Below are positions 1 through 64,000 of a DNA stretch of 64,000 bases, in pieces; the first letter of the stretch is position 1, and each line of letters opens with the position of its first letter. A program made the translations under genes and the position numbers. The notes beneath the pieces were generated by a model, which had not been told where the DNA came from, searched no databases, and saw nothing but the letters and a program-made list of their open reading frames with translations. Source of the stretch: Tenuifilaceae bacterium CYCD (GTDB taxonomy: Bacteria > Bacteroidota > Bacteroidia > Bacteroidales > Tenuifilaceae); the NCBI GenBank assembly GCA_036322835.1, contig AP027304.1, positions 186,001-250,000 of the forward strand, given 5' to 3'.

Positions 1-432
1 GGATGAAATATAAGCAGAAATCTGTTTAATCTCAGGAGCCGCATCTAAAGGGCAAGTTGGTATGCCAACTTTTTTTAATGCCTCGTAATCGGGCAAATCA
101 TCTCCCATATATAAAATCTGCGAGAACTCAATTCCATACTTGAACCTAAAATCCTCCAAGGCCTCAATTTTATCGGTTGCACCTAAATATATATCGGTAA
201 CACCGAGTCCTTTGAAACGCTCCCTAACTGCTTCGGACTTTCCTCCGGAAATAATAGCAATAGGAAACCCTCGCTCAACAGCAACATGAACAGCATAACC
301 ATCGCGAGTATTTGATGTTCGCATAAGTTCGCCCGAGGGGTGAAGAAGAACTGTGCCATCGGTAAATACTCCATCAACGTCAAATACAAAGGCCTTAACA
401 TCGGCAAGGAGTTCTTTGAAATTTTTCTTCAT
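1..432 (-). CDS. kdsC: KdsC-type HAD phosphatase, partial (C-terminus beyond window)
   Basis: The reading frame starts at an ATG at 432 and runs off the left edge after 144 codons. The translation has the haloacid dehalogenase motif I FDVDGVFTDG near residue 17, a motif II-like IISGG segment, a conserved lysine region (TDKIEAL) and motif III/IV MGDDLPD. This order and the short length match 3-deoxy-D-manno-octulosonate 8-phosphate phosphatase, which releases phosphate from KDO-8-P for lipopolysaccharide core synthesis in the cytoplasm. It lies 10 bases downstream of the DUF2520 gene, so the two are probably cotranscribed. Other KdsC-like sugar phosphatases cannot be fully excluded because the tail is missing. 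Confidence 0.88.
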   Translation of the reverse strand, partial: MKKNFKELLADVKAFVFDVDGVFTDGTVLLHPSGELMRTSNTRDGYAVHVAVERGFPIAIISGGKSEAVRERFKGLGVTDIYLGATDKIEALEDFRFKYGIEFSQILYMGDDLPDYEALKKVGIPTCPLDAAPEIKQISAYISS

Positions 433-442
433 GAGATAAAGG

Positions 443-1219
443 TTATTGCTTGCTTAATTTTTGAATGCTCAAAGATAATTCATTGTAAACTTTGTGCAAT
501 TGCTCATCGAAGTTCTTGAGCAGGTTGGAATGCATTTCGATAGTGTTAAAATCACCACGAACGGCTGGTCCTGTTTGAACATCCTTAGGATTTGCGGTAA
601 ACGCCTTTCTTACCGTTTCGTCAACCAATGGCTGTAAAATTTTAAAATCTATTCCATTTTCAGAAGTTAAACGGTACGTTAACGCTAAAATATGATTGGT
701 AAAGTTATTGGCAAAAACTCCGCTTAGATGCAGCAACATCCTTTTTTCTGAAGTTAGTTCATTCACAGAAAAGCCAATCTCCCGTCCAACATCAAATAAA
801 AAACTAAGAACATCTACAGAACTGGCTTCTACAAAGATTGGAACACCTTTTAAATCGACCAACTGGCTTTTAGAAAATGTTTGAAAAGGGTAAAAGACCC
901 CTATTTCTTTGGACTTTACATTTGCCAAAACCGATAAAGGAGTACTCCCACTTGTATGCACAACAATGCCATCAACGTTTCTCAAATTATCGGCAATTTT
1001 TGATATTGAGTTATCGGAAACTGCAATTATATAAAGATCTGCACACTCATCAATATCGGCTAAACTATTTATTGGAATCGCATTATATTTACACGATAAA
1101 ACCTCTGCATTTCTCAGCAATCGTGAGTAAACCTGAACAATATTCCAACCTGCATTTGCAAAAGCAAATGCTAAAGAGGTTGAAACATTTCCAGCACCTA
1201 TTAATACAACTTTCTTCAC
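443..1219 (-). CDS. Rossmann-fold DUF2520 oxidoreductase
   Basis: This 258-residue protein opens with a dinucleotide-binding GAGNVSTSLA glycine motif straight after the first strand. An all-helical C-terminal half (about residues 150-255) is typical of the DUF2520 and 6-phosphogluconate-dehydrogenase-like fold. The substrate of this family is not known to me, so the role is left open. The likely start is a GTG at 1219, because the nucleotide-binding strand begins at the second residue and leaves no room for a later start. The stop codon sits 10 bases before kdsC, and this pair is often adjacent in Bacteroidota. No membrane segment or signal peptide is seen. Confidence 0.8.
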   Translation of the reverse strand: MKKVVLIGAGNVSTSLAFAFANAGWNIVQVYSRLLRNAEVLSCKYNAIPINSLADIDECADLYIIAVSDNSISKIADNLRNVDGIVVHTSGSTPLSVLANVKSKEIGVFYPFQTFSKSQLVDLKGVPIFVEASSVDVLSFLFDVGREIGFSVNELTSEKRMLLHLSGVFANNFTNHILALTYRLTSENGIDFKILQPLVDETVRKAFTANPKDVQTGPAVRGDFNTIEMHSNLLKNFDEQLHKVYNELSLSIQKLSKQ

Positions 1220-1305
1220 AAAATAAGGACTCTATGTATTATTCACAAGACGTCAGATAATTTCTGCCTGTTTGATTGCATAAAGTTAGTGCATTTAATT
1301 CTAAC

Positions 1306-1344
1306 TAAAAAAGACATCCGGAACTACTTGTAAAGTTCCGGATG
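1306..1344 (-). terminator. Intrinsic terminator after the unknown gene at 1380-1907
   Basis: Perfect 11-base arms CATCCGGAACT (1315-1325) and AGTTCCGGATG (1334-1344) enclose an 8-base loop. On the minus strand the hairpin is followed by a T-rich run (A-run at 1307-1312 on plus). A GT-rich tract between the stop codon and the hairpin resembles one near 61190-61240; see findings. Confidence 0.85.
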
Positions 1345-1379
1345 CCAACCCTCTAACCTATGTAAACCTAAACCAAAAC

Positions 1380-1907
1380 CTAATTTCTTGAAGTATGTGA
1401 ATTTATAAGAATAGAGCATATCTCATACTTTTCCTCCAGCACAAATTGCTCTATTAAATTTTCGGGCATATTAACATTATTAAACTTAATATGTCGAAAG
1501 TCAAAAACCATACCATTACTATTAGCAAAATCGCATCTTAAGGGATCTAATATTTCTGAATAATGAGCATTATTTCCATTGATAGATTCGCTATTCTTTG
1601 ATAAAATATAATTTTCTGTTGCTTCGTCAATCCAAAAACCACTTGTTTCCTCAATTTTGAGCAAAGTTGCTCGGTTTATGTTTCGAAGTAAAGATCTTAA
1701 TCGCAATTGAAGAATTAAAAACTCCTTATTTTCAACTTGTAACCGCTTATTAATCTCAATAAGTTCAAATAATCTTGTAGAAAAGTCACCAGACATAGAT
1801 TCTGAACTCAAAGAATAAATCTCATTCTGATTACTAGCAATAACCTGACAATTATGAGCAATCCGTTCGCCCAACTCAAGAACTAATGTATTAAACAACT
1901 CGCTCAT
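1380..1907 (-). CDS. Hypothetical protein, 175 aa
   Basis: I do not recognise this protein. It is 175 residues, soluble and acidic, with a largely helical N-terminal half (about residues 1-90) that could form a coiled coil: leucine and isoleucine residues recur in the stretch FELIEINKRLQVENKEF. The C-terminal half is mixed. There is no signal peptide, no metal motif and no obvious enzyme signature. It is a single-gene unit, bounded downstream by a strong terminator and upstream by the 461-base repeat-rich gap it shares with the divergent etfB. That placement could suit a regulator of the etf operon, but nothing in the sequence proves DNA binding. Confidence 0.6.
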   Translation of the reverse strand: MSELFNTLVLELGERIAHNCQVIASNQNEIYSLSSESMSGDFSTRLFELIEINKRLQVENKEFLILQLRLRSLLRNINRATLLKIEETSGFWIDEATENYILSKNSESINGNNAHYSEILDPLRCDFANSNGMVFDFRHIKFNNVNMPENLIEQFVLEEKYEICSILINSHTSRN

Positions 1908-1974
1908 TAATAGTCCATTTACTTATAATAAATTTACAAAATAACACTGCAAATGTCAATTTTGTTTTACAACT

Positions 1975-2010
1975 TTTGACCAAACAATAGTTAAATTTGA
2001 CTAAACAATA
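1975..2010. repeat. Tandem direct repeat, 21-base period
   Basis: The unit TTTGAC(C/T)AAACAATA occurs at 1975-1989 and 1996-2010 with one difference. The 21-base spacing places the copies on the same face of the helix (two turns), as expected for paired activator or repressor sites. Confidence 0.65.
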
Positions 2011-2030
2011 TTTAATATGTGTTAAATATT
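2007..2030. repeat. Inverted repeat AATATTTAA-N6-TTAAATATT
   Basis: Perfect 9-base arms (2007-2015 and 2022-2030) with a 6-base spacer. The left arm overlaps the end of the second direct-repeat unit. AT-rich sequence raises the chance level, so an operator role is only an inference. Confidence 0.5.
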
Positions 2031-2166
2031 ATTGCTTGATTTTCTGAAAGTTAACATTCAACAACGATTCTGTATAGTGTTAAAAGTAATACTAGCAATT
2101 CCTCCTTATCGAGATTTTTTAATCATCAGTATAAGAATTAATCAAATTGGCGTAAATTTGTACGCT

Positions 2167-2185
2167 CGTTTTAACCCTTAAAACG
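2167..2185. repeat. Inverted repeat CGTTTTAA-CCC-TTAAAACG
   Basis: Perfect 8-base arms separated by CCC, located about 200 bases before etfB. There is no T-run after it, so an operator is more likely than a terminator. Confidence 0.5.
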
Positions 2186-2230
2186 TTAGGTGAAAAACAT
2201 TTAACTTATTGATATATTAATACATAAGAT

Positions 2231-2278
2231 TAGTGAGTAAAAATAAATTTCGCTCACTAAGAACTTTGTGTATTTTTG
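2231..2278 (+). promoter_or_regulatory. Putative etfBA promoter with overlapping palindromic operator
   Basis: A Bacteroidota-type promoter reads TTTC (2248-2251), 19 bases, TATTTTTG (2271-2278), against the consensus TTTG-N19-TANNTTTG. Perfect 7-base arms TAGTGAG (2231-2237) and CTCACTA (2253-2259) flank the -33 element, so a bound repressor would occlude it. The predicted start is near 2285, leaving an 80-base leader. Confidence 0.6.
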
Positions 2279-2368
2279 TAGTTATTTTAATTTCAAAAAT
2301 CATATTTAAGTGCTTATTTTTTAGATAGATACAGAAAAATATGTTTAACTAAATTAATATTTTAACGG

Positions 2369-3118
2369 ATGAAAATTCTTGTTTGTATCAGCAACGTACC
2401 GGATACCACCACCAAGGTGAAATTTGTTGATGGTAACACCAAGTTGGATGTAAACGGTATTCAATGGGTTATCAATCCTTGGGACGAACTTTCGCTTACC
2501 AGAGCATTAGAATTAAAGGATGACGCTAGTACTGGTGTAAAATCAGTTACCGTTGCTCACGTAGGTCTAGCAACTTCTGAGCCTACAATCAGAAAAGCTC
2601 TTGCGATTGGTGCCGACGAGGCTATCAGAGTTAACGCTGACCCAACCGATGCTTACAACGTTGCTGCTCAACTTGCTGAAGTTGTTAAGAAGGAACAATT
2701 CGATATTATTATGTGCGGAATTGAATCGAGCGATTTTAACAGTTCTGCTGTTGGTAGTATGCTTGCAGAATTCTTAGGTATGCCTTCGGTTTCTGCTGTA
2801 TCAAGTTTAAAAATTGAGAATGGTGCTGCAGTTATCACCCGCGAAATTGATGGCGGAAAAGAGATTGTAACTGTTCCGGCTCCTTTCGTTTCAATTGTAC
2901 AAAAGGGTATTGCAAAAGAGCCTAGAATTGCTGCTATGCGTGGTATTATGATGGCACGTACTAAAGTTATTAAACTTTATGAACCAGTTGCTATTGATGC
3001 ATTAACCGAAACCGCAAAGTTTGAGATGCCTGTACCAAGAGCTGCATGCAAGTTTGTTGATGCTGAGAATCCAAAGCAACTAATTGAACTGCTACAGGCA
3101 GAAACCAAATTAATCTAA
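2369..3118 (+). CDS. etfB: Electron transfer flavoprotein beta subunit
   Basis: At 249 residues this has family-normal length and the characteristic N-terminus MKILVCISNVPDTTTKV, the central RALELKD segment and the C-terminal lysine-rich ARTKVI stretch. ETF is an alpha-beta heterodimer with FAD in alpha and AMP, or a second FAD in bifurcating forms, in beta. It collects electrons from acyl-CoA dehydrogenases in the cytoplasm. It is the first gene of an operon with etfA (28 bases downstream), a membrane Fe-S oxidoreductase and an acyl-CoA dehydrogenase, so its partners are all at hand. The sequence alone does not let me decide whether this ETF bifurcates. Confidence 0.95.
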   Translation: MKILVCISNVPDTTTKVKFVDGNTKLDVNGIQWVINPWDELSLTRALELKDDASTGVKSVTVAHVGLATSEPTIRKALAIGADEAIRVNADPTDAYNVAAQLAEVVKKEQFDIIMCGIESSDFNSSAVGSMLAEFLGMPSVSAVSSLKIENGAAVITREIDGGKEIVTVPAPFVSIVQKGIAKEPRIAAMRGIMMARTKVIKLYEPVAIDALTETAKFEMPVPRAACKFVDAENPKQLIELLQAETKLI

Positions 3119-3145
3119 GTTGAACCCATTTAATTTCGAAATAAT

Positions 3146-4111
3146 ATGTCAGTACTAGTATATACCGAAAACTGGGACGGAAAATTCAAAAAATCATCAT
3201 TCGAGTTGGTATCTTACGCAAGTAAGGTAGCCGAAATGATGGGAACCAGTGCTGTAGCTGTTTCAATTGGTAATGTTGACGAAGCAGAACTAAAACAACT
3301 TGGAAACTACGGCGCGCAAAAAGTTATCAGCGTAAATCAGGATAACCTTAAAACATTAGATAGTCAGGCATACACAAGCGCTATTGCCAGTGTTGCCGAG
3401 AAAATTGGTGCAAAAGTTATTGTTGTTGCTAACAACAACTCGGGTAAATCAATTGCTCCTCGCCTATCAGTAAAACTAAAAGCGGCTTTAGGTGCAGGTG
3501 TTAGCAAACTTCCTATTAGCACAAGTCCTTTCACCGTTTACAAAAGAGCATTCTCCGGTGGAGCCTATGCCGATGTGGTGCTAAAAACCGATGTGAAAAT
3601 CATCACTCTAGCTCAAAACTCTTTCGATCTTATCGAAACCGCCAACAACGTGGCTATTGAGAAAATGGACGTTAACGTTGATGCTCCAAGAACTCAAGTT
3701 AAAGAGGTTCAAAAGCAATCAGGAAAACTTTTATTAACCGATGCTGAAATCGTTGTATCGGGTGGTCGTGGTATGAAATCGCCTGACAACTGGGCTCCAA
3801 TTGTAGAGTTAGCAAATTTACTAGGCGGAGCAACTGCTTGTTCTCGTCCCGTTTCTGACGAAGGATGGCGTCCTCACGATGAGCATACTGGCCAAACCGG
3901 TAAAATTATCGCTCCAAACCTTTACTTCGCAGTAGGTATTTCGGGTGCAACACAGCACATTGCGGGTGTTAGTTCATCAAAATATATTGTAGCAATCAAT
4001 AACGACAAGGGCGCTCCAATTTTCGAGGTTGCTCAGTACGGTATTGTTGGCGATGCACAAAAAGTGCTTCCTCAACTTGTTGCTGCAGTTAAAGAAATCA
4101 AAGGAAAGTAG
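3146..4111 (+). CDS. etfA: Electron transfer flavoprotein alpha subunit
   Basis: This 321-residue protein carries the C-terminal FAD domain signature of EtfA from about residue 195: VSGGRGMKSPDNW, then TACSRPVSDEGW, HTGQTGKIIAPNLY and GISGATQHIAG, followed by INNDKGAPIFEVAQYGIVGDA. These residues form the FAD pocket and the charge-transfer arginine region in the family. The N-terminal half is the alpha/beta domain that packs on EtfB. It directly follows etfB and is followed by a strong hairpin (4159-4200), so etfBA may be produced in excess over the downstream membrane genes. Confidence 0.95.
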   Translation: MSVLVYTENWDGKFKKSSFELVSYASKVAEMMGTSAVAVSIGNVDEAELKQLGNYGAQKVISVNQDNLKTLDSQAYTSAIASVAEKIGAKVIVVANNNSGKSIAPRLSVKLKAALGAGVSKLPISTSPFTVYKRAFSGGAYADVVLKTDVKIITLAQNSFDLIETANNVAIEKMDVNVDAPRTQVKEVQKQSGKLLLTDAEIVVSGGRGMKSPDNWAPIVELANLLGGATACSRPVSDEGWRPHDEHTGQTGKIIAPNLYFAVGISGATQHIAGVSSSKYIVAINNDKGAPIFEVAQYGIVGDAQKVLPQLVAAVKEIKGK

Positions 4112-4158
4112 TTTTTAGAATAAGATTATAGAATTCAGAATACAGAATTTAGATGAAT

Positions 4159-4200
4159 AAAAGACCTTCCATCATCCTAAAGGATATGGAAGTGTCTTTT
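4159..4200 (+). terminator. Hairpin after etfA, terminator or attenuator
   Basis: A long imperfect hairpin has arms AAAAGAC/GTCTTTT (4159-4165 and 4194-4200), CTTCCAT/ATGGAAG (4166-4172 and 4186-4192) and ATCCT/AGGAT at the tip, ending in TTTT. It lies between etfA and the membrane Fe-S gene, so it probably lowers, rather than stops, downstream expression. Confidence 0.65.
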
Positions 4201-4253
4201 AAATAGAGTAAAAGTTTTAAAACCAACTTTTTACTAACCAAAAAAAACAAACT

Positions 4254-5570
4254 ATGACCAAACAAATTGTTTTTGCTATTGCACTGCTACTAACATTCGC
4301 TGTTTTTGGCTACACCATAGCAAGAATTATCCGTTTCTTCTCGCTTACCAAAAAGGGTTTTCCAATAAAAAACTTAGGTAAGCGTTTTATGATTATGGCC
4401 GAAGTCGCTTTTGGTCAAACAAAGATTTTTCGTCGTCCAGTACTAGGCTTCCTCCACGCAGTTGTTTTCTGGGGTTTCTGCGTAATCATTTTCGGAAGTA
4501 TTGAGATGGTAATCGATGGTTTATTCAAACTCGAAAAATCACTTAGTTTTCTAGGCTGGTTCTACGATTTTTTAATGGCAACTGGCGATATTTTTGCATT
4601 CCTAATTGCCATTGCAATTTTTGTGTTTCTATTCCGTAGAGTATTCCTTCACGTAAAACGTTTCGAGGGAATCGAAATGAAAAAGATTTCGCACATCGAT
4701 GCAAACGTAGCGTTAACAATTATCCTTGTTCTGATGCTATCGTTACTAGGAATGAATGCTGCATACGTTAGTCATACCAATGCAATTGGTGGCGAAATTA
4801 TTGGATATTATCCTGTTAGTAATTTCTTAGCCCCAATATTTTCCGGTATGTCCATAGAATCTATGCAAGTTCAACACGAAATTTACTGGTGGACACACAT
4901 CCTTTTGATTTTTGTATTTGCCAACCTACTCCCCTACTCTAAACACTTCCACGTGTTTATGTCGGTTCCAAACACTTTTATATCGAGACTAGAACCGCTT
5001 GGCAAATTAAGGAATATGGACAACGTAACCCGCGAGGTTAAACTGATGATGGATCCAAACGCAGCATTTGCCGCTCCTGCAACCGATGCTCCTATTGAGC
5101 GTTTTGGAGTTAAGGATGCTGAGGACGTAATGTGGAACAACTACTTCAACTCATTGTCGTGTACTGAGTGCGGACGTTGTACATCGGTTTGTCCCGCAAA
5201 TACAACTGGCAAGAAATTATCGCCACGTAAAGTTATGATGGACTTACGTGCTCGTATGAAGGAGAAAGGCCCTCAACTGCTAAAGAATAAAGATTTTAAC
5301 GATGGTAAATCGTTGGTACGCGACTACATATCCGAGGAGGAACTTTGGGCTTGTACAACCTGCAACGCCTGCGCAAAGGAATGCCCTATCAATATTAATC
5401 AACCATCGTTGATTGTTGATATGCGCCGCTACCTTGTAATGGAAGAAGGTTCTGCTCCAGGTGAGATTAAGGCAATGTTCAACAATATTGAGAACAACGG
5501 TGCTCCTTGGCAGTACTCGCCAGAGGATAGGCTTTTATGGACAAAGGATTTGGAAATCAACGTTCATTAG
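4254..5570 (+). CDS. Membrane-bound Fe-S oxidoreductase, HdrC-like (ETF:quinone route)
   Basis: This 438-residue protein has about five hydrophobic segments in residues 1-245, resembling the NarI/DsrM-type cytochrome or quinone-binding domain, and then two ferredoxin-type [4Fe-4S] motifs, CTECGRCTSVCP (about residues 300-311) and CTTCNACAKECP (about residues 370-381). With the next gene it corresponds to the ETF-linked membrane oxidoreductase (EMO-like, HdrC plus HdrB domains), which passes electrons from reduced ETF to menaquinone. In many bacteria the two halves are fused, but here they are separate genes. The neighbours etfBA and an acyl-CoA dehydrogenase support this role. A general heterodisulfide-reductase-like role is the alternative. 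Confidence 0.8.
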   Translation: MTKQIVFAIALLLTFAVFGYTIARIIRFFSLTKKGFPIKNLGKRFMIMAEVAFGQTKIFRRPVLGFLHAVVFWGFCVIIFGSIEMVIDGLFKLEKSLSFLGWFYDFLMATGDIFAFLIAIAIFVFLFRRVFLHVKRFEGIEMKKISHIDANVALTIILVLMLSLLGMNAAYVSHTNAIGGEIIGYYPVSNFLAPIFSGMSIESMQVQHEIYWWTHILLIFVFANLLPYSKHFHVFMSVPNTFISRLEPLGKLRNMDNVTREVKLMMDPNAAFAAPATDAPIERFGVKDAEDVMWNNYFNSLSCTECGRCTSVCPANTTGKKLSPRKVMMDLRARMKEKGPQLLKNKDFNDGKSLVRDYISEEELWACTTCNACAKECPININQPSLIVDMRRYLVMEEGSAPGEIKAMFNNIENNGAPWQYSPEDRLLWTKDLEINVH

Positions 5571-5619
5571 ACTAATTGGCTGTAGAACATTAGATTTTTC
5601 ATAGCTAATAGAAATTTAA

Positions 5620-5647
5620 CGAACAACTATCAACGAACAACTATCAA
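5620..5647 (+). repeat. Two tandem 14-base repeats before the HdrB-like gene
   Basis: The unit CGAACAACTATCAA is present twice without interruption (5620-5633 and 5634-5647), six bases before the ATG at 5653. It occupies the place of a ribosome-binding site and could affect translation, though it may be neutral slippage. Confidence 0.8.
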
Positions 5648-5652
5648 CAAAA

Positions 5653-6447
5653 ATGGAAACACGTAAAATAGAAGTCCCTGTAATGGCCGATTTATTTGCC
5701 CGTGGTGAGAAGCCCGAATATTTATTCTGGGTTGGTTGCGCAGGTGCTTACGACGACCGTTACAAGAAAGTAACACGTGCTTTTGCAAAAATACTTAGCT
5801 ACCTAAATGTAAGTTACGCAGTACTTGGTAAGGAAGAAACCTGTACTGGCGACCCAGCTCGCCGCGCAGGTAACGAAATGCTTTACCAAATGCAGGCGCT
5901 ACAAAATATTGAACTTTTCAAGGCATACGAGATTACCAAAATCATCACCATTTGCCCTCACTGCTTCAATATCTTCAAAAATGAGTATCCAGATTTAGGT
6001 GGAAACTACGAGGTAATCAGCTATGTTGAACTACTCGATAAGTTCATCAAAGAAGGAAAACTTAAGGTAAATACCGACACTTTCAAAAATTCGCGTATTA
6101 CCTACCACGATCCTTGCTACCTAGGTCGTGCTAACGATATGTATGATGAGCCACGTAGGGTGATCAAATCGATATCGGGCGATGTGGTTGAAATGGAGCG
6201 TAACAAGAGCTTTGCGCTATGCTGCGGTGCCGGTGGTGCTCAAATGTTCAAGGAGGCAGAAAAAGGTGATAAGGAAGTATTCCTTGAGCGTATGGAGGAT
6301 GTACTAAAGGTAAATCCTGATATCATTGCAACCGCTTGTCCTTTCTGTATGACAATGATGACCGATGGTATCAAGTACAAAAATCAGGAAGAGAAGATGA
6401 AGAATTACGATATTGCTGAGCTAATCGTAATGTCACTTGGATTATAA
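5653..6447 (+). CDS. HdrB-like CCG-domain Fe-S oxidoreductase
   Basis: The 264-residue protein contains two cysteine-rich CCG domains. The first runs from FWVGCAGAYDDRY through EETCTGDPARR to ICPHCFN, and the second runs from YHDPCYLGR through LCCGAGGAQMF to ACPFCMTMM. Such paired motifs bind the noncubane [4Fe-4S] cluster in HdrB and similar sites in LutA, GlpC and EMO proteins. There is no membrane segment, so it should dock on the preceding HdrC-like membrane subunit. Its place between that gene and the acyl-CoA dehydrogenase argues for a role in ETF oxidation rather than heterodisulfide reduction. Confidence 0.82.
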   Translation: METRKIEVPVMADLFARGEKPEYLFWVGCAGAYDDRYKKVTRAFAKILSYLNVSYAVLGKEETCTGDPARRAGNEMLYQMQALQNIELFKAYEITKIITICPHCFNIFKNEYPDLGGNYEVISYVELLDKFIKEGKLKVNTDTFKNSRITYHDPCYLGRANDMYDEPRRVIKSISGDVVEMERNKSFALCCGAGGAQMFKEAEKGDKEVFLERMEDVLKVNPDIIATACPFCMTMMTDGIKYKNQEEKMKNYDIAELIVMSLGL

Positions 6448-6472
6448 CAAAACAAAATAACCTTACAGACTA

Positions 6473-8248
6473 ATGGAAAAAGTAAACCTTAAAAGTGGAG
6501 AGTTCCTAGTAAAGGATGTTGATGCTAACAGCATCTTTATTCCAGAGGAATTCAATGAGGAGCAAAGAATGATTGCTCAAACCTGTAGAGATTTTCTAGA
6601 GGCCGAAGTTTATCCAAACCTTGATAAGACAGAAAAAGGTGACAGAACTTTAATGAAAAGTATCCTGCACAAAGCTGGCGAACTTGGTATGCTAGGTATT
6701 GCAATTCCTGAGCAGTACAACGGATTTGGTCAGGACTTTAAAACCCAAATGCTTGTCGCCGAAACCACAGGTGCTGGATACTCATTCTCTGTTGCTTATA
6801 TGTGCCACTGCGGTATTGGAACAATGCCAATTATGTACTACGGAAACGAGGAGCAACGTCAAAAATATGTTACACGTCTTGCAACTGGCGAGTTAATTGG
6901 TGCATACTGCTTAACAGAACCAGGCGCTGGTAGCGATGCTAACTCTGGCAAAACCCAAGCTAAACTTAGCGAGGATGGCAAACACTATATCCTTAACGGA
7001 CAAAAGATGTGGATTACCAACGGTGGCTTCTCTGATACTCAAGTTGTTTTTGCAAAAATTGACAACGACCGTATCCTAAGCGCATTCATCGTTGAAAGCA
7101 ACTGGCCTGGCGTTGTAATTGGTCCAGATGAGCACAAAATGGGTATCAAAGGTTCATCAACCACTCAAATCTACTACAACGACGTAAAAGTTCCTGTAGA
7201 GAATATGATTGGAACACGCGGCGAAGGTTTCCGTATTGCCCTAAGTATCCTACATATGGGTCGTATGAAACTTGGTGCTAACGTGATTGGTGCTGCAAAG
7301 CAAACCATTACCGATGCTGTTCGTTACGCTAATGAGCGTAAGCAATTTGGAACTCAAATCGCAAACTTCGGCGCAATTAAGCACAAACTTGGCCAAATGG
7401 CTATTAAGGCATTTGCTCACGAATCTGCAATTTACCGTGTAAGTAAGGATGTTGATATTCTTCTTGACCAGTATAAAGCGGAAGGTTGCGACTATGGCCG
7501 TGCTGCTATCGATGCTATCAGCCACTACGCCGTAGAGGATGCAGTTCTTAAAGTTTGGGGCTCTGAAATGCTAGATTACGTTGTTGACGAGGGTGTTCAA
7601 GTTCACGGAGGTATGGGTTACTCTGCCGAAATGAATATTGACAAAGGCTACCGCGACTCACGTATCAACCGTATTTTTGAAGGAACCAACGAAATTAACC
7701 GCCTACTTGTTGTAGAAAGTGCTACAAAGCGTGCGCTAAAAGGTGAATACGACCTATTTGGCCCAGCAGAAGAACTTTACAATAATATGGGTTCAATTAC
7801 CGATAGCGCTAAGGCAGGTGAAAACTACTACGAGGAGAAACTTCGCTATGTGAAGAACTTCAAGAAAGCAGTTATGCTTGCAGTTTACAGCACCAACAAA
7901 GCTCTAGGTAAGAAATTCATGAACGAGCAGGAGGTTGTAAACAACCTATCGAATATGATCATGGAGCTTTACATTGCTGAATCGTTGGCATTAAGAATTC
8001 AAAAACTTGAAGGATTAAAGGGTGTTAACCCAATCCACAGAGATATTTTGGATGTATTCGTTTACGATGCAGCAAACATTATTCGTAAGAATGCAAAAGA
8101 TGCAATTTACTCAAGCATTGAGGGCAATGAGGCTGAGAACCTAAATAAGGCTATCAAGACCTTAACTCACGTTAAGGGCATCAACACTAAAGATGCTCGC
8201 AGAAGAATTGCTGATAAGATGATTGAGAATAACGAGTATAAGTTCTAA
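6473..8248 (+). CDS. Acyl-CoA dehydrogenase, long form
   Basis: At 591 residues this is about 200 longer than the canonical ~380-residue enzyme, with a C-terminal helical extension after about residue 420. That resembles the very-long-chain and ACAD9-type architecture. The core has the FAD-binding YCLTEPGAGSDA and WITNGG segments, the arginine-containing NERKQFGTQIANF motif, and RIFEGTNEINR, whose glutamate is the expected catalytic base. It oxidises acyl-CoA to enoyl-CoA and reduces ETF, which matches the upstream etfBA and Fe-S genes. Chain-length preference cannot be read from the sequence, and the reverse reaction (enoyl-CoA reduction in fermentation) is possible. A strong terminator follows. 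Confidence 0.9.
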   Translation: MEKVNLKSGEFLVKDVDANSIFIPEEFNEEQRMIAQTCRDFLEAEVYPNLDKTEKGDRTLMKSILHKAGELGMLGIAIPEQYNGFGQDFKTQMLVAETTGAGYSFSVAYMCHCGIGTMPIMYYGNEEQRQKYVTRLATGELIGAYCLTEPGAGSDANSGKTQAKLSEDGKHYILNGQKMWITNGGFSDTQVVFAKIDNDRILSAFIVESNWPGVVIGPDEHKMGIKGSSTTQIYYNDVKVPVENMIGTRGEGFRIALSILHMGRMKLGANVIGAAKQTITDAVRYANERKQFGTQIANFGAIKHKLGQMAIKAFAHESAIYRVSKDVDILLDQYKAEGCDYGRAAIDAISHYAVEDAVLKVWGSEMLDYVVDEGVQVHGGMGYSAEMNIDKGYRDSRINRIFEGTNEINRLLVVESATKRALKGEYDLFGPAEELYNNMGSITDSAKAGENYYEEKLRYVKNFKKAVMLAVYSTNKALGKKFMNEQEVVNNLSNMIMELYIAESLALRIQKLEGLKGVNPIHRDILDVFVYDAANIIRKNAKDAIYSSIEGNEAENLNKAIKTLTHVKGINTKDARRRIADKMIENNEYKF

Positions 8249-8294
8249 GTCAGACGCTAGATATCAGATACTAGATATTAGATAAATGTATGAG

Positions 8295-8325
8295 AAGATA
8301 CGGTAAAAACCGTATCTTTTTTTTA
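8295..8325 (+). terminator. Intrinsic terminator of the etf-acd operon
   Basis: Perfect 10-base arms AAGATACGGT (8295-8304) and ACCGTATCTT (8309-8318), an AAAA loop and a run of T. The segment 8250-8285 before it consists of degenerate copies of a CTAGATATCAGATA-like word. Confidence 0.92.
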
Positions 8326-8397
8326 TTTTCCAGAATAACGACAGTTAAAAACACATATTTTTACAATCGAAATTAAAAGTTATTAAAAGTCTTTACG

Positions 8398-9828
8398 ATG
8401 ATTACGTTTATCATATCTATTGCCGCTTTAGTTCTTGGCTATTTTACTTACGGACTATTTGTTGAACGCATTTTTGGAGTTGATGCCAGCAAGCAAACTC
8501 CAGCCTACTCAATGCAGGACGGAATCGACTATATCCCAATACCTTGGTGGAAAGCATTCCTAATCCAATTTTTGAATATTGCAGGTTTAGGTCCAATTGT
8601 TGGTGCTGTGCTTGGGGCTGCATATGGTCCTGTTGCTTTCCTGTGGATAGTTGTAGGGAACATTTTCGCAGGCGCCGTACACGATTACTTCTCTGGGATG
8701 ATCTCAATCAGAATGGGAGGCTTGAGTATCCCAGAGATTATCGGAAAATATCTAGGATTAAACGTAAAGCAATTTATGCGAGGCTTTACCCTTCTGTTGA
8801 TGATTCTAGTTGGAGCAGCATTTATTTCTGGTCCAGCAGCATTGCTTGCAGCATTAACTCCCGAAGCGCTTACCAAGAACTTTTGGGTTTGGATAATTCT
8901 AACCTACTATGTACTCGCAACGCTTCTTCCAATCGATAAAATTATAGGACGCATTTACCCAGTGTTTGGACTTGCTCTGCTAATAATGGCAGTAGGAATT
9001 GGAGGTGCAATTTTTTGGGGTGGATATGCATTCGATATTCCTGAACTAACACTAGGTAATCTGGGAAATATGAAGAGCAATGCCGATGCTTATCCTCTAT
9101 TTCCAATGCTATTTGTAACAATATCGTGTGGAGCAATTAGTGGATTCCACGCAACCCAAAGCCCAATGATGGCGCGCTGCCTCAAAAACGAAAAACTTGG
9201 CCGACGAGTTTTTTACGGAGCAATGGTAACCGAAGGAGTAATTGCGTTGATTTGGGCTGCCATTGGAATGAGTTTCTACGGTGGCGTTCACGGCCTAAAC
9301 GATGCCATTGTAGGTTACAAGGGCGAAGCAACAATAATCGTTAAAGAGATATCCAACACAACGCTTGGCTTCGTAGGAGGAATCTTGGCAATACTTGGAG
9401 TTGTGGCTGCGCCAATTACAACTGGCGATACCGCATTCCGCAGTGCTCGACTAATTGTTGCCGATTTTCTTAAAATAGCCCAGAAAAAACTCTCAAACCG
9501 TATTTGGGTTAGTCTACCTCTATTCATTATTGGGTTCACACTAACGCAGGTAAAATTTGACATTATTTGGCGATATATGTTCTGGAGTAACCAAGTACTG
9601 GCAATGGTTGTACTTTGGGCTATAACAGTTTATTTAGCCACAGAAAAGAAACTCTACATTATCACGCTGATACCAGCGCTATTTATGACTGCTGTAACAA
9701 TTAACTATATTATAATTGCCCCCGAAGGATTTAAGCTCCCGCATTTAGTTGGCTACATTTTTGGTGGATTATCGGTTATTGCTGGAATTGTTGGATTTAG
9801 TTTATACCTCAAGAAACAAAAAGCCTAA
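8398..9828 (+). CDS. cstA: CstA-family carbon starvation transporter
   Basis: This 476-residue integral membrane protein has about a dozen or more hydrophobic segments. It shows CstA-type motifs: IPWWKAFLIQFLNIAGLGPI near residue 48, GAVLGAAYGP, a conserved VHDYFSGMISIRMGG loop, GFHATQSPMMARC and ITTGDTAFRSARL. CstA and its relatives import peptides or pyruvate. It is shorter than the ~700-residue E. coli CstA and matches the compact form common in Bacteroidota. It forms its own unit between two terminators. The substrate cannot be deduced here; pyruvate or peptides would both fit a fermenter. Confidence 0.88.
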   Translation: MITFIISIAALVLGYFTYGLFVERIFGVDASKQTPAYSMQDGIDYIPIPWWKAFLIQFLNIAGLGPIVGAVLGAAYGPVAFLWIVVGNIFAGAVHDYFSGMISIRMGGLSIPEIIGKYLGLNVKQFMRGFTLLLMILVGAAFISGPAALLAALTPEALTKNFWVWIILTYYVLATLLPIDKIIGRIYPVFGLALLIMAVGIGGAIFWGGYAFDIPELTLGNLGNMKSNADAYPLFPMLFVTISCGAISGFHATQSPMMARCLKNEKLGRRVFYGAMVTEGVIALIWAAIGMSFYGGVHGLNDAIVGYKGEATIIVKEISNTTLGFVGGILAILGVVAAPITTGDTAFRSARLIVADFLKIAQKKLSNRIWVSLPLFIIGFTLTQVKFDIIWRYMFWSNQVLAMVVLWAITVYLATEKKLYIITLIPALFMTAVTINYIIIAPEGFKLPHLVGYIFGGLSVIAGIVGFSLYLKKQKA

Positions 9829-9834
9829 CTATAA

Positions 9835-9896
9835 TTGTCATTTCGTAGGAATTAAGAAATATATAATTAGATCTTTCGTTTCGCTCAAGATGACAA
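9835..9896. repeat. Intergenic palindromic repeat (TTGTCATTTCG...CGCTCAAGATGACAA)
   Basis: The outer arms TTGTCA (9835-9840) and TGACAA (9891-9896) frame inner, partly complementary AAGAAAT and ATCTTTCGTTTCGCTC segments. The word pattern GTCATTTCG...CTCAAGATGAC resembles palindromic intergenic repeats that I recall as common in Bacteroidota genomes. Only this copy was noticed in the window. Confidence 0.55.
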
Positions 9897-9901
9897 GGAA
9901 C

Positions 9902-9930
9902 AAAAAAGCCCTCGAATGAGGGCTCCTTTT
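9902..9930. terminator. Bidirectional terminator between cstA and the GH97 gene
   Basis: Seven-base arms AGCCCTC (9907-9913) and GAGGGCT (9918-9924) with a GAAT loop, an A-run before and CCTTTT after. It serves the convergent cstA (plus) and GH97 (minus) genes. Confidence 0.88.
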
Positions 9931-9948
9931 ATATCACTTCCGAACTCC

Positions 9949-12018
9949 TTACAAAGGAAACAACGATATTGCAGCACCACCTCCTGGTGCAAGTTTTAGT
10001 TGCAACTCAGAGTTACTATCAACCTCCTGTTTTTTAATATCATAGGCTGTTGGGTTATCATTCCAATGGGCATCAGGCGCATCAACGTACATTGTTGCTT
10101 GATACTTCTTTCCTTTTTCAAGGAAATCTAGCTTAACCGTTAAATCTCGGGCATTTTCATCAGTAACTGAACCAATAAACCATCTATCTGTTCCTCGCTC
10201 CTGACGGGCTACTGTAATATAATCGCCAACCTCACCATTTAGCACCTTTGTTTGCTCCCAATCTACAGCAACATCTCGGATAAACTGGAATGCAGGATGT
10301 CCCTCGTAATTCTCTGGCAAATCGGCTGCCATTTGAATTGGGCTATATAAAACCACGTACAAGGCCAACTGCTGAGCAAGTGTATTGTTTACCTGATTAT
10401 TGGGCTTATATGGTTTTAGTTTGATATTGAAAATTCCAGGGGTATAATCTATTGGACCAGCCAACATCCGGGTAAACGGCACTATGGTTAAATGTTCTGG
10501 AGGATTGCCGCCATCAACAGCCCAAGCATTATACTCCTGACCACGCAGTCCCTCTCGGGATATTACATTAGGGTATGTGCGTCTTTCGCCTGTTGCCATA
10601 AATGGCTCATGCGCATTAATAGCGATCTTGTACTTTGCAGCAGTTTCAACCACCCTTCTGTAATGATTTACCATCCATTGCCCGTGATGATACTCGCCCT
10701 TAGGAATGATTTTCCCCACATAACCTGTTTTAACCGCATGAACATTCAAACTGCTCATCAATGTGTAAGCGGTATCTAACTGCTTATCGTAGGTTGTTGG
10801 AGCTGCCGATGTTTCGTGATGCATAATAAGATCGACACCCTTTTTGTGGCCATACTCAACAACTTCCTTCAAATTATAGTCAGGGTAAGGAGTAACAAAA
10901 TCGAAAACACCTTCACGCTCCTCAAAACCAATCCAATGCTCCCATCCAGTATTCCAGCCCTCCACAAGTAACCCATGAATATTATTTTTTGCAGCAAAAT
11001 CGATATACCGCTTAGCATTGGCCGTTGTTGCGCCATGCTTGCCGCTGGCCATATCCCACGAGGATTTTCCAAGATGCATTTCCCACCATATTCCTACATA
11101 CTTAGTGGGTTTTACCCACGATACATCGCCAAGTTTATTGGGTTCGTTTAAATTTAGAATCAACTTTGATTCAATTAAATCGCCTGCTTTTGTTGCAATT
11201 TGTATTGTTCGCCATGGCGAGTTGAAGGGCGTTTGGGTTTTAACCTTAATTCCATCATTATTGCCCACTAACTCGGTTTGCATCCTATAGTTTACCGTAT
11301 CTACTTTTAGAGTGATACCAGCATAATTTGTAACAGCAGCCTCGTGAAAGCTAAGGTAAACACCATCGGTGGTTTTCATGGTAACCGGTGTGTTAACTGC
11401 ATTTTCGGGGATATATGTTTGTGCTAGATTAGGATGATTCCGCTTTTTAGTTGCATCAATCTTGCTAAAAGGAGTTGTATTGTAAAGATGCTCGTATATA
11501 TCCCAATCGCCAGGCTCCCACCAACAAGTATGATCGCCAGTTAGGTTAAACTGCGTATTTTCGTCGGTAATAAACACGCTGTCCATATTTGCCTGCTTGG
11601 GAAACTCGTACCGAAAACCTATTCCATCGTCAAACACCCTGAATGCAACAGCAAAGTGACGTTTTAAATCTTTCCGCTCAGATAGATATACCTTTAACTC
11701 ATTATAATGGTTTGTTACAAAGTGCTGCTCGCCCCAAGGCATCTCCCATTGCTCGTTAAACTCTCGGCTTTGAACACTATCAATCTTCATCCCTTTTCCC
11801 AACGATTGAGCATCCTTAAAATCAAATCCAAGAGTCGATGGTTTTATAATCTCTTTTTCGTTAAAATAAACGCTATAGATCGGCTGCTTTTCTCCCGTAA
11901 GAGAAAATTCCACACTCACATTACCAGATGGTGAGTGTGCAGTATAATTTTTATCGGCACAGGAACAAACCCCTAATGCAATAACAATAAGTAAAACGTT
12001 TGCTAATTTGTTTCTCAT
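9949..12018 (-). CDS. GH97 alpha-glucoside hydrolase lipoprotein (SusB-like, inverting type)
   Basis: This 689-residue protein has a lipoprotein signal (LGVCSC, cysteine 18 or 20), then the GH97 N-terminal beta-sandwich (about residues 25-285), a TIM barrel and a C-terminal domain. Candidate catalytic glutamates are E402 (MHHE), E471 (NAHE) and E495 (GQEY). Their spacings of 69 and 24 equal those of E439, E508 and E532 described for Bacteroides SusB, which supports an inverting hydrolase acting on alpha-glucosides in the periplasm or at the membrane. The strand VKTGYVG has no aspartate where retaining members place their nucleophile. It is a solo gene with no SusC or SusD partner nearby. Confidence 0.9.
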   Translation of the reverse strand: MRNKLANVLLIVIALGVCSCADKNYTAHSPSGNVSVEFSLTGEKQPIYSVYFNEKEIIKPSTLGFDFKDAQSLGKGMKIDSVQSREFNEQWEMPWGEQHFVTNHYNELKVYLSERKDLKRHFAVAFRVFDDGIGFRYEFPKQANMDSVFITDENTQFNLTGDHTCWWEPGDWDIYEHLYNTTPFSKIDATKKRNHPNLAQTYIPENAVNTPVTMKTTDGVYLSFHEAAVTNYAGITLKVDTVNYRMQTELVGNNDGIKVKTQTPFNSPWRTIQIATKAGDLIESKLILNLNEPNKLGDVSWVKPTKYVGIWWEMHLGKSSWDMASGKHGATTANAKRYIDFAAKNNIHGLLVEGWNTGWEHWIGFEEREGVFDFVTPYPDYNLKEVVEYGHKKGVDLIMHHETSAAPTTYDKQLDTAYTLMSSLNVHAVKTGYVGKIIPKGEYHHGQWMVNHYRRVVETAAKYKIAINAHEPFMATGERRTYPNVISREGLRGQEYNAWAVDGGNPPEHLTIVPFTRMLAGPIDYTPGIFNIKLKPYKPNNQVNNTLAQQLALYVVLYSPIQMAADLPENYEGHPAFQFIRDVAVDWEQTKVLNGEVGDYITVARQERGTDRWFIGSVTDENARDLTVKLDFLEKGKKYQATMYVDAPDAHWNDNPTAYDIKKQEVDSNSELQLKLAPGGGAAISLFPL

Positions 12019-12084
12019 TTCGGAATGGATTTAATTACGATTAAAGTATATAGGTAATCAAGTATTAATACTGATAAAGATAAT

Positions 12085-12130
12085 GAAAAAAGAAATTTCC
12101 CTAACAAAAATGAAATGTTAGAGAAATTTC
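12085..12130 (-). terminator. Terminator after the hydrogenase operon
   Basis: Fifteen-base arms with one mismatch (12092-12106 and 12116-12130) around a 9-base loop. On the minus strand a T-run follows (A-run at 12086-12091). It closes the long minus-strand unit ending at 12155. Confidence 0.85.
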
Positions 12131-12154
12131 AACCAACTAAAACACACAAATGAA

Positions 12155-13600
12155 TTAAGAAACTTGTTGAGCGATAGCAGGTGCTGAATCTACTGCAATT
12201 TGAAGCTGTTTTGCTGCTATTTTAGGATTGCTAATTACATTGCAACCACCAATACACCCACCCTCGCAGGTCATTACCTCAACCAAATTGGCCGTTGGAT
12301 TTTTAGGAAATGATTTAAGCTGTCTTATCGCAGCTTTATCGATACCGTTTATCTGAAGATCTATAATATTACTATTATCTGTGACTCTTTTTACTGCCAA
12401 GGAAACGCCTCCCGATGCGGCAAAACCACGAGCCTCAGCAGCAGGAATATTTTCAATCACTGCTGGTTCTATGGAATTAAGGTCAATTTTTGCAGCAACC
12501 AACCAAGCACCGTACTCCTCGAAACTTAAAGCATAATCTACGTTAGGATTGTGAAAGACCTCCCATCGCTTAGCGGGGCATGGACTAACAAAAACAATGC
12601 AAGCATTGGGATGTTGTGCACGAACCTGCTCGGCACTGTAGTACATCGGCGTTTTTGTATGCGAAACATATGGTTTTAGTGTATCAATATGCTTATCGAC
12701 CAACGAGGTGTACGCAGGACAACAACTGGTGGTAATAAATTTACCACCACTACTCAAGCGCTCTTCCAACTCTTCGGCTTCGAGCCTTGCAGTAGTTTCA
12801 GCACCATGAGCAACTTCATACACATACTGAAAACCTATCAATTTAAAACCATTGATAATTCTACCCAAATCAACACCAAACTGACCCGCAATTGCAGGAG
12901 CAAGTAAGGCAACCAGTGTTTTTTTTTCATGTTTACTTTTAAAGATATCTACTAAACTAGACTTTTCAACAACTGCACCAAAAGGGCAAGCGGATAAACA
13001 TTTTCCACAATTGATACACTTAGAAATATCTATAGACTCAACCCCATTCTCATTCTTACAGATAGCCCCAACAGGACAAGCCTCCTCGCAGGGCACTGGT
13101 AGATAAACGATAGCATGGAAAGGGCAAACCTTCATGCACTGGCCACAGTTTACACAGGCAGCATGATCGATTTTAGCCTGCCCATCAACAAACGAAATAG
13201 CATTTTTAGGACAATTGACCATACATGGACGCGCCACACAACCTCTACACAGATTCGATACCATATAGCTGGTCTTGCGGCATGACGAGCAAGCCTCATC
13301 TACAACGGTAAGAACAACGTCGGTTAAATTGGTTCGATCAATTGCCATACTAGCATATTCCGAAAGTGGAGTTAACTCATCGGTTTCGTCGTGTATATTA
13401 AATCCCAAAAGACCCATTAATTTATACTTAAGCACTGCTCTATCCTTATGAATACAGCATCTGACCGATGGATTATTTCGAGGACGCATTTCCAAAGGGA
13501 TTCTATCGATCTTTTCCACAAGTTGATCCTCCATCAACAACCGAATCATTCGGGTTATAAGATCGCGCCTTATAAGCATTGCATTATTAGTAACAGCCAT
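12155..13600 (-). CDS. [FeFe] hydrogenase, group B type
   Basis: This 481-residue protein has the group B1/B3 N-terminus (AMLIRRDLITRM, then RIPLEMRPRNNPSVRCC and DELTPLSEYA), several [4Fe-4S] motifs (CVNCGQCMKVCP about 149-160, CINCGKCLSACP about 195-206 and an upstream cysteine-rich segment 104-130) and the H-cluster motifs. L1 is TSCCPAY (291-297), L2 SPCPAKRWE (339-347) and L3 EVMTCEGGCIGG (441-452). All H-cluster cysteines appear present, so it should be catalytic, making or consuming hydrogen with ferredoxin. The group's physiological direction is poorly known. It is the last gene of the redox operon. The maturases HydE, HydF and HydG are not in the window. Confidence 0.9.
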   Translation of the reverse strand: MAVTNNAMLIRRDLITRMIRLLMEDQLVEKIDRIPLEMRPRNNPSVRCCIHKDRAVLKYKLMGLLGFNIHDETDELTPLSEYASMAIDRTNLTDVVLTVVDEACSSCRKTSYMVSNLCRGCVARPCMVNCPKNAISFVDGQAKIDHAACVNCGQCMKVCPFHAIVYLPVPCEEACPVGAICKNENGVESIDISKCINCGKCLSACPFGAVVEKSSLVDIFKSKHEKKTLVALLAPAIAGQFGVDLGRIINGFKLIGFQYVYEVAHGAETTARLEAEELEERLSSGGKFITTSCCPAYTSLVDKHIDTLKPYVSHTKTPMYYSAEQVRAQHPNACIVFVSPCPAKRWEVFHNPNVDYALSFEEYGAWLVAAKIDLNSIEPAVIENIPAAEARGFAASGGVSLAVKRVTDNSNIIDLQINGIDKAAIRQLKSFPKNPTANLVEVMTCEGGCIGGCNVISNPKIAAKQLQIAVDSAPAIAQQVS

Positions 13601-13612
13601 ACCAATGCTCTC

Positions 13613-13870
13613 CTATGAATTTAATTCGTGGTGAATTTCAGCAATTAACGATTGAATAGTTACCTGCGACAAACGTTTTCCGTTTATTGTGGCAAAAGGA
13701 GGTCTTCCATTTTCAGGAGAATCGCATAGGTTTAAACATGGCGAGCCTTTAATATTTACCTTATCCTTTAACTCGATAGGCAAATGCTCGTTCAGCATTT
13801 GCAACTCCGCTCCGCCCATCAAGTAGCAAAGTGTACCCGAGCATATAACAATGTCAATTTTCTTTTCCAT
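13613..13870 (-). CDS. Thioredoxin-like [2Fe-2S] protein (NuoE-type)
   Basis: An 85-residue protein with the cysteine pattern of thioredoxin-like [2Fe-2S] ferredoxins: CSGTLC near residue 10 and CLNLC near residue 45. Similar small subunits (NuoE/HydC-like) pass electrons in NADH dehydrogenases and multimeric hydrogenases. It lies 12 bases upstream of the hydrogenase gene and 7 bases after the phosphatase gene, so it probably serves one of the two hydrogenases in this operon. It is distinct in sequence from the paralogue at 16785-17042 but has the same layout, suggesting one for each hydrogenase subunit. Confidence 0.82.
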   Translation of the reverse strand: MEKKIDIVICSGTLCYLMGGAELQMLNEHLPIELKDKVNIKGSPCLNLCDSPENGRPPFATINGKRLSQVTIQSLIAEIHHELNS

Positions 13871-13877
13871 AGTAGAA

Positions 13878-15071
13878 TCAAATAAATTGAATATTAACTT
13901 CTTTTAAAAACTTCTCCTCAAGCAAATGAGCGATTTTGCGCATCACATTTCGTCTAATTTCAAGTTCTACAGGGAGCGATGGATCCTGATGCGCAACGTT
14001 GATTTTAGTACCCACCAAAAGATCGATTACATCGGATTCGAGCATCAACTTTACAATTGCAACTGCAGGACCCGTACCCTGTACCTCGGTACCATGCAAC
14101 TGCTCAAGCATTTCGGCAACCCTGCCGATGGTGAGAATTCCCTCGGTTACTAAATCGACCCCATCCATCTGTGACGCGGGGGGAAGACCCGAACTATCGA
14201 TAGTTAAACCAACATTAATTTTGATACCCAATTCTCTTGCAATAATTATAGATGTGGTACCACCACAGATGATTTTCTTACCATCGAACGATTGGGCTAT
14301 TTCGGCCAACTGCCTATCCTTCGATTCATCGAAAGGTGGTCCCGAGCATATAAGCAACCTTCGTGGACTTCGAAAATGAATTACAGCACAGGTTATATCG
14401 TCCTGCGGTTTGTAAACGTCGTTTGCACAAGACTTACGCACAACGCTTCTGGCTAAGTCGTGAGCGGAAACTGAACTGTTGCTCGTTAGGTAACTACAAA
14501 CAAACTGCCTATACGCATCATCGCCAAAACCAAATGGCATCTGGGCTGTTCCGATTCCCGATTGGGTTACTCCATCGGAAACAATCACAATCCTGTCATC
14601 CATTTGTAGCTTGAAATGTGAAAGAAACATCTTCCGGGTTTTCCCATCCTCCAAATCGATGCAGAGCATTTGCTTTGGAACATCCAACGGTAACCCATTA
14701 CGAACCAAAATCCATCCCGGATTATCGAATTCAATAATTCGAGTATCTCCTCCGCACTCAATATCGGCAATGGTAAATGTTGCATAACTGATTTGACGCA
14801 AGCTATCCACCGGAAGTGTTTGCATAATTATTCTAGCCGTTCGATCAATTGGTTGCTTTTCGAGTGTAAAATTTACAGCCATAGATGCTGTAAGCGTAGC
14901 CAAAACATTAGCCTTAACACCACTTCCAAGACCATCGGAAACCACCACAATGGTGCGCTCCTCCTCCTTTATTTTCCTTGATAGAAACACATCACCACAA
15001 ACCTGACGTCCAAACTTGGAAAGCTGTGCACAGTCCACATCAACATGAAATATTTTAGTCGGTATTGGCAT
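13878..15071 (-). CDS. SpoIIE-type serine phosphatase of the hydrogenase sensor module
   Basis: The 397-residue protein has a PP2C/SpoIIE phosphatase domain in about residues 1-230: VVVSDGLGSGVKAN holds the first metal-binding aspartate, IVIVSDGVTQSG the second and DDITCAVI the last. A C-terminal domain (about residues 235-390, beginning SGPPFDESKDRQL) is typical of phosphatases found beside [FeFe] hydrogenases. Its start overlaps the PAS-hydrogenase gene by 17 bases, a sign of tight translational coupling. The inferred role is to dephosphorylate an anti-sigma-factor antagonist or similar partner in response to the hydrogenase sensor. No STAS or anti-sigma gene is visible in the window. Confidence 0.85.
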   Translation of the reverse strand: MPIPTKIFHVDVDCAQLSKFGRQVCGDVFLSRKIKEEERTIVVVSDGLGSGVKANVLATLTASMAVNFTLEKQPIDRTARIIMQTLPVDSLRQISYATFTIADIECGGDTRIIEFDNPGWILVRNGLPLDVPKQMLCIDLEDGKTRKMFLSHFKLQMDDRIVIVSDGVTQSGIGTAQMPFGFGDDAYRQFVCSYLTSNSSVSAHDLARSVVRKSCANDVYKPQDDITCAVIHFRSPRRLLICSGPPFDESKDRQLAEIAQSFDGKKIICGGTTSIIIARELGIKINVGLTIDSSGLPPASQMDGVDLVTEGILTIGRVAEMLEQLHGTEVQGTGPAVAIVKLMLESDVIDLLVGTKINVAHQDPSLPVELEIRRNVMRKIAHLLEEKFLKEVNIQFI

Positions 15072-16788
15072 GGTTTTCCTTGTAAAGTTCCATTATTGAG
15101 TTGAGCATGGTTTCGGTTCGCGATGCATTTTCGCCCAGCAAATAGGCAATCTGCTGAACTGTTTCAAGGTTTTCCTTGATAACCGATTTGGTTCGAACCA
15201 CAATCTCATCGCTTCGGACATCAGGATTACTTAAATCCCGCATTATTGCACAAACCGTTTTATGCGCCTGAATTGTAAATATTGAGACCTTGAGCATATT
15301 TCCATTGCCTTTAACATCCCTATCAAGAATATCTCGGCCAGTACTCAAAACCATCGAGAATAATTTATGGAATGGAAGCATCTTGGTTAGATTAGCACCA
15401 GCCATTCCTGGATTAGCATCGTAAATTAATTGAATTTCCTCGCCCAGCATCCGTGCAGCACTTTGATTGCACTCCACAACCTTTAAACTCTCATCCACAA
15501 TAATCACCCCGCTAGGCATTCGCTGGAGCAATACCGTCGCCTTATCGTGAGCAACCCTACGCATGTAGGAGATACACATATTCCGTTCAGCCTTTCCATC
15601 GAGCATTGCAATGGCAAATTCTTTACAACTATCGTAACCACAACCGCCACAATTCAACTCATCCTTACTCGACAATTTGCCTGCCGATCTCAACGCATCG
15701 GTTATTTCGCTTATTGAGTACTGTCTTTTGGGCGTGGCAAACAATGTCTCTCCTGAACCTGTAATATCAATGCTAGATACCAACTCTTTCCCTGAGCCAA
15801 TGGAGGTTTGCTTTTGCTTTGTTAAGTTCAGTACTTGATTTTGCCGAAAGGCCATCGAACCCTGATTTATGGCTCCTGGCCCATTTATACAGCCACCCGT
15901 ACAGGCCATCAATTCAATAAAAACCTTAGAGGGAGAATTCCACTGCTCTATATCCATTAGCACCTGTTTAACGGCATCGATACCACAAAAAGACATGAAT
16001 TGGACATCGGATAAGGAATTATCTTTATTTATTCCAGAAATCATTCCTCCATCAACAGGATAAATAGAGCCGGATACCGCCTCGACCGGTTCGAAAAATG
16101 AGTTATTAGATATTGGCTTTTCGAAATTGACCCATTCCTCCTCCATCCAATCCATCAACTCGCGAAAGGTAATGCAGGCATCTACCAACTCAGGGCTTCT
16201 ATCCGATTCCCTCTTCTTGGCAATGCAGGGTCCAGCAAAAACAACATGTACATCCTTGCCATAGCATTCCTTTAAATACTTGGCATGAGCCATAAGAGGC
16301 GATAACGCAGGTAATATCTTGGACGAAGATTGCGGATAGTGTCGATTGATTAAATCAACTATCACCGGACATGCCGATGAAATCACAACCCCAGCATCGT
16401 TCTTACACAAAAATTTTCGGGTATGCCTATTCACCATCTCAGCCCCAAGAGCTGTTTCCGAAACCGCGAAAAAACCTAACTCCTTAAGGGCTGAAACCAT
16501 AGCCTGTGAATCTACCCCTTGGAAAGAACTAACCCACGATGGCGCCAAGGAAAGAATCACCTTATCGCCTTTCCTAATCAACATCTTTATGATATCAATA
16601 TCGGATCTTACCTTTTTAGCCCCAACGGGGCAAACCTCAACGCATTTTCCACAGGCAATACACAAATCATCTATAACTGAAGCACAATCATTGGCAATTT
16701 TTATAGCCTTAACCGGGCAATACCGAATGCATTTGTAGCAATCCTGGCAGTTGTTCTTTTCGGTGTATATGGGTTGTGCTATATTCAT
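15055..16788 (-). CDS. Sensory [FeFe] hydrogenase with Fe-S and PAS domains (HydS-like, group C)
   Basis: Domains in order over 577 residues are two [4Fe-4S] ferredoxin motifs (CQDCYKCIRYCP about 14-25 and CIACGKCVEVCP about 43-54), an [FeFe] hydrogenase H-domain, a four-cysteine Fe-S domain (CGGCGYDSC plus a later C, about 380-405) and a PAS domain (about 420-510). H-cluster motifs are altered: L1 is SSACP (137-141) where catalytic enzymes have TSCCP, L2 is GPCIAKKRE (186-194) and L3 ELMACTGGCING (292-303). Such changes and the PAS tail are known from putative hydrogen or redox sensors. Overlap with the phosphatase gene suggests the signal goes to it. No transmembrane region is seen. Confidence 0.85.
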   Translation of the reverse strand: MNIAQPIYTEKNNCQDCYKCIRYCPVKAIKIANDCASVIDDLCIACGKCVEVCPVGAKKVRSDIDIIKMLIRKGDKVILSLAPSWVSSFQGVDSQAMVSALKELGFFAVSETALGAEMVNRHTRKFLCKNDAGVVISSACPVIVDLINRHYPQSSSKILPALSPLMAHAKYLKECYGKDVHVVFAGPCIAKKRESDRSPELVDACITFRELMDWMEEEWVNFEKPISNNSFFEPVEAVSGSIYPVDGGMISGINKDNSLSDVQFMSFCGIDAVKQVLMDIEQWNSPSKVFIELMACTGGCINGPGAINQGSMAFRQNQVLNLTKQKQTSIGSGKELVSSIDITGSGETLFATPKRQYSISEITDALRSAGKLSSKDELNCGGCGYDSCKEFAIAMLDGKAERNMCISYMRRVAHDKATVLLQRMPSGVIIVDESLKVVECNQSAARMLGEEIQLIYDANPGMAGANLTKMLPFHKLFSMVLSTGRDILDRDVKGNGNMLKVSIFTIQAHKTVCAIMRDLSNPDVRSDEIVVRTKSVIKENLETVQQIAYLLGENASRTETMLNSIMELYKENHANTD

Positions 16789-17042
16789 AGTATAGGTTTG
16801 AAAACTTTATTTAATATTGGGAGAACATTGGTTGGAGTAACCGCCTCGTATTTTTGATTATCAATCCATATTACAGGGCCTTTATTACAAGATTCCGAGC
16901 AAAGTTGCCCCTTAAAAGCAACCTTATCCTCTATATTATTAGATTTCAGATACTCTTTAATAACCTCCAAGGTTTCCCTATTCCCCCTTGAAAAGCAAGA
17001 ACTTCCAAGGCAAATCACTATTTGAATTTTAGCATCTTTCAT
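16785..17042 (-). CDS. Thioredoxin-like [2Fe-2S] protein upstream of the hydrogenase sensor
   Basis: This 85-residue protein begins at the ATG at 17042; a longer in-frame extension up to 17198 lies inside the rex gene and is not credible. Cysteines CLGSSC near residue 11 and CSESC near residue 49 give the NuoE-like [2Fe-2S] pattern. Its last four bases overlap the start of the PAS-hydrogenase gene in an ATGA arrangement, so the two are translationally coupled and probably form one electron-relay unit. It is the sister of the small protein at 13613-13870. Confidence 0.82.
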   Translation of the reverse strand: MKDAKIQIVICLGSSCFSRGNRETLEVIKEYLKSNNIEDKVAFKGQLCSESCNKGPVIWIDNQKYEAVTPTNVLPILNKVFKPIL

Positions 17043-17082
17043 AAGATTGATATATTTTGAGTTAACAACTATAAACCAAAAA

Positions 17083-17769
17083 CTAAATTGATAGTAGAGA
17101 GGAGCTGTTCTTGTACAATGCAATAAGCGATGTATAATCCTCACATATATCGCTAGCCAAAGAACTTTGCAGCTCAACAATACCCTTTGGAATCTCAATA
17201 CTTCTATGTGTAAAATTCCAAAGCATTTTGATGGAGGAATTGCAAATTATATCGGCAGCAACCTGTGTATCCTTTGAAGGTGTAGCCATTATTGCCAGCA
17301 CAACGTTCATCCTATGAATAATATCATTGAAATGAAGAGTACTCAAAACCCTAACCCCAGCAATTTCTGTATTCATCAATAATGGGTTGATATCAAAAGC
17401 GGCAACAATTCTGATATTACATTTACAAAATCCTTCGTCGGCCAACAAAGTTCTGGCCTGCCGACCACACCCCACCAAACAAGCCTCTTCCACCCTATAG
17501 TATCCCAAACAATTCGAGATTAGCTGAAGCAATAAACCCACACTGAATATCTCTCTCACACCATCGGAAAAACCCAACAAGGAAAAATCCTGCCGAATTG
17601 TAGAAATATCAACATGCTGGAAGTCTGCAAGTGACGAGATAGAAGTCTCGGTTCTTCCTTTTACTGCAAGTATCCTTAAACTTTTCAGGTAGTTCTTAAG
17701 CCTTATAAGTAAATCGGCGTCGATTGTTTTTACAGTATCTGATATTGACAAAGGTGTTTGCATTTTCAA
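17083..17769 (-). CDS. rex: Rex-family redox-sensing repressor, divergent
   Basis: The 228-residue protein has the Rex order. An N-terminal winged helix (about residues 15-80) includes a recognisable ISSLADFQHVDISTIRQDFSLL segment (the family's S-x-x-LA...R-x-D-L pattern). A Rossmann domain starts at LVGCGRQA (about 98) and the C-terminal NFTHRSIEIP block matches the family's NFAP-x-x-L-x-VP. The glycine motif is GCGRQA rather than the usual G-x-G-x-x-G, and the family's GKRGVGY-like linker is not seen, so NADH binding may be altered. Rex normally represses fermentative genes and lets go when NADH is high. It lies between nfnB and the hydrogenase genes; candidate operators are at 21328-21345 and 23559-23576. 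Confidence 0.8.
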   Translation of the reverse strand: MKMQTPLSISDTVKTIDADLLIRLKNYLKSLRILAVKGRTETSISSLADFQHVDISTIRQDFSLLGFSDGVREIFSVGLLLQLISNCLGYYRVEEACLVGCGRQARTLLADEGFCKCNIRIVAAFDINPLLMNTEIAGVRVLSTLHFNDIIHRMNVVLAIMATPSKDTQVAADIICNSSIKMLWNFTHRSIEIPKGIVELQSSLASDICEDYTSLIALYKNSSSLLSI

Positions 17770-17820
17770 AATATTTTAGTTTTCAACACATTACAAAATC
17801 ACCTAAAATCGATTAAAGAG

Positions 17821-19215
17821 TTAGTTAGATAATATCTTTTTTAAGTATTCATCTATTGCCTTTGCTGCTTTACGCCCGGCCTCCATTGCCAAAATCACAG
17901 TAGCGGCACCAGTAACAGCATCGCCACCAGCAAAAACGCCTGTACGTGTAGTTGCCCCTGATGCATCTGTCACATAAACCCCACCCCATTTCTCAGCAGT
18001 AAGGCCATAAGTAGTATTAACCACCAATGGATTTGGAGATGTTCCCAACGACATTATCACCATATCACAAGGAACTATAAATTCAGAATTAGGAATAACC
18101 TCCGAACTCCTACGCCCCTTTGAATCGGGTTCGCCAAGCTGCATCTTTACACATTCCAAATCTTTCACCCATCCCTTTTCATCTCCTCGTACCTGAACCG
18201 GATTGCTCAGGAAACAGAATTCTACGCCTTCTTCTTTTGCATGATGCACCTCTTCAGCACGAGCAGGTAATTCGGCATCGGATCGTCTATAAACAACTTT
18301 CACATTAGCGCCAAGCCTTATAGCGCAACGCGCTGCATCCATCGCTACGTTTCCACCACCAACAACAACTACACTTTTTCCAGTATAAACAGGAGTATCA
18401 TAATCAGAATCAAACGCTTTCATAAGGTTGATCCTTGTCAAAAACTCATTGGCAGATACAACTCCGTTAAGATTCTCGCCAGGAATATTCATAAATTTTG
18501 GTAATCCCGCACCGGAACCAATGAATACTGCTCCGTAGCCCTCTTTATTCATCAAATCGTCAATCGTAATTGTTCTACCAATAATTACATCTGGTTCAAA
18601 CCTGACACCGAGTTTTTTCAGATTATTGATCTGTTGATTTACAACATCTTTTGGAAGTCGAAACTCAGGAATTCCATAAACAAGAACACCTCCAGGCAAA
18701 TGCAAAGCTTCAAAAACCGTTACTTTATAACCCCATTTTGCTAAATCCGAAGCGCACGACAGCCCTGCAGGTCCCGATCCAACTATAGCAACCTTACCTT
18801 TTACCGTATGAATTGGTGCAACCAGCTCAATATTGTTCTCACGACTCCAATCTGCTACAAAACGTTCTAACTTCCCTATGGCAACAGGCTGTCCTTTTAT
18901 TCCTCTAATACAGGCCCCTTCACACTGAGACTCCTGAGGACAAACTCTTCCGCAGATTGCAGGTAAACTTGAGTCCAAATCAATAACCTTTGCGGATTCA
19001 AGCAAATCGCCATTTTTAAGGTGATTTATAAATTGAGGTATCTTTATAGAAACAGGGCAAGCAGCAACGCATTTTGGATTTTTGCATCCCAAGCACCTTG
19101 ATGCCTCCTCCTGAGCGTCGGCCAAACTATACCCCAAGCAAACCTCGTCAAAGTTATTCCTGCGAACAGATGCTAGCTGTTCCGACACTGCAACCCTTTT
19201 ATTTACATCTCTCAT
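17821..19215 (-). CDS. nfnB: NfnB / glutamate synthase small-chain-like subunit
   Basis: The 464-residue flavoprotein has an N-terminal Fe-S domain (CLGCKNPKCVAACP about 42-55, then CGRVCPQESQCEGAC about 88-102), an FAD-binding GSGPAGLSCASDL (about 150) and a second nucleotide motif GGGNVAMDAARC (about 287), as in NfnB and GltD. With NfnA it forms the ferredoxin-dependent bifurcating NADH:NADP+ transhydrogenase, balancing NADPH against NADH and ferredoxin. Its start shares one base with the nfnA stop. The adjacent nfnA makes NfnB far more likely than a glutamate synthase subunit, as no GltB is present. The alternative name SudA/SudB refers to the same architecture. Confidence 0.88.
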   Translation of the reverse strand: MRDVNKRVAVSEQLASVRRNNFDEVCLGYSLADAQEEASRCLGCKNPKCVAACPVSIKIPQFINHLKNGDLLESAKVIDLDSSLPAICGRVCPQESQCEGACIRGIKGQPVAIGKLERFVADWSRENNIELVAPIHTVKGKVAIVGSGPAGLSCASDLAKWGYKVTVFEALHLPGGVLVYGIPEFRLPKDVVNQQINNLKKLGVRFEPDVIIGRTITIDDLMNKEGYGAVFIGSGAGLPKFMNIPGENLNGVVSANEFLTRINLMKAFDSDYDTPVYTGKSVVVVGGGNVAMDAARCAIRLGANVKVVYRRSDAELPARAEEVHHAKEEGVEFCFLSNPVQVRGDEKGWVKDLECVKMQLGEPDSKGRRSSEVIPNSEFIVPCDMVIMSLGTSPNPLVVNTTYGLTAEKWGGVYVTDASGATTRTGVFAGGDAVTGAATVILAMEAGRKAAKAIDEYLKKILSN

Positions 19216-20096
19216 TATGCAGTCCTCCCAATTTTACAGATATGATTTTTATGCTCTAATGCCCTAAGCTTTAACCCCTCCTCTGTTCTATACATATTCA
19301 ATCGACGAATCGCCTCATCAAAATCAACCTTGTGAGCATCAAACTCAGGCCCATCAACACAGGTAAAAACTGTTTTGCCATCAACCGTAACCCTGCAAGC
19401 ACCACACATTCCAGTCCCATCGACCATAAGAGTATTTAAACTGGCAATAGTTGATATGCCGTATCTCTTTGTGCAATCAGCCACAGATTTCATCATCATC
19501 ATTGGGCCCACCGTAATTACATAATCGTACTTTTTACCATCAGAAACCAACTGGCTTAAAACATCCGTAACCAAACCCGAATAGCCAGCACTACCGTCGT
19601 TTGTTGATATATATAAATTGTCGCAAACAACCCCAATTTCATCTGAAAGAATAAGTAACTCACTAGTCCTTGCTCCAAGAACTACATCAACGATTGCTCC
19701 ACATTTATTTAGAAATTTTACCTGCGGATAAATTGGTGCAGCACCAACACCTCCAGCGATAAACAAGAAGCGATGTTTTGAAATATCTTCAACACTCAAA
19801 TGGGTAAACTCCGAAGGTTGTCCTAATGGTCCTGCAAAATCAAGAAAAGAATCACCCTCCTCTAAAGTGCAAATGATACGAGTACTTGCCCCCAATGCTT
19901 GAATCACAATTGTAACAGTACCTTTTACCGTATTATAGTCGGCAATTGTTAAAGGAATTCGTTCGCCTTTACTGTACGCTCGCACTATCACAAATTGGCC
20001 AGGTTTTGCCGACAAGGCCACACGAGGAGCTTCAACCTCCATTAAATAAATATCCTTAGCTAAAATCTTTTTCTTTACAATCTTAAACATGACCAA
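19215..20096 (-). CDS. nfnA: NfnA, ferredoxin-NADP+ reductase-type subunit
   Basis: The 293-residue protein resembles PyrK/NfnA: an N-terminal FAD beta-barrel (RIPLTIADY near 51), an NAD(P) domain starting about 110 (FIAGGVGAAPIYPQ) and a C-terminal [2Fe-2S] cluster in GMCGACRVTVDGKTVFTC (about 230-247). In Nfn this subunit holds the FAD that exchanges electrons with NAD and connects through its Fe-S cluster to NfnB. The coupling to nfnB and the hydrogenase genes downstream suggests shared use of reduced ferredoxin. It begins 40 bases after the alcohol dehydrogenase stop, with a weak terminator between. Confidence 0.88.
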   Translation of the reverse strand: MVMFKIVKKKILAKDIYLMEVEAPRVALSAKPGQFVIVRAYSKGERIPLTIADYNTVKGTVTIVIQALGASTRIICTLEEGDSFLDFAGPLGQPSEFTHLSVEDISKHRFLFIAGGVGAAPIYPQVKFLNKCGAIVDVVLGARTSELLILSDEIGVVCDNLYISTNDGSAGYSGLVTDVLSQLVSDGKKYDYVITVGPMMMMKSVADCTKRYGISTIASLNTLMVDGTGMCGACRVTVDGKTVFTCVDGPEFDAHKVDFDEAIRRLNMYRTEEGLKLRALEHKNHICKIGRTA

Positions 20097-20126
20097 GAAT
20101 TTTAAAGGGGCGAAAGCTTACGCCCC
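20097..20126 (-). terminator. Weak terminator between alcohol dehydrogenase and nfnA
   Basis: Six-base arms GGGGCG (20107-20112) and CGCCCC (20121-20126) around an 8-base loop. On the minus strand it is followed by TTTAAAATTC, a poor T-run, so read-through into nfnA is likely. Confidence 0.55.
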
Positions 20127-20136
20127 ATGAGTTTAT

Positions 20137-21303
20137 CTAGAAGTTAACTGATTGACCGTAGTAAATTGCTGTAAGCAACTTTTTAAAGTCTTCGGCATTG
20201 GTTGATCTTGGGTTGCAACCTGTACAAGCATCTTCAACCGCATTGTTGGCTATTCTATCCAAGTTGTTCTTGAAATCGCTCTCCTTAACACCGTACTCTT
20301 TCAGAGTTGAAGGGATCTCCATTTTACAGTTTAAATTTTCAAGTAATTCAACATAAGAATCAACAAGTTCGGCGGAAGTGCTTCCTTTTAAACCCAAGAA
20401 TTTTGCAATATCGGCATATCGCTCAGCACAACACTTTTGGTTATAACGCACTACATAAGGCAAGTAAATTGCATTAGCACAACCATGTGGTATATGGAAA
20501 ATGGCACCAGTCTTATGGGCTAAACTATGAGTAATTCCTAACAGAGCATTGGAGAACGCCATTCCTGCTAAGCACTGTGCAATATGCATTTTCTCGCGAG
20601 CAACCTTATTGCCATTGTAAGAATCAATCAAATTGTCAATAATCATTTGAATTGCCTTTAATGCTAAAGGATCAGAGAAGTCGCTACGAGCAGATGCAAC
20701 GTACGCTTCAGTTGCATGGGTCAATGCATCCATCCCTGTATGTGCAGTTAACTGCTTAGGCATAGTCTCTGCCAATGCTGAATCGAGAATTGCGATATCT
20801 GGAGTGATCTCAAAATCAGCCAAAGGATACTTTATCCCTTTCGAATAATCTGTAATAACGGAGAATGCGGTAACTTCAGTAGCAGTTCCACTGGTTGAAG
20901 GTATTGCAATAAATCTTGCTTTGTTTCTAAGCTGTGGGATGTTGAAGGGTTTTGCAACTTCTTCAAATTTTGCCTCGGGATGCTCGTAAAAAATCCACAT
21001 TGCCTTAGCGGCATCAATTGGAGAACCTCCCCCTATGGATACAATCCAATCAGGATTATACTCACGCATTGCCGCAGCACCTTGCATTACAGTCTCTACG
21101 GAAGGATCAGGCTCAACACCTTCAATCAATCTAACATCCAATCCTGCTTCTTTCAAATAGGACTCAACCTTATCCAAAAAGCCAAAGCGCTTCATAGAAC
21201 CACCCCCTACTACAATCATCGCTCTTTTTCCTTTAATGGATTTAAGAATCTCTAAAGAATTCTCTCCAAAATAGATGTCTCTTGGTAATGTAAATCGTGC
21301 CAT
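20137..21303 (-). CDS. Iron-containing alcohol dehydrogenase
   Basis: This 388-residue group III dehydrogenase resembles the alcohol dehydrogenase half of AdhE. It has the nucleotide-binding VSIGGGSPIDAAKAMW (about 88-104), IPSTSGTATEVT (about 138-149), the helix MDALTHATEAY, and metal ligands in GITHSLAHKTGAIFHIPHG (about 258-276). It most likely reduces acetaldehyde or another aldehyde to the alcohol with NAD(P)H, disposing of reducing power. The upstream region holds a sigma-54 promoter, activator-like sites and a Rex-like operator. It stands directly before the Nfn-hydrogenase operon and directly after the sigma-54 activator gene, which is its probable regulator. Confidence 0.9.
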   Translation of the reverse strand: MARFTLPRDIYFGENSLEILKSIKGKRAMIVVGGGSMKRFGFLDKVESYLKEAGLDVRLIEGVEPDPSVETVMQGAAAMREYNPDWIVSIGGGSPIDAAKAMWIFYEHPEAKFEEVAKPFNIPQLRNKARFIAIPSTSGTATEVTAFSVITDYSKGIKYPLADFEITPDIAILDSALAETMPKQLTAHTGMDALTHATEAYVASARSDFSDPLALKAIQMIIDNLIDSYNGNKVAREKMHIAQCLAGMAFSNALLGITHSLAHKTGAIFHIPHGCANAIYLPYVVRYNQKCCAERYADIAKFLGLKGSTSAELVDSYVELLENLNCKMEIPSTLKEYGVKESDFKNNLDRIANNAVEDACTGCNPRSTNAEDFKKLLTAIYYGQSVNF

Positions 21304-21327
21304 AATCTTATTTTTTAGTTTAACTTA

Positions 21328-21345
21328 TTGTTATTTAATTAACAC
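21328..21345. promoter_or_regulatory. Rex-like operator in the alcohol dehydrogenase leader
   Basis: The 18-base site has arms TTGTTA and TAACAC and fits the clostridial-type Rex consensus TTGTTAANNNNTTAACAA at 12 of 14 defined positions. It would lie just downstream of the predicted start (about 21350), where a repressor could block elongation. A site differing at two positions is at 23559-23576. Confidence 0.55.
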
Positions 21346-21360
21346 TTCGATATACATTTT

Positions 21361-21375
21361 CCAACACTCGTGCCA
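21361..21375 (-). promoter_or_regulatory. Sigma-54 (-24/-12) promoter of the alcohol dehydrogenase
   Basis: On the minus strand the sequence reads TGGCACG-AGTG-TTGG, against the consensus TGGCACG-N4-TTGC, so only the last base of the -12 box differs. It lies 58 bases before the ATG at 21303. A sigma-54 activator gene is immediately upstream. Confidence 0.75.
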
Positions 21376-21451
21376 ACAAATATTAAACACTGATTAACAA
21401 CGAATTATATCAACACGTATAGATTTTACACATTATTTTACTGTATTATTT

Positions 21452-21500
21452 TAGGACAAAAGAGTCGATTCTTATTGCTCAATATTAGGACAGCGTCCTA
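21452..21500. promoter_or_regulatory. Upstream activator-like sites TAGGAC...GTCCTA
   Basis: A perfect palindrome TAGGAC-AGC-GTCCTA lies at 21486-21500. A partial copy starting TAGGACA lies at 21452, 34 bases away. They sit about 80-140 bases upstream of the sigma-54 promoter, the usual place for enhancer-binding protein sites. Confidence 0.6.
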
Positions 21501-21525
21501 TTTCTGATCAAAACTCATCTGGAAA

Positions 21526-21555
21526 CAAAAAAAAGGGTCTATCAATTAGACCCTT
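21526..21555 (-). terminator. Terminator after the sigma-54 activator gene
   Basis: Nine-base arms AAGGGTCTA (21533-21541) and TAGACCCTT (21547-21555) with a 5-base loop and a T-run on the minus strand. It isolates the activator gene from the alcohol dehydrogenase promoter. Confidence 0.9.
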
Positions 21556-21580
21556 CTGCAATTTGTCAATCATAAAATGG

Positions 21581-23485
21581 TTATATCTGAATTGAATACT
21601 GCTTACATTTTAAGTACAGAGTGTTGCGGCTTATACCTAATATTTTTGATGCTTTGGAGATATTACCATTACAAAGTTCAATTGTTCTACACACAGCCTC
21701 GCATTCAATATCGGCCAAGGATTTTAACTTTGTTTCTTTTAAATTTTCTTGGTTAGTCAACGGACTAGATTCTCCGTAATACTTCTTTCTAAACTCTTGC
21801 TCATTCTGAACATCGAGCAAAATCTGACCGTTGAGATTCACGGTTTTCTCAATAAAATTCTCAAGTTCTCTAATATTGCCGGGCCATTCGTACCTAAGCA
21901 ACATTTGATATGTTTCACTATCAATACTTGGCACCTCCTTGTTAAGTTTTATGGCCTTGCTATTCATAAAGAATTTAATAAGCAACGGTATGTCCTCCTT
22001 ACGCTCTCTAAGAGGGGGAATTTTAAGAGGAATGACACTTAATCGATAGTATAAATCTAGTCGAAAATTATTAGAATCGATCAGTTCTTTAAGATCCTTA
22101 TTTGTTGCAGCAATAATTCTTACATCCAATGGAATAGTTTTGCTCCCACCTACCCTGCAAATTTCGCCTTCCTGAATAGCACGTAACAGTTTAACCTGCA
22201 TATCCATTGGCATCTCGCCAATTTCGTCCAAAAACAAGGTTCCACCATTAGCCAGTTCAAATTTTCCGGGTCGTCCACCCTTCTTTGCACCAGTAAAAGC
22301 GCCATCCTCATATCCAAACAATTCACTCTCAATTAATGACTCTGGAATTGCACCACAATTTACAGCAACAAAACTAGAATCACGCCTTGAACTCTCGTTA
22401 TGCATCGCTTGAGCAAAAACTTCCTTTCCCGTACCACTCTCGCCGGTAATCAATATAGTAGAAGGACTATTCGCTACATTTCTGGCAAAATCGATAACGC
22501 GTCTAATCGATTCGCTTGTCCCGATAATATCATCAAAAACATAATGGGCATTCATACCTGTGTACTTATTCACAATTTTGTACACCCTTTTCATATCTCT
22601 AAAAGTAAGGACTACGCCATGTACATTAAAATCATCGAGAATTATTGGCATAGCATTCATCATAAATGTTCCTTTTAACGGAATATTTTTAATGGCAATC
22701 TCCTCATCAAGTATTCTATTGGAGCAGCTAATAACTTTCCAGATATCGTTCCATTTATCGAGATAATCGCTTATATGCTTTCCTTTTAATGCATCCCTTT
22801 CGATACCGAATAAATTACAAGAAGTATTATTAACCCTAGAAATATACCCTTCGGTATCCACTGTAAAAATAGCAAAAGATAAGTTATTAATTATAGCATC
22901 TAAATGCCTTGATGTTTCGTGTAACTCTCGGTTTAGTATCGTATTCTTAAGATCTTGTTCAATTGACTTAACTGCGGCCACAACTAAACCCAGAGTATGA
23001 GGATGTACAAGGTTATATTTTCCAGTTAAATTGATTAGACCAATGATATCGCCTTGAGAGTTATGGATTGGTGCAGACGAGCATGTCCACCGGTGATAAG
23101 CATTTATAAAGTGTTCCTGAGCGGTTACCTGTATAGGTCTATCCTCACGTATTGCAAGCCCCATAGCATTGGTTCCAACACTGTCCTCCGCCATGTATGC
23201 TCCTTTTATCATATTCAATGCCTTGGCATCCTTTACTGTTTCAGAATCACCAAGTAAATCAAGAATACAGCCATTACCATCGGTAAGAATAATAACAAAA
23301 CCCGAACCTCTAACAATATCATAAAGATTATGAATAATCGGAATTGCTGTATTGATAAGTGACTCGTTGTCTATTAACAACTTTCTCAGGTCTTCGCCCT
23401 GCAAAATCTTCTTAGGAAAAAGCAAATCATGCTCTATTCCGTAATTAGCACTTCTACAGTGTGATTTTTCAATTATTTCATCCAT
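21581..23485 (-). CDS. Sigma-54-dependent activator, AcoR-like (GAF-PAS-AAA-HTH)
   Basis: The 634-residue protein has an N-terminal sensory GAF-like region (about 40-180; EDSVGTNAMGLA and APIHNSQGDIIGLINLTG are typical of AcoR), a PAS domain (about 190-300), an AAA+ domain and a C-terminal Fis-type helix-turn-helix (about 600-634). The AAA+ domain has Walker A GESGTGKE (348-355), the sigma-54 loop GAFTGA (395-400) and Walker B GGTLFLDE. It should activate sigma-54 promoters by ATP hydrolysis. The nearest such promoter is that of the adjacent alcohol dehydrogenase. The effector (acetoin, an alcohol or an aldehyde) cannot be inferred. A Rex-like site lies about 75-90 bases upstream. Confidence 0.9.
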   Translation of the reverse strand: MDEIIEKSHCRSANYGIEHDLLFPKKILQGEDLRKLLIDNESLINTAIPIIHNLYDIVRGSGFVIILTDGNGCILDLLGDSETVKDAKALNMIKGAYMAEDSVGTNAMGLAIREDRPIQVTAQEHFINAYHRWTCSSAPIHNSQGDIIGLINLTGKYNLVHPHTLGLVVAAVKSIEQDLKNTILNRELHETSRHLDAIINNLSFAIFTVDTEGYISRVNNTSCNLFGIERDALKGKHISDYLDKWNDIWKVISCSNRILDEEIAIKNIPLKGTFMMNAMPIILDDFNVHGVVLTFRDMKRVYKIVNKYTGMNAHYVFDDIIGTSESIRRVIDFARNVANSPSTILITGESGTGKEVFAQAMHNESSRRDSSFVAVNCGAIPESLIESELFGYEDGAFTGAKKGGRPGKFELANGGTLFLDEIGEMPMDMQVKLLRAIQEGEICRVGGSKTIPLDVRIIAATNKDLKELIDSNNFRLDLYYRLSVIPLKIPPLRERKEDIPLLIKFFMNSKAIKLNKEVPSIDSETYQMLLRYEWPGNIRELENFIEKTVNLNGQILLDVQNEQEFRKKYYGESSPLTNQENLKETKLKSLADIECEAVCRTIELCNGNISKASKILGISRNTLYLKCKQYSIQI

Positions 23486-23558
23486 AGCAACATATCATTA
23501 ACGATATTCATCTCACATCACAAGTTACTTTGCACAATGATACGAAAATTAAAATCTA

Positions 23559-23576
23559 TTATTATTTAATTAACAG
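23559..23576. promoter_or_regulatory. Second Rex-like site, upstream of the sigma-54 activator
   Basis: This 18-base site is identical to 21328-21345 at 16 positions and shares the uninterrupted 14-mer TTATTTAATTAACA. One arm is weaker (TTATTA in place of TTGTTA). The repetition in two neighbouring redox-gene leaders is the main argument for function. Confidence 0.45.
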
Positions 23577-23590
23577 ATGTTTTAGAGTAT

Positions 23591-23617
23591 AAAAAAAGAA
23601 TGCTGTGCAGCATTCTT
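23591..23617 (-). terminator. Terminator after the DUF3467 gene
   Basis: Ten-base arms AAGAATGCTG (23596-23605) and CAGCATTCTT (23608-23617), with the innermost pairs forming the loop. The A-run at 23591-23597 gives a T-run on the minus strand. Confidence 0.9.
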
Positions 23618-23657
23618 CTATTTTATGATCGGATAATTAGCAGAAGAGAGCAAAAAC

Positions 23658-23978
23658 TTATGCAACGCCTCCCTTTCCACCAAAATTCATGGGGAATGGA
23701 GGCATTCCTTCACTTCCCTCGGGTAATTTTATAGTTCCCATATTCGACTCAAACTTTGAGATATTATCCTGCAACGCTAAAAGTAACCGCTTTGCATGGT
23801 CAGGAGTTAGTATTATTCTACTCTTTACCTGTGCCTTGGGAATACCAGGCATAACTCTAACAAAATCGATTATAAATTCCGACGAAGAATGAGTAATAAC
23901 AGCCAAGTTGGAATAAACACCTTGCGCAACCTCATCGTTTATCTCAATATTAATTGGATTCATCTTATTATCGCTCAT
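23658..23978 (-). CDS. DUF3467 protein
   Basis: A 106-residue protein matching the DUF3467 family: VYSNLAVITHSSSEFIIDFVRVMPG (about 21-45) followed by a KSRIILTPDHAKRLLLAL helix and a glycine/proline-rich tail. The function is not known. It lies 134 bases after rpoC, a neighbourhood I recall as common in Bacteroidota. The rpoC terminator separates it from the polymerase genes. No catalytic or metal-binding motif is visible. Confidence 0.8.
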   Translation of the reverse strand: MSDNKMNPINIEINDEVAQGVYSNLAVITHSSSEFIIDFVRVMPGIPKAQVKSRIILTPDHAKRLLLALQDNISKFESNMGTIKLPEGSEGMPPFPMNFGGKGGVA

Positions 23979-24062
23979 AGCATAAAGTATTAAAAAGGTT
24001 TAAAATGCTAAATTAACTAAAATAACTTGAAATATGTGTATTTAAAGATGCTATTACAATAC

Positions 24063-24091
24063 AAAAAGAGTTGACCTTACGATCAACTCTT
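24063..24091 (-). terminator. Terminator of the rpoBC operon
   Basis: Nine-base arms AAGAGTTGA (24066-24074) and TCAACTCTT (24083-24091) with an 8-base loop and a T-run on the minus strand, 22 bases after the rpoC stop. Confidence 0.9.
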
Positions 24092-24112
24092 ACATGTTAA
24101 TACTTATAGTGA

Positions 24113-27100
24113 TTACTCTTCGTCAACACTTACTGCACTTTTAGATCTTTCAATCAAATCGTGCTCATCCTTTGAGTAAACTACCAATCTATCGAATTCG
24201 CGAAGACCTGTACCTGCTGGAATTAAGTGTCCACAAATTACATTCTCCTTCAGTCCTTCCAAGTTATCCTCCTTACCGAAGATAGCGGCCTCATTAAGAA
24301 CTTTGGTTGTCTCCTGGAATGAAGCAGCCGACATGAAACTGTTGGTTTGAAGTGCAGCCCTTGTGATACCCTGAAGCACCTGACTCGATGTTGCAGGAAC
24401 TGCATCACGAGCTTGGATTAACTTCATATCTTTACGTTTAAACTTAGAGTTCTCATCACGGAGCATTCTTGCAGTAATAATTTGCCCTGGACGATATCCT
24501 ACTGCATCTCCGGCTTCAACAACCACCTTCTTGTCGAAGATATAGTCGTTCTCCTCAATAAACTCCCACTTATCAACAATTTGTTTTTCGAGGAAGCGTG
24601 TATCGCCTGGATCGTCAATCTCAACCTTACGCATCATCTGACGAACTATTACCTCAAAGTGCTTATCGTTAATCTTCACACCCTGTAAGCGGTAAACTTC
24701 CTGAACCTCATTCACAATGTATTCCTGAACTTTAGTAGGTCCTTTGATTGCAAGAATATCACCAGGAGTAATTGCACCATCGGATAGAGGAATACCTGCC
24801 TTTACATAGTCGTTCTCCTGTACAAGGATTTGTTTTGACAGTGGAACTAAGTATTTCTTAACCTCACCTGTTTTTGAAGTAACGTTAATTTCGCGGTTAC
24901 CTCGTTTAATCTTTCCAAATGTTACCTCACCATCAATTTCAGAAACAATGGCTGGGTTGGATGGGTTACGAGCCTCAAACAACTCCGTAACACGGGGAAG
25001 ACCACCGGTGATGTCGCCCGATTTACCCATTGCACGAGGAATCTTAACAATGATTTCACCAGCAATTACAGAGCTACCCTCATCCACTACAATATGAGAT
25101 GAAACAGGGATGTTGTAAAGACGAATAACTTCACCTTTCTCATCAGTAATCTTAATTGCAGGGTTCTTTGTTTTATCGCGAGAATCAACAACAACTTTTT
25201 CTCTATAGCCCGTTTGCTCATCGGACTCTTCCTTGAATGTAACATCCTTAATCAGAGAATCGAATGCAACCTTACCAGCAACCTCCGAAATAATAACGGC
25301 ATTCCAAGGATCCCATTCGCAAATGAGTTTGCCTTTCTTAACAGTATCCTCGTTGTTGATATACAACTTAGAACCGTAAGGAATTGTATGGGTCGATAGA
25401 GTAATTCCTGTATTAAGGTCAACAATACGCATTTCGGCCAAACGACCAATAACAATATTGTACTTTTCACCATTCTCGTCTTCGCGAACAACAGTTTTTA
25501 GTTCCTCAATCTCTGCTCTACCGTCAAAACGAGCTATAATTTTCGAATCCGAAATAATATTCGATGCAGTACCTCCGACGTGGAATGTACGAAGTGTTAA
25601 CTGAGTACCTGGTTCTCCAATACTTTGAGCCGCAATAACACCTACAGCCTCGCCCCTCTGAACCATTCGGCCTGTAGCCAAGTTACGTCCGTAACATTTT
25701 GCACAAACGCCCTTACGCGACTCACAGGTTAACACCGAACGAATCTCAACCTGTTCGATTGGAGAGTTTTCAATTTCCGACGCAATCTCCTCGGTAACCT
25801 CTTCCCCAGCAGCAACAATTAGTTTACCTGTTAATGGATGGTAAACATCGTGTACAGTTGTACGACCAAGAATTCTTTCGTATAGAGTTTCTACAACCTC
25901 CTCGTTCTTCTTAATTGCAGTGGCAACCAATCCTCGAAGAGTTCCGCAGTCGGGCTCTGTTATAATAACATCCTGTGATACGTCAACCAAACGACGGGTT
26001 AGATAACCAGCATCGGCAGTTTTAAGCGCAGTATCGGCAAGACCCTTACGAGCACCGTGAGTTGAGATGAAGTACTCAAGAACCGAAAGACCCTCTTTAA
26101 AGTTTGAAAGAATTGGGTTTTCGATGATCTCATTACCAGTTGCTCCCGATTTTTGAGGTTTAGCCATAAGACCACGCATACCGCAAAGCTGACGAATCTG
26201 CTCCTTCGAACCACGAGCTCCGGAGTCAAGCATCATGTAAATTGAGTTGAATCCTTGTTTATCGCCAGATAGGTTCTTAAGTAGAGTCAAAGTCAACTTA
26301 GCATTCGTATGTGTCCAGATATCAATTATCTGATTATAACGCTCATTGTTTGTGATAAGACCCATGTTATAGTTGCCCATTACCTCGTCAACTTGTTCGT
26401 AGCCTTCTTCAACAAGTTGTACTTTTTCATCAGGAACAACTACATCGTTAAGGTTGAATGATAGTCCGCCCTTGAACGCCATGTAGTATCCTAAATCCTT
26501 GATATCGTCGAGGAACTGAGCTGTGCGAGATGTACCTGTCTTCTTCAATGTTGTACCGATAATATCGCGAAGTGATTTTTTTGTAAGTACTTCGTTCAAA
26601 TATCCCATTTCTTTTGGCACATACTGATTAAAAATAACGCGGCCAACTGTTGTTTCAACAATAGGATGCGTTAAATTACCTTCGGCATCAGTTAAGTTTA
26701 AACGAACCTTAATGATTGCATGAAGATCTACAGCTTTCTCATTGTATGCAATAATGACTTCCTCAGGTGAATAGAAAATCAAACCTTCACCTTTTGCACC
26801 CTTACGTTGTTTTGTAATATAGTACAAGCCCAAAACCATGTCCTGAGAAGGAACAGTGATAGGAGCTCCATTGGCAGGGTTAAGAATGTTATGGGAACCC
26901 AACATCAATATTTGAGCTTCAAGCACTGCTTCGTTGCTCAATGGCAAGTGTACAGCCATTTGGTCACCGTCGAAGTCGGCGTTGAACGCAGTACAAGAAA
27001 GTGGATGCAACTGAATAGCTTTACCCTCGATTAGTTTAGGCTGGAAAGCCTGAATACCTAATCGGTGCAAAGTAGGAGCACGGTTCAACATTACTGGATG

Positions 27101-28390
27101 ACCTTTAAGAACGTTCTCAAGGATATCCCAAACTACTGGATCCTTACGATCAACAATCTTTTTGGCCGATTTTACAGTCTTAACAATTCCTCTCTCGATT
27201 AACTTACGGATAACAAATGGTTTGTATAGCTCAGCAGCCATATCCTTTGGTAATCCGCACTCGTGCATTTTTAATTCTGGACCAACAACAATTACCGAAC
27301 GTGCAGAGTAGTCAACACGTTTACCAAGTAAGTTCTGACGGAAACGACCTTGTTTTCCCTTCAAACTGTCGCTAAGAGATTTCAAAGGACGGTTTGCATC
27401 GGTTTTTACAGCGTTGGATTTACGAGAGTTGTCGAACAATGAATCAATAGCCTCTTGAAGCATACGTTTCTCGTTACGGAGAATAACTTCAGGTGCCTTA
27501 ATTTCAATAAGTCTCTTGAGACGATTGTTTCGAATAATAACTCTACGGTATAAATCATTCAAGTCCGAGGTAGCGAATCTTCCACCATCCAAAGGAACTA
27601 AAGGACGTAATTCTGGTGGAATAACAGGAATAACCTTTAGGATCATCCATTCAGGCTTATTAACCTCTTTCGACTCACGGAAAGCTTCAACAACATGCAA
27701 GCGCTTTAAAGCTTCGCTCTTACGTTGCTGTGATGTTTCTGTGCCAGCTTTATGGCGTAAATCGTACGACATTTCATCCAAGTCAAGTCTGGTAAGGAGT
27801 GTATTTAAAGCCTCAGCTCCCATGCCTGCAATAAACTTATTTGGATCACTATCGTCAAGGTATTGGTTTTCCTTTGGTAAGGTATCCAGAATATCAAGAT
27901 ATTCTTCCTCCGTTAAGAAATCAAGATACTTAACTCCATCGGCAGCCTTAATACCGGGGTTGATAACCACGTAGCGCTCATAGTAAATAATTGCATCCAA
28001 TTTTTTGGAAGGCAATCCCAGTAAATAGCCAATTTTATTGGGTAACGATCTGAAGTACCAAATATGAGCTACTGGTACAACTAAATTGATGTGCCCCATT
28101 CTTTCACGGCGAACTTTCTTTTCAGTAACCTCCACACCGCAGCGGTCGCAAACAATTCCTTTGTAACGAATACGTTTGTACTTACCGCAGTGGCATTCAT
28201 AATCCTTAACAGGACCAAAAATGCGCTCACAGAAAAGTCCGTCGCGTTCAGGTTTATATGTTCTATAGTTGATGGTTTCGGGTTTTAGCACTTCCCCACT
28301 CGACCGCTCAAGAATTTCCTCAGGCGATGCAAGGCTGATAGTAATCTTTGAAAAGTTGCTTTTAACCTTATTTTCCCTTCTGAACGACAT
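24113..28390 (-). CDS. rpoC: RNA polymerase beta' subunit
   Basis: The 1425-residue protein is full length. It has the N-terminal zinc site [20 protein letters not shown] (about 66-85), the catalytic [12 protein letters not shown] motif (about 468-479; three aspartates bind the active-site magnesium), the bridge-helix and trigger-loop regions (for example [13 protein letters not shown]) and the second zinc site ([13 protein letters not shown]). It forms the core polymerase with beta, alpha and omega. It follows rpoB by 76 bases, which contain a strong hairpin. The C-terminus is acidic, as is common in Bacteroidota. Confidence 0.98.
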
Positions 28391-28426
28391 AGTATGAATA
28401 TTAAATAGTTAAGTCTTGCTTTGTAA

Positions 28427-28448
28427 ACTGGGAGTTTTACCTCCCAGT
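28427..28448 (-). ncRNA. Hairpin in the rpoB-rpoC intergenic region
   Basis: Eight-base arms ACTGGGAG (28427-28434) and CTCCCAGT (28441-28448) with a 6-base loop. There is no real T-run on the minus strand, so a processing or stability structure is more likely than a terminator. Confidence 0.5.
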
Positions 28449-28466
28449 GTGATAATGCAAAACGTG

Positions 28467-31400
28467 TTAATCAAGGTTAATGCTTAACCCTAAACCACGC
28501 AATTCGTGCAACAATACATTCAGTGACTCAGGTATACCTGCTTGTGGCATTGACTCACCCTTAACAATTGATTCGTAAGCTTTTGCTCTACCAACAACGT
28601 CATCGGACTTGATGGTAAGAATCTCCTGTAGGATGTGCGATGCTCCAAACGCTTCAAGAGCCCATACCTCCATCTCACCAAAACGCTGACCTCCAAACTG
28701 AGCTTTACCGCCAAGAGGTTGCTGAGTGATAAGGGAGTATGGTCCAATAGAACGAGCGTGCATCTTGTCGTCAACCATATGGCCTAGTTTAAGCATATAG
28801 ATAACTCCCACAGTTGCAGGTTGGTCGAAACGCTCACCAGTACCTCCATCGTATAGATAAGTTGTACCAAAACTTGGTAGTCCTGCCTTATCTGTATATG
28901 AAGTGATATCCTCCAACGAAGCTCCGTCGAAGATTGGAGTACTGAAACGCTCTCCAAGTTTCAAACCAGCCCAACCAAGAACTGTTTCGTAAATCTGTCC
29001 AAGGTTCATACGCGAAGGCACACCTAGAGGGTTCAGAACGATATCAACGGTGCTTCCATCTTCAAGGTATGGCATATCCTCGTCGCGAACAACCTTAGCA
29101 ACAATACCCTTGTTACCGTGACGACCAGCCATCTTATCTCCAACCTTAATCTTACGCTTCTTAGCAATGTAAACCTTTGCCAATTGCATAATACCGGCTG
29201 GCAGCTCATCTCCAATGGTCACGTTGAACTTCTTACGCTTGTACTCAGCATCGTACTCTTTCCATTTTAAGATGTAGTTCTGAATAACAGCCTTAATGAG
29301 ATCGTTCTTCTGCTTATCGGTAGTCCACTTGTTCGGATTAACGTTCATATAGTCAATCTCAGCAAGCATCTTTTGGGTAAACTTAACTCCACGAGGAATG
29401 ATCTCCTGCCCAAAGTTGTCAGATACTCCCTGAGATGTTTTGCCATTTACAAGTACAAACAGTTTATCAACTAACTTGTTGAGCAAATCGGCAGCATGGC
29501 GGTTAAATTCGTTGTCAATTTTCTCGAGAATTCCTTTCTCGTTAGTTTTAGCCTTCTTGGCCTCTTTCTCATCTTTAATAGCACGAGAGAAAAGCATTTT
29601 ATCGACAACAACACCATGCAACGATGGAGATGCCTTTAATGACGCATCTTTCACATCACCGGCCTTATCCCCAAAGATTGCTCTAAGTAACTTTTCTTCT
29701 GGTGTTGGATCCGATTCACCTTTAGGTGTAATCTTACCTATTAATATATCGCCAGGAACAACATTTGCGCCTATACGAATCATACCATTCTCATCAAGGT
29801 TCTTGGTAGCTTCTTCCGAAACGTTAGGAATATCGGAAGTAAGTTCCTCCATCCCTCGTTTGGTGTCGCGTACCTCAAGAATGTACTCATCGATATGGAT
29901 TGATGTGAAGTAATCCTCGCGGATTAATCGTTCACTAACCACAATAGCATCCTCAAAGTTATAACCCTTCCAGGGCATGAAAGCCACTTTAAGGTTACGA
30001 CCTAAAGCCAATTCGCCTTTGCTTGTTGCATAACCCTCTGTTAAAATTTGTCCTTTCTTAATTTCTTGACCTTTTCTAACAATTGGTTTTAGGGTGATAG
30101 AGGTATTCTGGTTTGTTTTCTTGAACTTAGGAAGTCTATAACGCTTCGACTCAGGATCGAAACTAGCAAATATCTCATCCTCGGTTCTATTGTAACGAAC
30201 AACAATCTCGTCAGCATCTACATACTCAACAATACCATCCTCCTCAGCAACAACCTGCACACGACTATCTCTTACGACTGGTCCTTCTAGCCCTGTTCCA
30301 ACAATAGGAGCCTCAGGATTTAGAAGAGGTACAGCTTGGCGCATCATGTTTGATCCCATCAACGCACGGTTAGCGTCATCGTGTTCTAAGAACGGAATTA
30401 AAGAAGCAGCAATAGAGGCAATTTGATTTGGAGCAACGTCCATCAAGTCGACTGTTTCCTTCTCCGATAGAGGGAAATCACCCTCGTAGCGAGCTTTTAC
30501 TCGAGGATTAACAAACACGCCATCCTCGGCAAGTGGAGCATTCGCCTGAGCAATAATTTTTGCCTCTTCCTCCTCTGCACTGAGGTAAACAACATCAGCA
30601 TCGGTTAAACCTACCTTTCCGTTATCGGTTTTACGATAAGGCGTTTCGATAAATCCTAACTCGTTTATACGAGCAAACACGCATAACGATGATATAAGGC
30701 CGATGTTTGGACCTTCTGGTGTTTCAATTGGACATAAACGTCCGTAATGTGTATAGTGTACGTCACGAACCTCGAAACCTGCACGTTCACGCGATAAACC
30801 ACCTGGTCCTAATGCAGATAAACGACGCTTGTGGGTCATCTCTGCAAGAGGGTTGGTTTGATCCATGAATTGCGATAGCTGGTTGGTTCCAAAGAACGAG
30901 TTAATTACCGACGATAAGGTCTTAGAATTGATCAAATCAATTGGAGTAAATACCTCGTTATCGCGAACGTTCATTCTCTCACGAATTGTTCTAGCCATAC
31001 GAGCTAGACCTACACTGAACTGAGCGGCTAACTGCTCACCTACTGTACGGACACGGCGGTTACTCAAGTGGTCGATATCATCTACATCAGCCTTTGAATT
31101 GACTAATTCAATCAAATACTTGATAATTTCAATAATATCCTCCTTGGTAAGGACCTTGGTATCCTGAGGTGTATTCAGGTTTAGTTTCTTATTGATACGG
31201 TAACGTCCTACCTCACCTAAATCGTAACGTTTATCGGAGAAGAATAACTTATCGATAACATCACGGGCAGTAGCCTCGTCGGGTGGCTCGGAGTTACGGA
31301 GCTGGCGATAGATGTGAACCACTGCCTCTTTTTCAGAGTTACAGGGATCTTTCTGCAGCGTATTATAAATAATGGCAAAATCAGATATGCTCTGGTTCTC

Positions 31401-32291
31401 TTTATGGATTAGAATCGATTTAGCACCAGAATCAACAATTTCATCGATATGTTCATTCTCAATAATGGTTTCGCGATCAAGAATAACCTCATTACGTTCG
31501 ATGGAAACCACCTCACCGGTATCCTCATCCACAAAATCCTCAACCCATGTTTTTAATACACGGGCGGCTAATCGCTGGCCAACAACTTTCTTAAGGTTTA
31601 CTTTGGAAACCTTAATCTCATCGGCCAAGTTGAATATTTCAAGAATATCCTTATCACTTTCGAAACCAATGGCACGTAACAGCGTGGTTACGGGTAACTT
31701 CTTCTTACGGTCGATGTAGGCATACATCACATTGTTGATGTCGGTAGCAAACTCAATCCACGATCCCTTGAATGGAATAATACGAGCCGAATAAAGTTTG
31801 GTGCCATTAGGATGCACACTTTGACCAAAGAAAACCCCTGGCGAACGGTGTAACTGTGAAACAACAACTCGTTCTGCACCATTAATAACAAAAGTACCCC
31901 TAGGAGTCATGTAAGGAATAGTGCCCAAGTAAACATCTTGAACCACTGTATCAAAATCCTCATGCTCAGGGTCGGTACAATAAAGTTTTAATTTTGCCTT
32001 AAGCGGAACGCTAAAGGTCAATCCACGATCTAAGCATTCCTCAATGGAATATCTTGGTGGATCTACATAATAATCGAGGAATTCCAGAACAAAGTTGTTT
32101 CTGGTATCTGTAATAGGAAAATTCTCTAAAAAAACCTGAAAAAGTCCCTCGCGCTTTCTCTCTTCAGGCGTTGTTCCCAACTGAAAGAATTCAACAAATG
32201 ACTTTAGTTGAATCTCCAAAAAGTCAGGATAATCAAAACGACTCTTAGTTTTAGAGAAGTTAATTCTGATGTTATTGTTATTTTGAGACAT
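28467..32291 (-). CDS. rpoB: RNA polymerase beta subunit
   Basis: Nearly 1275 residues from the preferred ATG at 32291 ([12 protein letters not shown]); an upstream in-frame ATG at 32321 would add ten poorly conserved residues and overlap the attenuator tail. The rifampicin-binding region is present ([36 protein letters not shown] in shortened form, about residue 470-510), as are GRHGNKG, PYLEDG and the C-terminal [19 protein letters not shown] segment that contacts beta'. The rifampicin-region residues Q, D, H, R and S look like the susceptible type. It is part of the rplKAJL-rpoBC cluster. Confidence 0.97.
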
Positions 32292-32321
32292 TGCGTTGGA
32301 ATTTGTTGAACCGTAAAACAT

Positions 32322-32366
32322 AACAATAAAAAGGCTTAGAATCTATTTTCATAGATCCTAAACCTT
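32322..32366 (-). terminator. rplL-rpoB attenuator hairpin
   Basis: Imperfect 16-base arms (32331-32346 and 32351-32366) with two mismatches, then a T-rich tail on the minus strand. A partial terminator between rplL and rpoB is a known way to make far more L7/L12 than polymerase, and this sits in the same place as the E. coli attenuator. Confidence 0.7.
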
Positions 32367-32386
32367 ATACCTAATATAGGCTTGTG

Positions 32387-32761
32387 CTATTTAAGTTCAA
32401 CTTCTGCTCCTGCTTCTTCTAGTTGTGCTTTTAGAGACTCAGCTTCTTCCTTTGAAGCACCTTCTTTAACTGCCTTAGGAGCAGCATCTACAAGGTCTTT
32501 AGCTTCTTTAAGTCCTAAACCAGTAAGTTCTTTTACTAATTTAACAACTTGAAGTTTAGCACCACCAGCTGATTTTAGAATAACATCAAATGAAGTTTTT
32601 TCAGCAGCTGCGGCACCACCAGCAGCAGGTGCAGCGGCAACAGCAACAGCGGCTGCAGCAGGCTCAATGCCATATTCGTCTTTTAGAATCTTGGCTAATT
32701 CGTTAACTTCTTTAACTGACAAGTTTACCAAGTCTTCTGCAAATTTTTTAAGATCTGCCAT
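32387..32761 (-). CDS. rplL: Ribosomal protein bL12 (L7/L12)
   Basis: The 124-residue protein has the expected N-terminal dimerisation domain, an alanine-rich hinge (about 34-52) and a C-terminal domain with [20 protein letters not shown] and [16 protein letters not shown]. It forms the mobile ribosomal stalk that recruits translation GTPases and is the only multicopy ribosomal protein. It lies 33 bases after rplJ, whose product anchors it. Confidence 0.97.
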
Positions 32762-32794
32762 TTTGCTAAGTATTAAATTGATTTTAAACTAAAA

Positions 32795-33319
32795 TTATTT
32801 TTCCTTTTCAGAAAGTGTTTTAACAACACCAGATAGAATATTTCCACCAGATTGTAGTGAAGAGATAACATTCTTTGCAGGTGATTGCAACAGTGCAATA
32901 ACATCAGCAATAAGCTCATTTTTGCTCTTAAGTGATGCAAGTGCTTCTAGTTGATTTTCTCCTACATATATAGACTCCTCTACAAAGGCAGCTTTCAGTA
33001 AGGGTTTTGGAAATTCTCTACGAAAATCCTTGATTAGCTTAGCTGGTACATTACCAGTTTCAGTAAACATTACTGAAGTTGAACCCTTAAGACTTTCAAA
33101 CATTGCGGTAAAATCAGATTTTCCGCTACGCTCAAGGGCTTTCTTCAGAAGGGTATTTTTTACCACTACCAATTTCACCTGCTTTTCAAAGCATACTCTT
33201 CTGAGTTTGCTAGTTACTTCAGCGTTTAATTCCGAAGTATCCGCAAGGTAAAAATGTGGATAATGTTTAATCTGCTCGGTAAGCTTATCAATCAATAAAT
33301 TTTTATCTTCCCTTCTCAT
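32795..33319 (-). CDS. rplJ: Ribosomal protein uL10
   Basis: The 174-residue protein carries the L10 N-terminal RNA-binding domain (VVVKNTLLKKALE at about 57-69 and FESLKGSTSVMFT near 75-90) and a C-terminal helix that binds L12 dimers. It forms the base of the stalk. Its gene lies 26 bases after rplA, leaving no room for the long autoregulatory leader known upstream of rplJ in E. coli, so control must differ. Confidence 0.96.
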   Translation of the reverse strand: MRREDKNLLIDKLTEQIKHYPHFYLADTSELNAEVTSKLRRVCFEKQVKLVVVKNTLLKKALERSGKSDFTAMFESLKGSTSVMFTETGNVPAKLIKDFRREFPKPLLKAAFVEESIYVGENQLEALASLKSKNELIADVIALLQSPAKNVISSLQSGGNILSGVVKTLSEKEK

Positions 33320-33345
33320 AGTAAATTGGGTCTGTGAAACGGTTA

Positions 33346-34047
33346 TTAATTCGCCGCTGAGATTGTCTTAGTGTCTATGGATAAACCAGGGCTCATCGTT
33401 GTTGAAATAAAGATACTCTTAATGTAAGTACCCTTAGCCGATGATGGTTTCAACTTAATAATTGTGTTGATAAACTCCATAGCGTTGTCGACGATTTTCT
33501 CAGGCTCGAATGAAACCTTCCCGATTGATGAGTGGATAATACCGAACTTATCAACCTTGAAGTCAATCTTACCCTGTTTAACCTCCTTAACAGCTTTATC
33601 AACTTCCATTGTTACAGTGCCGCTTTTGGGGTTAGGCATAAGACCACGTGGACCTAAAACACGACCTAGAGCACCAATCTTTGCCATAACTGTTGGCATT
33701 GTAATGATAACATCTACATCAGTCCATCCACCTTTGATCTTCTCGATATATTCATCAAGACCTACAAAATCGGCTCCTGCTTGTTTAGCAGCTTCTTCTT
33801 TATCAGGTGTACAGAGTACGAGTACTCTGACAGCTTTTCCTGTACCGTGAGGAAGTGTAACCACGCCACGAACCATTTGGTTTGCTTTGCGTGGGTCTAC
33901 ACCTAAACGTACATCGATATCAACCGATGCATCAAATTTGGTGTAAGTAATCTCCTTCAACAGTGCTGCTGCATCAGAAAGTTTATATTGCTTGTTAGAA
34001 TCGGTTTTCGACAGAGCAAGCTTCCTGTTTTTAGTCAGTTTAGTCAT
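33346..34047 (-). CDS. rplA: Ribosomal protein uL1
   Basis: The 233-residue protein has the L1 signature: domain I residues around [21 protein letters not shown] (split here for length), then [13 protein letters not shown], and the domain II motif [25 protein letters not shown]1 binds 23S rRNA at the E-site stalk and can repress its own operon by binding mRNA. It lies 21 bases after rplK in the usual rplK-rplA order. Confidence 0.97.
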
Positions 34048-34068
34048 TGCGCAAAAGAGGTTTTAATG

Positions 34069-34509
34069 TTAATTACCCGGAAATTCTCCGGTTACAGTAA
34101 TACCCATGCTCCGGGCTGTACCTGCTACCATCTTCATCGCAGACTCCAGAGTGAAGCAGTTCAAATCGGGCATCTTGTCTTGAGCAATCTGCCTAACTTG
34201 TTCCCAGGTTACTGAGGCAATTTTTTTCCTGTTTGGCTCAGCCGACCCACTTTGTTGCTTTGTAACTTCAAGCAACTGTACTGGTACGGGAGGGGTTTTA
34301 ACAACAAAATCGAATGATTTGTCGCTGTAAACAGTTATCACAACAGGTAATACTTTACCTGCTTGTGCCTGAGTTCTTGCATTGAATTGTTTGCAGAACT
34401 CCATAATGTTTACCCCTTTGGAGCCAAGAGCAGGACCAATTGGGGGTGATGGGTTTGCCGCACCACCTTTAACCTGGAGCTTAATAAATCCAGCAACTTC
34501 CTTAGCCAT
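34069..34509 (-). CDS. rplK: Ribosomal protein uL11
   Basis: The 146-residue protein starts [29 protein letters not shown], the glycine/proline-rich N-terminal domain that binds thiostrepton-type antibiotics at the GTPase centre, and ends with a basic RNA-binding domain including [15 protein letters not shown]. It is 22 bases after nusG, in the standard nusG-rplK order. Confidence 0.97.
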
Positions 34510-34531
34510 AATGCTTGTGCTCTTTAGTTTT

Positions 34532-35080
34532 TTACTCCTTTTCTACTTGCATAAAACTTAACTCCAGCGGAGTTTTACGGCCGAAGATTTTCACCATAAC
34601 CTTCAGCTTCTTCTTTTCGTCATTTACCTCTTCGATGATACCAGAAAAGGAATTAAACGGACCGTCTATTACCTTTACTGTTTCACCTACATAGTAAGGA
34701 ACATTCAATTCCTCTTCGCTATCGACTAACTCATCTACCTTTCCGAGAATTCTGTTTACCTCAGATGTACGAAGAGGAATAGGGTCACCTGTTCTAGGGT
34801 CACCTAAAAAGCCCATAACGTTAGGAATATTCTTCAAAATATGAGGAATTTCACCTACCAAAGCAGCCTCAATTAGGACATAGCCAGGATAGAAAATTCT
34901 CTCCTTGCTGATCTTTTTACCATTTCTAATTTGGTAAACCTTCTCAGTAGGAATAAGAACCTGAGAAATAAAGTCCTCTAGTTTTAAACGATTAATTTCG
35001 TTCTCAACATACTCCTTTACTTTCTTCTCTTTTCCTCCAATGGCCCTAAGAACATACCATTTCTTTACATTCTCTTCCAT
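34532..35080 (-). CDS. nusG: Transcription antitermination factor NusG
   Basis: The 182-residue protein has the NGN domain ([18 protein letters not shown] at the start, [10 protein letters not shown] about 70-80, MGFLGD) and a C-terminal KOW domain ([18 protein letters not shown] about 130). It links RNA polymerase to the ribosome and Rho. It follows secE by 20 bases, in the widely conserved secE-nusG pair. Confidence 0.97.
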
Positions 35081-35100
35081 TTCAGTCCTTAACAGGCTTA

Positions 35101-35292
35101 TTAGTTAAGCATTTGGTAGATAACCTTCATCATGTTCTCAAAGCTGATGTCCATGACGAATACCACCAGTGCGATTAATAGGGAAGCGATCATAACAATT
35201 AATGCACTGGATTGAAGTTCTTTCCATGTTGGCCACGAAACTTTTTGCACCATTTCGGTGTAAACTTCGTGAAAGTATTGTGTTATCTTCAT
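35101..35292 (-). CDS. secE: Preprotein translocase subunit SecE
   Basis: The preferred start is the ATG at 35292 (MKITQYF), giving 63 residues; a TTG nine bases upstream is possible but unlikely. The protein has the amphipathic [19 protein letters not shown] segment and a single C-terminal transmembrane helix, as in minimal SecE. It clamps SecY in the inner membrane. Position between tRNA-Trp and nusG confirms the call. Confidence 0.93.
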
Positions 35293-35313
35293 GATAAACA
35301 AAGATTATTTTTG

Positions 35314-35386
35314 CACGGGAGGAGCGACTCGAACGCCCGACACTCGGTTTTGGAGACCGATGCTCTACCAACTGAGCTACACCCGT
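35314..35386 (-). tRNA. tRNA-Trp (CCA anticodon)
   Basis: The 73-base sequence folds with D arm GCTC/GAGC, anticodon stem TCGGT/ACCGA and loop CTCCAAA, giving anticodon CCA, and a T arm with TTCGAGT. The acceptor stem has one T-T mismatch at its sixth pair. No encoded CCA end. It lies between tuf and secE, the same place as in several other bacterial phyla. Confidence 0.93.
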
Positions 35387-35392
35387 GTATAA

Positions 35393-35420
35393 AGGTTGAT
35401 AGGACAACTCCTATCAACCT
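35393..35420 (-). terminator. Hairpin between tuf and tRNA-Trp
   Basis: Twelve-base perfect arms AGGTTGATAGGA (35393-35404) and TCCTATCAACCT (35409-35420) with a CAAC loop. Only three T residues follow on the minus strand, so it may be a leaky terminator or a processing signal. Confidence 0.6.
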
Positions 35421-35427
35421 ATAAATA

Positions 35428-36615
35428 TTACTCTACAATTTCAACAACCTGACCAGCACCTACTGTACGTCCACCTTCGCGGATAGCAAAACGTAGGTTT
35501 TGGTTGATAGCAACTGGGTAGATAAGTTCTACTGTAATAGTTACGTTATCGCCAGGCATTACCATCTCAACACCTTCTGGAAGAATGATCTCACCAGTTA
35601 CGTCAAGAGTACGTAAGTAGAATTGAGGACGATAGTGATTGTGGAATGGAGTGTGACGTCCACCTTCCTCTTTCTTCAAAACGTAAATCTCAGCTTTGAA
35701 TTTAGTGTGAGGAGTGATTGAACCTGGTTTTGCAATAACCATACCACGCTTAATCTCGTTCTTGTCTACACCACGAAGTAGTAAACCTACGTTGTCACCA
35801 GCTTCACCACGGTCAAGAATCTTACGGAACATCTCAACACCAGTAACAACTGATTTCTTCTTCTCTGCGCCAAGACCAACGATTTCAATTTCATCGCTAG
35901 TGTTGACAACACCAGTTTCAATTCTACCAGTAGCAACAGTACCACGACCAGTGATTGAGAACACGTCCTCAACAGGCATTAGGAAAGGCTTTTCGTTTTC
36001 ACGTGGAGGAATTGGAATAAAAGTATCAACAGCTTCCATTAACTCCATAACTTTGTCAACCCACTTTGGTTCACCGTTAAGAGCACCAAGAGCAGAACCG
36101 CGGATAACAGGAGCGTTGTCGCCATCAAATTGATAGAAACTTAAAAGCTCACGTACTTCCATTTCTACTAGGTCAAGCATCTCAGCATCGTCAACCATAT
36201 CGCATTTGTTAAGGAAAACAACGATACGAGGAACGTTTACCTGACGAGCAAGTAGGATATGCTCGCGAGTTTGAGGCATAGGACCGTCAGTAGCAGCAAC
36301 AACAATGATAGCACCATCCATCTGTGCAGCACCAGTAACCATGTTCTTTACATAGTCAGCGTGACCAGGACAGTCAACGTGTGCATAGTGACGGTTTGCT
36401 GTTTGATACTCTACGTGAGCGGTATTAATAGTGATACCTCTCTCTTTCTCCTCAGGAGCGTTGTCGATAGAGTCGAAAGAACGGTACTCAGAAAGACCCT
36501 TTTCTGCAAGAATTTTGGTAATAGCAGCTGTAAGAGTAGTCTTACCATGGTCTACGTGACCAATGGTTCCGATGTTAACGTGAGGTTTCGACCTATCAAA
36601 TTTTTCTTTAGCCAT
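35428..36615 (-). CDS. tuf: Elongation factor Tu
   Basis: The 395-residue protein has G1 GHVDHGKT (about 18-25), G2 with RGITI, G3 DCPGHADY, G4 NKCD and G5 SAL, then the two beta-barrel domains, ending [17 protein letters not shown]. It delivers aminoacyl-tRNA to the ribosome. It is cotranscribed with four upstream tRNA genes and is followed by tRNA-Trp. Confidence 0.98.
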
Positions 36616-36672
36616 AACTTCAGGTATTTAATTTAATTAGAATTTAAAAACTTGATATTCAAATTATTATTG

Positions 36673-36744
36673 AGCCAATGGCGAGAATTGAACTCGCGAC
36701 CCCTTCCTTACCAAGGAAGTGCTCTACCCCTGAGCTACATCGGC
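36673..36744 (-). tRNA. tRNA-Thr (GGT anticodon)
   Basis: A 72-base cloverleaf with acceptor GCCGATG/CATTGGC, anticodon stem CTTCC/GGAAG and loop TTGGTAA. Anticodon GGT reads ACC/ACT. No encoded CCA. It is the tRNA closest to tuf, as thrT is in E. coli. Confidence 0.95.
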
Positions 36745-36754
36745 CTATAGGCAG

Positions 36755-36827
36755 AGCGGGAGACGAGACTCGAACCCGCGACCCTCAGCTTGGAAGGCTG
36801 ATGCTCTACCGACTGAGCTACTCCCGC
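36755..36827 (-). tRNA. tRNA-Gly (TCC anticodon)
   Basis: A 73-base cloverleaf with acceptor GCGGGAG/CTCCCGC, anticodon stem TCAGC/GCTGA and loop CTTCCAA, anticodon TCC (GGA/GGG codons). It is 10 bases from tRNA-Thr(GGT). Confidence 0.95.
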
Positions 36828-36893
36828 TTATAGTTACCAATTCTCGCATCAAAACTTAACGTTTTGGGTAGTGCTGAATCAATAACGCCTATT

Positions 36894-36979
36894 TGGTGGG
36901 GAGAGCAGGATTCGAACCTACGAAGGCATACGCCAGCAGATTTACAGTCTGCCCCAGTTGGCCGCTTTGGTATCTCCCC
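36894..36979 (-). tRNA. tRNA-Tyr (GTA anticodon), CCA encoded
   Basis: A class II tRNA with a long variable arm; acceptor GGGGAGA/TCTCCCC, anticodon loop CTGTAAA giving GTA. It is the only tRNA of the cluster whose 3' CCA is encoded (36894-36896). Confidence 0.95.
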
Positions 36980-36999
36980 AACATTTTTTTAATTCTTTG

Positions 37000-37073
37000 A
37001 GCCGATGGAGGGATTCGAACCCCCGACCAGCTGATTACAAATCAGCTGCTCTGGCCAACTGAGCTACATCGGC
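37000..37073 (-). tRNA. tRNA-Thr (TGT anticodon)
   Basis: A 74-base cloverleaf with acceptor GCCGATG/CATCGGC, anticodon stem GCTGA/TCAGC and loop TTTGTAA, anticodon TGT. It is the first gene of the tRNA-tuf unit, with a consensus promoter 56 bases upstream. Confidence 0.95.
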
Positions 37074-37128
37074 GTTGTGTCAAAGATTAAAAGGATTCAA
37101 TGAACGTTTACCTCTCAAAATCGGATTG

Positions 37129-37159
37129 CAAATGTATAACAATTTTAAATATGCGCAAA
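37129..37159 (-). promoter_or_regulatory. Consensus Bacteroidota promoter for the tRNA-tuf operon
   Basis: On the minus strand: TTTG (37159-37156), exactly 19 bases, TACATTTG (37136-37129). This is a perfect match to TTTG-N19-TANNTTTG. It is preceded by a long A/T tract. The predicted start is near 37122, so tRNA-Thr follows after about 50 bases. Confidence 0.88.
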
Positions 37160-37265
37160 AAAAAAAATCTTTTTTTCGTAACAAAATGAAATGTTTTAAA
37201 AGCCTTACTGAAAATGAGATGGTTATAAATCGCCATTTAATCGGTTAAATGCAGAGGTTTAACTT

Positions 37266-37302
37266 AAACCAATTAGGCCCCCGAAAAGGGCCTAATTGGT
37301 TT
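37266..37302. terminator. Strong hairpin downstream of hpf
   Basis: Fifteen-base perfect arms (37266-37280 and 37288-37302) with a 7-base loop. The minus-strand tail is TTTAAG and the plus-strand tail TTTATTTAG, so it could act in both directions, insulating the tRNA promoter from hpf. Confidence 0.75.
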
Positions 37303-37316
37303 ATTTAGTTTTACTT

Positions 37317-37616
37317 TTAATTCCCTCTTAGTTTGTCCTTATGTTTTTGAATCTGGGCCTTCAGTGCATCCACGCAATCGTCAACTGCCTCCTCAAACGT
37401 TTTAGATTGACGCTGCGCGAACAAATCTGAGCCGGGAACCTTAATTCTAATTTCTGCAATTTTGTTATCCAACTCCTGGCTGTTCTGTAAGCGTAAAAAT
37501 ACTTCCACATCTACAATGTTGTCAAAATAACGCTCAATCTTGTTAACTTTTTTCTCGACAAAATCGGTTAACTTTTTGTCTGCGTCAAATTTAATTGACT
37601 GGATCTTGATGTTCAT
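37317..37616 (-). CDS. hpf: Ribosome hibernation factor, HPF/RaiA (short form)
   Basis: The 99-residue protein has the family layout: beta strand KIQSIKFDADKKLTDFVEKK, a central VDVEVFLRLQ strand and a C-terminal basic helix EEAVDDCVDALKAQIQKHKDK. It binds the 30S decoding site in stationary phase and protects idle ribosomes. It is the short form, without the dimerisation domain of long HPF. It follows xerC by 21 bases, so the two are cotranscribed. Confidence 0.9.
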   Translation of the reverse strand: MNIKIQSIKFDADKKLTDFVEKKVNKIERYFDNIVDVEVFLRLQNSQELDNKIAEIRIKVPGSDLFAQRQSKTFEEAVDDCVDALKAQIQKHKDKLRGN

Positions 37617-37637
37617 AACAAATCCTCCTTTAAAATT

Positions 37638-38531
37638 TTAAGCTCGCGGATGAGCTTGGTTATAGTTTCGTTTAAGTTTCTCGAATGTACTATGTGTGTA
37701 AACTTGGGTAGCCGATAAGTTGGCATGGCCAAGTAACTCCTTTATCGCGTTTAAATCTGCACCATGATTAAGTAAATGTGTAGCAAATGTGTGACGGAGT
37801 ACGTGAGGGCTACGTTTCTGCAATGGAGTTATTATTGATAAGTAATGTTTAACTACACGGTAAACAAGTTTTTGATATACAGGTTCACCTTTTAAGGTGA
37901 GAAAAAATGATGAACAGTTATATATATCAATTTTTTTTCGACAATGAATATATTTAACTATGGCAGGTTTTAAATCGGGATGCAAGGGTATAATCCTTTC
38001 CTTGTTTCCCTTTCCGATAACTCTAATTGTATCGGAAGATAAACTAATTGAATCGGTTTTAAGACCAATCAATTCCGATAAGCGCATCCCCGTAAAATAG
38101 AAAAGTAATACTATTAGCAAATTACGATGTCCTTCGTACGAATCACTAAAAAGCGTTTCTGAATCTAATTTTAACATATCAGATTCAGGAACAAACTCGG
38201 GAAGCCGTTTGCTCGTTTTGGGAGAAATAACCTTACTTAATGGGTTGATTGATACAATCCCCTCGCGCATTAGATATTTAAAAAACGTACGCAAGGATGA
38301 CAGTTTTCGATTGGCGCTTCGGGGACTCAAACCCTGTGATATCATTGTTGAAACCCAAGCACGAACATGCCGATGAGTGATGGTTGTGTAGTTAGAACTC
38401 GCCTCATCCAGTCCACAGAAAAGCATAAACTGCCTCACATCATCTCCGTATGATCGGAGTGTGTAGGCAGAGTAACCTCTCTCAATTTCAAGATATTTTA
38501 AAAAGGAAGCCAGCATATTCTTTGAATGCAA
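37638..38531 (-). CDS. xerC: Tyrosine recombinase XerC
   Basis: The 297-residue protein has the N-terminal core-binding domain and all catalytic residues: R150 (TGMRLSEL), K174 (GKGNKER), H243 and R246 (HVLRHTFATHLL), H269 and Y278 (GHANLSATQVYTH). It resolves chromosome dimers at dif together with XerD. The conserved neighbourhood with hpf and rpsU, the family-normal length and the absence of any integrated element argue for a housekeeping recombinase and against an integrase. No dif site was found in the window. Confidence 0.92.
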   Translation of the reverse strand: MHSKNMLASFLKYLEIERGYSAYTLRSYGDDVRQFMLFCGLDEASSNYTTITHRHVRAWVSTMISQGLSPRSANRKLSSLRTFFKYLMREGIVSINPLSKVISPKTSKRLPEFVPESDMLKLDSETLFSDSYEGHRNLLIVLLFYFTGMRLSELIGLKTDSISLSSDTIRVIGKGNKERIIPLHPDLKPAIVKYIHCRKKIDIYNCSSFFLTLKGEPVYQKLVYRVVKHYLSIITPLQKRSPHVLRHTFATHLLNHGADLNAIKELLGHANLSATQVYTHSTFEKLKRNYNQAHPRA

Positions 38532-38555
38532 TATAACGGTTTTGTTTAGGAAAAC

Positions 38556-38584
38556 AAAAAAAATCAGGCAAAAAAAGCCTGATT
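38556..38584 (-). terminator. Terminator after rpsU
   Basis: Eight-base arms AATCAGGC (38562-38569) and GCCTGATT (38577-38584) with an A7 loop and a T-run on the minus strand. Confidence 0.88.
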
Positions 38585-38606
38585 ATACACTCAAAGAATG
38601 TTAATT

Positions 38607-38798
38607 TTACTCCTCGGTCTGTTGTAGATTTTGGATGTAAATGGCTTTCTTGATTTCTTCTCTACGTTCGATAGAAGGCTTGGTAAATGCCTGACGAGCA
38701 CGTAGTTCTTTCATAATGCCAGTTTTCTCAAATTTTCTTTTGAATTTCTTGAGAGCCCTTTCAATATTTTCGCCTTCTTTAATTGGTACTATAATCAT
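38607..38798 (-). CDS. rpsU: Ribosomal protein bS21
   Basis: The 63-residue basic protein reads MIIVPIKEGENIERALKKF followed by KRKFEKTG and a charged tail, the S21 pattern. In Bacteroidota the 16S anti-Shine-Dalgarno region is occluded by a pocket that includes S21, which fits the weak Shine-Dalgarno signals across this window. It has its own consensus promoter and terminator. Confidence 0.95.
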   Translation of the reverse strand: MIIVPIKEGENIERALKKFKRKFEKTGIMKELRARQAFTKPSIERREEIKKAIYIQNLQQTEE

Positions 38799-38820
38799 AT
38801 TTGTAAATTTTTATGAGGTG

Positions 38821-38851
38821 CAAAATTATACTTTATTATATTTTTTTCAAA
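38821..38851 (-). promoter_or_regulatory. Consensus Bacteroidota promoter for rpsU
   Basis: On the minus strand: TTTG (38851-38848), exactly 19 bases, TAATTTTG (38828-38821), a perfect match. The predicted start is near 38814, giving a leader of about 16 bases. Confidence 0.85.
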
Positions 38852-38917
38852 ATGATTTTTTATTTTTTTTCGTTTCGGTCCAATTTCAAGTAATAAATCT
38901 CGCCTAACATCCACCAT

Positions 38918-39832
38918 TTACCTTACCGTAAAGTAAGGCCTAACCTTATTGAATTTTTCACTAGGAATAAGTTTATTGCTCACTAATTCGCCAATACTAT
39001 TTATTGTACCCTTCTTACTTCTATAGTATACTATGGCCTTGGCCTGATAATCTGTTAGGTATGGATGATTTTTGAGGTCTTCATAACTTACCAAATTTAA
39101 GTTCAAGTGTTTGATGGCTGTACTATCAACCCAAATATTAGGCAGGATTGAACCAATTACCTCGGAACTTAACCCATAAACTTCGGATAACTGACTAACG
39201 TTGTAAAATCCGCCTAATAGATCTCTGTATGCAACAATGCGCCGTGCAAACGATCGTCCAATACCTTTTAAATTGGTTAATGAGACGGTATCAGCAGAAT
39301 TAAGTTCGATGTATACTTTTTGAGGCACTACCTCAATTCTAGAACTATCACATCGCAATTTGGCCGAAGAGATTTTTACCCAAGGTTTAAGCTTCTGAAA
39401 TGTAAAAGAGTCGATGACATGTATTTTAGAAAGATCATCCGCAATTTTGAATTGGCCTCCTTTATTCCTGTAGTTAATTACAACCTGAGCCTGCTTGGGC
39501 GATAAACCCAAGTCAACCAAACTATCAATGCTTACTGAATTAGGATCGAAATAGAAATACTTTACCTTTTTAGTAATGGGGAGTTCCTCTTTAAGAACTG
39601 AATGATAAACATTTTTCTTTTCAGGCTCAATGTAGTGAAGAGAACTAAAAAAACTATCGATCCTCTCATAAGCCGATGTGTTTGGAATAGTCTCTTTTAC
39701 AATAATATCGCGCAAAAATATGGAGATGATAATTATAATTAGGAGGATGGACGAAAGAACAATTGTTCCATTCCGCTCACTTCTGGTATAAGTGAGAAAA
39801 TTCTTCAATCTATTTTTATGCCCAACTTTCAT
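38918..39832 (-). CDS. Helix-hairpin-helix (ComEA-like) membrane-anchored protein
   Basis: The 304-residue protein has one N-terminal transmembrane helix (about residues 24-43, LSSILLIIIIISIFL) and then three helix-hairpin-helix units: around LGLSPKQAQVVINYRNKGG (about 110), LKGIGRSFARRIVAYR (about 185) and LTDYQAKAIVYYRSKKG (about 260). This resembles ComEA, which binds DNA nonspecifically in the periplasm during uptake, but is longer than ComEA. A role in DNA uptake or handling is inferred. No competence genes are adjacent. It stands alone between rpsU and the aldolase gene. Confidence 0.82.
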   Translation of the reverse strand: MKVGHKNRLKNFLTYTRSERNGTIVLSSILLIIIIISIFLRDIIVKETIPNTSAYERIDSFFSSLHYIEPEKKNVYHSVLKEELPITKKVKYFYFDPNSVSIDSLVDLGLSPKQAQVVINYRNKGGQFKIADDLSKIHVIDSFTFQKLKPWVKISSAKLRCDSSRIEVVPQKVYIELNSADTVSLTNLKGIGRSFARRIVAYRDLLGGFYNVSQLSEVYGLSSEVIGSILPNIWVDSTAIKHLNLNLVSYEDLKNHPYLTDYQAKAIVYYRSKKGTINSIGELVSNKLIPSEKFNKVRPYFTVR

Positions 39833-39910
39833 ATTTTTTACTTTTCAAATTGTAATTTAGTAAATAGTTGTTAATAATTTACTACTTGTAAGCCAAAAAC
39901 TTAAGAATAA

Positions 39911-39938
39911 AGAAACCCACCGTGCAAGGTGGGTTTCT
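39911..39938 (-). terminator. Terminator after the aldolase gene
   Basis: Eleven-base arms AGAAACCCACC (39911-39921) and GGTGGGTTTCT (39928-39938) with a 6-base loop and a T-rich tail on the minus strand. Confidence 0.88.
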
Positions 39939-39955
39939 GTTCAATTATAATTACG

Positions 39956-41014
39956 TTATGCTACATCAATTTTAGTTTCTAAGTAAACATCCTGAATGGC
40001 ATTTAAAATCTTTACACCATCCTCCATGGGTTTCTGAAAAGCCTTTCGTCCGCTAATTAGCCCCATACCTCCAGCACGTTTATTGACTACAGCAGTAAAA
40101 ACTGCTTCGGCTAAATCGCTGGCACCACTAGATGCACCTCCCGAGTTAATTAAACCCGCACGACCATTATAGCAGTTTACGACTTGATAGCGAGTCAAGT
40201 CAATTGGATGATCGCTAGATAGTTGAGTGTAAACCTTATCGTGCGTTTTACCAAAATTAATGGCCTTAAAACCTCCGTTAGTCTCAGGCAACTTCTGCTT
40301 AATGATATCGGCCTGAAGTGTTACTCCTAAGTGATTAGCCTGCCCCGTTATATCTGCTGCAACATGGTAATCAACCCCATCCTTTTTGAATGCATTATTG
40401 CGCAAGTAGCACCAAAGAACGGTTACCATACCAAGTTCGTGAGCACGTTCAAATGCTTGAGAAACCTCAATAATTTGGCGTGAACTTTCCTCGGAACCAA
40501 AATATATTGTGGCACCAACAGCCGTTGCCCCAAGGTTCCAAGCCTCCTCAACCGATCCAAACATGATTTGATCGTATTTATTTGGATAGGTTAACAACTC
40601 GTTGTGGTTAATTTTAACAATAAATGGTATTCGATGTGCGTATTTGCGCGATACGGCGGCAAGAACGCCAAAGGTTGAAGCAACTGCATTGGCACCACCC
40701 TCAATCGCGAGTTTTACGATATTCTCCGGATCGAAATAAATTGGATTTGGAGCAAATGATGCCCCTGCACTATGCTCAATACCCTGATCGACAGGGAGAA
40801 TGGACAAGTAGCCAGACCCTGCTAAACGACCATGATTATACATCGATTGTAATCCACGTAACACCTGTGGCGACCGGTTTGAATGGTAGAACACCCTTTC
40901 AATAAAATCGGGTCCGGGTAAATGTAAATGCTCTTTACTAACCGTGGAACATTTGTGATTGAGCAAAAAACTGGATTTTTCGCCCAGCAATTCGACTATC
41001 TTATCAATATTCAT
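39956..41014 (-). CDS. fbaB: Class I fructose-bisphosphate aldolase (FbaB/DhnA type)
   Basis: The 352-residue protein matches the DhnA-type class I aldolases: [15 protein letters not shown] near residue 75, [20 protein letters not shown], and the probable Schiff-base lysine in [11 protein letters not shown] (about residue 235), followed by [14 protein letters not shown] and [13 protein letters not shown]. It cleaves fructose 1,6-bisphosphate without a metal and can serve in glycolysis or gluconeogenesis. It forms its own unit with a plausible promoter and a strong terminator. Confidence 0.92.
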
Positions 41015-41037
41015 TTTGGTAAGTTTTTACGTTTATA

Positions 41038-41069
41038 CAAACCTACGACAAATATTGATTGGAGTCAAT
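41038..41069 (-). promoter_or_regulatory. Putative aldolase promoter
   Basis: On the minus strand: ATTG (41069-41066), 20 bases, TAGGTTTG (41045-41038). The -7 box is perfect and the -33 box has one mismatch. It overlaps nothing but the end of tamL. Confidence 0.55.
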
Positions 41070-41074
41070 ACAAA

Positions 41075-43456
41075 CTAGAAGGGGTAGCCTATACCAAAAT
41101 TGAAGTTTACATCCTCCTTCCACATGAATTTTTGTTGGAAAGGTACCCATGGTCTAAACTTTGCGTCGGGGTTTACCGAGGGATCGTATACTTTATACCC
41201 AAAATCGGTACGTAGGGTAAAAAAACCGAGGTTGACTCTTATACCAAGACCACTGCCTAGAGCTATCTGCTTATAAAATTTATCAAACCTAAAAATGGTT
41301 CCTTCACGGGTATCAATCTCTGGCAACGACCATATATTTCCCGCATCGAAAAATATTGCTCCTTCCAATTGCCAGAATACTTTAAAACGATACTCAAGGT
41401 TTGCCTCCAGTTTAATATCGGCAGTTCTATTGGGGTAGGTTTCGCCTGTTGTATAGTAAGAGCCCGGACCTAACGCTCTTGCCTGCCATGCTCTTATGCC
41501 ATTAGCTCCCCCCGAAAAATACTTTTTTTCGAATGGTAGTGCTTTTGAGTTGCCATAAGGATACCCTACACCCAAAAATAATCTATAGGCAAAAGTATTG
41601 TTCTGATCAACCACCTGATGGTATGTAAAATTAATATCGGATCGAATAAATTGAGAAAAACTGGTATTGAGTATTTGATATGTTCCATCCGATGCTTTAG
41701 GCCTGTTAAGAGCAGAGAAACCAAGAGATAAAGTATTTCCTGAAAGTTCTAGATTGTAACGCAAATAGGTATAACTGCTCAGTTTCTGAAGATTTTGATT
41801 GTTAAATACAAAACTATAGCTAGAAACGGTAACTATTTGGTTTATGTAACTGTACTCAAGGAATGTATTCTCAATTTCTTGCTGGAAACTTTCGCTAATT
41901 ACTGGAATTGTAATGGCATTAATTTCGACAGGATTGAAGTTTTGTGTGACATACTTTGAACTCTTCCAGCTATAACCATAAGTCATACTGGCAATAGTCC
42001 GCGTATAATCTGGTCTGCGCTGAAAACTGTACGATGCCGTGATTTGAGTTTTTACAGCATTCCTGATAAAAAAATCGTTAGAGGAGAAAGGTCCCAAAAA
42101 CTTAGGAATACTTAACCCCAACGATCCACCGATTTCCAGAGTATTATTCAAATTCAGCTTTTGTTGAGCAGATTCAATAAGTCCTCTCAACTTTATGTCA
42201 AAGACCTCGGCTCCACGGAACAAGTTTTTATGCTGATAGTTTAAGTTTCCCTCGGCACCTAATGATCCGGTGGTATTTGTCCCAACTAGCTCAACCTGAT
42301 AGCTCTGCAATGTGTGTTGCGATAACTGAATATGGCAATCGAGATATCCATATAGCAATGAATCTGAATCCGGTTGAGACTCCTGAAATAAATCGAACTT
42401 CTCGGGCTCTGATTTTTCGGTATTCTCGGCAAAGCTAATGTTTACAAACTTGTACAGTTTTAAAAGATTAAGGTTATTCTGCGATCGTTGTACGATATCG
42501 TTAGAAAACATGAGCCCTGGACGAATAAAATTTGCATTGTAAACCACGCTTAACTTTACCCCTGGGTCGTCAGGAAAAATGTATTGTATATCATTGAGAA
42601 TAACAGTATCGAGCTCGTGCTTTTTCGATAAAAAAACAATGGGATCGTAGTTTGGGTAGATGAAAACCCGTTTTATTTTATACCGCTTAAAATTGGTGGA
42701 AATTCTTTTCCCCTCACTATCTACCAGCATTGGATTCCGAATCATCAGCAAAACATCAACTTTATGATTGCCAGCGCTGGTGTCTGCTGAAAATGTCACA
42801 AAATCTTTACTAAAATTATAGTAACCATTATTCCGAAGGTAACTTTCTATGCGTGACCGTTCATTCTGCAATAAATCAGTATCGAAAAGTTGTTTACGGG
42901 AAATAAGGCAGTTAACGGAATCCGACTTTATCAAGCGTTGAATCACAGTATCCTCGATGCTATAGGTTAAATTTCGGACTCGATACGGTACATTGGACGA
43001 AATTGAATAGTAAACATCGGCCTTTTTACCATGATAATAAATAGAATCATCAATTTTAGCATTATAGTATCCCTTACTTTGAAGGTACTGCAATACATTA
43101 ATTGCCCCATCATTAACTAAGTTTGTATCGAGTATGATTGGCTCCTCCCCAATGGTTTTTAACCATTTGTTTAATCCTGTAAATTTGTAAGGACTTGCAA
43201 GGTTGTACAGCCTCAGGTGAAAGCGAAAGCCTAAGATTTCCTTATTAGGATGCTGTTTCAGGTAAGTATTTAAATCAGTTGGTGTGACATCCTTTGAGTC
43301 GATCTCTACCTTAGATTTATTTAGTAGGTATTTCCCGTCGGGAACATTTCGGGTTGTACTACACGATACAAAAAACATTGCCCCTACAATGAATGCAGGG
43401 ATAATATAATACCTATGATTGTATTCGGATTTGCTGGCAAAAACCTTAAAAATCAT
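41075..43456 (-). CDS. TamL-like BamA/TamA-family outer membrane lipoprotein
   Basis: The 793-residue protein has a lipoprotein signal (MFFVSC, cysteine about 32) and the STTRNVPDGKYLLNKSKV start characteristic of Bacteroidota TamL. POTRA-like domains follow (about 40-380), then a C-terminal 16-strand beta barrel with the BamA/TamA loop motif (FSGGANGIRAWQARALGPG) and a terminal aromatic residue (NFGIGYPF). It likely acts in outer membrane protein or lipid assembly, and TamL is essential in some members of the phylum. A tamB gene, its frequent partner, is not next to it here. Confidence 0.87.
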   Translation of the reverse strand: MIFKVFASKSEYNHRYYIIPAFIVGAMFFVSCSTTRNVPDGKYLLNKSKVEIDSKDVTPTDLNTYLKQHPNKEILGFRFHLRLYNLASPYKFTGLNKWLKTIGEEPIILDTNLVNDGAINVLQYLQSKGYYNAKIDDSIYYHGKKADVYYSISSNVPYRVRNLTYSIEDTVIQRLIKSDSVNCLISRKQLFDTDLLQNERSRIESYLRNNGYYNFSKDFVTFSADTSAGNHKVDVLLMIRNPMLVDSEGKRISTNFKRYKIKRVFIYPNYDPIVFLSKKHELDTVILNDIQYIFPDDPGVKLSVVYNANFIRPGLMFSNDIVQRSQNNLNLLKLYKFVNISFAENTEKSEPEKFDLFQESQPDSDSLLYGYLDCHIQLSQHTLQSYQVELVGTNTTGSLGAEGNLNYQHKNLFRGAEVFDIKLRGLIESAQQKLNLNNTLEIGGSLGLSIPKFLGPFSSNDFFIRNAVKTQITASYSFQRRPDYTRTIASMTYGYSWKSSKYVTQNFNPVEINAITIPVISESFQQEIENTFLEYSYINQIVTVSSYSFVFNNQNLQKLSSYTYLRYNLELSGNTLSLGFSALNRPKASDGTYQILNTSFSQFIRSDINFTYHQVVDQNNTFAYRLFLGVGYPYGNSKALPFEKKYFSGGANGIRAWQARALGPGSYYTTGETYPNRTADIKLEANLEYRFKVFWQLEGAIFFDAGNIWSLPEIDTREGTIFRFDKFYKQIALGSGLGIRVNLGFFTLRTDFGYKVYDPSVNPDAKFRPWVPFQQKFMWKEDVNFNFGIGYPF

Positions 43457-43610
43457 GCGTAAACATCAATCAATAACAGTGTTGAAAGATAGAAAAAGCT
43501 TTTGAAACAACCATTGCCAGTACTTATATTTTAAAGCAATGATTTACGAATGAACTAATTAATACGATAAATGGAAAATATTTATACTTAAAATATTTTA
43601 AATTGATACT

Positions 43611-43639
43611 AAAAAAATCGACCCTAAAAAGGGTCGATT
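43611..43639 (-). terminator. Terminator of the TonB cassette
   Basis: Ten-base arms AATCGACCCT (43616-43625) and AGGGTCGATT (43630-43639) with an AAAA loop and a T-run on the minus strand. Confidence 0.92.
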
Positions 43640-43652
43640 ATCATCAAATAAA

Positions 43653-44714
43653 CTATTGAACCTCATATCTAATTTCGCTGAGCACTTTAATTGCCCTATC
43701 TGAAAAGAAATCGCAGGCGGGAAATAATTTATATCGACCGCCCTCCATATTCTTTGGGTCATCTATCAGTAAAAAGTCCTGCTGATCGTTACGGTTAAAA
43801 AGTTCGGAATAGGTAACCGACATCCTGTACCCATCCAACCCTGCAATGGTAAAAATTCCTCGTTGAATATTTTCTCTAGAGATTGGATAGGTTGATGCTA
43901 AAATATCCTTTAAGTAATAGCCTGTAAAGGGTGTTGTGCTGTGTATTCCCCGACCTCGTCCATAAAAAATTGTATTGAATGTAACAGGGCTAAGTGCTTT
44001 AGAGATGCTCAAGGCACCTTCCTTACCATCGATATTAACCAGTTTAACCTTTTCGCAGAATAACGGTTTTAAATCCTTATCGATCTTAAACGAAGCATCA
44101 AGCGAGCGAACAGTAATCTTTGTAGGATTAGAGATATTACGCTCTGTCAACAAATCGTTACCAACAACTAACCTTGATGTAGTTGGCAACGGCCATAGAT
44201 CTTTAGTTTTGCTGGGGACAATTCGCATTACCGAACTGGCAATTATAATTTTATGCAGATTGTTTGGGTAGTAGAGTTCTCCCCACGAAAAAACAACCTT
44301 TTCGCCAGCATCGTTACTGACCTCTATATATAAATCGATAATCGGAGGAAATACATCGGCATTTTTCTTATTAACCTTGATAGTATTAAGTATATCGAAA
44401 AGCGAGTACCCACCGTAACGATAAGCACCTATAAACTTGTTTGTTCCATCAGTATTCAGCAATGCCTCCTTAACAATTACCGAATGTATCGGTAATTTTG
44501 CAAAGTTAACGGTGTCAGGATTTGCAACCTCACCATCAACATACAAAGCCACCATGGGCAATTGCTGCGTTGGCTCGTTATCGTAAAAATTATTGGTTTG
44601 CTCCAAGGAATCAACCATCGGCACCTGTACCTCTTGTTTAGTTTCTTTGTTTTGGTTGCAACTCCAAACTGCAATCATTATAAAAAATGGGAATAGTATC
44701 TTTTTCATCTTCAT
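43653..44714 (-). CDS. Lipoprotein with duplicated molybdopterin-binding-like fold
   Basis: The 353-residue protein has a lipoprotein signal (VWSC, cysteine about 19). Two repeats of about 130 residues follow, each with a GYSLFDIL- or GYYLKDIL-type helix, a VxVxxxDGY- or NDAGEKVVFSWGEL-like segment and a C-terminal RL- or KL-type strand. The pattern resembles the sulfite-oxidase/YedY molybdopterin-binding domain. The cysteine ligand of true enzymes is not evident, so it may be a binding protein rather than an enzyme. It is the last gene of the cassette with the TonB receptor. The ligand is unknown and the fold assignment is by eye. Confidence 0.6.
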   Translation of the reverse strand: MKMKKILFPFFIMIAVWSCNQNKETKQEVQVPMVDSLEQTNNFYDNEPTQQLPMVALYVDGEVANPDTVNFAKLPIHSVIVKEALLNTDGTNKFIGAYRYGGYSLFDILNTIKVNKKNADVFPPIIDLYIEVSNDAGEKVVFSWGELYYPNNLHKIIIASSVMRIVPSKTKDLWPLPTTSRLVVGNDLLTERNISNPTKITVRSLDASFKIDKDLKPLFCEKVKLVNIDGKEGALSISKALSPVTFNTIFYGRGRGIHSTTPFTGYYLKDILASTYPISRENIQRGIFTIAGLDGYRMSVTYSELFNRNDQQDFLLIDDPKNMEGGRYKLFPACDFFSDRAIKVLSEIRYEVQ

Positions 44715-44777
44715 GATTATTTATGACTTTAGATCATTTTTAATTATTAAACTTTTTTCTACATCCTAATTTGAAAA

Positions 44778-47090
44778 CTAAAATTTAGTTCCCACGCTTA
44801 GAGTAAGAAAACGGCCAGGCCCCACAGCCCCTTTACTGTCGAAAACCTGCTCATCAAATATATTTTGCACACTTAACGATGTTGTAAAATGGTTAAAAAG
44901 TTCGCTCGACACCCTTAAGTCCACCGTAAACGCTGATGGGTAGACATCTGAAAGGACAATCTCATCGTACACATTTTGGTCATTTACATACATTTCGCCA
45001 ACGTATTTAAGTGTTAATCCTACGTTGATAAACTTTTTCTGGAATATTGCCCCCAAAGCAAATGAATGCTGCGGAACATCGGTTAAGTATTTTCCACCCA
45101 AATCAATAGGATCGCCATCGTACATAGGCTCATAGTCCGATATTGTAGGATGAGTGTACGCATAGTTTCCAAATAAATTTAGGTATCGAAATGGGCTTAG
45201 CGTAAAGTCAAATTCAAGTCCATATATTCTGACATCAGAAATATTTGAGCGAATCATAACAGGCCTGTTTCCGTAGCCCATATCAATACTATCGTCAGTA
45301 GAAACATAGTAAAGGAAATCGGTTCCTTTTGAATAGTACATACTTGAAGATAATTTTACCCAATCAATCGGTTTGTAATCGCCACCAATCTCAAAATTAT
45401 CCAAGTACTCGGGCTTTAAGTTTGGATTTGCTAGTTTTAAACCTCCACGTATACGACCCGATCGGCAAAGGTCATCGAGCACCGATGGTCTAAAGCCTCT
45501 ACTATAGCTGGCGTATACTCTCATATCATCGCGAGGTTTATACTGAAGCGAAAGGCGAGGACTCCACGCACCCCAAACCTCATCGTCGAGACCCGAAAAC
45601 TGGTACTGGTTTAAGAAATTGGTCTCGGGAGATGGATTATGAATTATAAATGCTCCATCATAAAATCGCGAAATGTCGTAACGTAAACCCGCTAAAATTT
45701 TAATTTTGTTCTCATACATCGATATCTCATCCTGAAGGTAAAATCCGTAAAAGTTCATTTTACCGTTATTATCCACCTTATCGGTTGATGTATAGTAAAT
45801 ATCCGATGCATCCACGGCACCATCCCGAACATCGAAACCAGCAACCATCTCATTATTCTTCAAAGAATATGTAAACGACGATAGTAAGCCAAAGTCGTTT
45901 CTATACGATTCTACATTGTACCAAGTATAGTCATCCTTAATCCATTCGTTTACTTTCTTGTAGTCCTCGAAAAGGTAAAAAATTGATGTATTCCAACCGA
46001 ATTTACCGTTTCGTCCTTTTACCGACGATCGAAGCTGATAGGTATCGTGATCGACTCTATTCCCATCGGGTTGTATATACTTTTCGCCAGTTCCACGCAT
46101 ATCGTCGTAAACTGTAAAATCAACCTCTGCCTGAAACTTATCCCCATTCTCATAGCCCGTTCTGAGGTTGAGCGCCTTCTCGTCGAAACACGATTTGGTT
46201 ACATACTCCGCAAGAGCCAAGCGATCCGCATCCGACTGTGTTATATAACCATCGCTTTTGCGGTAATTTGCATTGGCAGCCCAGTAAAAATTGTGAGCCC
46301 CCCCTACCCTTCCAGCCAACTTGGCCTTAATGCCTTGCGTATTGTATGTTCCATAATCGATTGCAACACTTCCTTCGAAATTTCTCTGAGGATGACGATT
46401 TACTACATTTATAATGCCCCCCATGGCATTTCCGCCATAGAGTGCAGAACTTGGGCCTTTAACTACTTCAATACGCTCAATATCACACGTAGATATAAGA
46501 TTCCAGTTCACCGATCCTCCATCAGCCTTATTTACTGGTACTCCATCAATTAAAACCAATGTACGAGCCTGCTCGTTCCCGCTCAAACCGCGCATAGTAA
46601 CCGACGATTTATGCGAAAACAGCCCAAACGAACGGCTTACCTGTACTCCAGGAATAAAAGCAAGGTATTCATCGGCTGTTTGTGCCACAATAAGAGAGAG
46701 CCGCTCCGGTGTTATCAAATTAATTCTTCCAGGGATTTCACTTATTTTACTCTCGGTACGAGTTGCCGAAACCACAACCTCCTCCAGTTGAATTTTGTCC
46801 TCAACCAATCTTACATCAACCCCGGTTAGTTTTCCCTCTTCAACTAAGACCTTTTTCTGAAATTTTGAGTATCCAACCACCGAGATGCTCACATTGTATT
46901 CGCCAGACTTTAAATCATCTATAACAAAATAGCCTTTGCTATTGGTTGCAACACCCACGCTGCCAATTAGAACATTGGCATTGGGGATAAACTCCCCCGT
47001 CTTTGCATCGCGAACATAGCCAGAAATACCCGTTTGGGAAAAAAGGCCAAATGGGAAAGCCATTAGAAATAATAACAAAATATGCCTCAT
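44778..47090 (-). CDS. TonB-dependent outer membrane receptor
   Basis: The preferred start at 47090 gives a signal peptide MRHILLLFLMAFPFGLFSQ and avoids the 56-base overlap with the upstream gene that an earlier start would create. A carboxypeptidase-regulatory-like domain follows (GISGYVRDAKTGEFIPNANV), then a plug domain (VVVSATRTESKISEIPGRI, TMRGLSGNEQARTLVLIDG, VVKGPSSALYGGNAMGGIINV) and a 22-strand barrel ending FLTLSVGTKF. It imports a ligand using the TonB system. The layout is that of cobalamin or metal-complex receptors rather than SusC. Two lipoproteins upstream are probable surface partners. Confidence 0.88.
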   Translation of the reverse strand: MRHILLLFLMAFPFGLFSQTGISGYVRDAKTGEFIPNANVLIGSVGVATNSKGYFVIDDLKSGEYNVSISVVGYSKFQKKVLVEEGKLTGVDVRLVEDKIQLEEVVVSATRTESKISEIPGRINLITPERLSLIVAQTADEYLAFIPGVQVSRSFGLFSHKSSVTMRGLSGNEQARTLVLIDGVPVNKADGGSVNWNLISTCDIERIEVVKGPSSALYGGNAMGGIINVVNRHPQRNFEGSVAIDYGTYNTQGIKAKLAGRVGGAHNFYWAANANYRKSDGYITQSDADRLALAEYVTKSCFDEKALNLRTGYENGDKFQAEVDFTVYDDMRGTGEKYIQPDGNRVDHDTYQLRSSVKGRNGKFGWNTSIFYLFEDYKKVNEWIKDDYTWYNVESYRNDFGLLSSFTYSLKNNEMVAGFDVRDGAVDASDIYYTSTDKVDNNGKMNFYGFYLQDEISMYENKIKILAGLRYDISRFYDGAFIIHNPSPETNFLNQYQFSGLDDEVWGAWSPRLSLQYKPRDDMRVYASYSRGFRPSVLDDLCRSGRIRGGLKLANPNLKPEYLDNFEIGGDYKPIDWVKLSSSMYYSKGTDFLYYVSTDDSIDMGYGNRPVMIRSNISDVRIYGLEFDFTLSPFRYLNLFGNYAYTHPTISDYEPMYDGDPIDLGGKYLTDVPQHSFALGAIFQKKFINVGLTLKYVGEMYVNDQNVYDEIVLSDVYPSAFTVDLRVSSELFNHFTTSLSVQNIFDEQVFDSKGAVGPGRFLTLSVGTKF

Positions 47091-47097
47091 ACCCTTA

Positions 47098-48003
47098 CTA
47101 TTGTTGAATTTTAATTTCAAGTTCCATATAGCCATCTTGAGCTGTATCGGCATATTTTACTCGCACTAAACCATACTTACCGTTTACGGTTTTAAACGGT
47201 ATAATCCTGCTGGTATAGCAGTACTTACATAACCCACTCACATTTCCAGGTAAAAATGATGCTACAAGCAAACTATCGTTCTGAGCATTATCGAAGTTCT
47301 CTGGATCAACCAAATCATTATCCGAAGAATAGTAATCGTACGATATTGCATTACGCACAGTCCAATCCAATATTTCGGGGTAATGGGTGGTTACCGAACT
47401 GCTCCCTGTATATGCAGGACAGCACAATGTTGGCGACATAACACCACTTGTAAGGTATACAAAACCCACCAAATCAATCTCCCCTTCATGTCCAAAAACA
47501 TTGCTAGTGCTATAGAGTGAACCATTATCCAAATCAACAAAATGAGGATACACGGTATTGCTCTGCATTCCAATTTTAAGCGATTCATAATGGTTTATTG
47601 CACCATACGCCGAACCATCGCCTAAAAGAATTGTACGAGTAGTTATTGCTGAATCGCGATTAGCATTCATCACAAAGAATTCCCAAAGTTCAGTTTCAGC
47701 CAAAGATTTAACGAAACCGTAACTGGTGTCCATTCCTACACCCTCAATGAAAAACCCCGTATCAATCTCTCGAATCCTCTGCCCATTCACAATTCTTGTA
47801 ATTCGAAGATTTGTCAACGGAGCGCTGCCGGTTGTTGCAGTTATTCCAAATCTCAACTTTCCACCAACAGGAATCTCTGCTTCATTTAAAGTATAGTTGG
47901 CGGTATTTTTTAGAACTATGATGGGTGAATAATTATCCTCATCGTTTTTTTTACACCCCGTAAGGACTATTATCAACAGTGAAATAATTAATAAAATTCG
48001 CAT
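47098..48003 (-). CDS. Cysteine-rich surface lipoprotein of the TonB cassette
   Basis: The 301-residue protein has a lipobox VLTGC (cysteine 17). I do not recognise the family. Its C-terminal half resembles the shorter lipoprotein at 48078-48686: EIDLVGFVYL against KIDLLCFY, and IPFKTVNGKYGLVRV...YMELEIKI against YAFKTQGGIYGLFKV...WIKIEIKI. An N-terminal domain of about 110 residues is extra. It contains CC (in PTLCCPAY) and CKYC, which the shorter protein lacks and which could bind a metal or form disulfides. A role in capturing the ligand for the downstream receptor is inferred. Confidence 0.6.
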   Translation of the reverse strand: MRILLIISLLIIVLTGCKKNDEDNYSPIIVLKNTANYTLNEAEIPVGGKLRFGITATTGSAPLTNLRITRIVNGQRIREIDTGFFIEGVGMDTSYGFVKSLAETELWEFFVMNANRDSAITTRTILLGDGSAYGAINHYESLKIGMQSNTVYPHFVDLDNGSLYSTSNVFGHEGEIDLVGFVYLTSGVMSPTLCCPAYTGSSSVTTHYPEILDWTVRNAISYDYYSSDNDLVDPENFDNAQNDSLLVASFLPGNVSGLCKYCYTSRIIPFKTVNGKYGLVRVKYADTAQDGYMELEIKIQQ

Positions 48004-48010
48004 CTCAGTA

Positions 48011-48062
48011 AAATTAAAAAGCTACATCCCATTCGAATTTTACATCGAAACAGGATGTAGCT
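48011..48062 (-). terminator. Attenuator between the two lipoprotein genes
   Basis: Ten-base arms AGCTACATCC (48020-48029) and GGATGTAGCT (48053-48062), a structured loop with a TTCGA/TCGAA pairing, and a T-rich tail on the minus strand. It would make the first lipoprotein more abundant than the receptor. Confidence 0.75.
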
Positions 48063-48077
48063 CTATATTTTAGAAAA

Positions 48078-48686
48078 TTATATTGATGATTGCGATGCAA
48101 TCTTAATTTCAATTTTAATCCAGCCCGATTCGCTTTCAGGATTACTTAGTTCAACAACCTTGAATAAACCATAGATTCCACCCTGTGTTTTAAAAGCATA
48201 AATATCATCAACAACTAAAACCTTTGCCTTTCTGTTACCACTGGTAACAGTTTCATCGTAGTAACTTGCAATAACTGTATCGCCATCCTTCAACTGATCG
48301 AACTGTTCAACGGTTAGGTCGGTTGCTGGAAGGGTGAAATACGATGTGTTTTTAGTTGTCCATGATGTAAAATACTCATCACCATTATCATCTGTAAAAA
48401 TACCGGTGATATTAGCACCTGGAGACGAAATGGTTGTCATATTCTGATGGGTATCGGTATTTTCGTAAAAGCAGAGCAAGTCGATCTTAGCCTGATTATT
48501 TAATGCTTCGGCTTGTGTATAGACCTTATTCTCGGAAACCGAATAAAAAGCACCGATTGAAGTGTTATCCTGTGCTCCTAACTTAACAATAATCTTATCG
48601 GAATCGTTGTCATCCTTTTCGCACGATCCCAACGTAAATATAGCCAACAGGGCTAAAAGTAACAGTTTTGAGTAGTTAGATTTCAT
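48078..48686 (-). CDS. Surface lipoprotein, first gene of the TonB cassette
   Basis: The 202-residue protein has a lipobox TLGSC (cysteine 22) followed by an acidic EKDDNDSD linker, a pattern like the lipoprotein export signal of Bacteroidota surface lipoproteins. The remainder is a single beta-rich domain, related at its C-terminus to the downstream 301-residue lipoprotein. The family is not recognised; a distant resemblance to HmuY-like ligand-binding lipoproteins is possible. It is the promoter-proximal gene and is followed by an attenuator, which suits an abundant binding protein. Confidence 0.62.
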   Translation of the reverse strand: MKSNYSKLLLLALLAIFTLGSCEKDDNDSDKIIVKLGAQDNTSIGAFYSVSENKVYTQAEALNNQAKIDLLCFYENTDTHQNMTTISSPGANITGIFTDDNGDEYFTSWTTKNTSYFTLPATDLTVEQFDQLKDGDTVIASYYDETVTSGNRKAKVLVVDDIYAFKTQGGIYGLFKVVELSNPESESGWIKIEIKIASQSSI

Positions 48687-48738
48687 AGTTTATGGTTTTT
48701 GGTTTGTAATAGATATGCATTCTTTTTCATATCGATAG

Positions 48739-48746
48739 CAAATGTA
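48739..48746 (-). promoter_or_regulatory. Putative -7 box for the TonB cassette
   Basis: TACATTTG on the minus strand, identical to the -7 box of the tRNA-tuf promoter, about 50 bases before the ATG at 48686. No good -33 box is seen at 19-20 bases. Confidence 0.45.
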
Positions 48747-48829
48747 AGTAAATACAACATTCGAACCATTATTTATATAATGTTTTTTAGCAGGAGATAT
48801 TCCTAAAAACAATAAATTAGAGAGTGTAA

Positions 48830-48837
48830 TACCTTTG
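48830..48837 (+). promoter_or_regulatory. Putative -7 box for the RNA methyltransferase gene
   Basis: TACCTTTG lies 44 bases before the ATG at 48882. There is no clear -33 box. It is divergent from the TonB cassette promoter box about 90 bases away. Confidence 0.45.
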
Positions 48838-48881
48838 TATATTGGAAATTGAGGTTTAACTTAGCAGCATAATTAAACACA

Positions 48882-49631
48882 ATGCTCACAAAAAACACCA
48901 TTAAAAGAATTGTTTCGCTCCAAGTCAAGAAATTCAGAAAGGAGCATGGAGTTTTTATTGCCGAAGGATCTAGGCTTATCGATGAACTTTTTGGTTCGAA
49001 CCTCGAAATCAAAGAGCTTTACTATACATCCCAATGGAAAAGTAACAACATCAGAAAAGCCGCACACTCCGAGATGGTTTCTGAAGATGAGATGAAAAAA
49101 ATTTCCGCATTGAGCACTCCATCCCAAGTACTTGCTGTAGTTGAAATTCCAGAGTATAAACTTGATGAAATAGATTTTACCAACGAGTTGGTTTTAGCCC
49201 TCGACACCATTCAAGATCCGGGGAATTTAGGCACTATCGTACGTTTAGCCGATTGGTTTGGAATAAACAGCATCATCTGTAGCCGCGAAACGGTTGATAT
49301 TTTCTCTCCCAAAGTAATTCAATCCACAATGGGAGCTATAACACGGGTTAGAGTAATTTTCTGTAATTTAACGGAGGAACTAACCAAGATAAAAAGCAAA
49401 GTTCCAATTTATGGAACCTTTATGGAGGGGAGCAATATTTACCGGACCGAACTAAAACCAAAGGGAGTTGTGGTTATGGGGAATGAGGGTAACGGTATTA
49501 GTCCCGAGATTGAAAAACTTGTCTCACAAAAAATACATATCCCAAGTTTTGCAAAAGATAGAACAAACGTAGAGTCGCTCAACGTAGCAATGGCAACTGC
49601 GATTGTTTTCTCCGAGTTTAGAAGACGATGA
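48882..49631 (+). CDS. TrmH-family (SPOUT) RNA 2'-O-methyltransferase
   Basis: The 249-residue protein has an N-terminal RNA-binding domain (VKKFRKEHGVFIAEGSRLI near 12-30) and a C-terminal SPOUT knot with motif 1 ALDTIQDPGNLGTIVRLADWFG (shown in part; N and R are catalytic), motif 2 VVMGNEGNGISPEI and motif 3 IHIPSFAKDRTNVESLNVAMATAI, which form the SAM site. The target is rRNA or tRNA and cannot be decided here. It is a single gene on the plus strand between the TonB cassette and the peptidase gene. Confidence 0.93.
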   Translation: MLTKNTIKRIVSLQVKKFRKEHGVFIAEGSRLIDELFGSNLEIKELYYTSQWKSNNIRKAAHSEMVSEDEMKKISALSTPSQVLAVVEIPEYKLDEIDFTNELVLALDTIQDPGNLGTIVRLADWFGINSIICSRETVDIFSPKVIQSTMGAITRVRVIFCNLTEELTKIKSKVPIYGTFMEGSNIYRTELKPKGVVVMGNEGNGISPEIEKLVSQKIHIPSFAKDRTNVESLNVAMATAIVFSEFRRR

Positions 49632-49642
49632 TTAGTATTAAA

Positions 49643-49668
49643 AAAGGATTGCCAAATAGCAATCCTTT
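49643..49668. terminator. Bidirectional terminator between the methyltransferase and M3 peptidase genes
   Basis: Ten-base arms AAAGGATTGC (49643-49652) and GCAATCCTTT (49659-49668) with a 6-base loop, an A-run before and TTT after. Confidence 0.88.
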
Positions 49669-49692
49669 GAATTTAATAAATCAAATTATCAA

Positions 49693-51579
49693 CTATATCT
49701 TACCGGCCTCCTTAAGTGCTATTTCAAGTTGATTCACAAGATCCTCCATGCGTTTAACTACTGCTAAGAATGGTTCCTTTGTATTTAAATCAACGCCTGC
49801 TTTTTTAAGTAACTCAATAGGATAATCGCTGCCGCCTGATTTTAAAAGGGTCAAATACCTTCCCTGAGCCGTTGCTGCATCCTGTTTTGTTTTGGCTTGA
49901 GCTATCTGTGAAAATAAACTTTGGGATGCCGAGAATGATACTCCATAGTTATATACATAATAGTTATGGGTAAAGAAGTGGTTAACCCGAGGCCATGCAT
50001 ACTTAAAATTATCGGAACGCTCAAAAATATCACCATTAAACTTCTTGTCGATATCAAGATAAGTTTGTGCAATTATTTCGGAATTTATTGGAGCATCTTT
50101 CTCAATCAATGTATAAAGAGCATTCTCAAATTCGGCAAATTGAGCTTGACGGTAGAACGTACCTGAAATATTGTCGATAGCTTGTACCAGCAACGCTATT
50201 TTTTCGTTAGGGGTTTTGGCATTCTTAATCATATAATCGAGCAACATGTTTTCATTGAAAGTTGATGCTACCTCTGCAACCATCGATGCGTAGTCCGAGT
50301 AAGTGTAGGGTTGGTACTTGCTGCTCAACAAACTATGTATTGAGTGACCCAATTCATGAGCAAGGGTAAACACATTATCGCGCGATTCGTTCCAGTTCAT
50401 CAAAACATATGGATGCACGCCATAAATACCCCAACTATAAGCACCAGTTTGCTTGCCAGGTTTCTCATAAACATCAATCCAGCCTCCAGACAACGCTGTT
50501 CCCAGCAAACCATTATACTCCTCTCCCATGGGTTTCAAGCAACTCTTTACAATGTCAACAGCCTCTCCCCATTTATACTGCCGTGCATCATCCGATAGTT
50601 CATAAGCTTCATCGGAATAGTAATACTTATCAAGCCCAAGGGCTTTTTTACGGAGTTCGCGGTACTTCAGTAATGGAGCAGTATTGCTTCCAGCAACATC
50701 TATAAGGTTAAAATAAACATCCTGTGAGATTTTATTGGGTACCAAAAACGATTCGAGAGTGGTTTTGTAACCCTGAAGCTGTGCATTAGCCCACAAATTT
50801 TGGGCTACTCCCATCCAAATATCTGCGTAAGTATTCTTGTTCTTTGCATACACATCCTCGCGGGCAAAAGCGGTGATTTTTCTATCGTTCTGATTTGGGT
50901 TAGTAGTAAATACTTTGGTTGCAGCAGCAGGGCTTGTTACAATTTCTTCTCCTGTAGAAAGAGTAACCTTATGATACTCCATATCGGCTTTAGATAGCGA
51001 AGCATAGGTACGCAACGATGCGCCTAATGCCTTGCTGAAATATGTCAATGTTTTCTGCGTTTGCTCATCGAGTATACGATCTAGCTGACTATAAAAACTC
51101 TCGAAATCGTGAGCATATATGGCGATATCCTTATTTTCCTTCATCCAAGCATCAACCTTTTCGCGCGGAATAGTTTTAAGCTCTGGACCAATCCATGCGG
51201 TGCTACGACCTAGCTCAGCACCTAAGGTTTGCAGTTCAAGCAGTTTGGTGGTGTAAATTGGATTTTTCCCATCCACATCCTTGCTGAGCGATGCGTAAAC
51301 ATAGAGTTTGCTTAAGGTTTGAGAAAGTTTTTCTGAAAGACTCTTGTAATCGAGCATAATTTGAGCACTCTCTCCTAAATGACCTTTAAAAGTATCGAAT
51401 TTAGGAATTTGGGCTTTTACCCATTCCAAATCAGTACTCCATGCGTCCCAATTGGCGTAAATATCGGTTAAACGCCAGTTAAATCTATAGTAATCACCAC
51501 TCATTTCGGTATCGGCCTTTGGCTGAGCAAATGTGCTGATAAAAAACAGCATAAATGCGATTGTCGCTAATTTTTTCAT
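49693..51579 (-). CDS. pepF: Exported M3-family oligoendopeptidase (PepF-like)
   Basis: The 628-residue protein has the M3 zinc motif HELGH (408-412) with the third ligand glutamate downstream (EVAST about 435), and the PepF/oligoendopeptidase layout. It starts with a clear signal peptide, MKKLATIAFMLFFISTFAQ, unlike the usual cytoplasmic oligoendopeptidase F, so it probably degrades oligopeptides in the periplasm. It is a single gene between two intergenic gaps. No C-terminal type IX sorting domain is seen. Confidence 0.88.
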   Translation of the reverse strand: MKKLATIAFMLFFISTFAQPKADTEMSGDYYRFNWRLTDIYANWDAWSTDLEWVKAQIPKFDTFKGHLGESAQIMLDYKSLSEKLSQTLSKLYVYASLSKDVDGKNPIYTTKLLELQTLGAELGRSTAWIGPELKTIPREKVDAWMKENKDIAIYAHDFESFYSQLDRILDEQTQKTLTYFSKALGASLRTYASLSKADMEYHKVTLSTGEEIVTSPAAATKVFTTNPNQNDRKITAFAREDVYAKNKNTYADIWMGVAQNLWANAQLQGYKTTLESFLVPNKISQDVYFNLIDVAGSNTAPLLKYRELRKKALGLDKYYYSDEAYELSDDARQYKWGEAVDIVKSCLKPMGEEYNGLLGTALSGGWIDVYEKPGKQTGAYSWGIYGVHPYVLMNWNESRDNVFTLAHELGHSIHSLLSSKYQPYTYSDYASMVAEVASTFNENMLLDYMIKNAKTPNEKIALLVQAIDNISGTFYRQAQFAEFENALYTLIEKDAPINSEIIAQTYLDIDKKFNGDIFERSDNFKYAWPRVNHFFTHNYYVYNYGVSFSASQSLFSQIAQAKTKQDAATAQGRYLTLLKSGGSDYPIELLKKAGVDLNTKEPFLAVVKRMEDLVNQLEIALKEAGKI

Positions 51580-51665
51580 ACACTAAGGTTTAAATTCTGG
51601 TAAATTTTTAAATATAACATGTTTATGATTACAAGTGCAAACAATGGTTTAATTGACAAAAACTT

Positions 51666-52793
51666 TTATCGAGTATCAACATTTCTAATCAAATAATTCT
51701 CAAGTATTCCAAGAATTTCTGGCATATTCTTTCTGCCAAAACCAATTCGTACATGAGAAGTTCCGAACTCAAAAGTTTCCGATGGAAGTATCATAATCCC
51801 GGTATCCTTTACCAATCGTTCAGCAAAACTCATAGCACTTTCGTTAATCTTTAACTTAATAAATGCCGTTGATCCAGATGTCGGTTTCGGGAAATCAAAA
51901 AAATCGATATGACGTTGATGGAACTGCTCAAAATGTGCAATATTCGATTTTATCTTAGCCAAATTGGGAGTTACAAAACTATCCATATGGTTCAAAGCAA
52001 TTGTTCCCAAAACCTCGCTTGGTGCACTGCTACATATAGAAAGGTAATCCTTAAACGATTCCACTTTCCTAAGAAGTTGTTTATTCTTTGATGTCAACCA
52101 TCCCAATCGAAGTCCTGCAAGACCAAAGGTTTTGGCGGTTCCCCAAAGGCTTACTGCATTCTCATACAAATCAGAAGCCGATGGCAACGCAATGCTATTG
52201 CCATGATTTAGGAAACGGTACATCTCGTCAGAAAAAATTGGAATATCCCGCTGTCTAGCCAATTCAATAATATATAGATATTCCTCGAGACTAGGACTGA
52301 ATCCCGTTGGATTATGTGGAAAATTAACAATTATCAACTTGGTATTACCCTGTATCAGATTCTCTAAATCCAACGGATTGTAATGCCAACCCTGCTGTCC
52401 AATTGTTGGCTCCCAAAAAGTAAAGTTACAACCAATATCCCTAGCAACTTGGTATAGCGACTGGTACATTGGAGCCATGCATACCACATGATCGCCAGCG
52501 CTCAGCAGCACGTTCATTAGAATAAAATTTGCCTCTCCGGGCGATGCTACTAATATTTCATCCAGTTGAATGGATTGATAATGTTGTTGAATGGCTTTTC
52601 GGAGAAATTCGCTACCAACGGTTTCGGTATAGCCTAGTGTTAATTTATCCCAAAGTTCCATTTCTGCTTTGGAAGCCAAATTCAGCACATAGTCCATACT
52701 ATAGCCATCGCAATCGGAACTGGAAAGCAAGTATTTAGCGGTAAACTCGTACTTGGCAAAATATCGCTCAACGGCAAAATCTTTTATTTTCAT
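51666..52793 (-). CDS. PLP-dependent class I/II aminotransferase
   Basis: The 375-residue protein has the fold-type I features: a GEAN start of the cofactor pocket (about 85), NFPHNPTGFSPS (about 157-168; the asparagine contacts PLP), D189 in SDEMY, Schiff-base lysine K221 in GTAKTFGLAGLRLGW and a C-terminal HVRIGFGRK arginine that binds the substrate carboxylate. The substrate cannot be identified. Its N-terminus is of the short type without a leader. A zinc peptidase gene lies 57 bases downstream of its start on the same strand, with no sign of a joint pathway. Confidence 0.9.
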   Translation of the reverse strand: MKIKDFAVERYFAKYEFTAKYLLSSSDCDGYSMDYVLNLASKAEMELWDKLTLGYTETVGSEFLRKAIQQHYQSIQLDEILVASPGEANFILMNVLLSAGDHVVCMAPMYQSLYQVARDIGCNFTFWEPTIGQQGWHYNPLDLENLIQGNTKLIIVNFPHNPTGFSPSLEEYLYIIELARQRDIPIFSDEMYRFLNHGNSIALPSASDLYENAVSLWGTAKTFGLAGLRLGWLTSKNKQLLRKVESFKDYLSICSSAPSEVLGTIALNHMDSFVTPNLAKIKSNIAHFEQFHQRHIDFFDFPKPTSGSTAFIKLKINESAMSFAERLVKDTGIMILPSETFEFGTSHVRIGFGRKNMPEILGILENYLIRNVDTR

Positions 52794-52850
52794 TCTGTTT
52801 AATGGAAGTCTCTAATAAATATAGTCTAAAACGCTAACAAAATTAATATA

Positions 52851-53528
52851 CTAATCATCATTACCATTAAGGAGTCCAAGGTAGTAAAGTAGCGTGGCCA
52901 ATGAACCAAGCGCAGCAACTACATAGGTTAAGGCGGCCCACTTTAGGGCATCGCGGGCATTCTCAGCGTTTTCGCCATAAATCAATCCTGAACTATTAAG
53001 CCAAGCCAACGCTCTTCGCGATGCATCAAACTCAACTGGTAATGTTATAAAACTAAATAGAGTTGTTAAAGCCAGCATAATTACGCCTATCATCAGTATT
53101 GAGGGAAATGCTTGTAGCAAAATAACACCGGCAAGCAATACCCACTGCACATAGCGAGATGCTACACTAACAACTGGCACTAACGATGAGCGCATTTGTA
53201 GAAATGCGTAATTCTGTGCATGCTGAATTGCATGCCCACACTCATGAGCGGCAACCGCTGCCGCAGCAATACTCCTCCCGTTATATACCTCGGGGCTAAG
53301 ATTTACCGTTTTATCAGTTGGATTGTAATGATCCGTAAGCTGCCCTGCCACCGATATAACCCTTACATCGTTTATACCATGCCGCGAAAGCATCAGTTCA
53401 GCCACTTCTTTCCCACTTAATCCTTTTGGTAGGGATACCTGTGAATACTTGGCAAACTTAGACCGCAATTGCTGCCCCACCAGGAAACTCACTACAAAAA
53501 AGATGATCATTATAACATAGATACCCAT
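52851..53528 (-). CDS. Membrane zinc metallopeptidase (YugP-like)
   Basis: The 225-residue protein has an N-terminal transmembrane helix (about 3-20), the motif HECGH (95-99) that binds zinc, and three to four further membrane helices (about 120-225), as in the YugP/DUF2268-like neutral zinc metallopeptidase family. It is likely an inner-membrane protease. Its substrate is unknown. It follows the type IX-related DUF5103 gene by 53 bases on the same strand, so the two may be cotranscribed. A CAAAGTTA (-7-like) box is in that gap. Confidence 0.88.
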   Translation of the reverse strand: MGIYVIMIIFFVVSFLVGQQLRSKFAKYSQVSLPKGLSGKEVAELMLSRHGINDVRVISVAGQLTDHYNPTDKTVNLSPEVYNGRSIAAAAVAAHECGHAIQHAQNYAFLQMRSSLVPVVSVASRYVQWVLLAGVILLQAFPSILMIGVIMLALTTLFSFITLPVEFDASRRALAWLNSSGLIYGENAENARDALKWAALTYVVAALGSLATLLYYLGLLNGNDD

Positions 53529-53581
53529 AGCTTCAAAATGTTTAGGTTAAGTATTCAACACCATTTCATATTGCAAAGTTA

Positions 53582-54910
53582 CTAATTAACCGTAAATCTG
53601 CTGCTTATCGTTTTTATGCCCACTAATCGCCAATACCTAACCGATGGTGACTTGTAGAAAACCGTTACTTGGTAAGTATTTTCGGTTGAGTAGTGATTCC
53701 CCTCCAACCTAGAATGGCTAACTATACCTGATGCCCCATCAACAGTGACATACCTATAGTTATAGTAACCCTGCTTAAGCAGAGCTTTTAACTCGTAAGA
53801 GTTGCTTTGGTGGTTATAGGTCAATTTGTAATCTGGATTGATAGCCCAGCCAGTAAACTCACCATAAACATAGACATCAGTATTTTCTAACTCTGGAATA
53901 TTTAAAGTAAAGTAAACCCAGGCATAATCAGCCTCAACATTGCTATCGTTGGAATCATCACGTTTTACAATATACTTACCGTCTAAATCTGGATTCTCGG
54001 AATAATCCTGTCTAAAATTATTGAAATCGGGACTCAGCCTAACATGCATCTCTGCTCCATAATTCTCTATTCTGACAATTTGGGGTGTCTGGTACGAGTA
54101 TGATTTTATGTTGATATTACGATACTCGTTGCAACCATCAAAAATCAAACATTCGGGCGATGTATACCTAATTTTATCCTGAGATATATAAGTCGATTTT
54201 ATTCCAACCAACTGATTATCGGTTTGCCCATTCTGACAAACAACCGTAACGATATCGTGGTCGGGATCTATGCTTCCTAAAGGTTTTACATCAACCTCCA
54301 ATTCCATTTGCTGAGAAGTGAATGTAAGGCTTGGATCCAAACTCTGGCGTATTTTTGCATTCATCGAAAGCTTTGGCTCCACCACCATGAATCGCTGCAG
54401 GAGAACCACTTTATCGTGATCGTAACTATCCACTACCTTTAAAATGTAGTTGCCCGAAATCTTAAAATTTACCTGATCGTTAGGAAAGCTTAAACTGTAA
54501 TGAATATACGACTGTATTGTACCCATGGAGTTTCTATAATTGTCCACACGGTTATACTCAAATCCATTACAGTAGTCCATATATATTAAATCGGATGACT
54601 GCCAGTTGTAGGTGCAATGAATAAAAGTGTAATCGTACGATGAACCTTCATCCGACAAATCATCAAACTCCACGGTAATAGTTTCATCGCTATTTAACTC
54701 AACTATCGGATTGTTCAAATCGCGCCCAGTACGGTATGCCTTAACCGATTTAATTGATGGTAAACAATAATTTTCGACAAACTTCGTATTATCCAGAACA
54801 TTTTTAGCCCCCAATGTGTTGTTATTTCCATAACAAAGCATTAGGGTTATAATTAAAAATGAGATCTTTAATCTATTAATATCTGAATATATGGATATGT
54901 TGATAAACAT
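53582..54910 (-). CDS. Type IX secretion plug protein (DUF5103)
   Basis: About 442 residues from the ATG at 54910 (a TTG codon just upstream is possible). It has a hydrophobic N-terminus, then the DUF5103 features: IKSVKAYRTGRDLNNPIVELN, DYTFIHCTYNWQSSDL and YMDYCNGFEYNRV, and a C-terminal domain with VYGEFTGWAINPDY. Known members act with the SprA translocon of the type IX secretion system, closing its pore from the periplasmic side. A promoter of the TTTC-N19-TATCTTTG form precedes it. The sprA gene is not in the window. Confidence 0.85.
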   Translation of the reverse strand: MFINISIYSDINRLKISFLIITLMLCYGNNNTLGAKNVLDNTKFVENYCLPSIKSVKAYRTGRDLNNPIVELNSDETITVEFDDLSDEGSSYDYTFIHCTYNWQSSDLIYMDYCNGFEYNRVDNYRNSMGTIQSYIHYSLSFPNDQVNFKISGNYILKVVDSYDHDKVVLLQRFMVVEPKLSMNAKIRQSLDPSLTFTSQQMELEVDVKPLGSIDPDHDIVTVVCQNGQTDNQLVGIKSTYISQDKIRYTSPECLIFDGCNEYRNINIKSYSYQTPQIVRIENYGAEMHVRLSPDFNNFRQDYSENPDLDGKYIVKRDDSNDSNVEADYAWVYFTLNIPELENTDVYVYGEFTGWAINPDYKLTYNHQSNSYELKALLKQGYYNYRYVTVDGASGIVSHSRLEGNHYSTENTYQVTVFYKSPSVRYWRLVGIKTISSRFTVN

Positions 54911-54937
54911 CAACTAAAAAATAACTTAATTTGAATT

Positions 54938-54968
54938 CAAAGATATTAATTTTACGCCCAATTTGAAA
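54938..54968 (-). promoter_or_regulatory. Putative promoter of the DUF5103 gene
   Basis: On the minus strand: TTTC (54968-54965), 19 bases, TATCTTTG (54945-54938). The -7 box is perfect and the -33 has one mismatch, the same variant as at etfB. The rest of the gap 54969-55136 holds no gene and only the nqr upstream region. Confidence 0.6.
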
Positions 54969-55102
54969 TGATCGACACAACAGACGAACGTTAAAAATTA
55001 TCAAGATGGATTTAACTCTCAATTATTTACTAATCTACATAAACAAAAGTAAAAATTACTAAATACACTTTAATGTTTTAAGAGTTGAATTAAACAATTG
55101 CT

Positions 55103-55110
55103 TAATTTTG
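55103..55110 (+). promoter_or_regulatory. Putative -7 box of the nqr operon
   Basis: TAATTTTG lies 27 bases before the nqrA ATG and matches TANNTTTG. No TTTG is found 19 bases upstream, so the promoter may need an activator. Confidence 0.45.
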
Positions 55111-55136
55111 TATTAATTAGTTAATATAAATAACAT

Positions 55137-56495
55137 ATGCCAAAGGTTATAAAGATAAAAAAAGGGTTAAACATACCGCTTAAAGGGCTTGCTGAAAAAG
55201 TCCTTATGCGAGCAGATATGGCCGAAACCTATGCGGTAAAACCTGCAGACTTTCCTGGCCTAACTCCGAAATTAAACGTTCAGGTTGGCGATAAGGTGAA
55301 AGCAGGCAACCCTCTCTTTCATGACAAATATCGCCCTGAAATTACTTTTAACTCTCCGGTAAGCGGAGAAGTTATTGAGGTTCGAAGAGGCGATAGACGT
55401 GTCATTGAGGAAGTTGTTGTAAAGGCAGACGAAAGTATCAGCTATGAACAATTCGAGGCTTCAAATCCAACACAACAAAATAGGGATCAAGTAATTGATC
55501 TGCTATTAAAATCGGGAGCATGGCCCTACATCCGCCAACGGCCCTACGGGATAATTGCAAATCCAGCCGATAAACCCAAAGCAATTTTTATCTCTTGCTT
55601 CGATACTGCTCCGCTTGCAGCTGATATGGATTTTATTGTAAACGGGGAACAGGAATCGTTCCAAGCGGGTATTGATGCGCTAAAACGCCTGACTGATGGT
55701 GAAATTCACCTTGGCTTGAATGCCGACTTCCCAGCATCAACTGTATTTGGGAAAGTAAAGGGTGTCCAAACTCATCTGTTTACGGGCCCTCACCCTGCTG
55801 GAAACGTGGGAGTCCAAATACACCATATCGATCCAATTAACAAGGGCGAAATCGTTTGGGTAGTTAACCCTTCCGATGTAATAATTATTGGACGCTTATT
55901 CTTAAAAGGAATATACGATGCTTCAAAAGTTATTGCTCTTGCAGGATCCGATGTGATAAAGCCCCGTTATTACCGTTTAATATCGGGAACTCGGATAGAT
56001 AGCATCATCAAGGATAATTTAGTAAAAACTGAAAACGAGCATAGAATTATTAGCGGCAATGTGCTAACCGGAACAATGGTTGAGAAAATTGGATTCCTAG
56101 GTTTTTACGATAACATGGTTACTGTTATCCCCGAAGGGAAACATCATGAGTTTTTTGGATGGATGGCCCCTGGACTAAATAAGTTCAGTGCATCGCGCAC
56201 ATTCCTAGCTAAACTTATTCCCGGCAGAAAGTACAACCTCGATACCAATATAAATGGCGGAAAACGGGCTTACGTTTTAACAGGTCAGTATGAGAAGGTA
56301 CTTCCAATGGATATCTACCCTGTACACCTTATTAAAGCAATACTTGCCAACGATATCGACAAAATGGAGCAATTGGGTATTTACGAGGTAGTTGAGGAAG
56401 ATTTTGCATTATGCGAGTATGTTTGCACCTCAAAAATTGAGGTTCAGGAAATCCTGCGTAACGGTATAGAGTCTATGATTAAAGAATTAAGTTAG
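55137..56495 (+). CDS. nqrA: Na+-translocating NADH-quinone reductase subunit A
   Basis: The 452-residue soluble subunit begins MPKVIKIKKGLNIPLKGLAE and contains the biotinyl-like hammerhead segment near 40-85, typical of NqrA. NqrA sits on the cytoplasmic face of the pump and contacts ubiquinone or menaquinone. It is the first of six genes in the order A-B-C-D-E-F, all on the plus strand with short gaps, confirming a complete pump. Confidence 0.95.
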   Translation: MPKVIKIKKGLNIPLKGLAEKVLMRADMAETYAVKPADFPGLTPKLNVQVGDKVKAGNPLFHDKYRPEITFNSPVSGEVIEVRRGDRRVIEEVVVKADESISYEQFEASNPTQQNRDQVIDLLLKSGAWPYIRQRPYGIIANPADKPKAIFISCFDTAPLAADMDFIVNGEQESFQAGIDALKRLTDGEIHLGLNADFPASTVFGKVKGVQTHLFTGPHPAGNVGVQIHHIDPINKGEIVWVVNPSDVIIIGRLFLKGIYDASKVIALAGSDVIKPRYYRLISGTRIDSIIKDNLVKTENEHRIISGNVLTGTMVEKIGFLGFYDNMVTVIPEGKHHEFFGWMAPGLNKFSASRTFLAKLIPGRKYNLDTNINGGKRAYVLTGQYEKVLPMDIYPVHLIKAILANDIDKMEQLGIYEVVEEDFALCEYVCTSKIEVQEILRNGIESMIKELS

Positions 56496-56515
56496 CAAAT
56501 TAAATACTTTCTATA

Positions 56516-57679
56516 ATGAAGGCATTACGAAGACACTTAGATAAAATTAAGCCACACTTCCAAAAAGGAGCGAAGTTTGGTATGTTCCATTCCACCTTCG
56601 ATGCATTTGAAACCTTCCTATTTGTTCCCGATAAGGTAACTTCAAAAGGAAGTCATATCCGCGATTTTATTGAACTAAAGCGGACCATGACCGTGGTTAT
56701 TCTGGCCCTTATGCCAGCAATGCTATTCGGTATGTGGAATGTTGGTTATCAGCATTCGCTTATGATTGGCGAATTGTGGACTCTATGGCAAAACTTCTGG
56801 TTTGGGTTTCTAAAGGTATTACCTATCATAATTGTAAGCTACGGCGTAGGTCTTTCCATTGAATTTGCTTTTGCGCAATCGCGCGGACACGATGTTAACG
56901 AAGGATTTTTAGTAACAGGATTACTGATCCCGTTAATTATGCCAGTAAATGTACCACTTTGGATGGTTGCAATAGCAACGGCATTCTCGGTAATTATTGG
57001 TAAGGAGGTTTTTGGTGGAACCGGGATGAACGTATTTAACCCTGCATTACTGGCCAGAGCATTTCTATTCTTTGCATACCCTTCACACATGTCGGGTGAT
57101 AAAGTTTGGATTGCAATAAGCGAAGGCGATAAAGTTATTGATGGATTCTCCGGAGCAACCCCTTTGGCTAATGCCGCTGCACACCAAATGGATAAAATAC
57201 CATCGATTTACGATATGTTTATGGGATTTATTCCTGGATCGATTGGAGAAACCTCCACATTGGCAATTCTTATAGGCGCTGCAATACTTATATTTACAGG
57301 AATTGGTAACTGGAAGATTATGCTTTCTACAGTAATAGGAGGACTAACAGCTGGCTATCTTTTCAATATTTTTGCGGTTAACCCATACATGGAGGTTCCT
57401 GCATGGCATCACCTATTGATGGGTGGATTTGCATTTGGGGCAGTGTTCATGGCAACCGATCCCGTTACAGCCGCTCAAACCGACAAGGGCAAGTGGATTT
57501 ATGGTTTCTTGGTTGGATTTATGGCGCTGCTGGTGAGAGTTTTAAACCCAGCCTACCCCGAAGGTATGATGCTTTCGATACTTCTTATGAACGCCTTTGC
57601 ACCATTAATTGACTACTACGTGGTTGATGCAAATATTCGTAAGCGCTTAAAAAGAGCAAAAAAGGTTGCTAAATCATAA
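56516..57679 (+). CDS. nqrB: Na+-translocating NADH-quinone reductase subunit B
   Basis: The 387-residue membrane subunit has about ten hydrophobic segments and the covalent FMN site FSGATPLANAA, in which T215 should carry the FMN, with the NPALLARAFLFFAYP block before it. NqrB also binds riboflavin and forms part of the sodium channel. Its ATG lies 20 bases after nqrA. The FMN site matches the canonical S-G-A-T. Confidence 0.95.
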   Translation: MKALRRHLDKIKPHFQKGAKFGMFHSTFDAFETFLFVPDKVTSKGSHIRDFIELKRTMTVVILALMPAMLFGMWNVGYQHSLMIGELWTLWQNFWFGFLKVLPIIIVSYGVGLSIEFAFAQSRGHDVNEGFLVTGLLIPLIMPVNVPLWMVAIATAFSVIIGKEVFGGTGMNVFNPALLARAFLFFAYPSHMSGDKVWIAISEGDKVIDGFSGATPLANAAAHQMDKIPSIYDMFMGFIPGSIGETSTLAILIGAAILIFTGIGNWKIMLSTVIGGLTAGYLFNIFAVNPYMEVPAWHHLLMGGFAFGAVFMATDPVTAAQTDKGKWIYGFLVGFMALLVRVLNPAYPEGMMLSILLMNAFAPLIDYYVVDANIRKRLKRAKKVAKS

Positions 57680-57684
57680 AGCTA

Positions 57685-58455
57685 ATGATTATGGGAATAC
57701 TAGATAATTTAAGAAAAATGGATAGGAATAGCAACCTATATACATTCCTTTACGCATCGGGAATGGTTATTTTGGTTGCTGCGCTCCTTGCCATTGCTGC
57801 AACATCGCTAAAGCCTGCGCAGCAAAAAAATAAGGAAACCGAAAAAAAGATAGATATACTAAAATCGCTTGGAAAAGCAGATGGAGTTGAAACCGCATCG
57901 AATAAGCATAAGTTTGTTGAGGATGCTTTCAACAAGTACATCGCGGAGATGTTTGTGGTTAACTCAAAAGGTGATAAAGTTGAAGGAGTAGATGCCTTCT
58001 CTATCGATCTTAAGGCTGAATTCGCAAAACCGCTTGAGCAAAGAAATCTCCCAATTTATAAAGCCACTTTAGACGATCAAAGTGTAAAGTACATAATTCC
58101 TCTCCGAGGGAGAGGGCTTTGGGGTCCAATTTGGGGATATATCTCATTGAATGACGATTTCAATACGATTTATGGAGCAACCTTTGCTCATCAAAGCGAA
58201 ACGCCTGGCCTTGGTGCAGAGATAAATACGGCTGAGTTCCAAAAGCAGTTCGTTGGAAAATCAATTTTCGATGTTAACAATAAGTTTGTGTCTATAGCCG
58301 TGGTAAAAGGAGGAGCAGATAAGTCCGATCCTCATGGCGTTGATGCCATCTCTGGTGGAACCCTTACAAGTAAAGGTCTTGAGGCAATGATTAAAGATTG
58401 CCTAAGTAGTTACGAAACATACTTTAACAATCAAAAAAATAAAAACCATGAGTGA
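57685..58455 (+). CDS. nqrC: Na+-translocating NADH-quinone reductase subunit C
   Basis: The subunit has one N-terminal membrane helix (about 22-41) and a periplasmic domain ending in the FMN attachment region [16 protein letters not shown] should be on T226, but the motif reads S-G-G-T instead of the common S-G-A-T. Residues LWGPIWGY and ETPGLGAEI are conserved in the family. A second ATG at 57691 (MGILDNL) is an equally good start. The end overlaps nqrD by 8 bases. Confidence 0.93.
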
Positions 58456-59107
58456 GATTAAAGAGAAAGAATCATGGTTCTCGGCCAAGAACTTAAAGTT
58501 GCTTACTGAACCAATTAATTCAAAGAACCCTATTACCGTTCTGGTTTTGGGAATATGTTCAGCATTGGCTGTAACGGTCAAAATGAAGCCCGCTTTTGTA
58601 ATGGCGATTTCAGTAATGATTGTTACTGCTTTTTCAAATCTAATTATATCGTTGCTTCGCAATACAATTCCTAACAGAATTAGAATTATTGTTCAACTGG
58701 TTGTCATTGCTGCCTTAGTTATTCTTGTTGATGAATTGCTGAAAGCTTATGTTTACGATGTGAGCAAACAACTATCGGTGTTTGTTGGATTAATCATCAC
58801 GAACTGTATTCTAATGGGACGCCTTGAAGCATTTGCTCTGGGAAATAAACCTTGGCCCTCTTTTGTCGATGGAATTGGAAACGGCCTGGGATACGGGCTT
58901 ATTCTACTGGTAATTTCGTTTTTCCGCGAATTATTGGGATCGGGAACAATTTGGGGATACCGTGTAATATCTGAATCATTTTACGTTAATAATGGTGGTT
59001 TTTACGAAAATAACGGTATGATGATTTTACCCCCAATGGCGCTTATTTTGGTTGGTATCATTATTTGGATACAACGCAGTAGAAACAGAAAACTCATTGA
59101 GGAATAA
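58448..59107 (+). CDS. nqrD: Na+-translocating NADH-quinone reductase subunit D
   Basis: The 219-residue membrane subunit has six hydrophobic segments, with family motifs [16 protein letters not shown] near 27, [16 protein letters not shown] and [13 protein letters not shown]. With NqrE it coordinates a membrane-embedded [2Fe-2S] cluster through a cysteine in each (here in TNCILMGR and the ICSAL region). It is homologous to RnfE. The overlap with nqrC and the gap of 14 to nqrE support translational coupling. Rnf itself is excluded by the presence of NqrA and NqrF. Confidence 0.94.
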
Positions 59108-59121
59108 TAAAAGCACTGAAC

Positions 59122-59739
59122 ATGGAAAATCTAATTAATATATTCGTTCGCTCAGTCTTTATTGATAATATGATTTTTGCATACTTTCTAGGTATGTGCT
59201 CGTACTTGGCTGTATCAAAAACCGTAAAAACATCAACAGGACTTGGAGTCGCAGTAGTTTTTGTAATGCTTGTTACCGTTCCTGTAAACTACTTAATGAA
59301 CAAATACCTTCTGCTCCCAGGGGCTCTTAGTTGGCTCGATCCGAGCTTTGCATCGCTCGATCTAAGTTTCCTATCATTCATTATGTTTATTGCAGTTATT
59401 GCTTCTATAGTACAACTCGTAGAAATGATTGTGGAGAAGTATTCACCCTCTCTTTACAATGCATTAGGAATTTTCCTTCCGCTGATCGCTGTAAACTGTG
59501 CAATTCTTGGTGGTTCATTATTTATGCAGGAGCGTGAGTACGAAACCTTAGCCGAGGCAACCGTATTTGGATTTGGATCTGGTTTTGGCTGGTTTCTGGC
59601 AATTGTTAGTATAGCAGCAATTCGCGAAAAACTTAAATATTCCGATATACCCAAGCCCCTCAGAGGCTTAGGCATTGCTTTTATTCTAACTGGTTTAATG
59701 GGAATTGCTTTTATGACCTTCATGGGTATTAAATTGTAA
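59122..59739 (+). CDS. nqrE: Na+-translocating NADH-quinone reductase subunit E
   Basis: The 205-residue membrane subunit has six hydrophobic segments with family motifs [21 protein letters not shown] (shown in part) and [12 protein letters not shown], which place the cluster-binding cysteines of the two half-membrane helices. It forms an inverted pair with NqrD and is homologous to RnfA. It lies 20 bases before nqrF. Confidence 0.95.
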
Positions 59740-59758
59740 ACTGAAAAAAATAAGAATT

Positions 59759-61021
59759 ATGATATTACTTGCCAATAGCGGCTCTATTTTGCTAAGTGCC
59801 ATTGTTGTATTCCTGCTCGTTACGCTTTTTCTTGTAGGCATACTACTATATGCCAAGAAAAAACTAACACCATCGGGGAATGTAAAATTGAATATCAATG
59901 AAGGGGAAAAAGTTCTCGAGGTTGAACCAGGAGGAACGCTTTTATCCACTTTAGGGAATAGTGGTATTTTTCTACCATCGGCGTGTGGCGGTGGAGGAAC
60001 CTGTGGAATGTGCAAATGCCGTGTAGTTGATGGCGGTGGGTCTATTCTCCCCACCGAGGTAAACTTTTTCACCCGTAAACAGCAGTCTAACCACTGGCGT
60101 TTAGGGTGCCAGGTAAAAGTTCGCGAAGATTTAAAGATTGAAGTACCCGAAGAGGTAATGGGCATTAAGAAGTGGGAATGCGAAGTAATCTCAAACCATA
60201 ATGTTGCAACCTTTATCAAGGAATTTAAGGTAAAACTACCCGAAGGCGAAAAACTTCACTTCAAATCTGGGGGATACATTCAAATTGACGTTCCTAAGCT
60301 AGAGGTCGATTTCGCAAAAGATGTTGATGTGGAAAAGGAATACCGCGATGAATGGGATAAGTTTAAGATGTGGGATTTGAAGATGAAGAATAACGAGGAA
60401 ACCTACCGCGCTTACTCCATGGCCAACCACCCAGCAGAGGACAATATTATTATGCTTAATATTCGTATTGCCACCCCACCTTGGGAACGAGAACGTAATG
60501 CATTTATGAACGTAAACCCAGGTGTTTGCTCTAGCTTTATATTTTCACGCAAACCAGGCGATAAGGTAACGATATCGGGCCCTTACGGTGAGTTTTTTAT
60601 TAAGGATACCCAAAATGAAATGATGTTCATTGGAGGTGGTGCCGGAATGGCTCCTATGCGTTCGCATATTTTCCATCAATTCCATACTGTAAAAACCAAC
60701 CGTAAAGCCACATTCTGGTACGGAGCACGCTCGAAACGAGAAATATTCTACGAGGAACATTTCCATAAAATCGAGAAAGAGTTTCCCAACTTCAAGTTCA
60801 ACATAGCGCTCTCAGAACCTAAACCCGAAGATAACTGGGATGGCTACGTTGGTTTCATACATCAGGTGATTTACGATAACTACCTATCGAAACACGATGC
60901 ACCAGAGGATATTGAATACTATCTATGCGGACCTCCTGCTATGAACGATGCCATTCAAAAAATGCTATACAACTTAGGAGTTCCTTCTGAAATGATTGCT
61001 TTCGATGATTTTGGAGGATAA
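59759..61021 (+). CDS. nqrF: Na+-translocating NADH-quinone reductase subunit F
   Basis: The 420-residue subunit has an N-terminal membrane anchor (about 5-28), a [2Fe-2S] ferredoxin domain with [12 protein letters not shown] (about 76-87) and a fourth cysteine in LGCQVKV, an FAD domain ([10 protein letters not shown] about 218-228) and an NADH domain ([14 protein letters not shown] and [10 protein letters not shown]). It takes electrons from NADH and starts the path through the pump. Full length. It closes the nqr operon and is followed by two terminators and a candidate small RNA. Confidence 0.96.
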
Positions 61022-61119
61022 ATGCAGACAATAGACACAATTATCTATTTTCAATCTGAAATCTTGTGCCTAGCATCTGAAATCTAACAAAAAAGATTAA
61101 CTTTTATTAACAACCCTTT

Positions 61120-61145
61120 AACCCGCTTTAGCTAAAGCGGGTTTT
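61120..61145 (+). terminator. Terminator of the nqr operon
   Basis: Eleven-base arms AACCCGCTTTA (61120-61130) and TAAAGCGGGTT (61133-61143), separated by GC; the innermost pairs form the loop. TTTT and then ATCTTT follow. It is 99 bases after nqrF. The stretch 61050-61090 before it has two direct copies of ATCTGAAATCT. Confidence 0.88.
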
Positions 61146-61158
61146 ATCTTTGTAGCGT

Positions 61159-61274
61159 ATTTAAAACGAAGAGTTTCTCATAGACTTTTAGTTTTAGAGT
61201 TAGGTTTAGGTTTGGTTTTAGGTTAAGGGTTAACAAATGGCGGATACTGCTGGTTACAGTATCCGCTTCCTTTT
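61159..61274 (+). ncRNA. Candidate small RNA or 3' element with GT-rich tract and hairpin
   Basis: A TATCTTTG box (61145-61152) is followed by about 40 bases, a GT-rich tract of TTAGG/GGTTT words (61195-61232), and a terminator hairpin with arms GCGGATACTG (61240-61249) and CAGTATCCGC (61257-61266) and a T-run. The region encodes no convincing peptide. It lies after the nqr terminator, so its own promoter would be needed. The tract and hairpin layout recurs on the minus strand at 1307-1383. No -33 box is seen at 19 bases. Confidence 0.45.
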
Positions 61275-61299
61275 TTATATACCGTTATGATTGAATAAA

Positions 61300-62859
61300 C
61301 TACTTGGATAAATACCTCCCAACAGCCTCTGCACACCTATCTCCATCTAACGCTGACGAAACAATTCCTCCTGCATAACCAGCACCTTCGCCTGAAGGGA
61401 ATAAGCCAGAAAGGGATACATGCTGAAGGGTTTCTGGATCTCTTGGAATACGAACTGGCGACGATGTCCTGGATTCTACACCCAAAATTACGGCATCGTT
61501 TGTTAAGTACCCATGCATTTTTCTACCGAATGCTTTAAATCCCTGCTGCAATCGAGCACCAATATGCTGGGGTAGCCATAAATTCATCTCCGAAGAATTC
61601 AACCCCGGGTGATATGAACAGGATGGAAGATTTGTTGAGAAGCGACCCTCAACAAAATCGACCAAGCGTTGCGCCGGAGCTTGAACACCATTGCCGCCAT
61701 GCTTATGCGCCATCATCTCCAGTTGATGCTGGAATTCTAATCCTGCCAATTCGCCGTAATTTGAGTAATCATTTAAATCCTCGAGCCTTATTTCTACAAC
61801 AATCCCAGAATTTGCCCATTTGGAATTACGGAGCGAAGGAGACATTCCGTTCACAACAACTTCATCTACTCCCGTTGCAGCAGGTACAATAAATCCACCG
61901 GGACACATACAGAACGAGTAAACTCCTCGGTTTTCAATCTGATGAACCAACGAATACGATGCTGCTGGCAAAAACTCGTTCCTCTGTATTCCATGATACT
62001 GCACAGAATCAATCAACGATTGAGGATGCTCCACCCTCACGCCCATTGCAAACGATTTTGCCTCTATCTTAATTCCCTGTCGAAGCAACATTCCATAAAT
62101 ATCTCGGGCAGAATGGCCTGTAGCAAGAATAACTGCTTTGGTATATATATTTTGGCCATCGGAGAGCTTTACACCGGAAACTTTATCGCCATCAATTAAA
62201 ATTTCAGAAACTTTTGAGCTGAATAAAAATTCCCCACCATGATTAATAATGTTTTCTCGGATATTAACAATAATGCCCGGAAGTTTATTGGTCCCAATGT
62301 GTGGATGTGCCTCGTAAAGTATTTCAGGTGAAGCACCATGATTACACAACGCATGCAGGATTCTTTTGTTATCACCTCGCTTTTTGGATCGAGTGTAGAG
62401 CTTTCCGTCGGAAAATGTTCCTGCACCTCCTTCGCCAAAAGCATAGTTAGAATCGGGATTAAGGCCTTGATTCCGACTAAGCAAAGCAATATCGCGTTTG
62501 CGATCGCTCACCAGCTTCCCTCGTTCAATTACAATAGGCTTATACCCCAACTCAATCAGCCTTAATGCCGCAAAAAGTCCTGCAGGACCAGCCCCCACTA
62601 CAACAACAGAGTTTGCTTTTGAAACATCAAGATAGTTAAACGTCGGCTCATCGGAGGCAAGCGGTTCTCCCGGCATGAAAACCCGAACCCCAACATTAAC
62701 CATCACCTTTCCCCGCCTTGCATCTATCGACTTGCGGGTAACCACAAATGTTGATATATCGGTAAACGAAACACCTAGTTTTGCTGCAATAGCCTTTTGT
62801 AACGATTGGTTATCGGCAGCACGCTCGGGTGATAATTCTAGGATTATATCGGTAGGCAT
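61300..62859 (-). CDS. FAD-dependent oxidoreductase (COG2509-like)
   Basis: The 519-residue flavoprotein has a short N-terminal domain, then the FAD motif VVGAGPAGLFAALRLIELG (about 80-98), FGEGGAGTFSDGKL near 148, an internal ATGHSARDIY segment, and the C-terminal GLFPSGEGAGYAGGIVSSALDG that closes the FAD site. This is the layout of the uncharacterised NAD(P)/FAD-dependent dehydrogenases conserved across bacteria. The substrate is unknown. It stands alone on the minus strand with no terminator recognised at its end other than the plus-strand hairpin region, which lacks a T-run on this strand. Confidence 0.85.
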   Translation of the reverse strand: MPTDIILELSPERAADNQSLQKAIAAKLGVSFTDISTFVVTRKSIDARRGKVMVNVGVRVFMPGEPLASDEPTFNYLDVSKANSVVVVGAGPAGLFAALRLIELGYKPIVIERGKLVSDRKRDIALLSRNQGLNPDSNYAFGEGGAGTFSDGKLYTRSKKRGDNKRILHALCNHGASPEILYEAHPHIGTNKLPGIIVNIRENIINHGGEFLFSSKVSEILIDGDKVSGVKLSDGQNIYTKAVILATGHSARDIYGMLLRQGIKIEAKSFAMGVRVEHPQSLIDSVQYHGIQRNEFLPAASYSLVHQIENRGVYSFCMCPGGFIVPAATGVDEVVVNGMSPSLRNSKWANSGIVVEIRLEDLNDYSNYGELAGLEFQHQLEMMAHKHGGNGVQAPAQRLVDFVEGRFSTNLPSCSYHPGLNSSEMNLWLPQHIGARLQQGFKAFGRKMHGYLTNDAVILGVESRTSSPVRIPRDPETLQHVSLSGLFPSGEGAGYAGGIVSSALDGDRCAEAVGRYLSK

Positions 62860-62871
62860 CTCTTAAATTAA

Positions 62872-62900
62872 AAGTTAAAGGTAAAAAGTTAAAAGAAAAA
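62872..62900. repeat. Degenerate AAAAGTTAA word repeat
   Basis: The gap between porT and the FAD oxidoreductase starts with AAAAGTTAAAGGTAAAAAG-type words repeated about three times. No gene or terminator is seen in 62860-62957. Confidence 0.55.
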
Positions 62901-62957
62901 AATAACCTTGAGTTCAACACAATCAACCAAAAACGAGCAACCTTCAACTAAAATGGT

Positions 62958-63704
62958 TTACTCAAAGTGGAATGAGATAACAATCATTTTCGATCGCATA
63001 CTTTCGATGGCATTTCTATAATTCTCGGCACCCTCGGCATAGTCATTCGATATTGCATTCATCAAACCAGCCGACCATTTAATTTCGGTTGAGAACTTAA
63101 AGTAGGTAAGAAAGAAATCTATGCCAAAACCTATCTCATAGTAAAAATCCGATTTTTCGAGCCGTACAAGAACCCCTTTTTCTACTTTAAGACGCTTGTA
63201 AGCAGCTAGATCTATTCTGTAGTTTCCTCCCAAAAGTAGGTATGGTCGAAAATTATTATGTCGTTGCGATAGATACTTAAACCCAAGGGGCAACTCTATA
63301 AACGAAGATTCCAAATTCATTGTGGTTTCCAGCGTTTTTTTGTCTGCCTCTATTTTATAGTAATCTAAATTACGTTGGCCAAATGAGTAGCCTGGCAAGA
63401 AGCGAAGATGCAAATTCTCTGTTAGCCGCAAATCGCAAATCGCATTTACATTTAATCCAGGGGTAATATGTGTAACTTCGGTAAAATACTGAAACTCCGT
63501 TCCATCCTCAGCGATCTCTGTTTTGTTACTATTCTTAATGTCCAAATCCATAACATTAAGTCCCAACGAAAAGCCAAACCGAAGTGGTTTCCCAACATCA
63601 TAATCGGGATCGTTCAATATTATAGGTCTCCTATACTGGGCAAACAGCATAAAAACCGGAACAAATACTAAAAATACTATTAAAACTACTTTTTTCAATT
63701 TCAA
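62958..63704 (-). CDS. porT: Type IX secretion protein PorT
   Basis: The 248-residue protein has a signal peptide (VVLIVFLVFVPVFMLFAQ) and forms an eight-strand beta barrel. The start of the mature part, PLRFGFSLGLNVMDLDIKNS, matches PorT, an outer membrane component of the type IX secretion machinery. The C-terminus ends in alternating hydrophobic residues with a terminal F-x-phenylalanine-like FHFE. It follows ubiE, a pairing I recall as common in Bacteroidota. The alternative is a generic porin-family barrel. Confidence 0.82.
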   Translation of the reverse strand: MKLKKVVLIVFLVFVPVFMLFAQYRRPIILNDPDYDVGKPLRFGFSLGLNVMDLDIKNSNKTEIAEDGTEFQYFTEVTHITPGLNVNAICDLRLTENLHLRFLPGYSFGQRNLDYYKIEADKKTLETTMNLESSFIELPLGFKYLSQRHNNFRPYLLLGGNYRIDLAAYKRLKVEKGVLVRLEKSDFYYEIGFGIDFFLTYFKFSTEIKWSAGLMNAISNDYAEGAENYRNAIESMRSKMIVISFHFE

Positions 63705-63779
63705 TAAAATATGCTCTTCAACAAACGAAAAAGGCTATAACTTATTGTATCGGCATTGTTTTAGCCCATAAAAGATGCA

Positions 63780-63810
63780 CAAATATAGGATCAATTTTGT
63801 GATTATCAAT
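63780..63810 (-). promoter_or_regulatory. Putative porT promoter
   Basis: On the minus strand: ATTG (63810-63807), 19 bases, TATATTTG (63787-63780). The -7 box is perfect and the -33 has one mismatch. It lies in the 111-base gap between ubiE and porT, so porT can be transcribed separately. Confidence 0.6.
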
Positions 63811-63815
63811 TATAA

Positions 63816-64000
63816 CTACTTGTAACCTATATAAATGCTTGCAACACCAAAGGTTAATCGCTTATAGGTACAATTCTTAAATCCAACAGTAGTCATAATC
63901 TCAATGAATTTTTCCTTCTCGGGAAAAGCAAAAACCGATTCAGGTAAATAGGTATAAGCACTTCGGCTACCCGAAACTAAACCGCCAATGAATGGCAATA
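63816..64000 (-). CDS. ubiE: Demethylmenaquinone methyltransferase, partial (C-terminus only)
   Basis: The frame enters from the right edge and ends at a TAG at 63816. The visible 61 residues include PFIGGLVSGSRSAYTYLPES and FPEKEKFIEIMTTVGFKNCTYKRLTFGVASIYIGYK-like segments (abbreviated), the C-terminal end of UbiE/MenG. It methylates demethylmenaquinone with SAM in the last step of menaquinone synthesis, supplying the quinone used by the nqr and etf systems. The catalytic N-terminal part lies outside the window. Confidence 0.88.
   Translation of the reverse strand, partial: LPFIGGLVSGSRSAYTYLPESVFAFPEKEKFIEIMTTVGFKNCTYKRLTFGVASIYIGYK

Follow-up and report, generated by a model that had tools for sequence, protein, structure and literature searches.

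Gene content and conservation of the hfs-type cluster

We analysed a stretch of 64,000 nucleotides, referred to as the window. Five intact and coupled open reading frames occupy positions 12155-17042 on the minus strand, in the order HfsA-like protein, HfsB, HfsC, a small Cys protein, and HfsD:

16785..17042, minus strand: HfsA-like small thioredoxin-fold [2Fe-2S] protein, 85 aa (PF01257, E=1.2e-9; Cx4C...Cx3C)
15055..16788, minus strand: HfsB, sensory (group C-type) [FeFe] hydrogenase, 577 aa (PF02906, Fe_hyd_lg_C, E=8.8e-46; PF04060; PAS_8)
13878..15071, minus strand: HfsC, SpoIIE/PP2C-type Ser/Thr phosphatase, 397 aa (PF07228, E=7e-12, 46 bits, cut-off 25)
13613..13870, minus strand: second small protein, 85 aa, probable [2Fe-2S] protein (Cx4C...Cx3C)
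12155..13600, minus strand: HfsD, catalytic group B1 monomeric [FeFe] hydrogenase, 481 aa (TIGR04105, 488.6 bits, cut-off 450; TSCCP kept)

The genes for HfsA and HfsB overlap by 4 nt and those for HfsB and HfsC by 17 nt, while the remaining two intergenic gaps measure 7 and 12 nt. The first-pass annotation had described five tightly coupled genes encoding a 2Fe-2S protein, a PAS-containing sensory hydrogenase, a SpoIIE phosphatase, a second 2Fe-2S protein and a group B hydrogenase. The intact reading frames, profile matches and motifs bear out both the coupling and these identities. The second small Cys protein (13613..13870) has no match in Pfam or NCBIfam and aligns weakly to HfsA proteins.

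A genome scan for related loci was evaluated for the best 80 loci, which derive mostly from Bacteroidota and from a few other phyla. HfsB and HfsC are adjacent in nearly all of them, and an HfsA-like gene adjoins HfsB in most related loci. The second small protein also occupies the HfsC-HfsD interval in diverse phyla, and the same order HfsA-B-C-(2Fe-2S)-HfsD was found in Spirochaetes, Riflebacteria, and alphaproteobacterial MAGs. Therefore, the cluster is not due to chance. The genome under study carries a second HfsABC copy. HfsC copies lacking a neighbouring HfsB exist as well (L172, L183, L184, L187).

The sensory hydrogenase HfsB and the phosphatase HfsC

HfsB consists of two N-terminal [4Fe-4S] clusters, the H-domain, a Cx2Cx4Cx16C cluster, a PAS domain, and a conserved C-terminal LLGE helix. 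All four cysteines of the H-cluster are present, and the TSCCP motif of catalytic enzymes, as found in HfsD, is replaced by SSACP in HfsB (C299 to A). With these domains and a non-conserved C299, HfsB falls into group C (M2f), according to the motif definitions for Cx2Cx4Cx16C and the sensory groups given in PMC8163306. It has the PAS domain, the C-terminal [4Fe-4S] motif and the replaced C299 in common with TmHydS and other group C (M2f) sensory hydrogenases, but these are fused to a histidine kinase, whereas HfsB has a separate phosphatase partner. A kinase-fused relative is encoded in the same genome (L058:16704-18701). The homologues and the C299 replacement suggest that H2 is the signal of HfsB; a sensory role is termed putative even for its characterised relatives (PMC8924675).

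The helix following the PAS domain (VI..NL..VQ.I..LLGE.A..tE) is kept across 94 relatives, and few parts of HfsB are as well conserved. Three genomes, all from one genus, retain HfsA, a protein consisting only of the PAS-helix part, and HfsC in a cluster that is devoid of any hydrogenase domain. Because these genomes keep the 2Fe-2S protein, the PAS-helix and the phosphatase together, the PAS-helix is probably the part of HfsB that contacts the phosphatase. Fusions between HfsB and HfsC were not found among about 95 loci.

HfsC combines a SpoIIE/PP2C domain (aa 9-233) with a C-terminal Rossmann-like domain (aa 236-397) and lacks an input domain at its N-terminus. Its AF2 model (pLDDT 88.5) shows a PP2C fold with 3pu9, SpoIIE and RsbX as the nearest structures. 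The residues D27, D46, D166, D224, and D225 are unchanged in all of 44 sequences and can be aligned with SpoIIE. Together with the PF07228 match above cut-off, this identifies HfsC as a SpoIIE-type PP2C phosphatase. A loss of the metal ligands, which the first-pass annotation had regarded as an argument against its own reading, does not occur; the metal-site residues of HfsC are intact. HfsC shares the PP2C fold and the metal-site aspartates with SpoIIE, RsbU, and RsbX, but differs from them in lacking an N-terminal regulatory domain, in the missing conservation of a STAS partner, and in its unique C-terminal domain:

13878..14366, minus strand: HfsC C-terminal domain, ~160 aa (AF2 pLDDT 90.4)

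No Pfam family matches this domain at gathering level, and no known fold was retrieved (best PDB hit in Foldseek E=9.5e-3, TM 0.28). Matches to Rossmann-like folds were weak (TM about 0.3) and not interpretable. In 395 genomes drawn from the phylum, the domain was never seen apart from the phosphatase and always occurred in ORFs of about 384-447 aa. This conserved domain is previously undescribed and new here.

The putative larger transcription unit and its relation to known hfs systems

The hfs genes form the distal part of a larger putative operon that extends to position 23485 and comprises, behind a gene for a sigma-54 activator, an alcohol dehydrogenase gene, nfnAB, rex, and hfs:

21581..23485, minus strand: sigma-54 enhancer-binding activator, GAF-PAS-AAA-Fis, AcoR-like (PF00158, E=2.7e-72; HTH_8; GAF; PAS)
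21360..21375 (coordinates of the searched pattern), minus strand: candidate sigma-54 -24/-12 promoter TTGGCACGAGTGTTGG (11/12 consensus positions)
21328..21345, minus strand: Rex-like palindrome GTGTTAATTAAATAACAA, between promoter and adh (1 mismatch to pattern; matches in the window are near chance)
20137..21303, minus strand: iron-containing alcohol dehydrogenase (PF00465, E=6.6e-47; PF25137, E=5.6e-62)
19215-20096, minus strand: NfnA-like, NADH-dependent ferredoxin:NADP+ oxidoreductase (NF004862, 392 bits, above cut-off)
17821-19215, minus strand: NfnB-like, NADH-dependent ferredoxin:NADP+ oxidoreductase (TIGR01316, 577 bits, above cut-off)
17083..17769, minus strand: Rex-like repressor of the NADH/NAD+ sensing type, some 40 nt upstream of hfsA (NF003994, E=3e-37; 128 bits, just below the cut-off of 130)

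None of 2000 shuffled sequences gave an equally good match to the sigma-54 pattern, and a sigma-54-like motif is present in all seven activator-linked loci. A perfect Rex-like site was found upstream of hfsA in L108. The neighbourhood itself recurs: the activator adjoins hfs in six other loci, rex does so in several distant lineages, and the nfn genes in L066 and L067. The alcohol dehydrogenase gene is 75% identical and placed in the same order in L066 and L198. Within the window, the linkage to metabolic genes takes the form adh-nfnA-nfnB-rex-hfs; L066 has adh-nfn-hfs and L204 has rex-adhE-hfsABCD. Several lineages outside the order have rex-hydCBA-hfsBC, and no hfsA was seen in those loci.

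This kind of cluster is already known. It is preceded by hfsABCD of Thermoanaerobacterium (PMC5707799, PMC11837493) and by a cluster of Ruminococcus albus (PMC6776011). Small protein, PAS-containing [FeFe] sensory hydrogenase, serine phosphatase, and monomeric (group B) hydrogenase are shared with the former and are encoded co-directionally, as described in PMC11837493; the likeness to hfs of T. saccharolyticum and T. thermosaccharolyticum is one of gene order and domains, by published description. Unlike in Thermoanaerobacterium, the genes for phosphatase and hydrogenase are separated here by an additional small 2Fe-2S-like gene, the host belongs to Bacteroidota, and adh, nfnAB, rex, and the sigma-54 activator gene are attached to the cluster. 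The R. albus cluster has eight genes and includes, besides adhE, those for a hydrogenase, for a Ser/Thr phosphatase, and for a group C sensor (PMC6776011). Group C sensor, phosphatase, catalytic hydrogenase, and alcohol dehydrogenase thus occur together, as here, but the catalytic enzyme of R. albus belongs to group A1 and its alcohol dehydrogenase is the bifunctional AdhE, as opposed to group B1 and an iron-containing enzyme in our case; L204, as mentioned above, also has adhE. At the low H2 of co-cultures, the R. albus cluster is down 111-fold, and its phosphatase was already suggested to act on regulators further downstream (PMC6776011). The putative larger unit with its candidate sigma-54 promoter and Rex-like site is new here.

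Candidate targets of HfsC and the proposed mechanism

According to the first-pass annotation, HfsC should act on a phosphoprotein such as a STAS-domain antagonist, none being encoded beside the cluster. The latter is correct: no STAS or RsbW-type gene is present within the window. In classical partner switching, HfsC would dephosphorylate a STAS anti-anti-sigma factor held by an RsbW-type kinase and thereby free a sigma factor. The resemblance of HfsC to SpoIIE and RsbX is in line with such a function, and the search of the genome suggested at that stage indeed yielded free STAS genes (C1:161496, C1:3569759) and an RsbW-like gene (C1:1186088). But 28 SpoIIE domains compete for the few STAS proteins of this genome, and no STAS gene is found among the hfs neighbours in the loci compared, where HATPase_c_2 genes are likewise unlinked. 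STAS and HATPase_c_2 genes are present in 16/16 HfsC genomes from outside the order. Within the order, a STAS match is missing from 9 of the 48 good-quality genomes with HfsC, although divergent sequences or MAG gaps could hide STAS proteins in some of them. In four more of the 48, the STAS match is listed only in a long, SulP-sized ORF. No HATPase_c_2 match at all was obtained for the near-complete genomes G079 (100%) and G113 (99%), and their STAS match likewise lies only in a SulP-sized ORF, with no free STAS. A STAS antagonist as the general target is therefore not supported, and we reject a universal STAS/RsbW partner as a rule, with the same reservation about divergent STAS and MAG gaps. 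Partner switching of this type is very improbable here.

About 22 kb from HfsC and outside the window, we found an operon for a group D sensory hydrogenase (HydS) that also encodes DRTGG-domain proteins and an RsbT/RsbW-like ATPase (HATP143). If HATP143 were the opposing kinase and acted on the flanking DRTGG-domain proteins, the two hydrogen sensors would share one phosphorylation circuit. HATP143 retains the ExxxN motif together with an RsbT-like GFGAGMGL lid, the DRTGG proteins have a conserved SDLxSDV motif in common, and HATP143 adjoins HfsABC in L075, L124, L202, and G029. Among 149 genomes, 38 encode both proteins, 14 only HfsC, and 10 only HATP143; for the 101 genomes with [FeFe] hydrogenase, the odds ratio is 10.6 (P=1.2e-7), a value that overstates the association since the genomes are related. 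However, HATP143 is part of its own conserved operon, and the genomes with only one of the two proteins show that it is not obligatory. We consider a shared circuit unlikely. HATP143 as an obligatory kinase was rejected because of its absence from the 14 HfsC genomes. A literature search on DRTGG/PHP/HATPase hydrogenase operons returned nothing relevant.

Alternatively, HfsC could act locally on the HfsB/HfsA complex, the hydrogenases or the alcohol dehydrogenase, and so affect enzyme activity rather than gene expression. G113 would fit, as its only two [FeFe] hydrogenase domains are those of HfsB and HfsD and no RsbW-type kinase is detectable; a crude motif search covering 1.50 of 2.2 Mb, which is weak evidence, gave no convincing Hanks-type kinase in this genome either. 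For T. saccharolyticum, an increase in NADH-ADH activity with no corresponding one in ALDH activity was taken by the authors as possible post-transcriptional control (PMC5707799). But the cluster encodes no kinase, and in Thermoanaerobacterium deletion of hfsA or hfsB does raise adhE transcripts along with ethanol, an effect that requires hfsC and hfsD (PMC5707799). Such a local action is quite unlikely.

The best explanation, which we consider likely as a whole, is that the cluster is an hfs-type H2/redox-sensing operon, the Bacteroidota version of the known hfs kind, whose HfsB-HfsC sensor-phosphatase pair adjusts the fermentation route. HfsB would be a slow [FeFe] hydrogenase of the sensory type and respond to H2; by means of its FeS clusters and HfsA, it would perhaps also monitor the ferredoxin/NADH redox state. 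Binding of H2 would change the PAS domain and the C-terminal LLGE helix, which would bind and control HfsC, a predicted Mg/Mn-dependent Ser/Thr phosphatase. HfsC would then dephosphorylate a phosphoprotein, and the output, in whichever direction, would adjust the fermentation route at the level of HfsD, alcohol dehydrogenase, and NfnAB. Activation by the sigma-54 protein encoded upstream and repression by Rex probably govern transcription of the unit. The hydrogen-responsive switch envisaged by the first-pass annotation remains the best reading and is also the published proposal for homologous systems (PMC5707799, PMC11837493, PMC6776011).

More tentatively, HfsA, the PAS-LLGE helix and HfsC may represent a general redox-to-phosphatase module, a distinct class of Ser/Thr phosphatase signalling with no STAS/RsbW switch. 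The sensory hydrogenase would be one interchangeable input, and the C-terminal domain of HfsC would bind a nucleotide-like ligand or the substrate. We regard this wider view as possible but less probable than not.

Taken together, the comparison narrows the question: STAS proteins, the canonical target, are unlikely to play this part in general, a defined C-terminal helix is the likely point of contact between sensor and phosphatase, and the phosphatase carries a conserved domain not described before. The genes that are likely to form the output (adh, nfnAB, rex, and the sigma-54 activator) are in physical linkage, which agrees with the genetics of Thermoanaerobacterium. How fermenters perceive H2 and choose between ethanol and H2/acetate is relevant for both biofuel production and rumen methane.

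The hfs cluster and its putative operon

The five genes of the first-pass annotation, named here after hfsABCD of Thermoanaerobacterium, are intact, closely spaced open reading frames on the minus strand. In transcription order they are:

16785-17042, minus strand: HfsA-like 2Fe-2S protein (Pfam/NCBIfam)
15055-16788, minus strand: HfsB sensory hydrogenase (Pfam/NCBIfam)
13878-15071, minus strand: HfsC phosphatase (Pfam/NCBIfam)
13613-13870, minus strand: second small protein, Cx4C...Cx3C
12155-13600, minus strand: HfsD group B1 hydrogenase (Pfam/NCBIfam)

HfsB carries SSACP where TSCCP is expected, as well as a Cx2Cx4Cx16C motif followed by a PAS domain. Such motif changes, and this motif preceding PAS, have been described for group C [FeFe] enzymes (PMC8163306). 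HfsD has kept TSCCP and scores above the cut-off of the B1 model. Therefore, the initial assignment of HfsD as catalytic and HfsB as sensory hydrogenase is correct.

Upstream of hfsA, the same strand encodes a Rex-like repressor (at ~40 nt), NfnB, NfnA, an iron alcohol dehydrogenase (adh), and a sigma-54 activator of GAF-PAS-AAA-Fis architecture. Judging from spacing and strand, adh through hfsD probably form a single transcript. The activator-adh intergenic region contains a sigma-54-like -24/-12 element (TTGGCACGAGTGTTGG, 11/12 consensus positions) and a Rex-like palindrome, in addition to a hairpin with a T run that resembles a terminator. The same activator adjoins hfs in the compared loci L064, L066/L198, L108, L109, L111, and L112, and sigma-54-like elements scoring 10 or 11 of 12 were found in 7/7 activator-linked intergenic regions (shuffle P per region from 0/2000 to 0.016). 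That of L064, with the next annotated gene 314 nt downstream, is the least certain. At L108, a perfect Rex-like palindrome lies between the sigma-54-like element of that locus and hfsA. Since most other loci lack a good palindrome and the overall number of Rex-like matches across the window is near chance, the Rex site upstream of adh is suggestive only. A perfect palindrome of this pattern, TTGTTATTTCCATAACAA, is located at 54819-54836.

Genomic linkage and the sensor-phosphatase pair

A genome scan identified HfsC relatives in >580 stretches from Bacteroidota, Spirochaetes, Riflebacteria, Hydrogenedentes, and others (MAG lineages as named in their record titles). Among the best 80 of these, HfsB directly precedes HfsC almost everywhere. 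In the form found in the window, a small 2Fe-2S protein and then HfsD follow this pair. In a second form, represented by another hfs copy in the same genome (L058), HfsB-HfsC is divergent from a HydABC-type hydrogenase with a histidine-kinase-fused sensor and a response regulator. Outside the Bacteroidales, rex-hydC-hydB-hydA-hfsB-hfsC recurs in L229-L231, L234, and L235 and is split over L236/L237. L204 contains rex-adhE-hfsA-hfsB-hfsC-hfsD. These arrangements connect hfs with the metabolism of NADH and of ethanol/H2, in agreement with data from Thermoanaerobacterium (PMC5707799, PMC11837493) and R. albus (PMC6776011). At L066 (G089:C11), the sensor-phosphatase pair is locally duplicated, with adh-nfnA-nfnB followed by hfsB-hfsC plus hfsA-hfsB-hfsC-2Fe2S-hfsD. 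HfsC copies without adjoining HfsB occur at L172, L183, L184, L187, and L077; in several genomes their downstream genes are alike in size (about 192, 330-370, and 567-580 aa).

After the PAS domain, HfsB ends in a conserved helix, VI..NL..VQ.I..LLGE.A..tE..LNSI (n=94 proteins). The clusters of L216, L217, and L218 (L225-L227; three species of one genus) lack the hydrogenase domain. They encode HfsA and an HfsC of 33-34% identity together with a 168-aa protein made up of PAS and the helix VAQEIAGLLGETTAETK. The simplest reading of this gene content is that the PAS-helix would be the part acting on HfsC and that the hydrogenase would be one possible input.

HfsC and its possible partners

HfsC can be aligned with SpoIIE across the metal-site Asp motifs, and D27, D46, D166, D224, and D225 are invariant (n=44 diverse relatives). 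In the AlphaFold2 model (pLDDT 88.5), the PP2C part matches 3pu9, SpoIIE, and RsbX, and residues 236-397 are predicted to fold into an alpha/beta domain of their own (pLDDT 90.4 when modelled alone). Conservation of this domain slightly exceeds that of the phosphatase part (0.64 versus 0.58 in mean majority frequency), with the motifs GPP, GxTT, LPPxSxM, TEGILTL, and GTxINxAHQDPxLPVELEIRR. It gave no convincing family match in Pfam/NCBIfam or fold match in the PDB. Among 395 genomes sampled from the phylum, it was not seen outside HfsC-sized ORFs.

The first-pass annotation had proposed a phosphoprotein such as a STAS-domain antagonist as HfsC substrate, with none encoded nearby. Indeed, all STAS (three) and HATPase_c_2 (several) matches of this genome lie outside the window. 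Of the HfsC genomes of the order, 13/52 (9/48 good-quality ones) have no STAS match, the only match listed for G020, G034, G079, and G113 is in an ORF of SulP size, and G079 and G113 also have no HATPase_c_2 match. Hence, STAS/RsbW does not accompany HfsC consistently. Outside the order, all HfsC genomes contain both families (only HfsC-positive genomes were compared), which may be general to that lineage. The genome of strain CYCD encodes 28 SpoIIE-type phosphatase domains versus only three STAS matches.

An alternative candidate partner is HATP143, the RsbT/RsbW-like ATPase encoded with the group D HydS in an operon that lies about 22 kb from HfsC, just beyond the window edge. Both occur together in 38 genomes, more than expected (among [FeFe]-positive genomes, the odds ratio is 10.6 with P=1.2e-7, a P value ignoring shared ancestry), and HATP143 adjoins hfs in several genomes, but it is missing in 14 HfsC genomes. 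Besides the group D sensory hydrogenase and the RsbT/RsbW-like ATPase, this operon (G000:C1:169700-181900; L059:11717-19785, L060:354-4857) encodes two hydrogenases of the bifurcating type, a PHP protein, a second histidine-kinase-like ATPase, and two DRTGG proteins sharing a conserved SDLxSDV motif.

Taken together, the cluster is a well-conserved, ordinary member of the known hfs/HydS-phosphatase class and not a new system, and the question of the phosphatase target is genuine but already posed in the literature. Our analysis adds the negative result on STAS partners, the context of the larger putative operon, the C-terminal domain of HfsC, and the PAS-helix variant of the cluster that lacks a hydrogenase domain.
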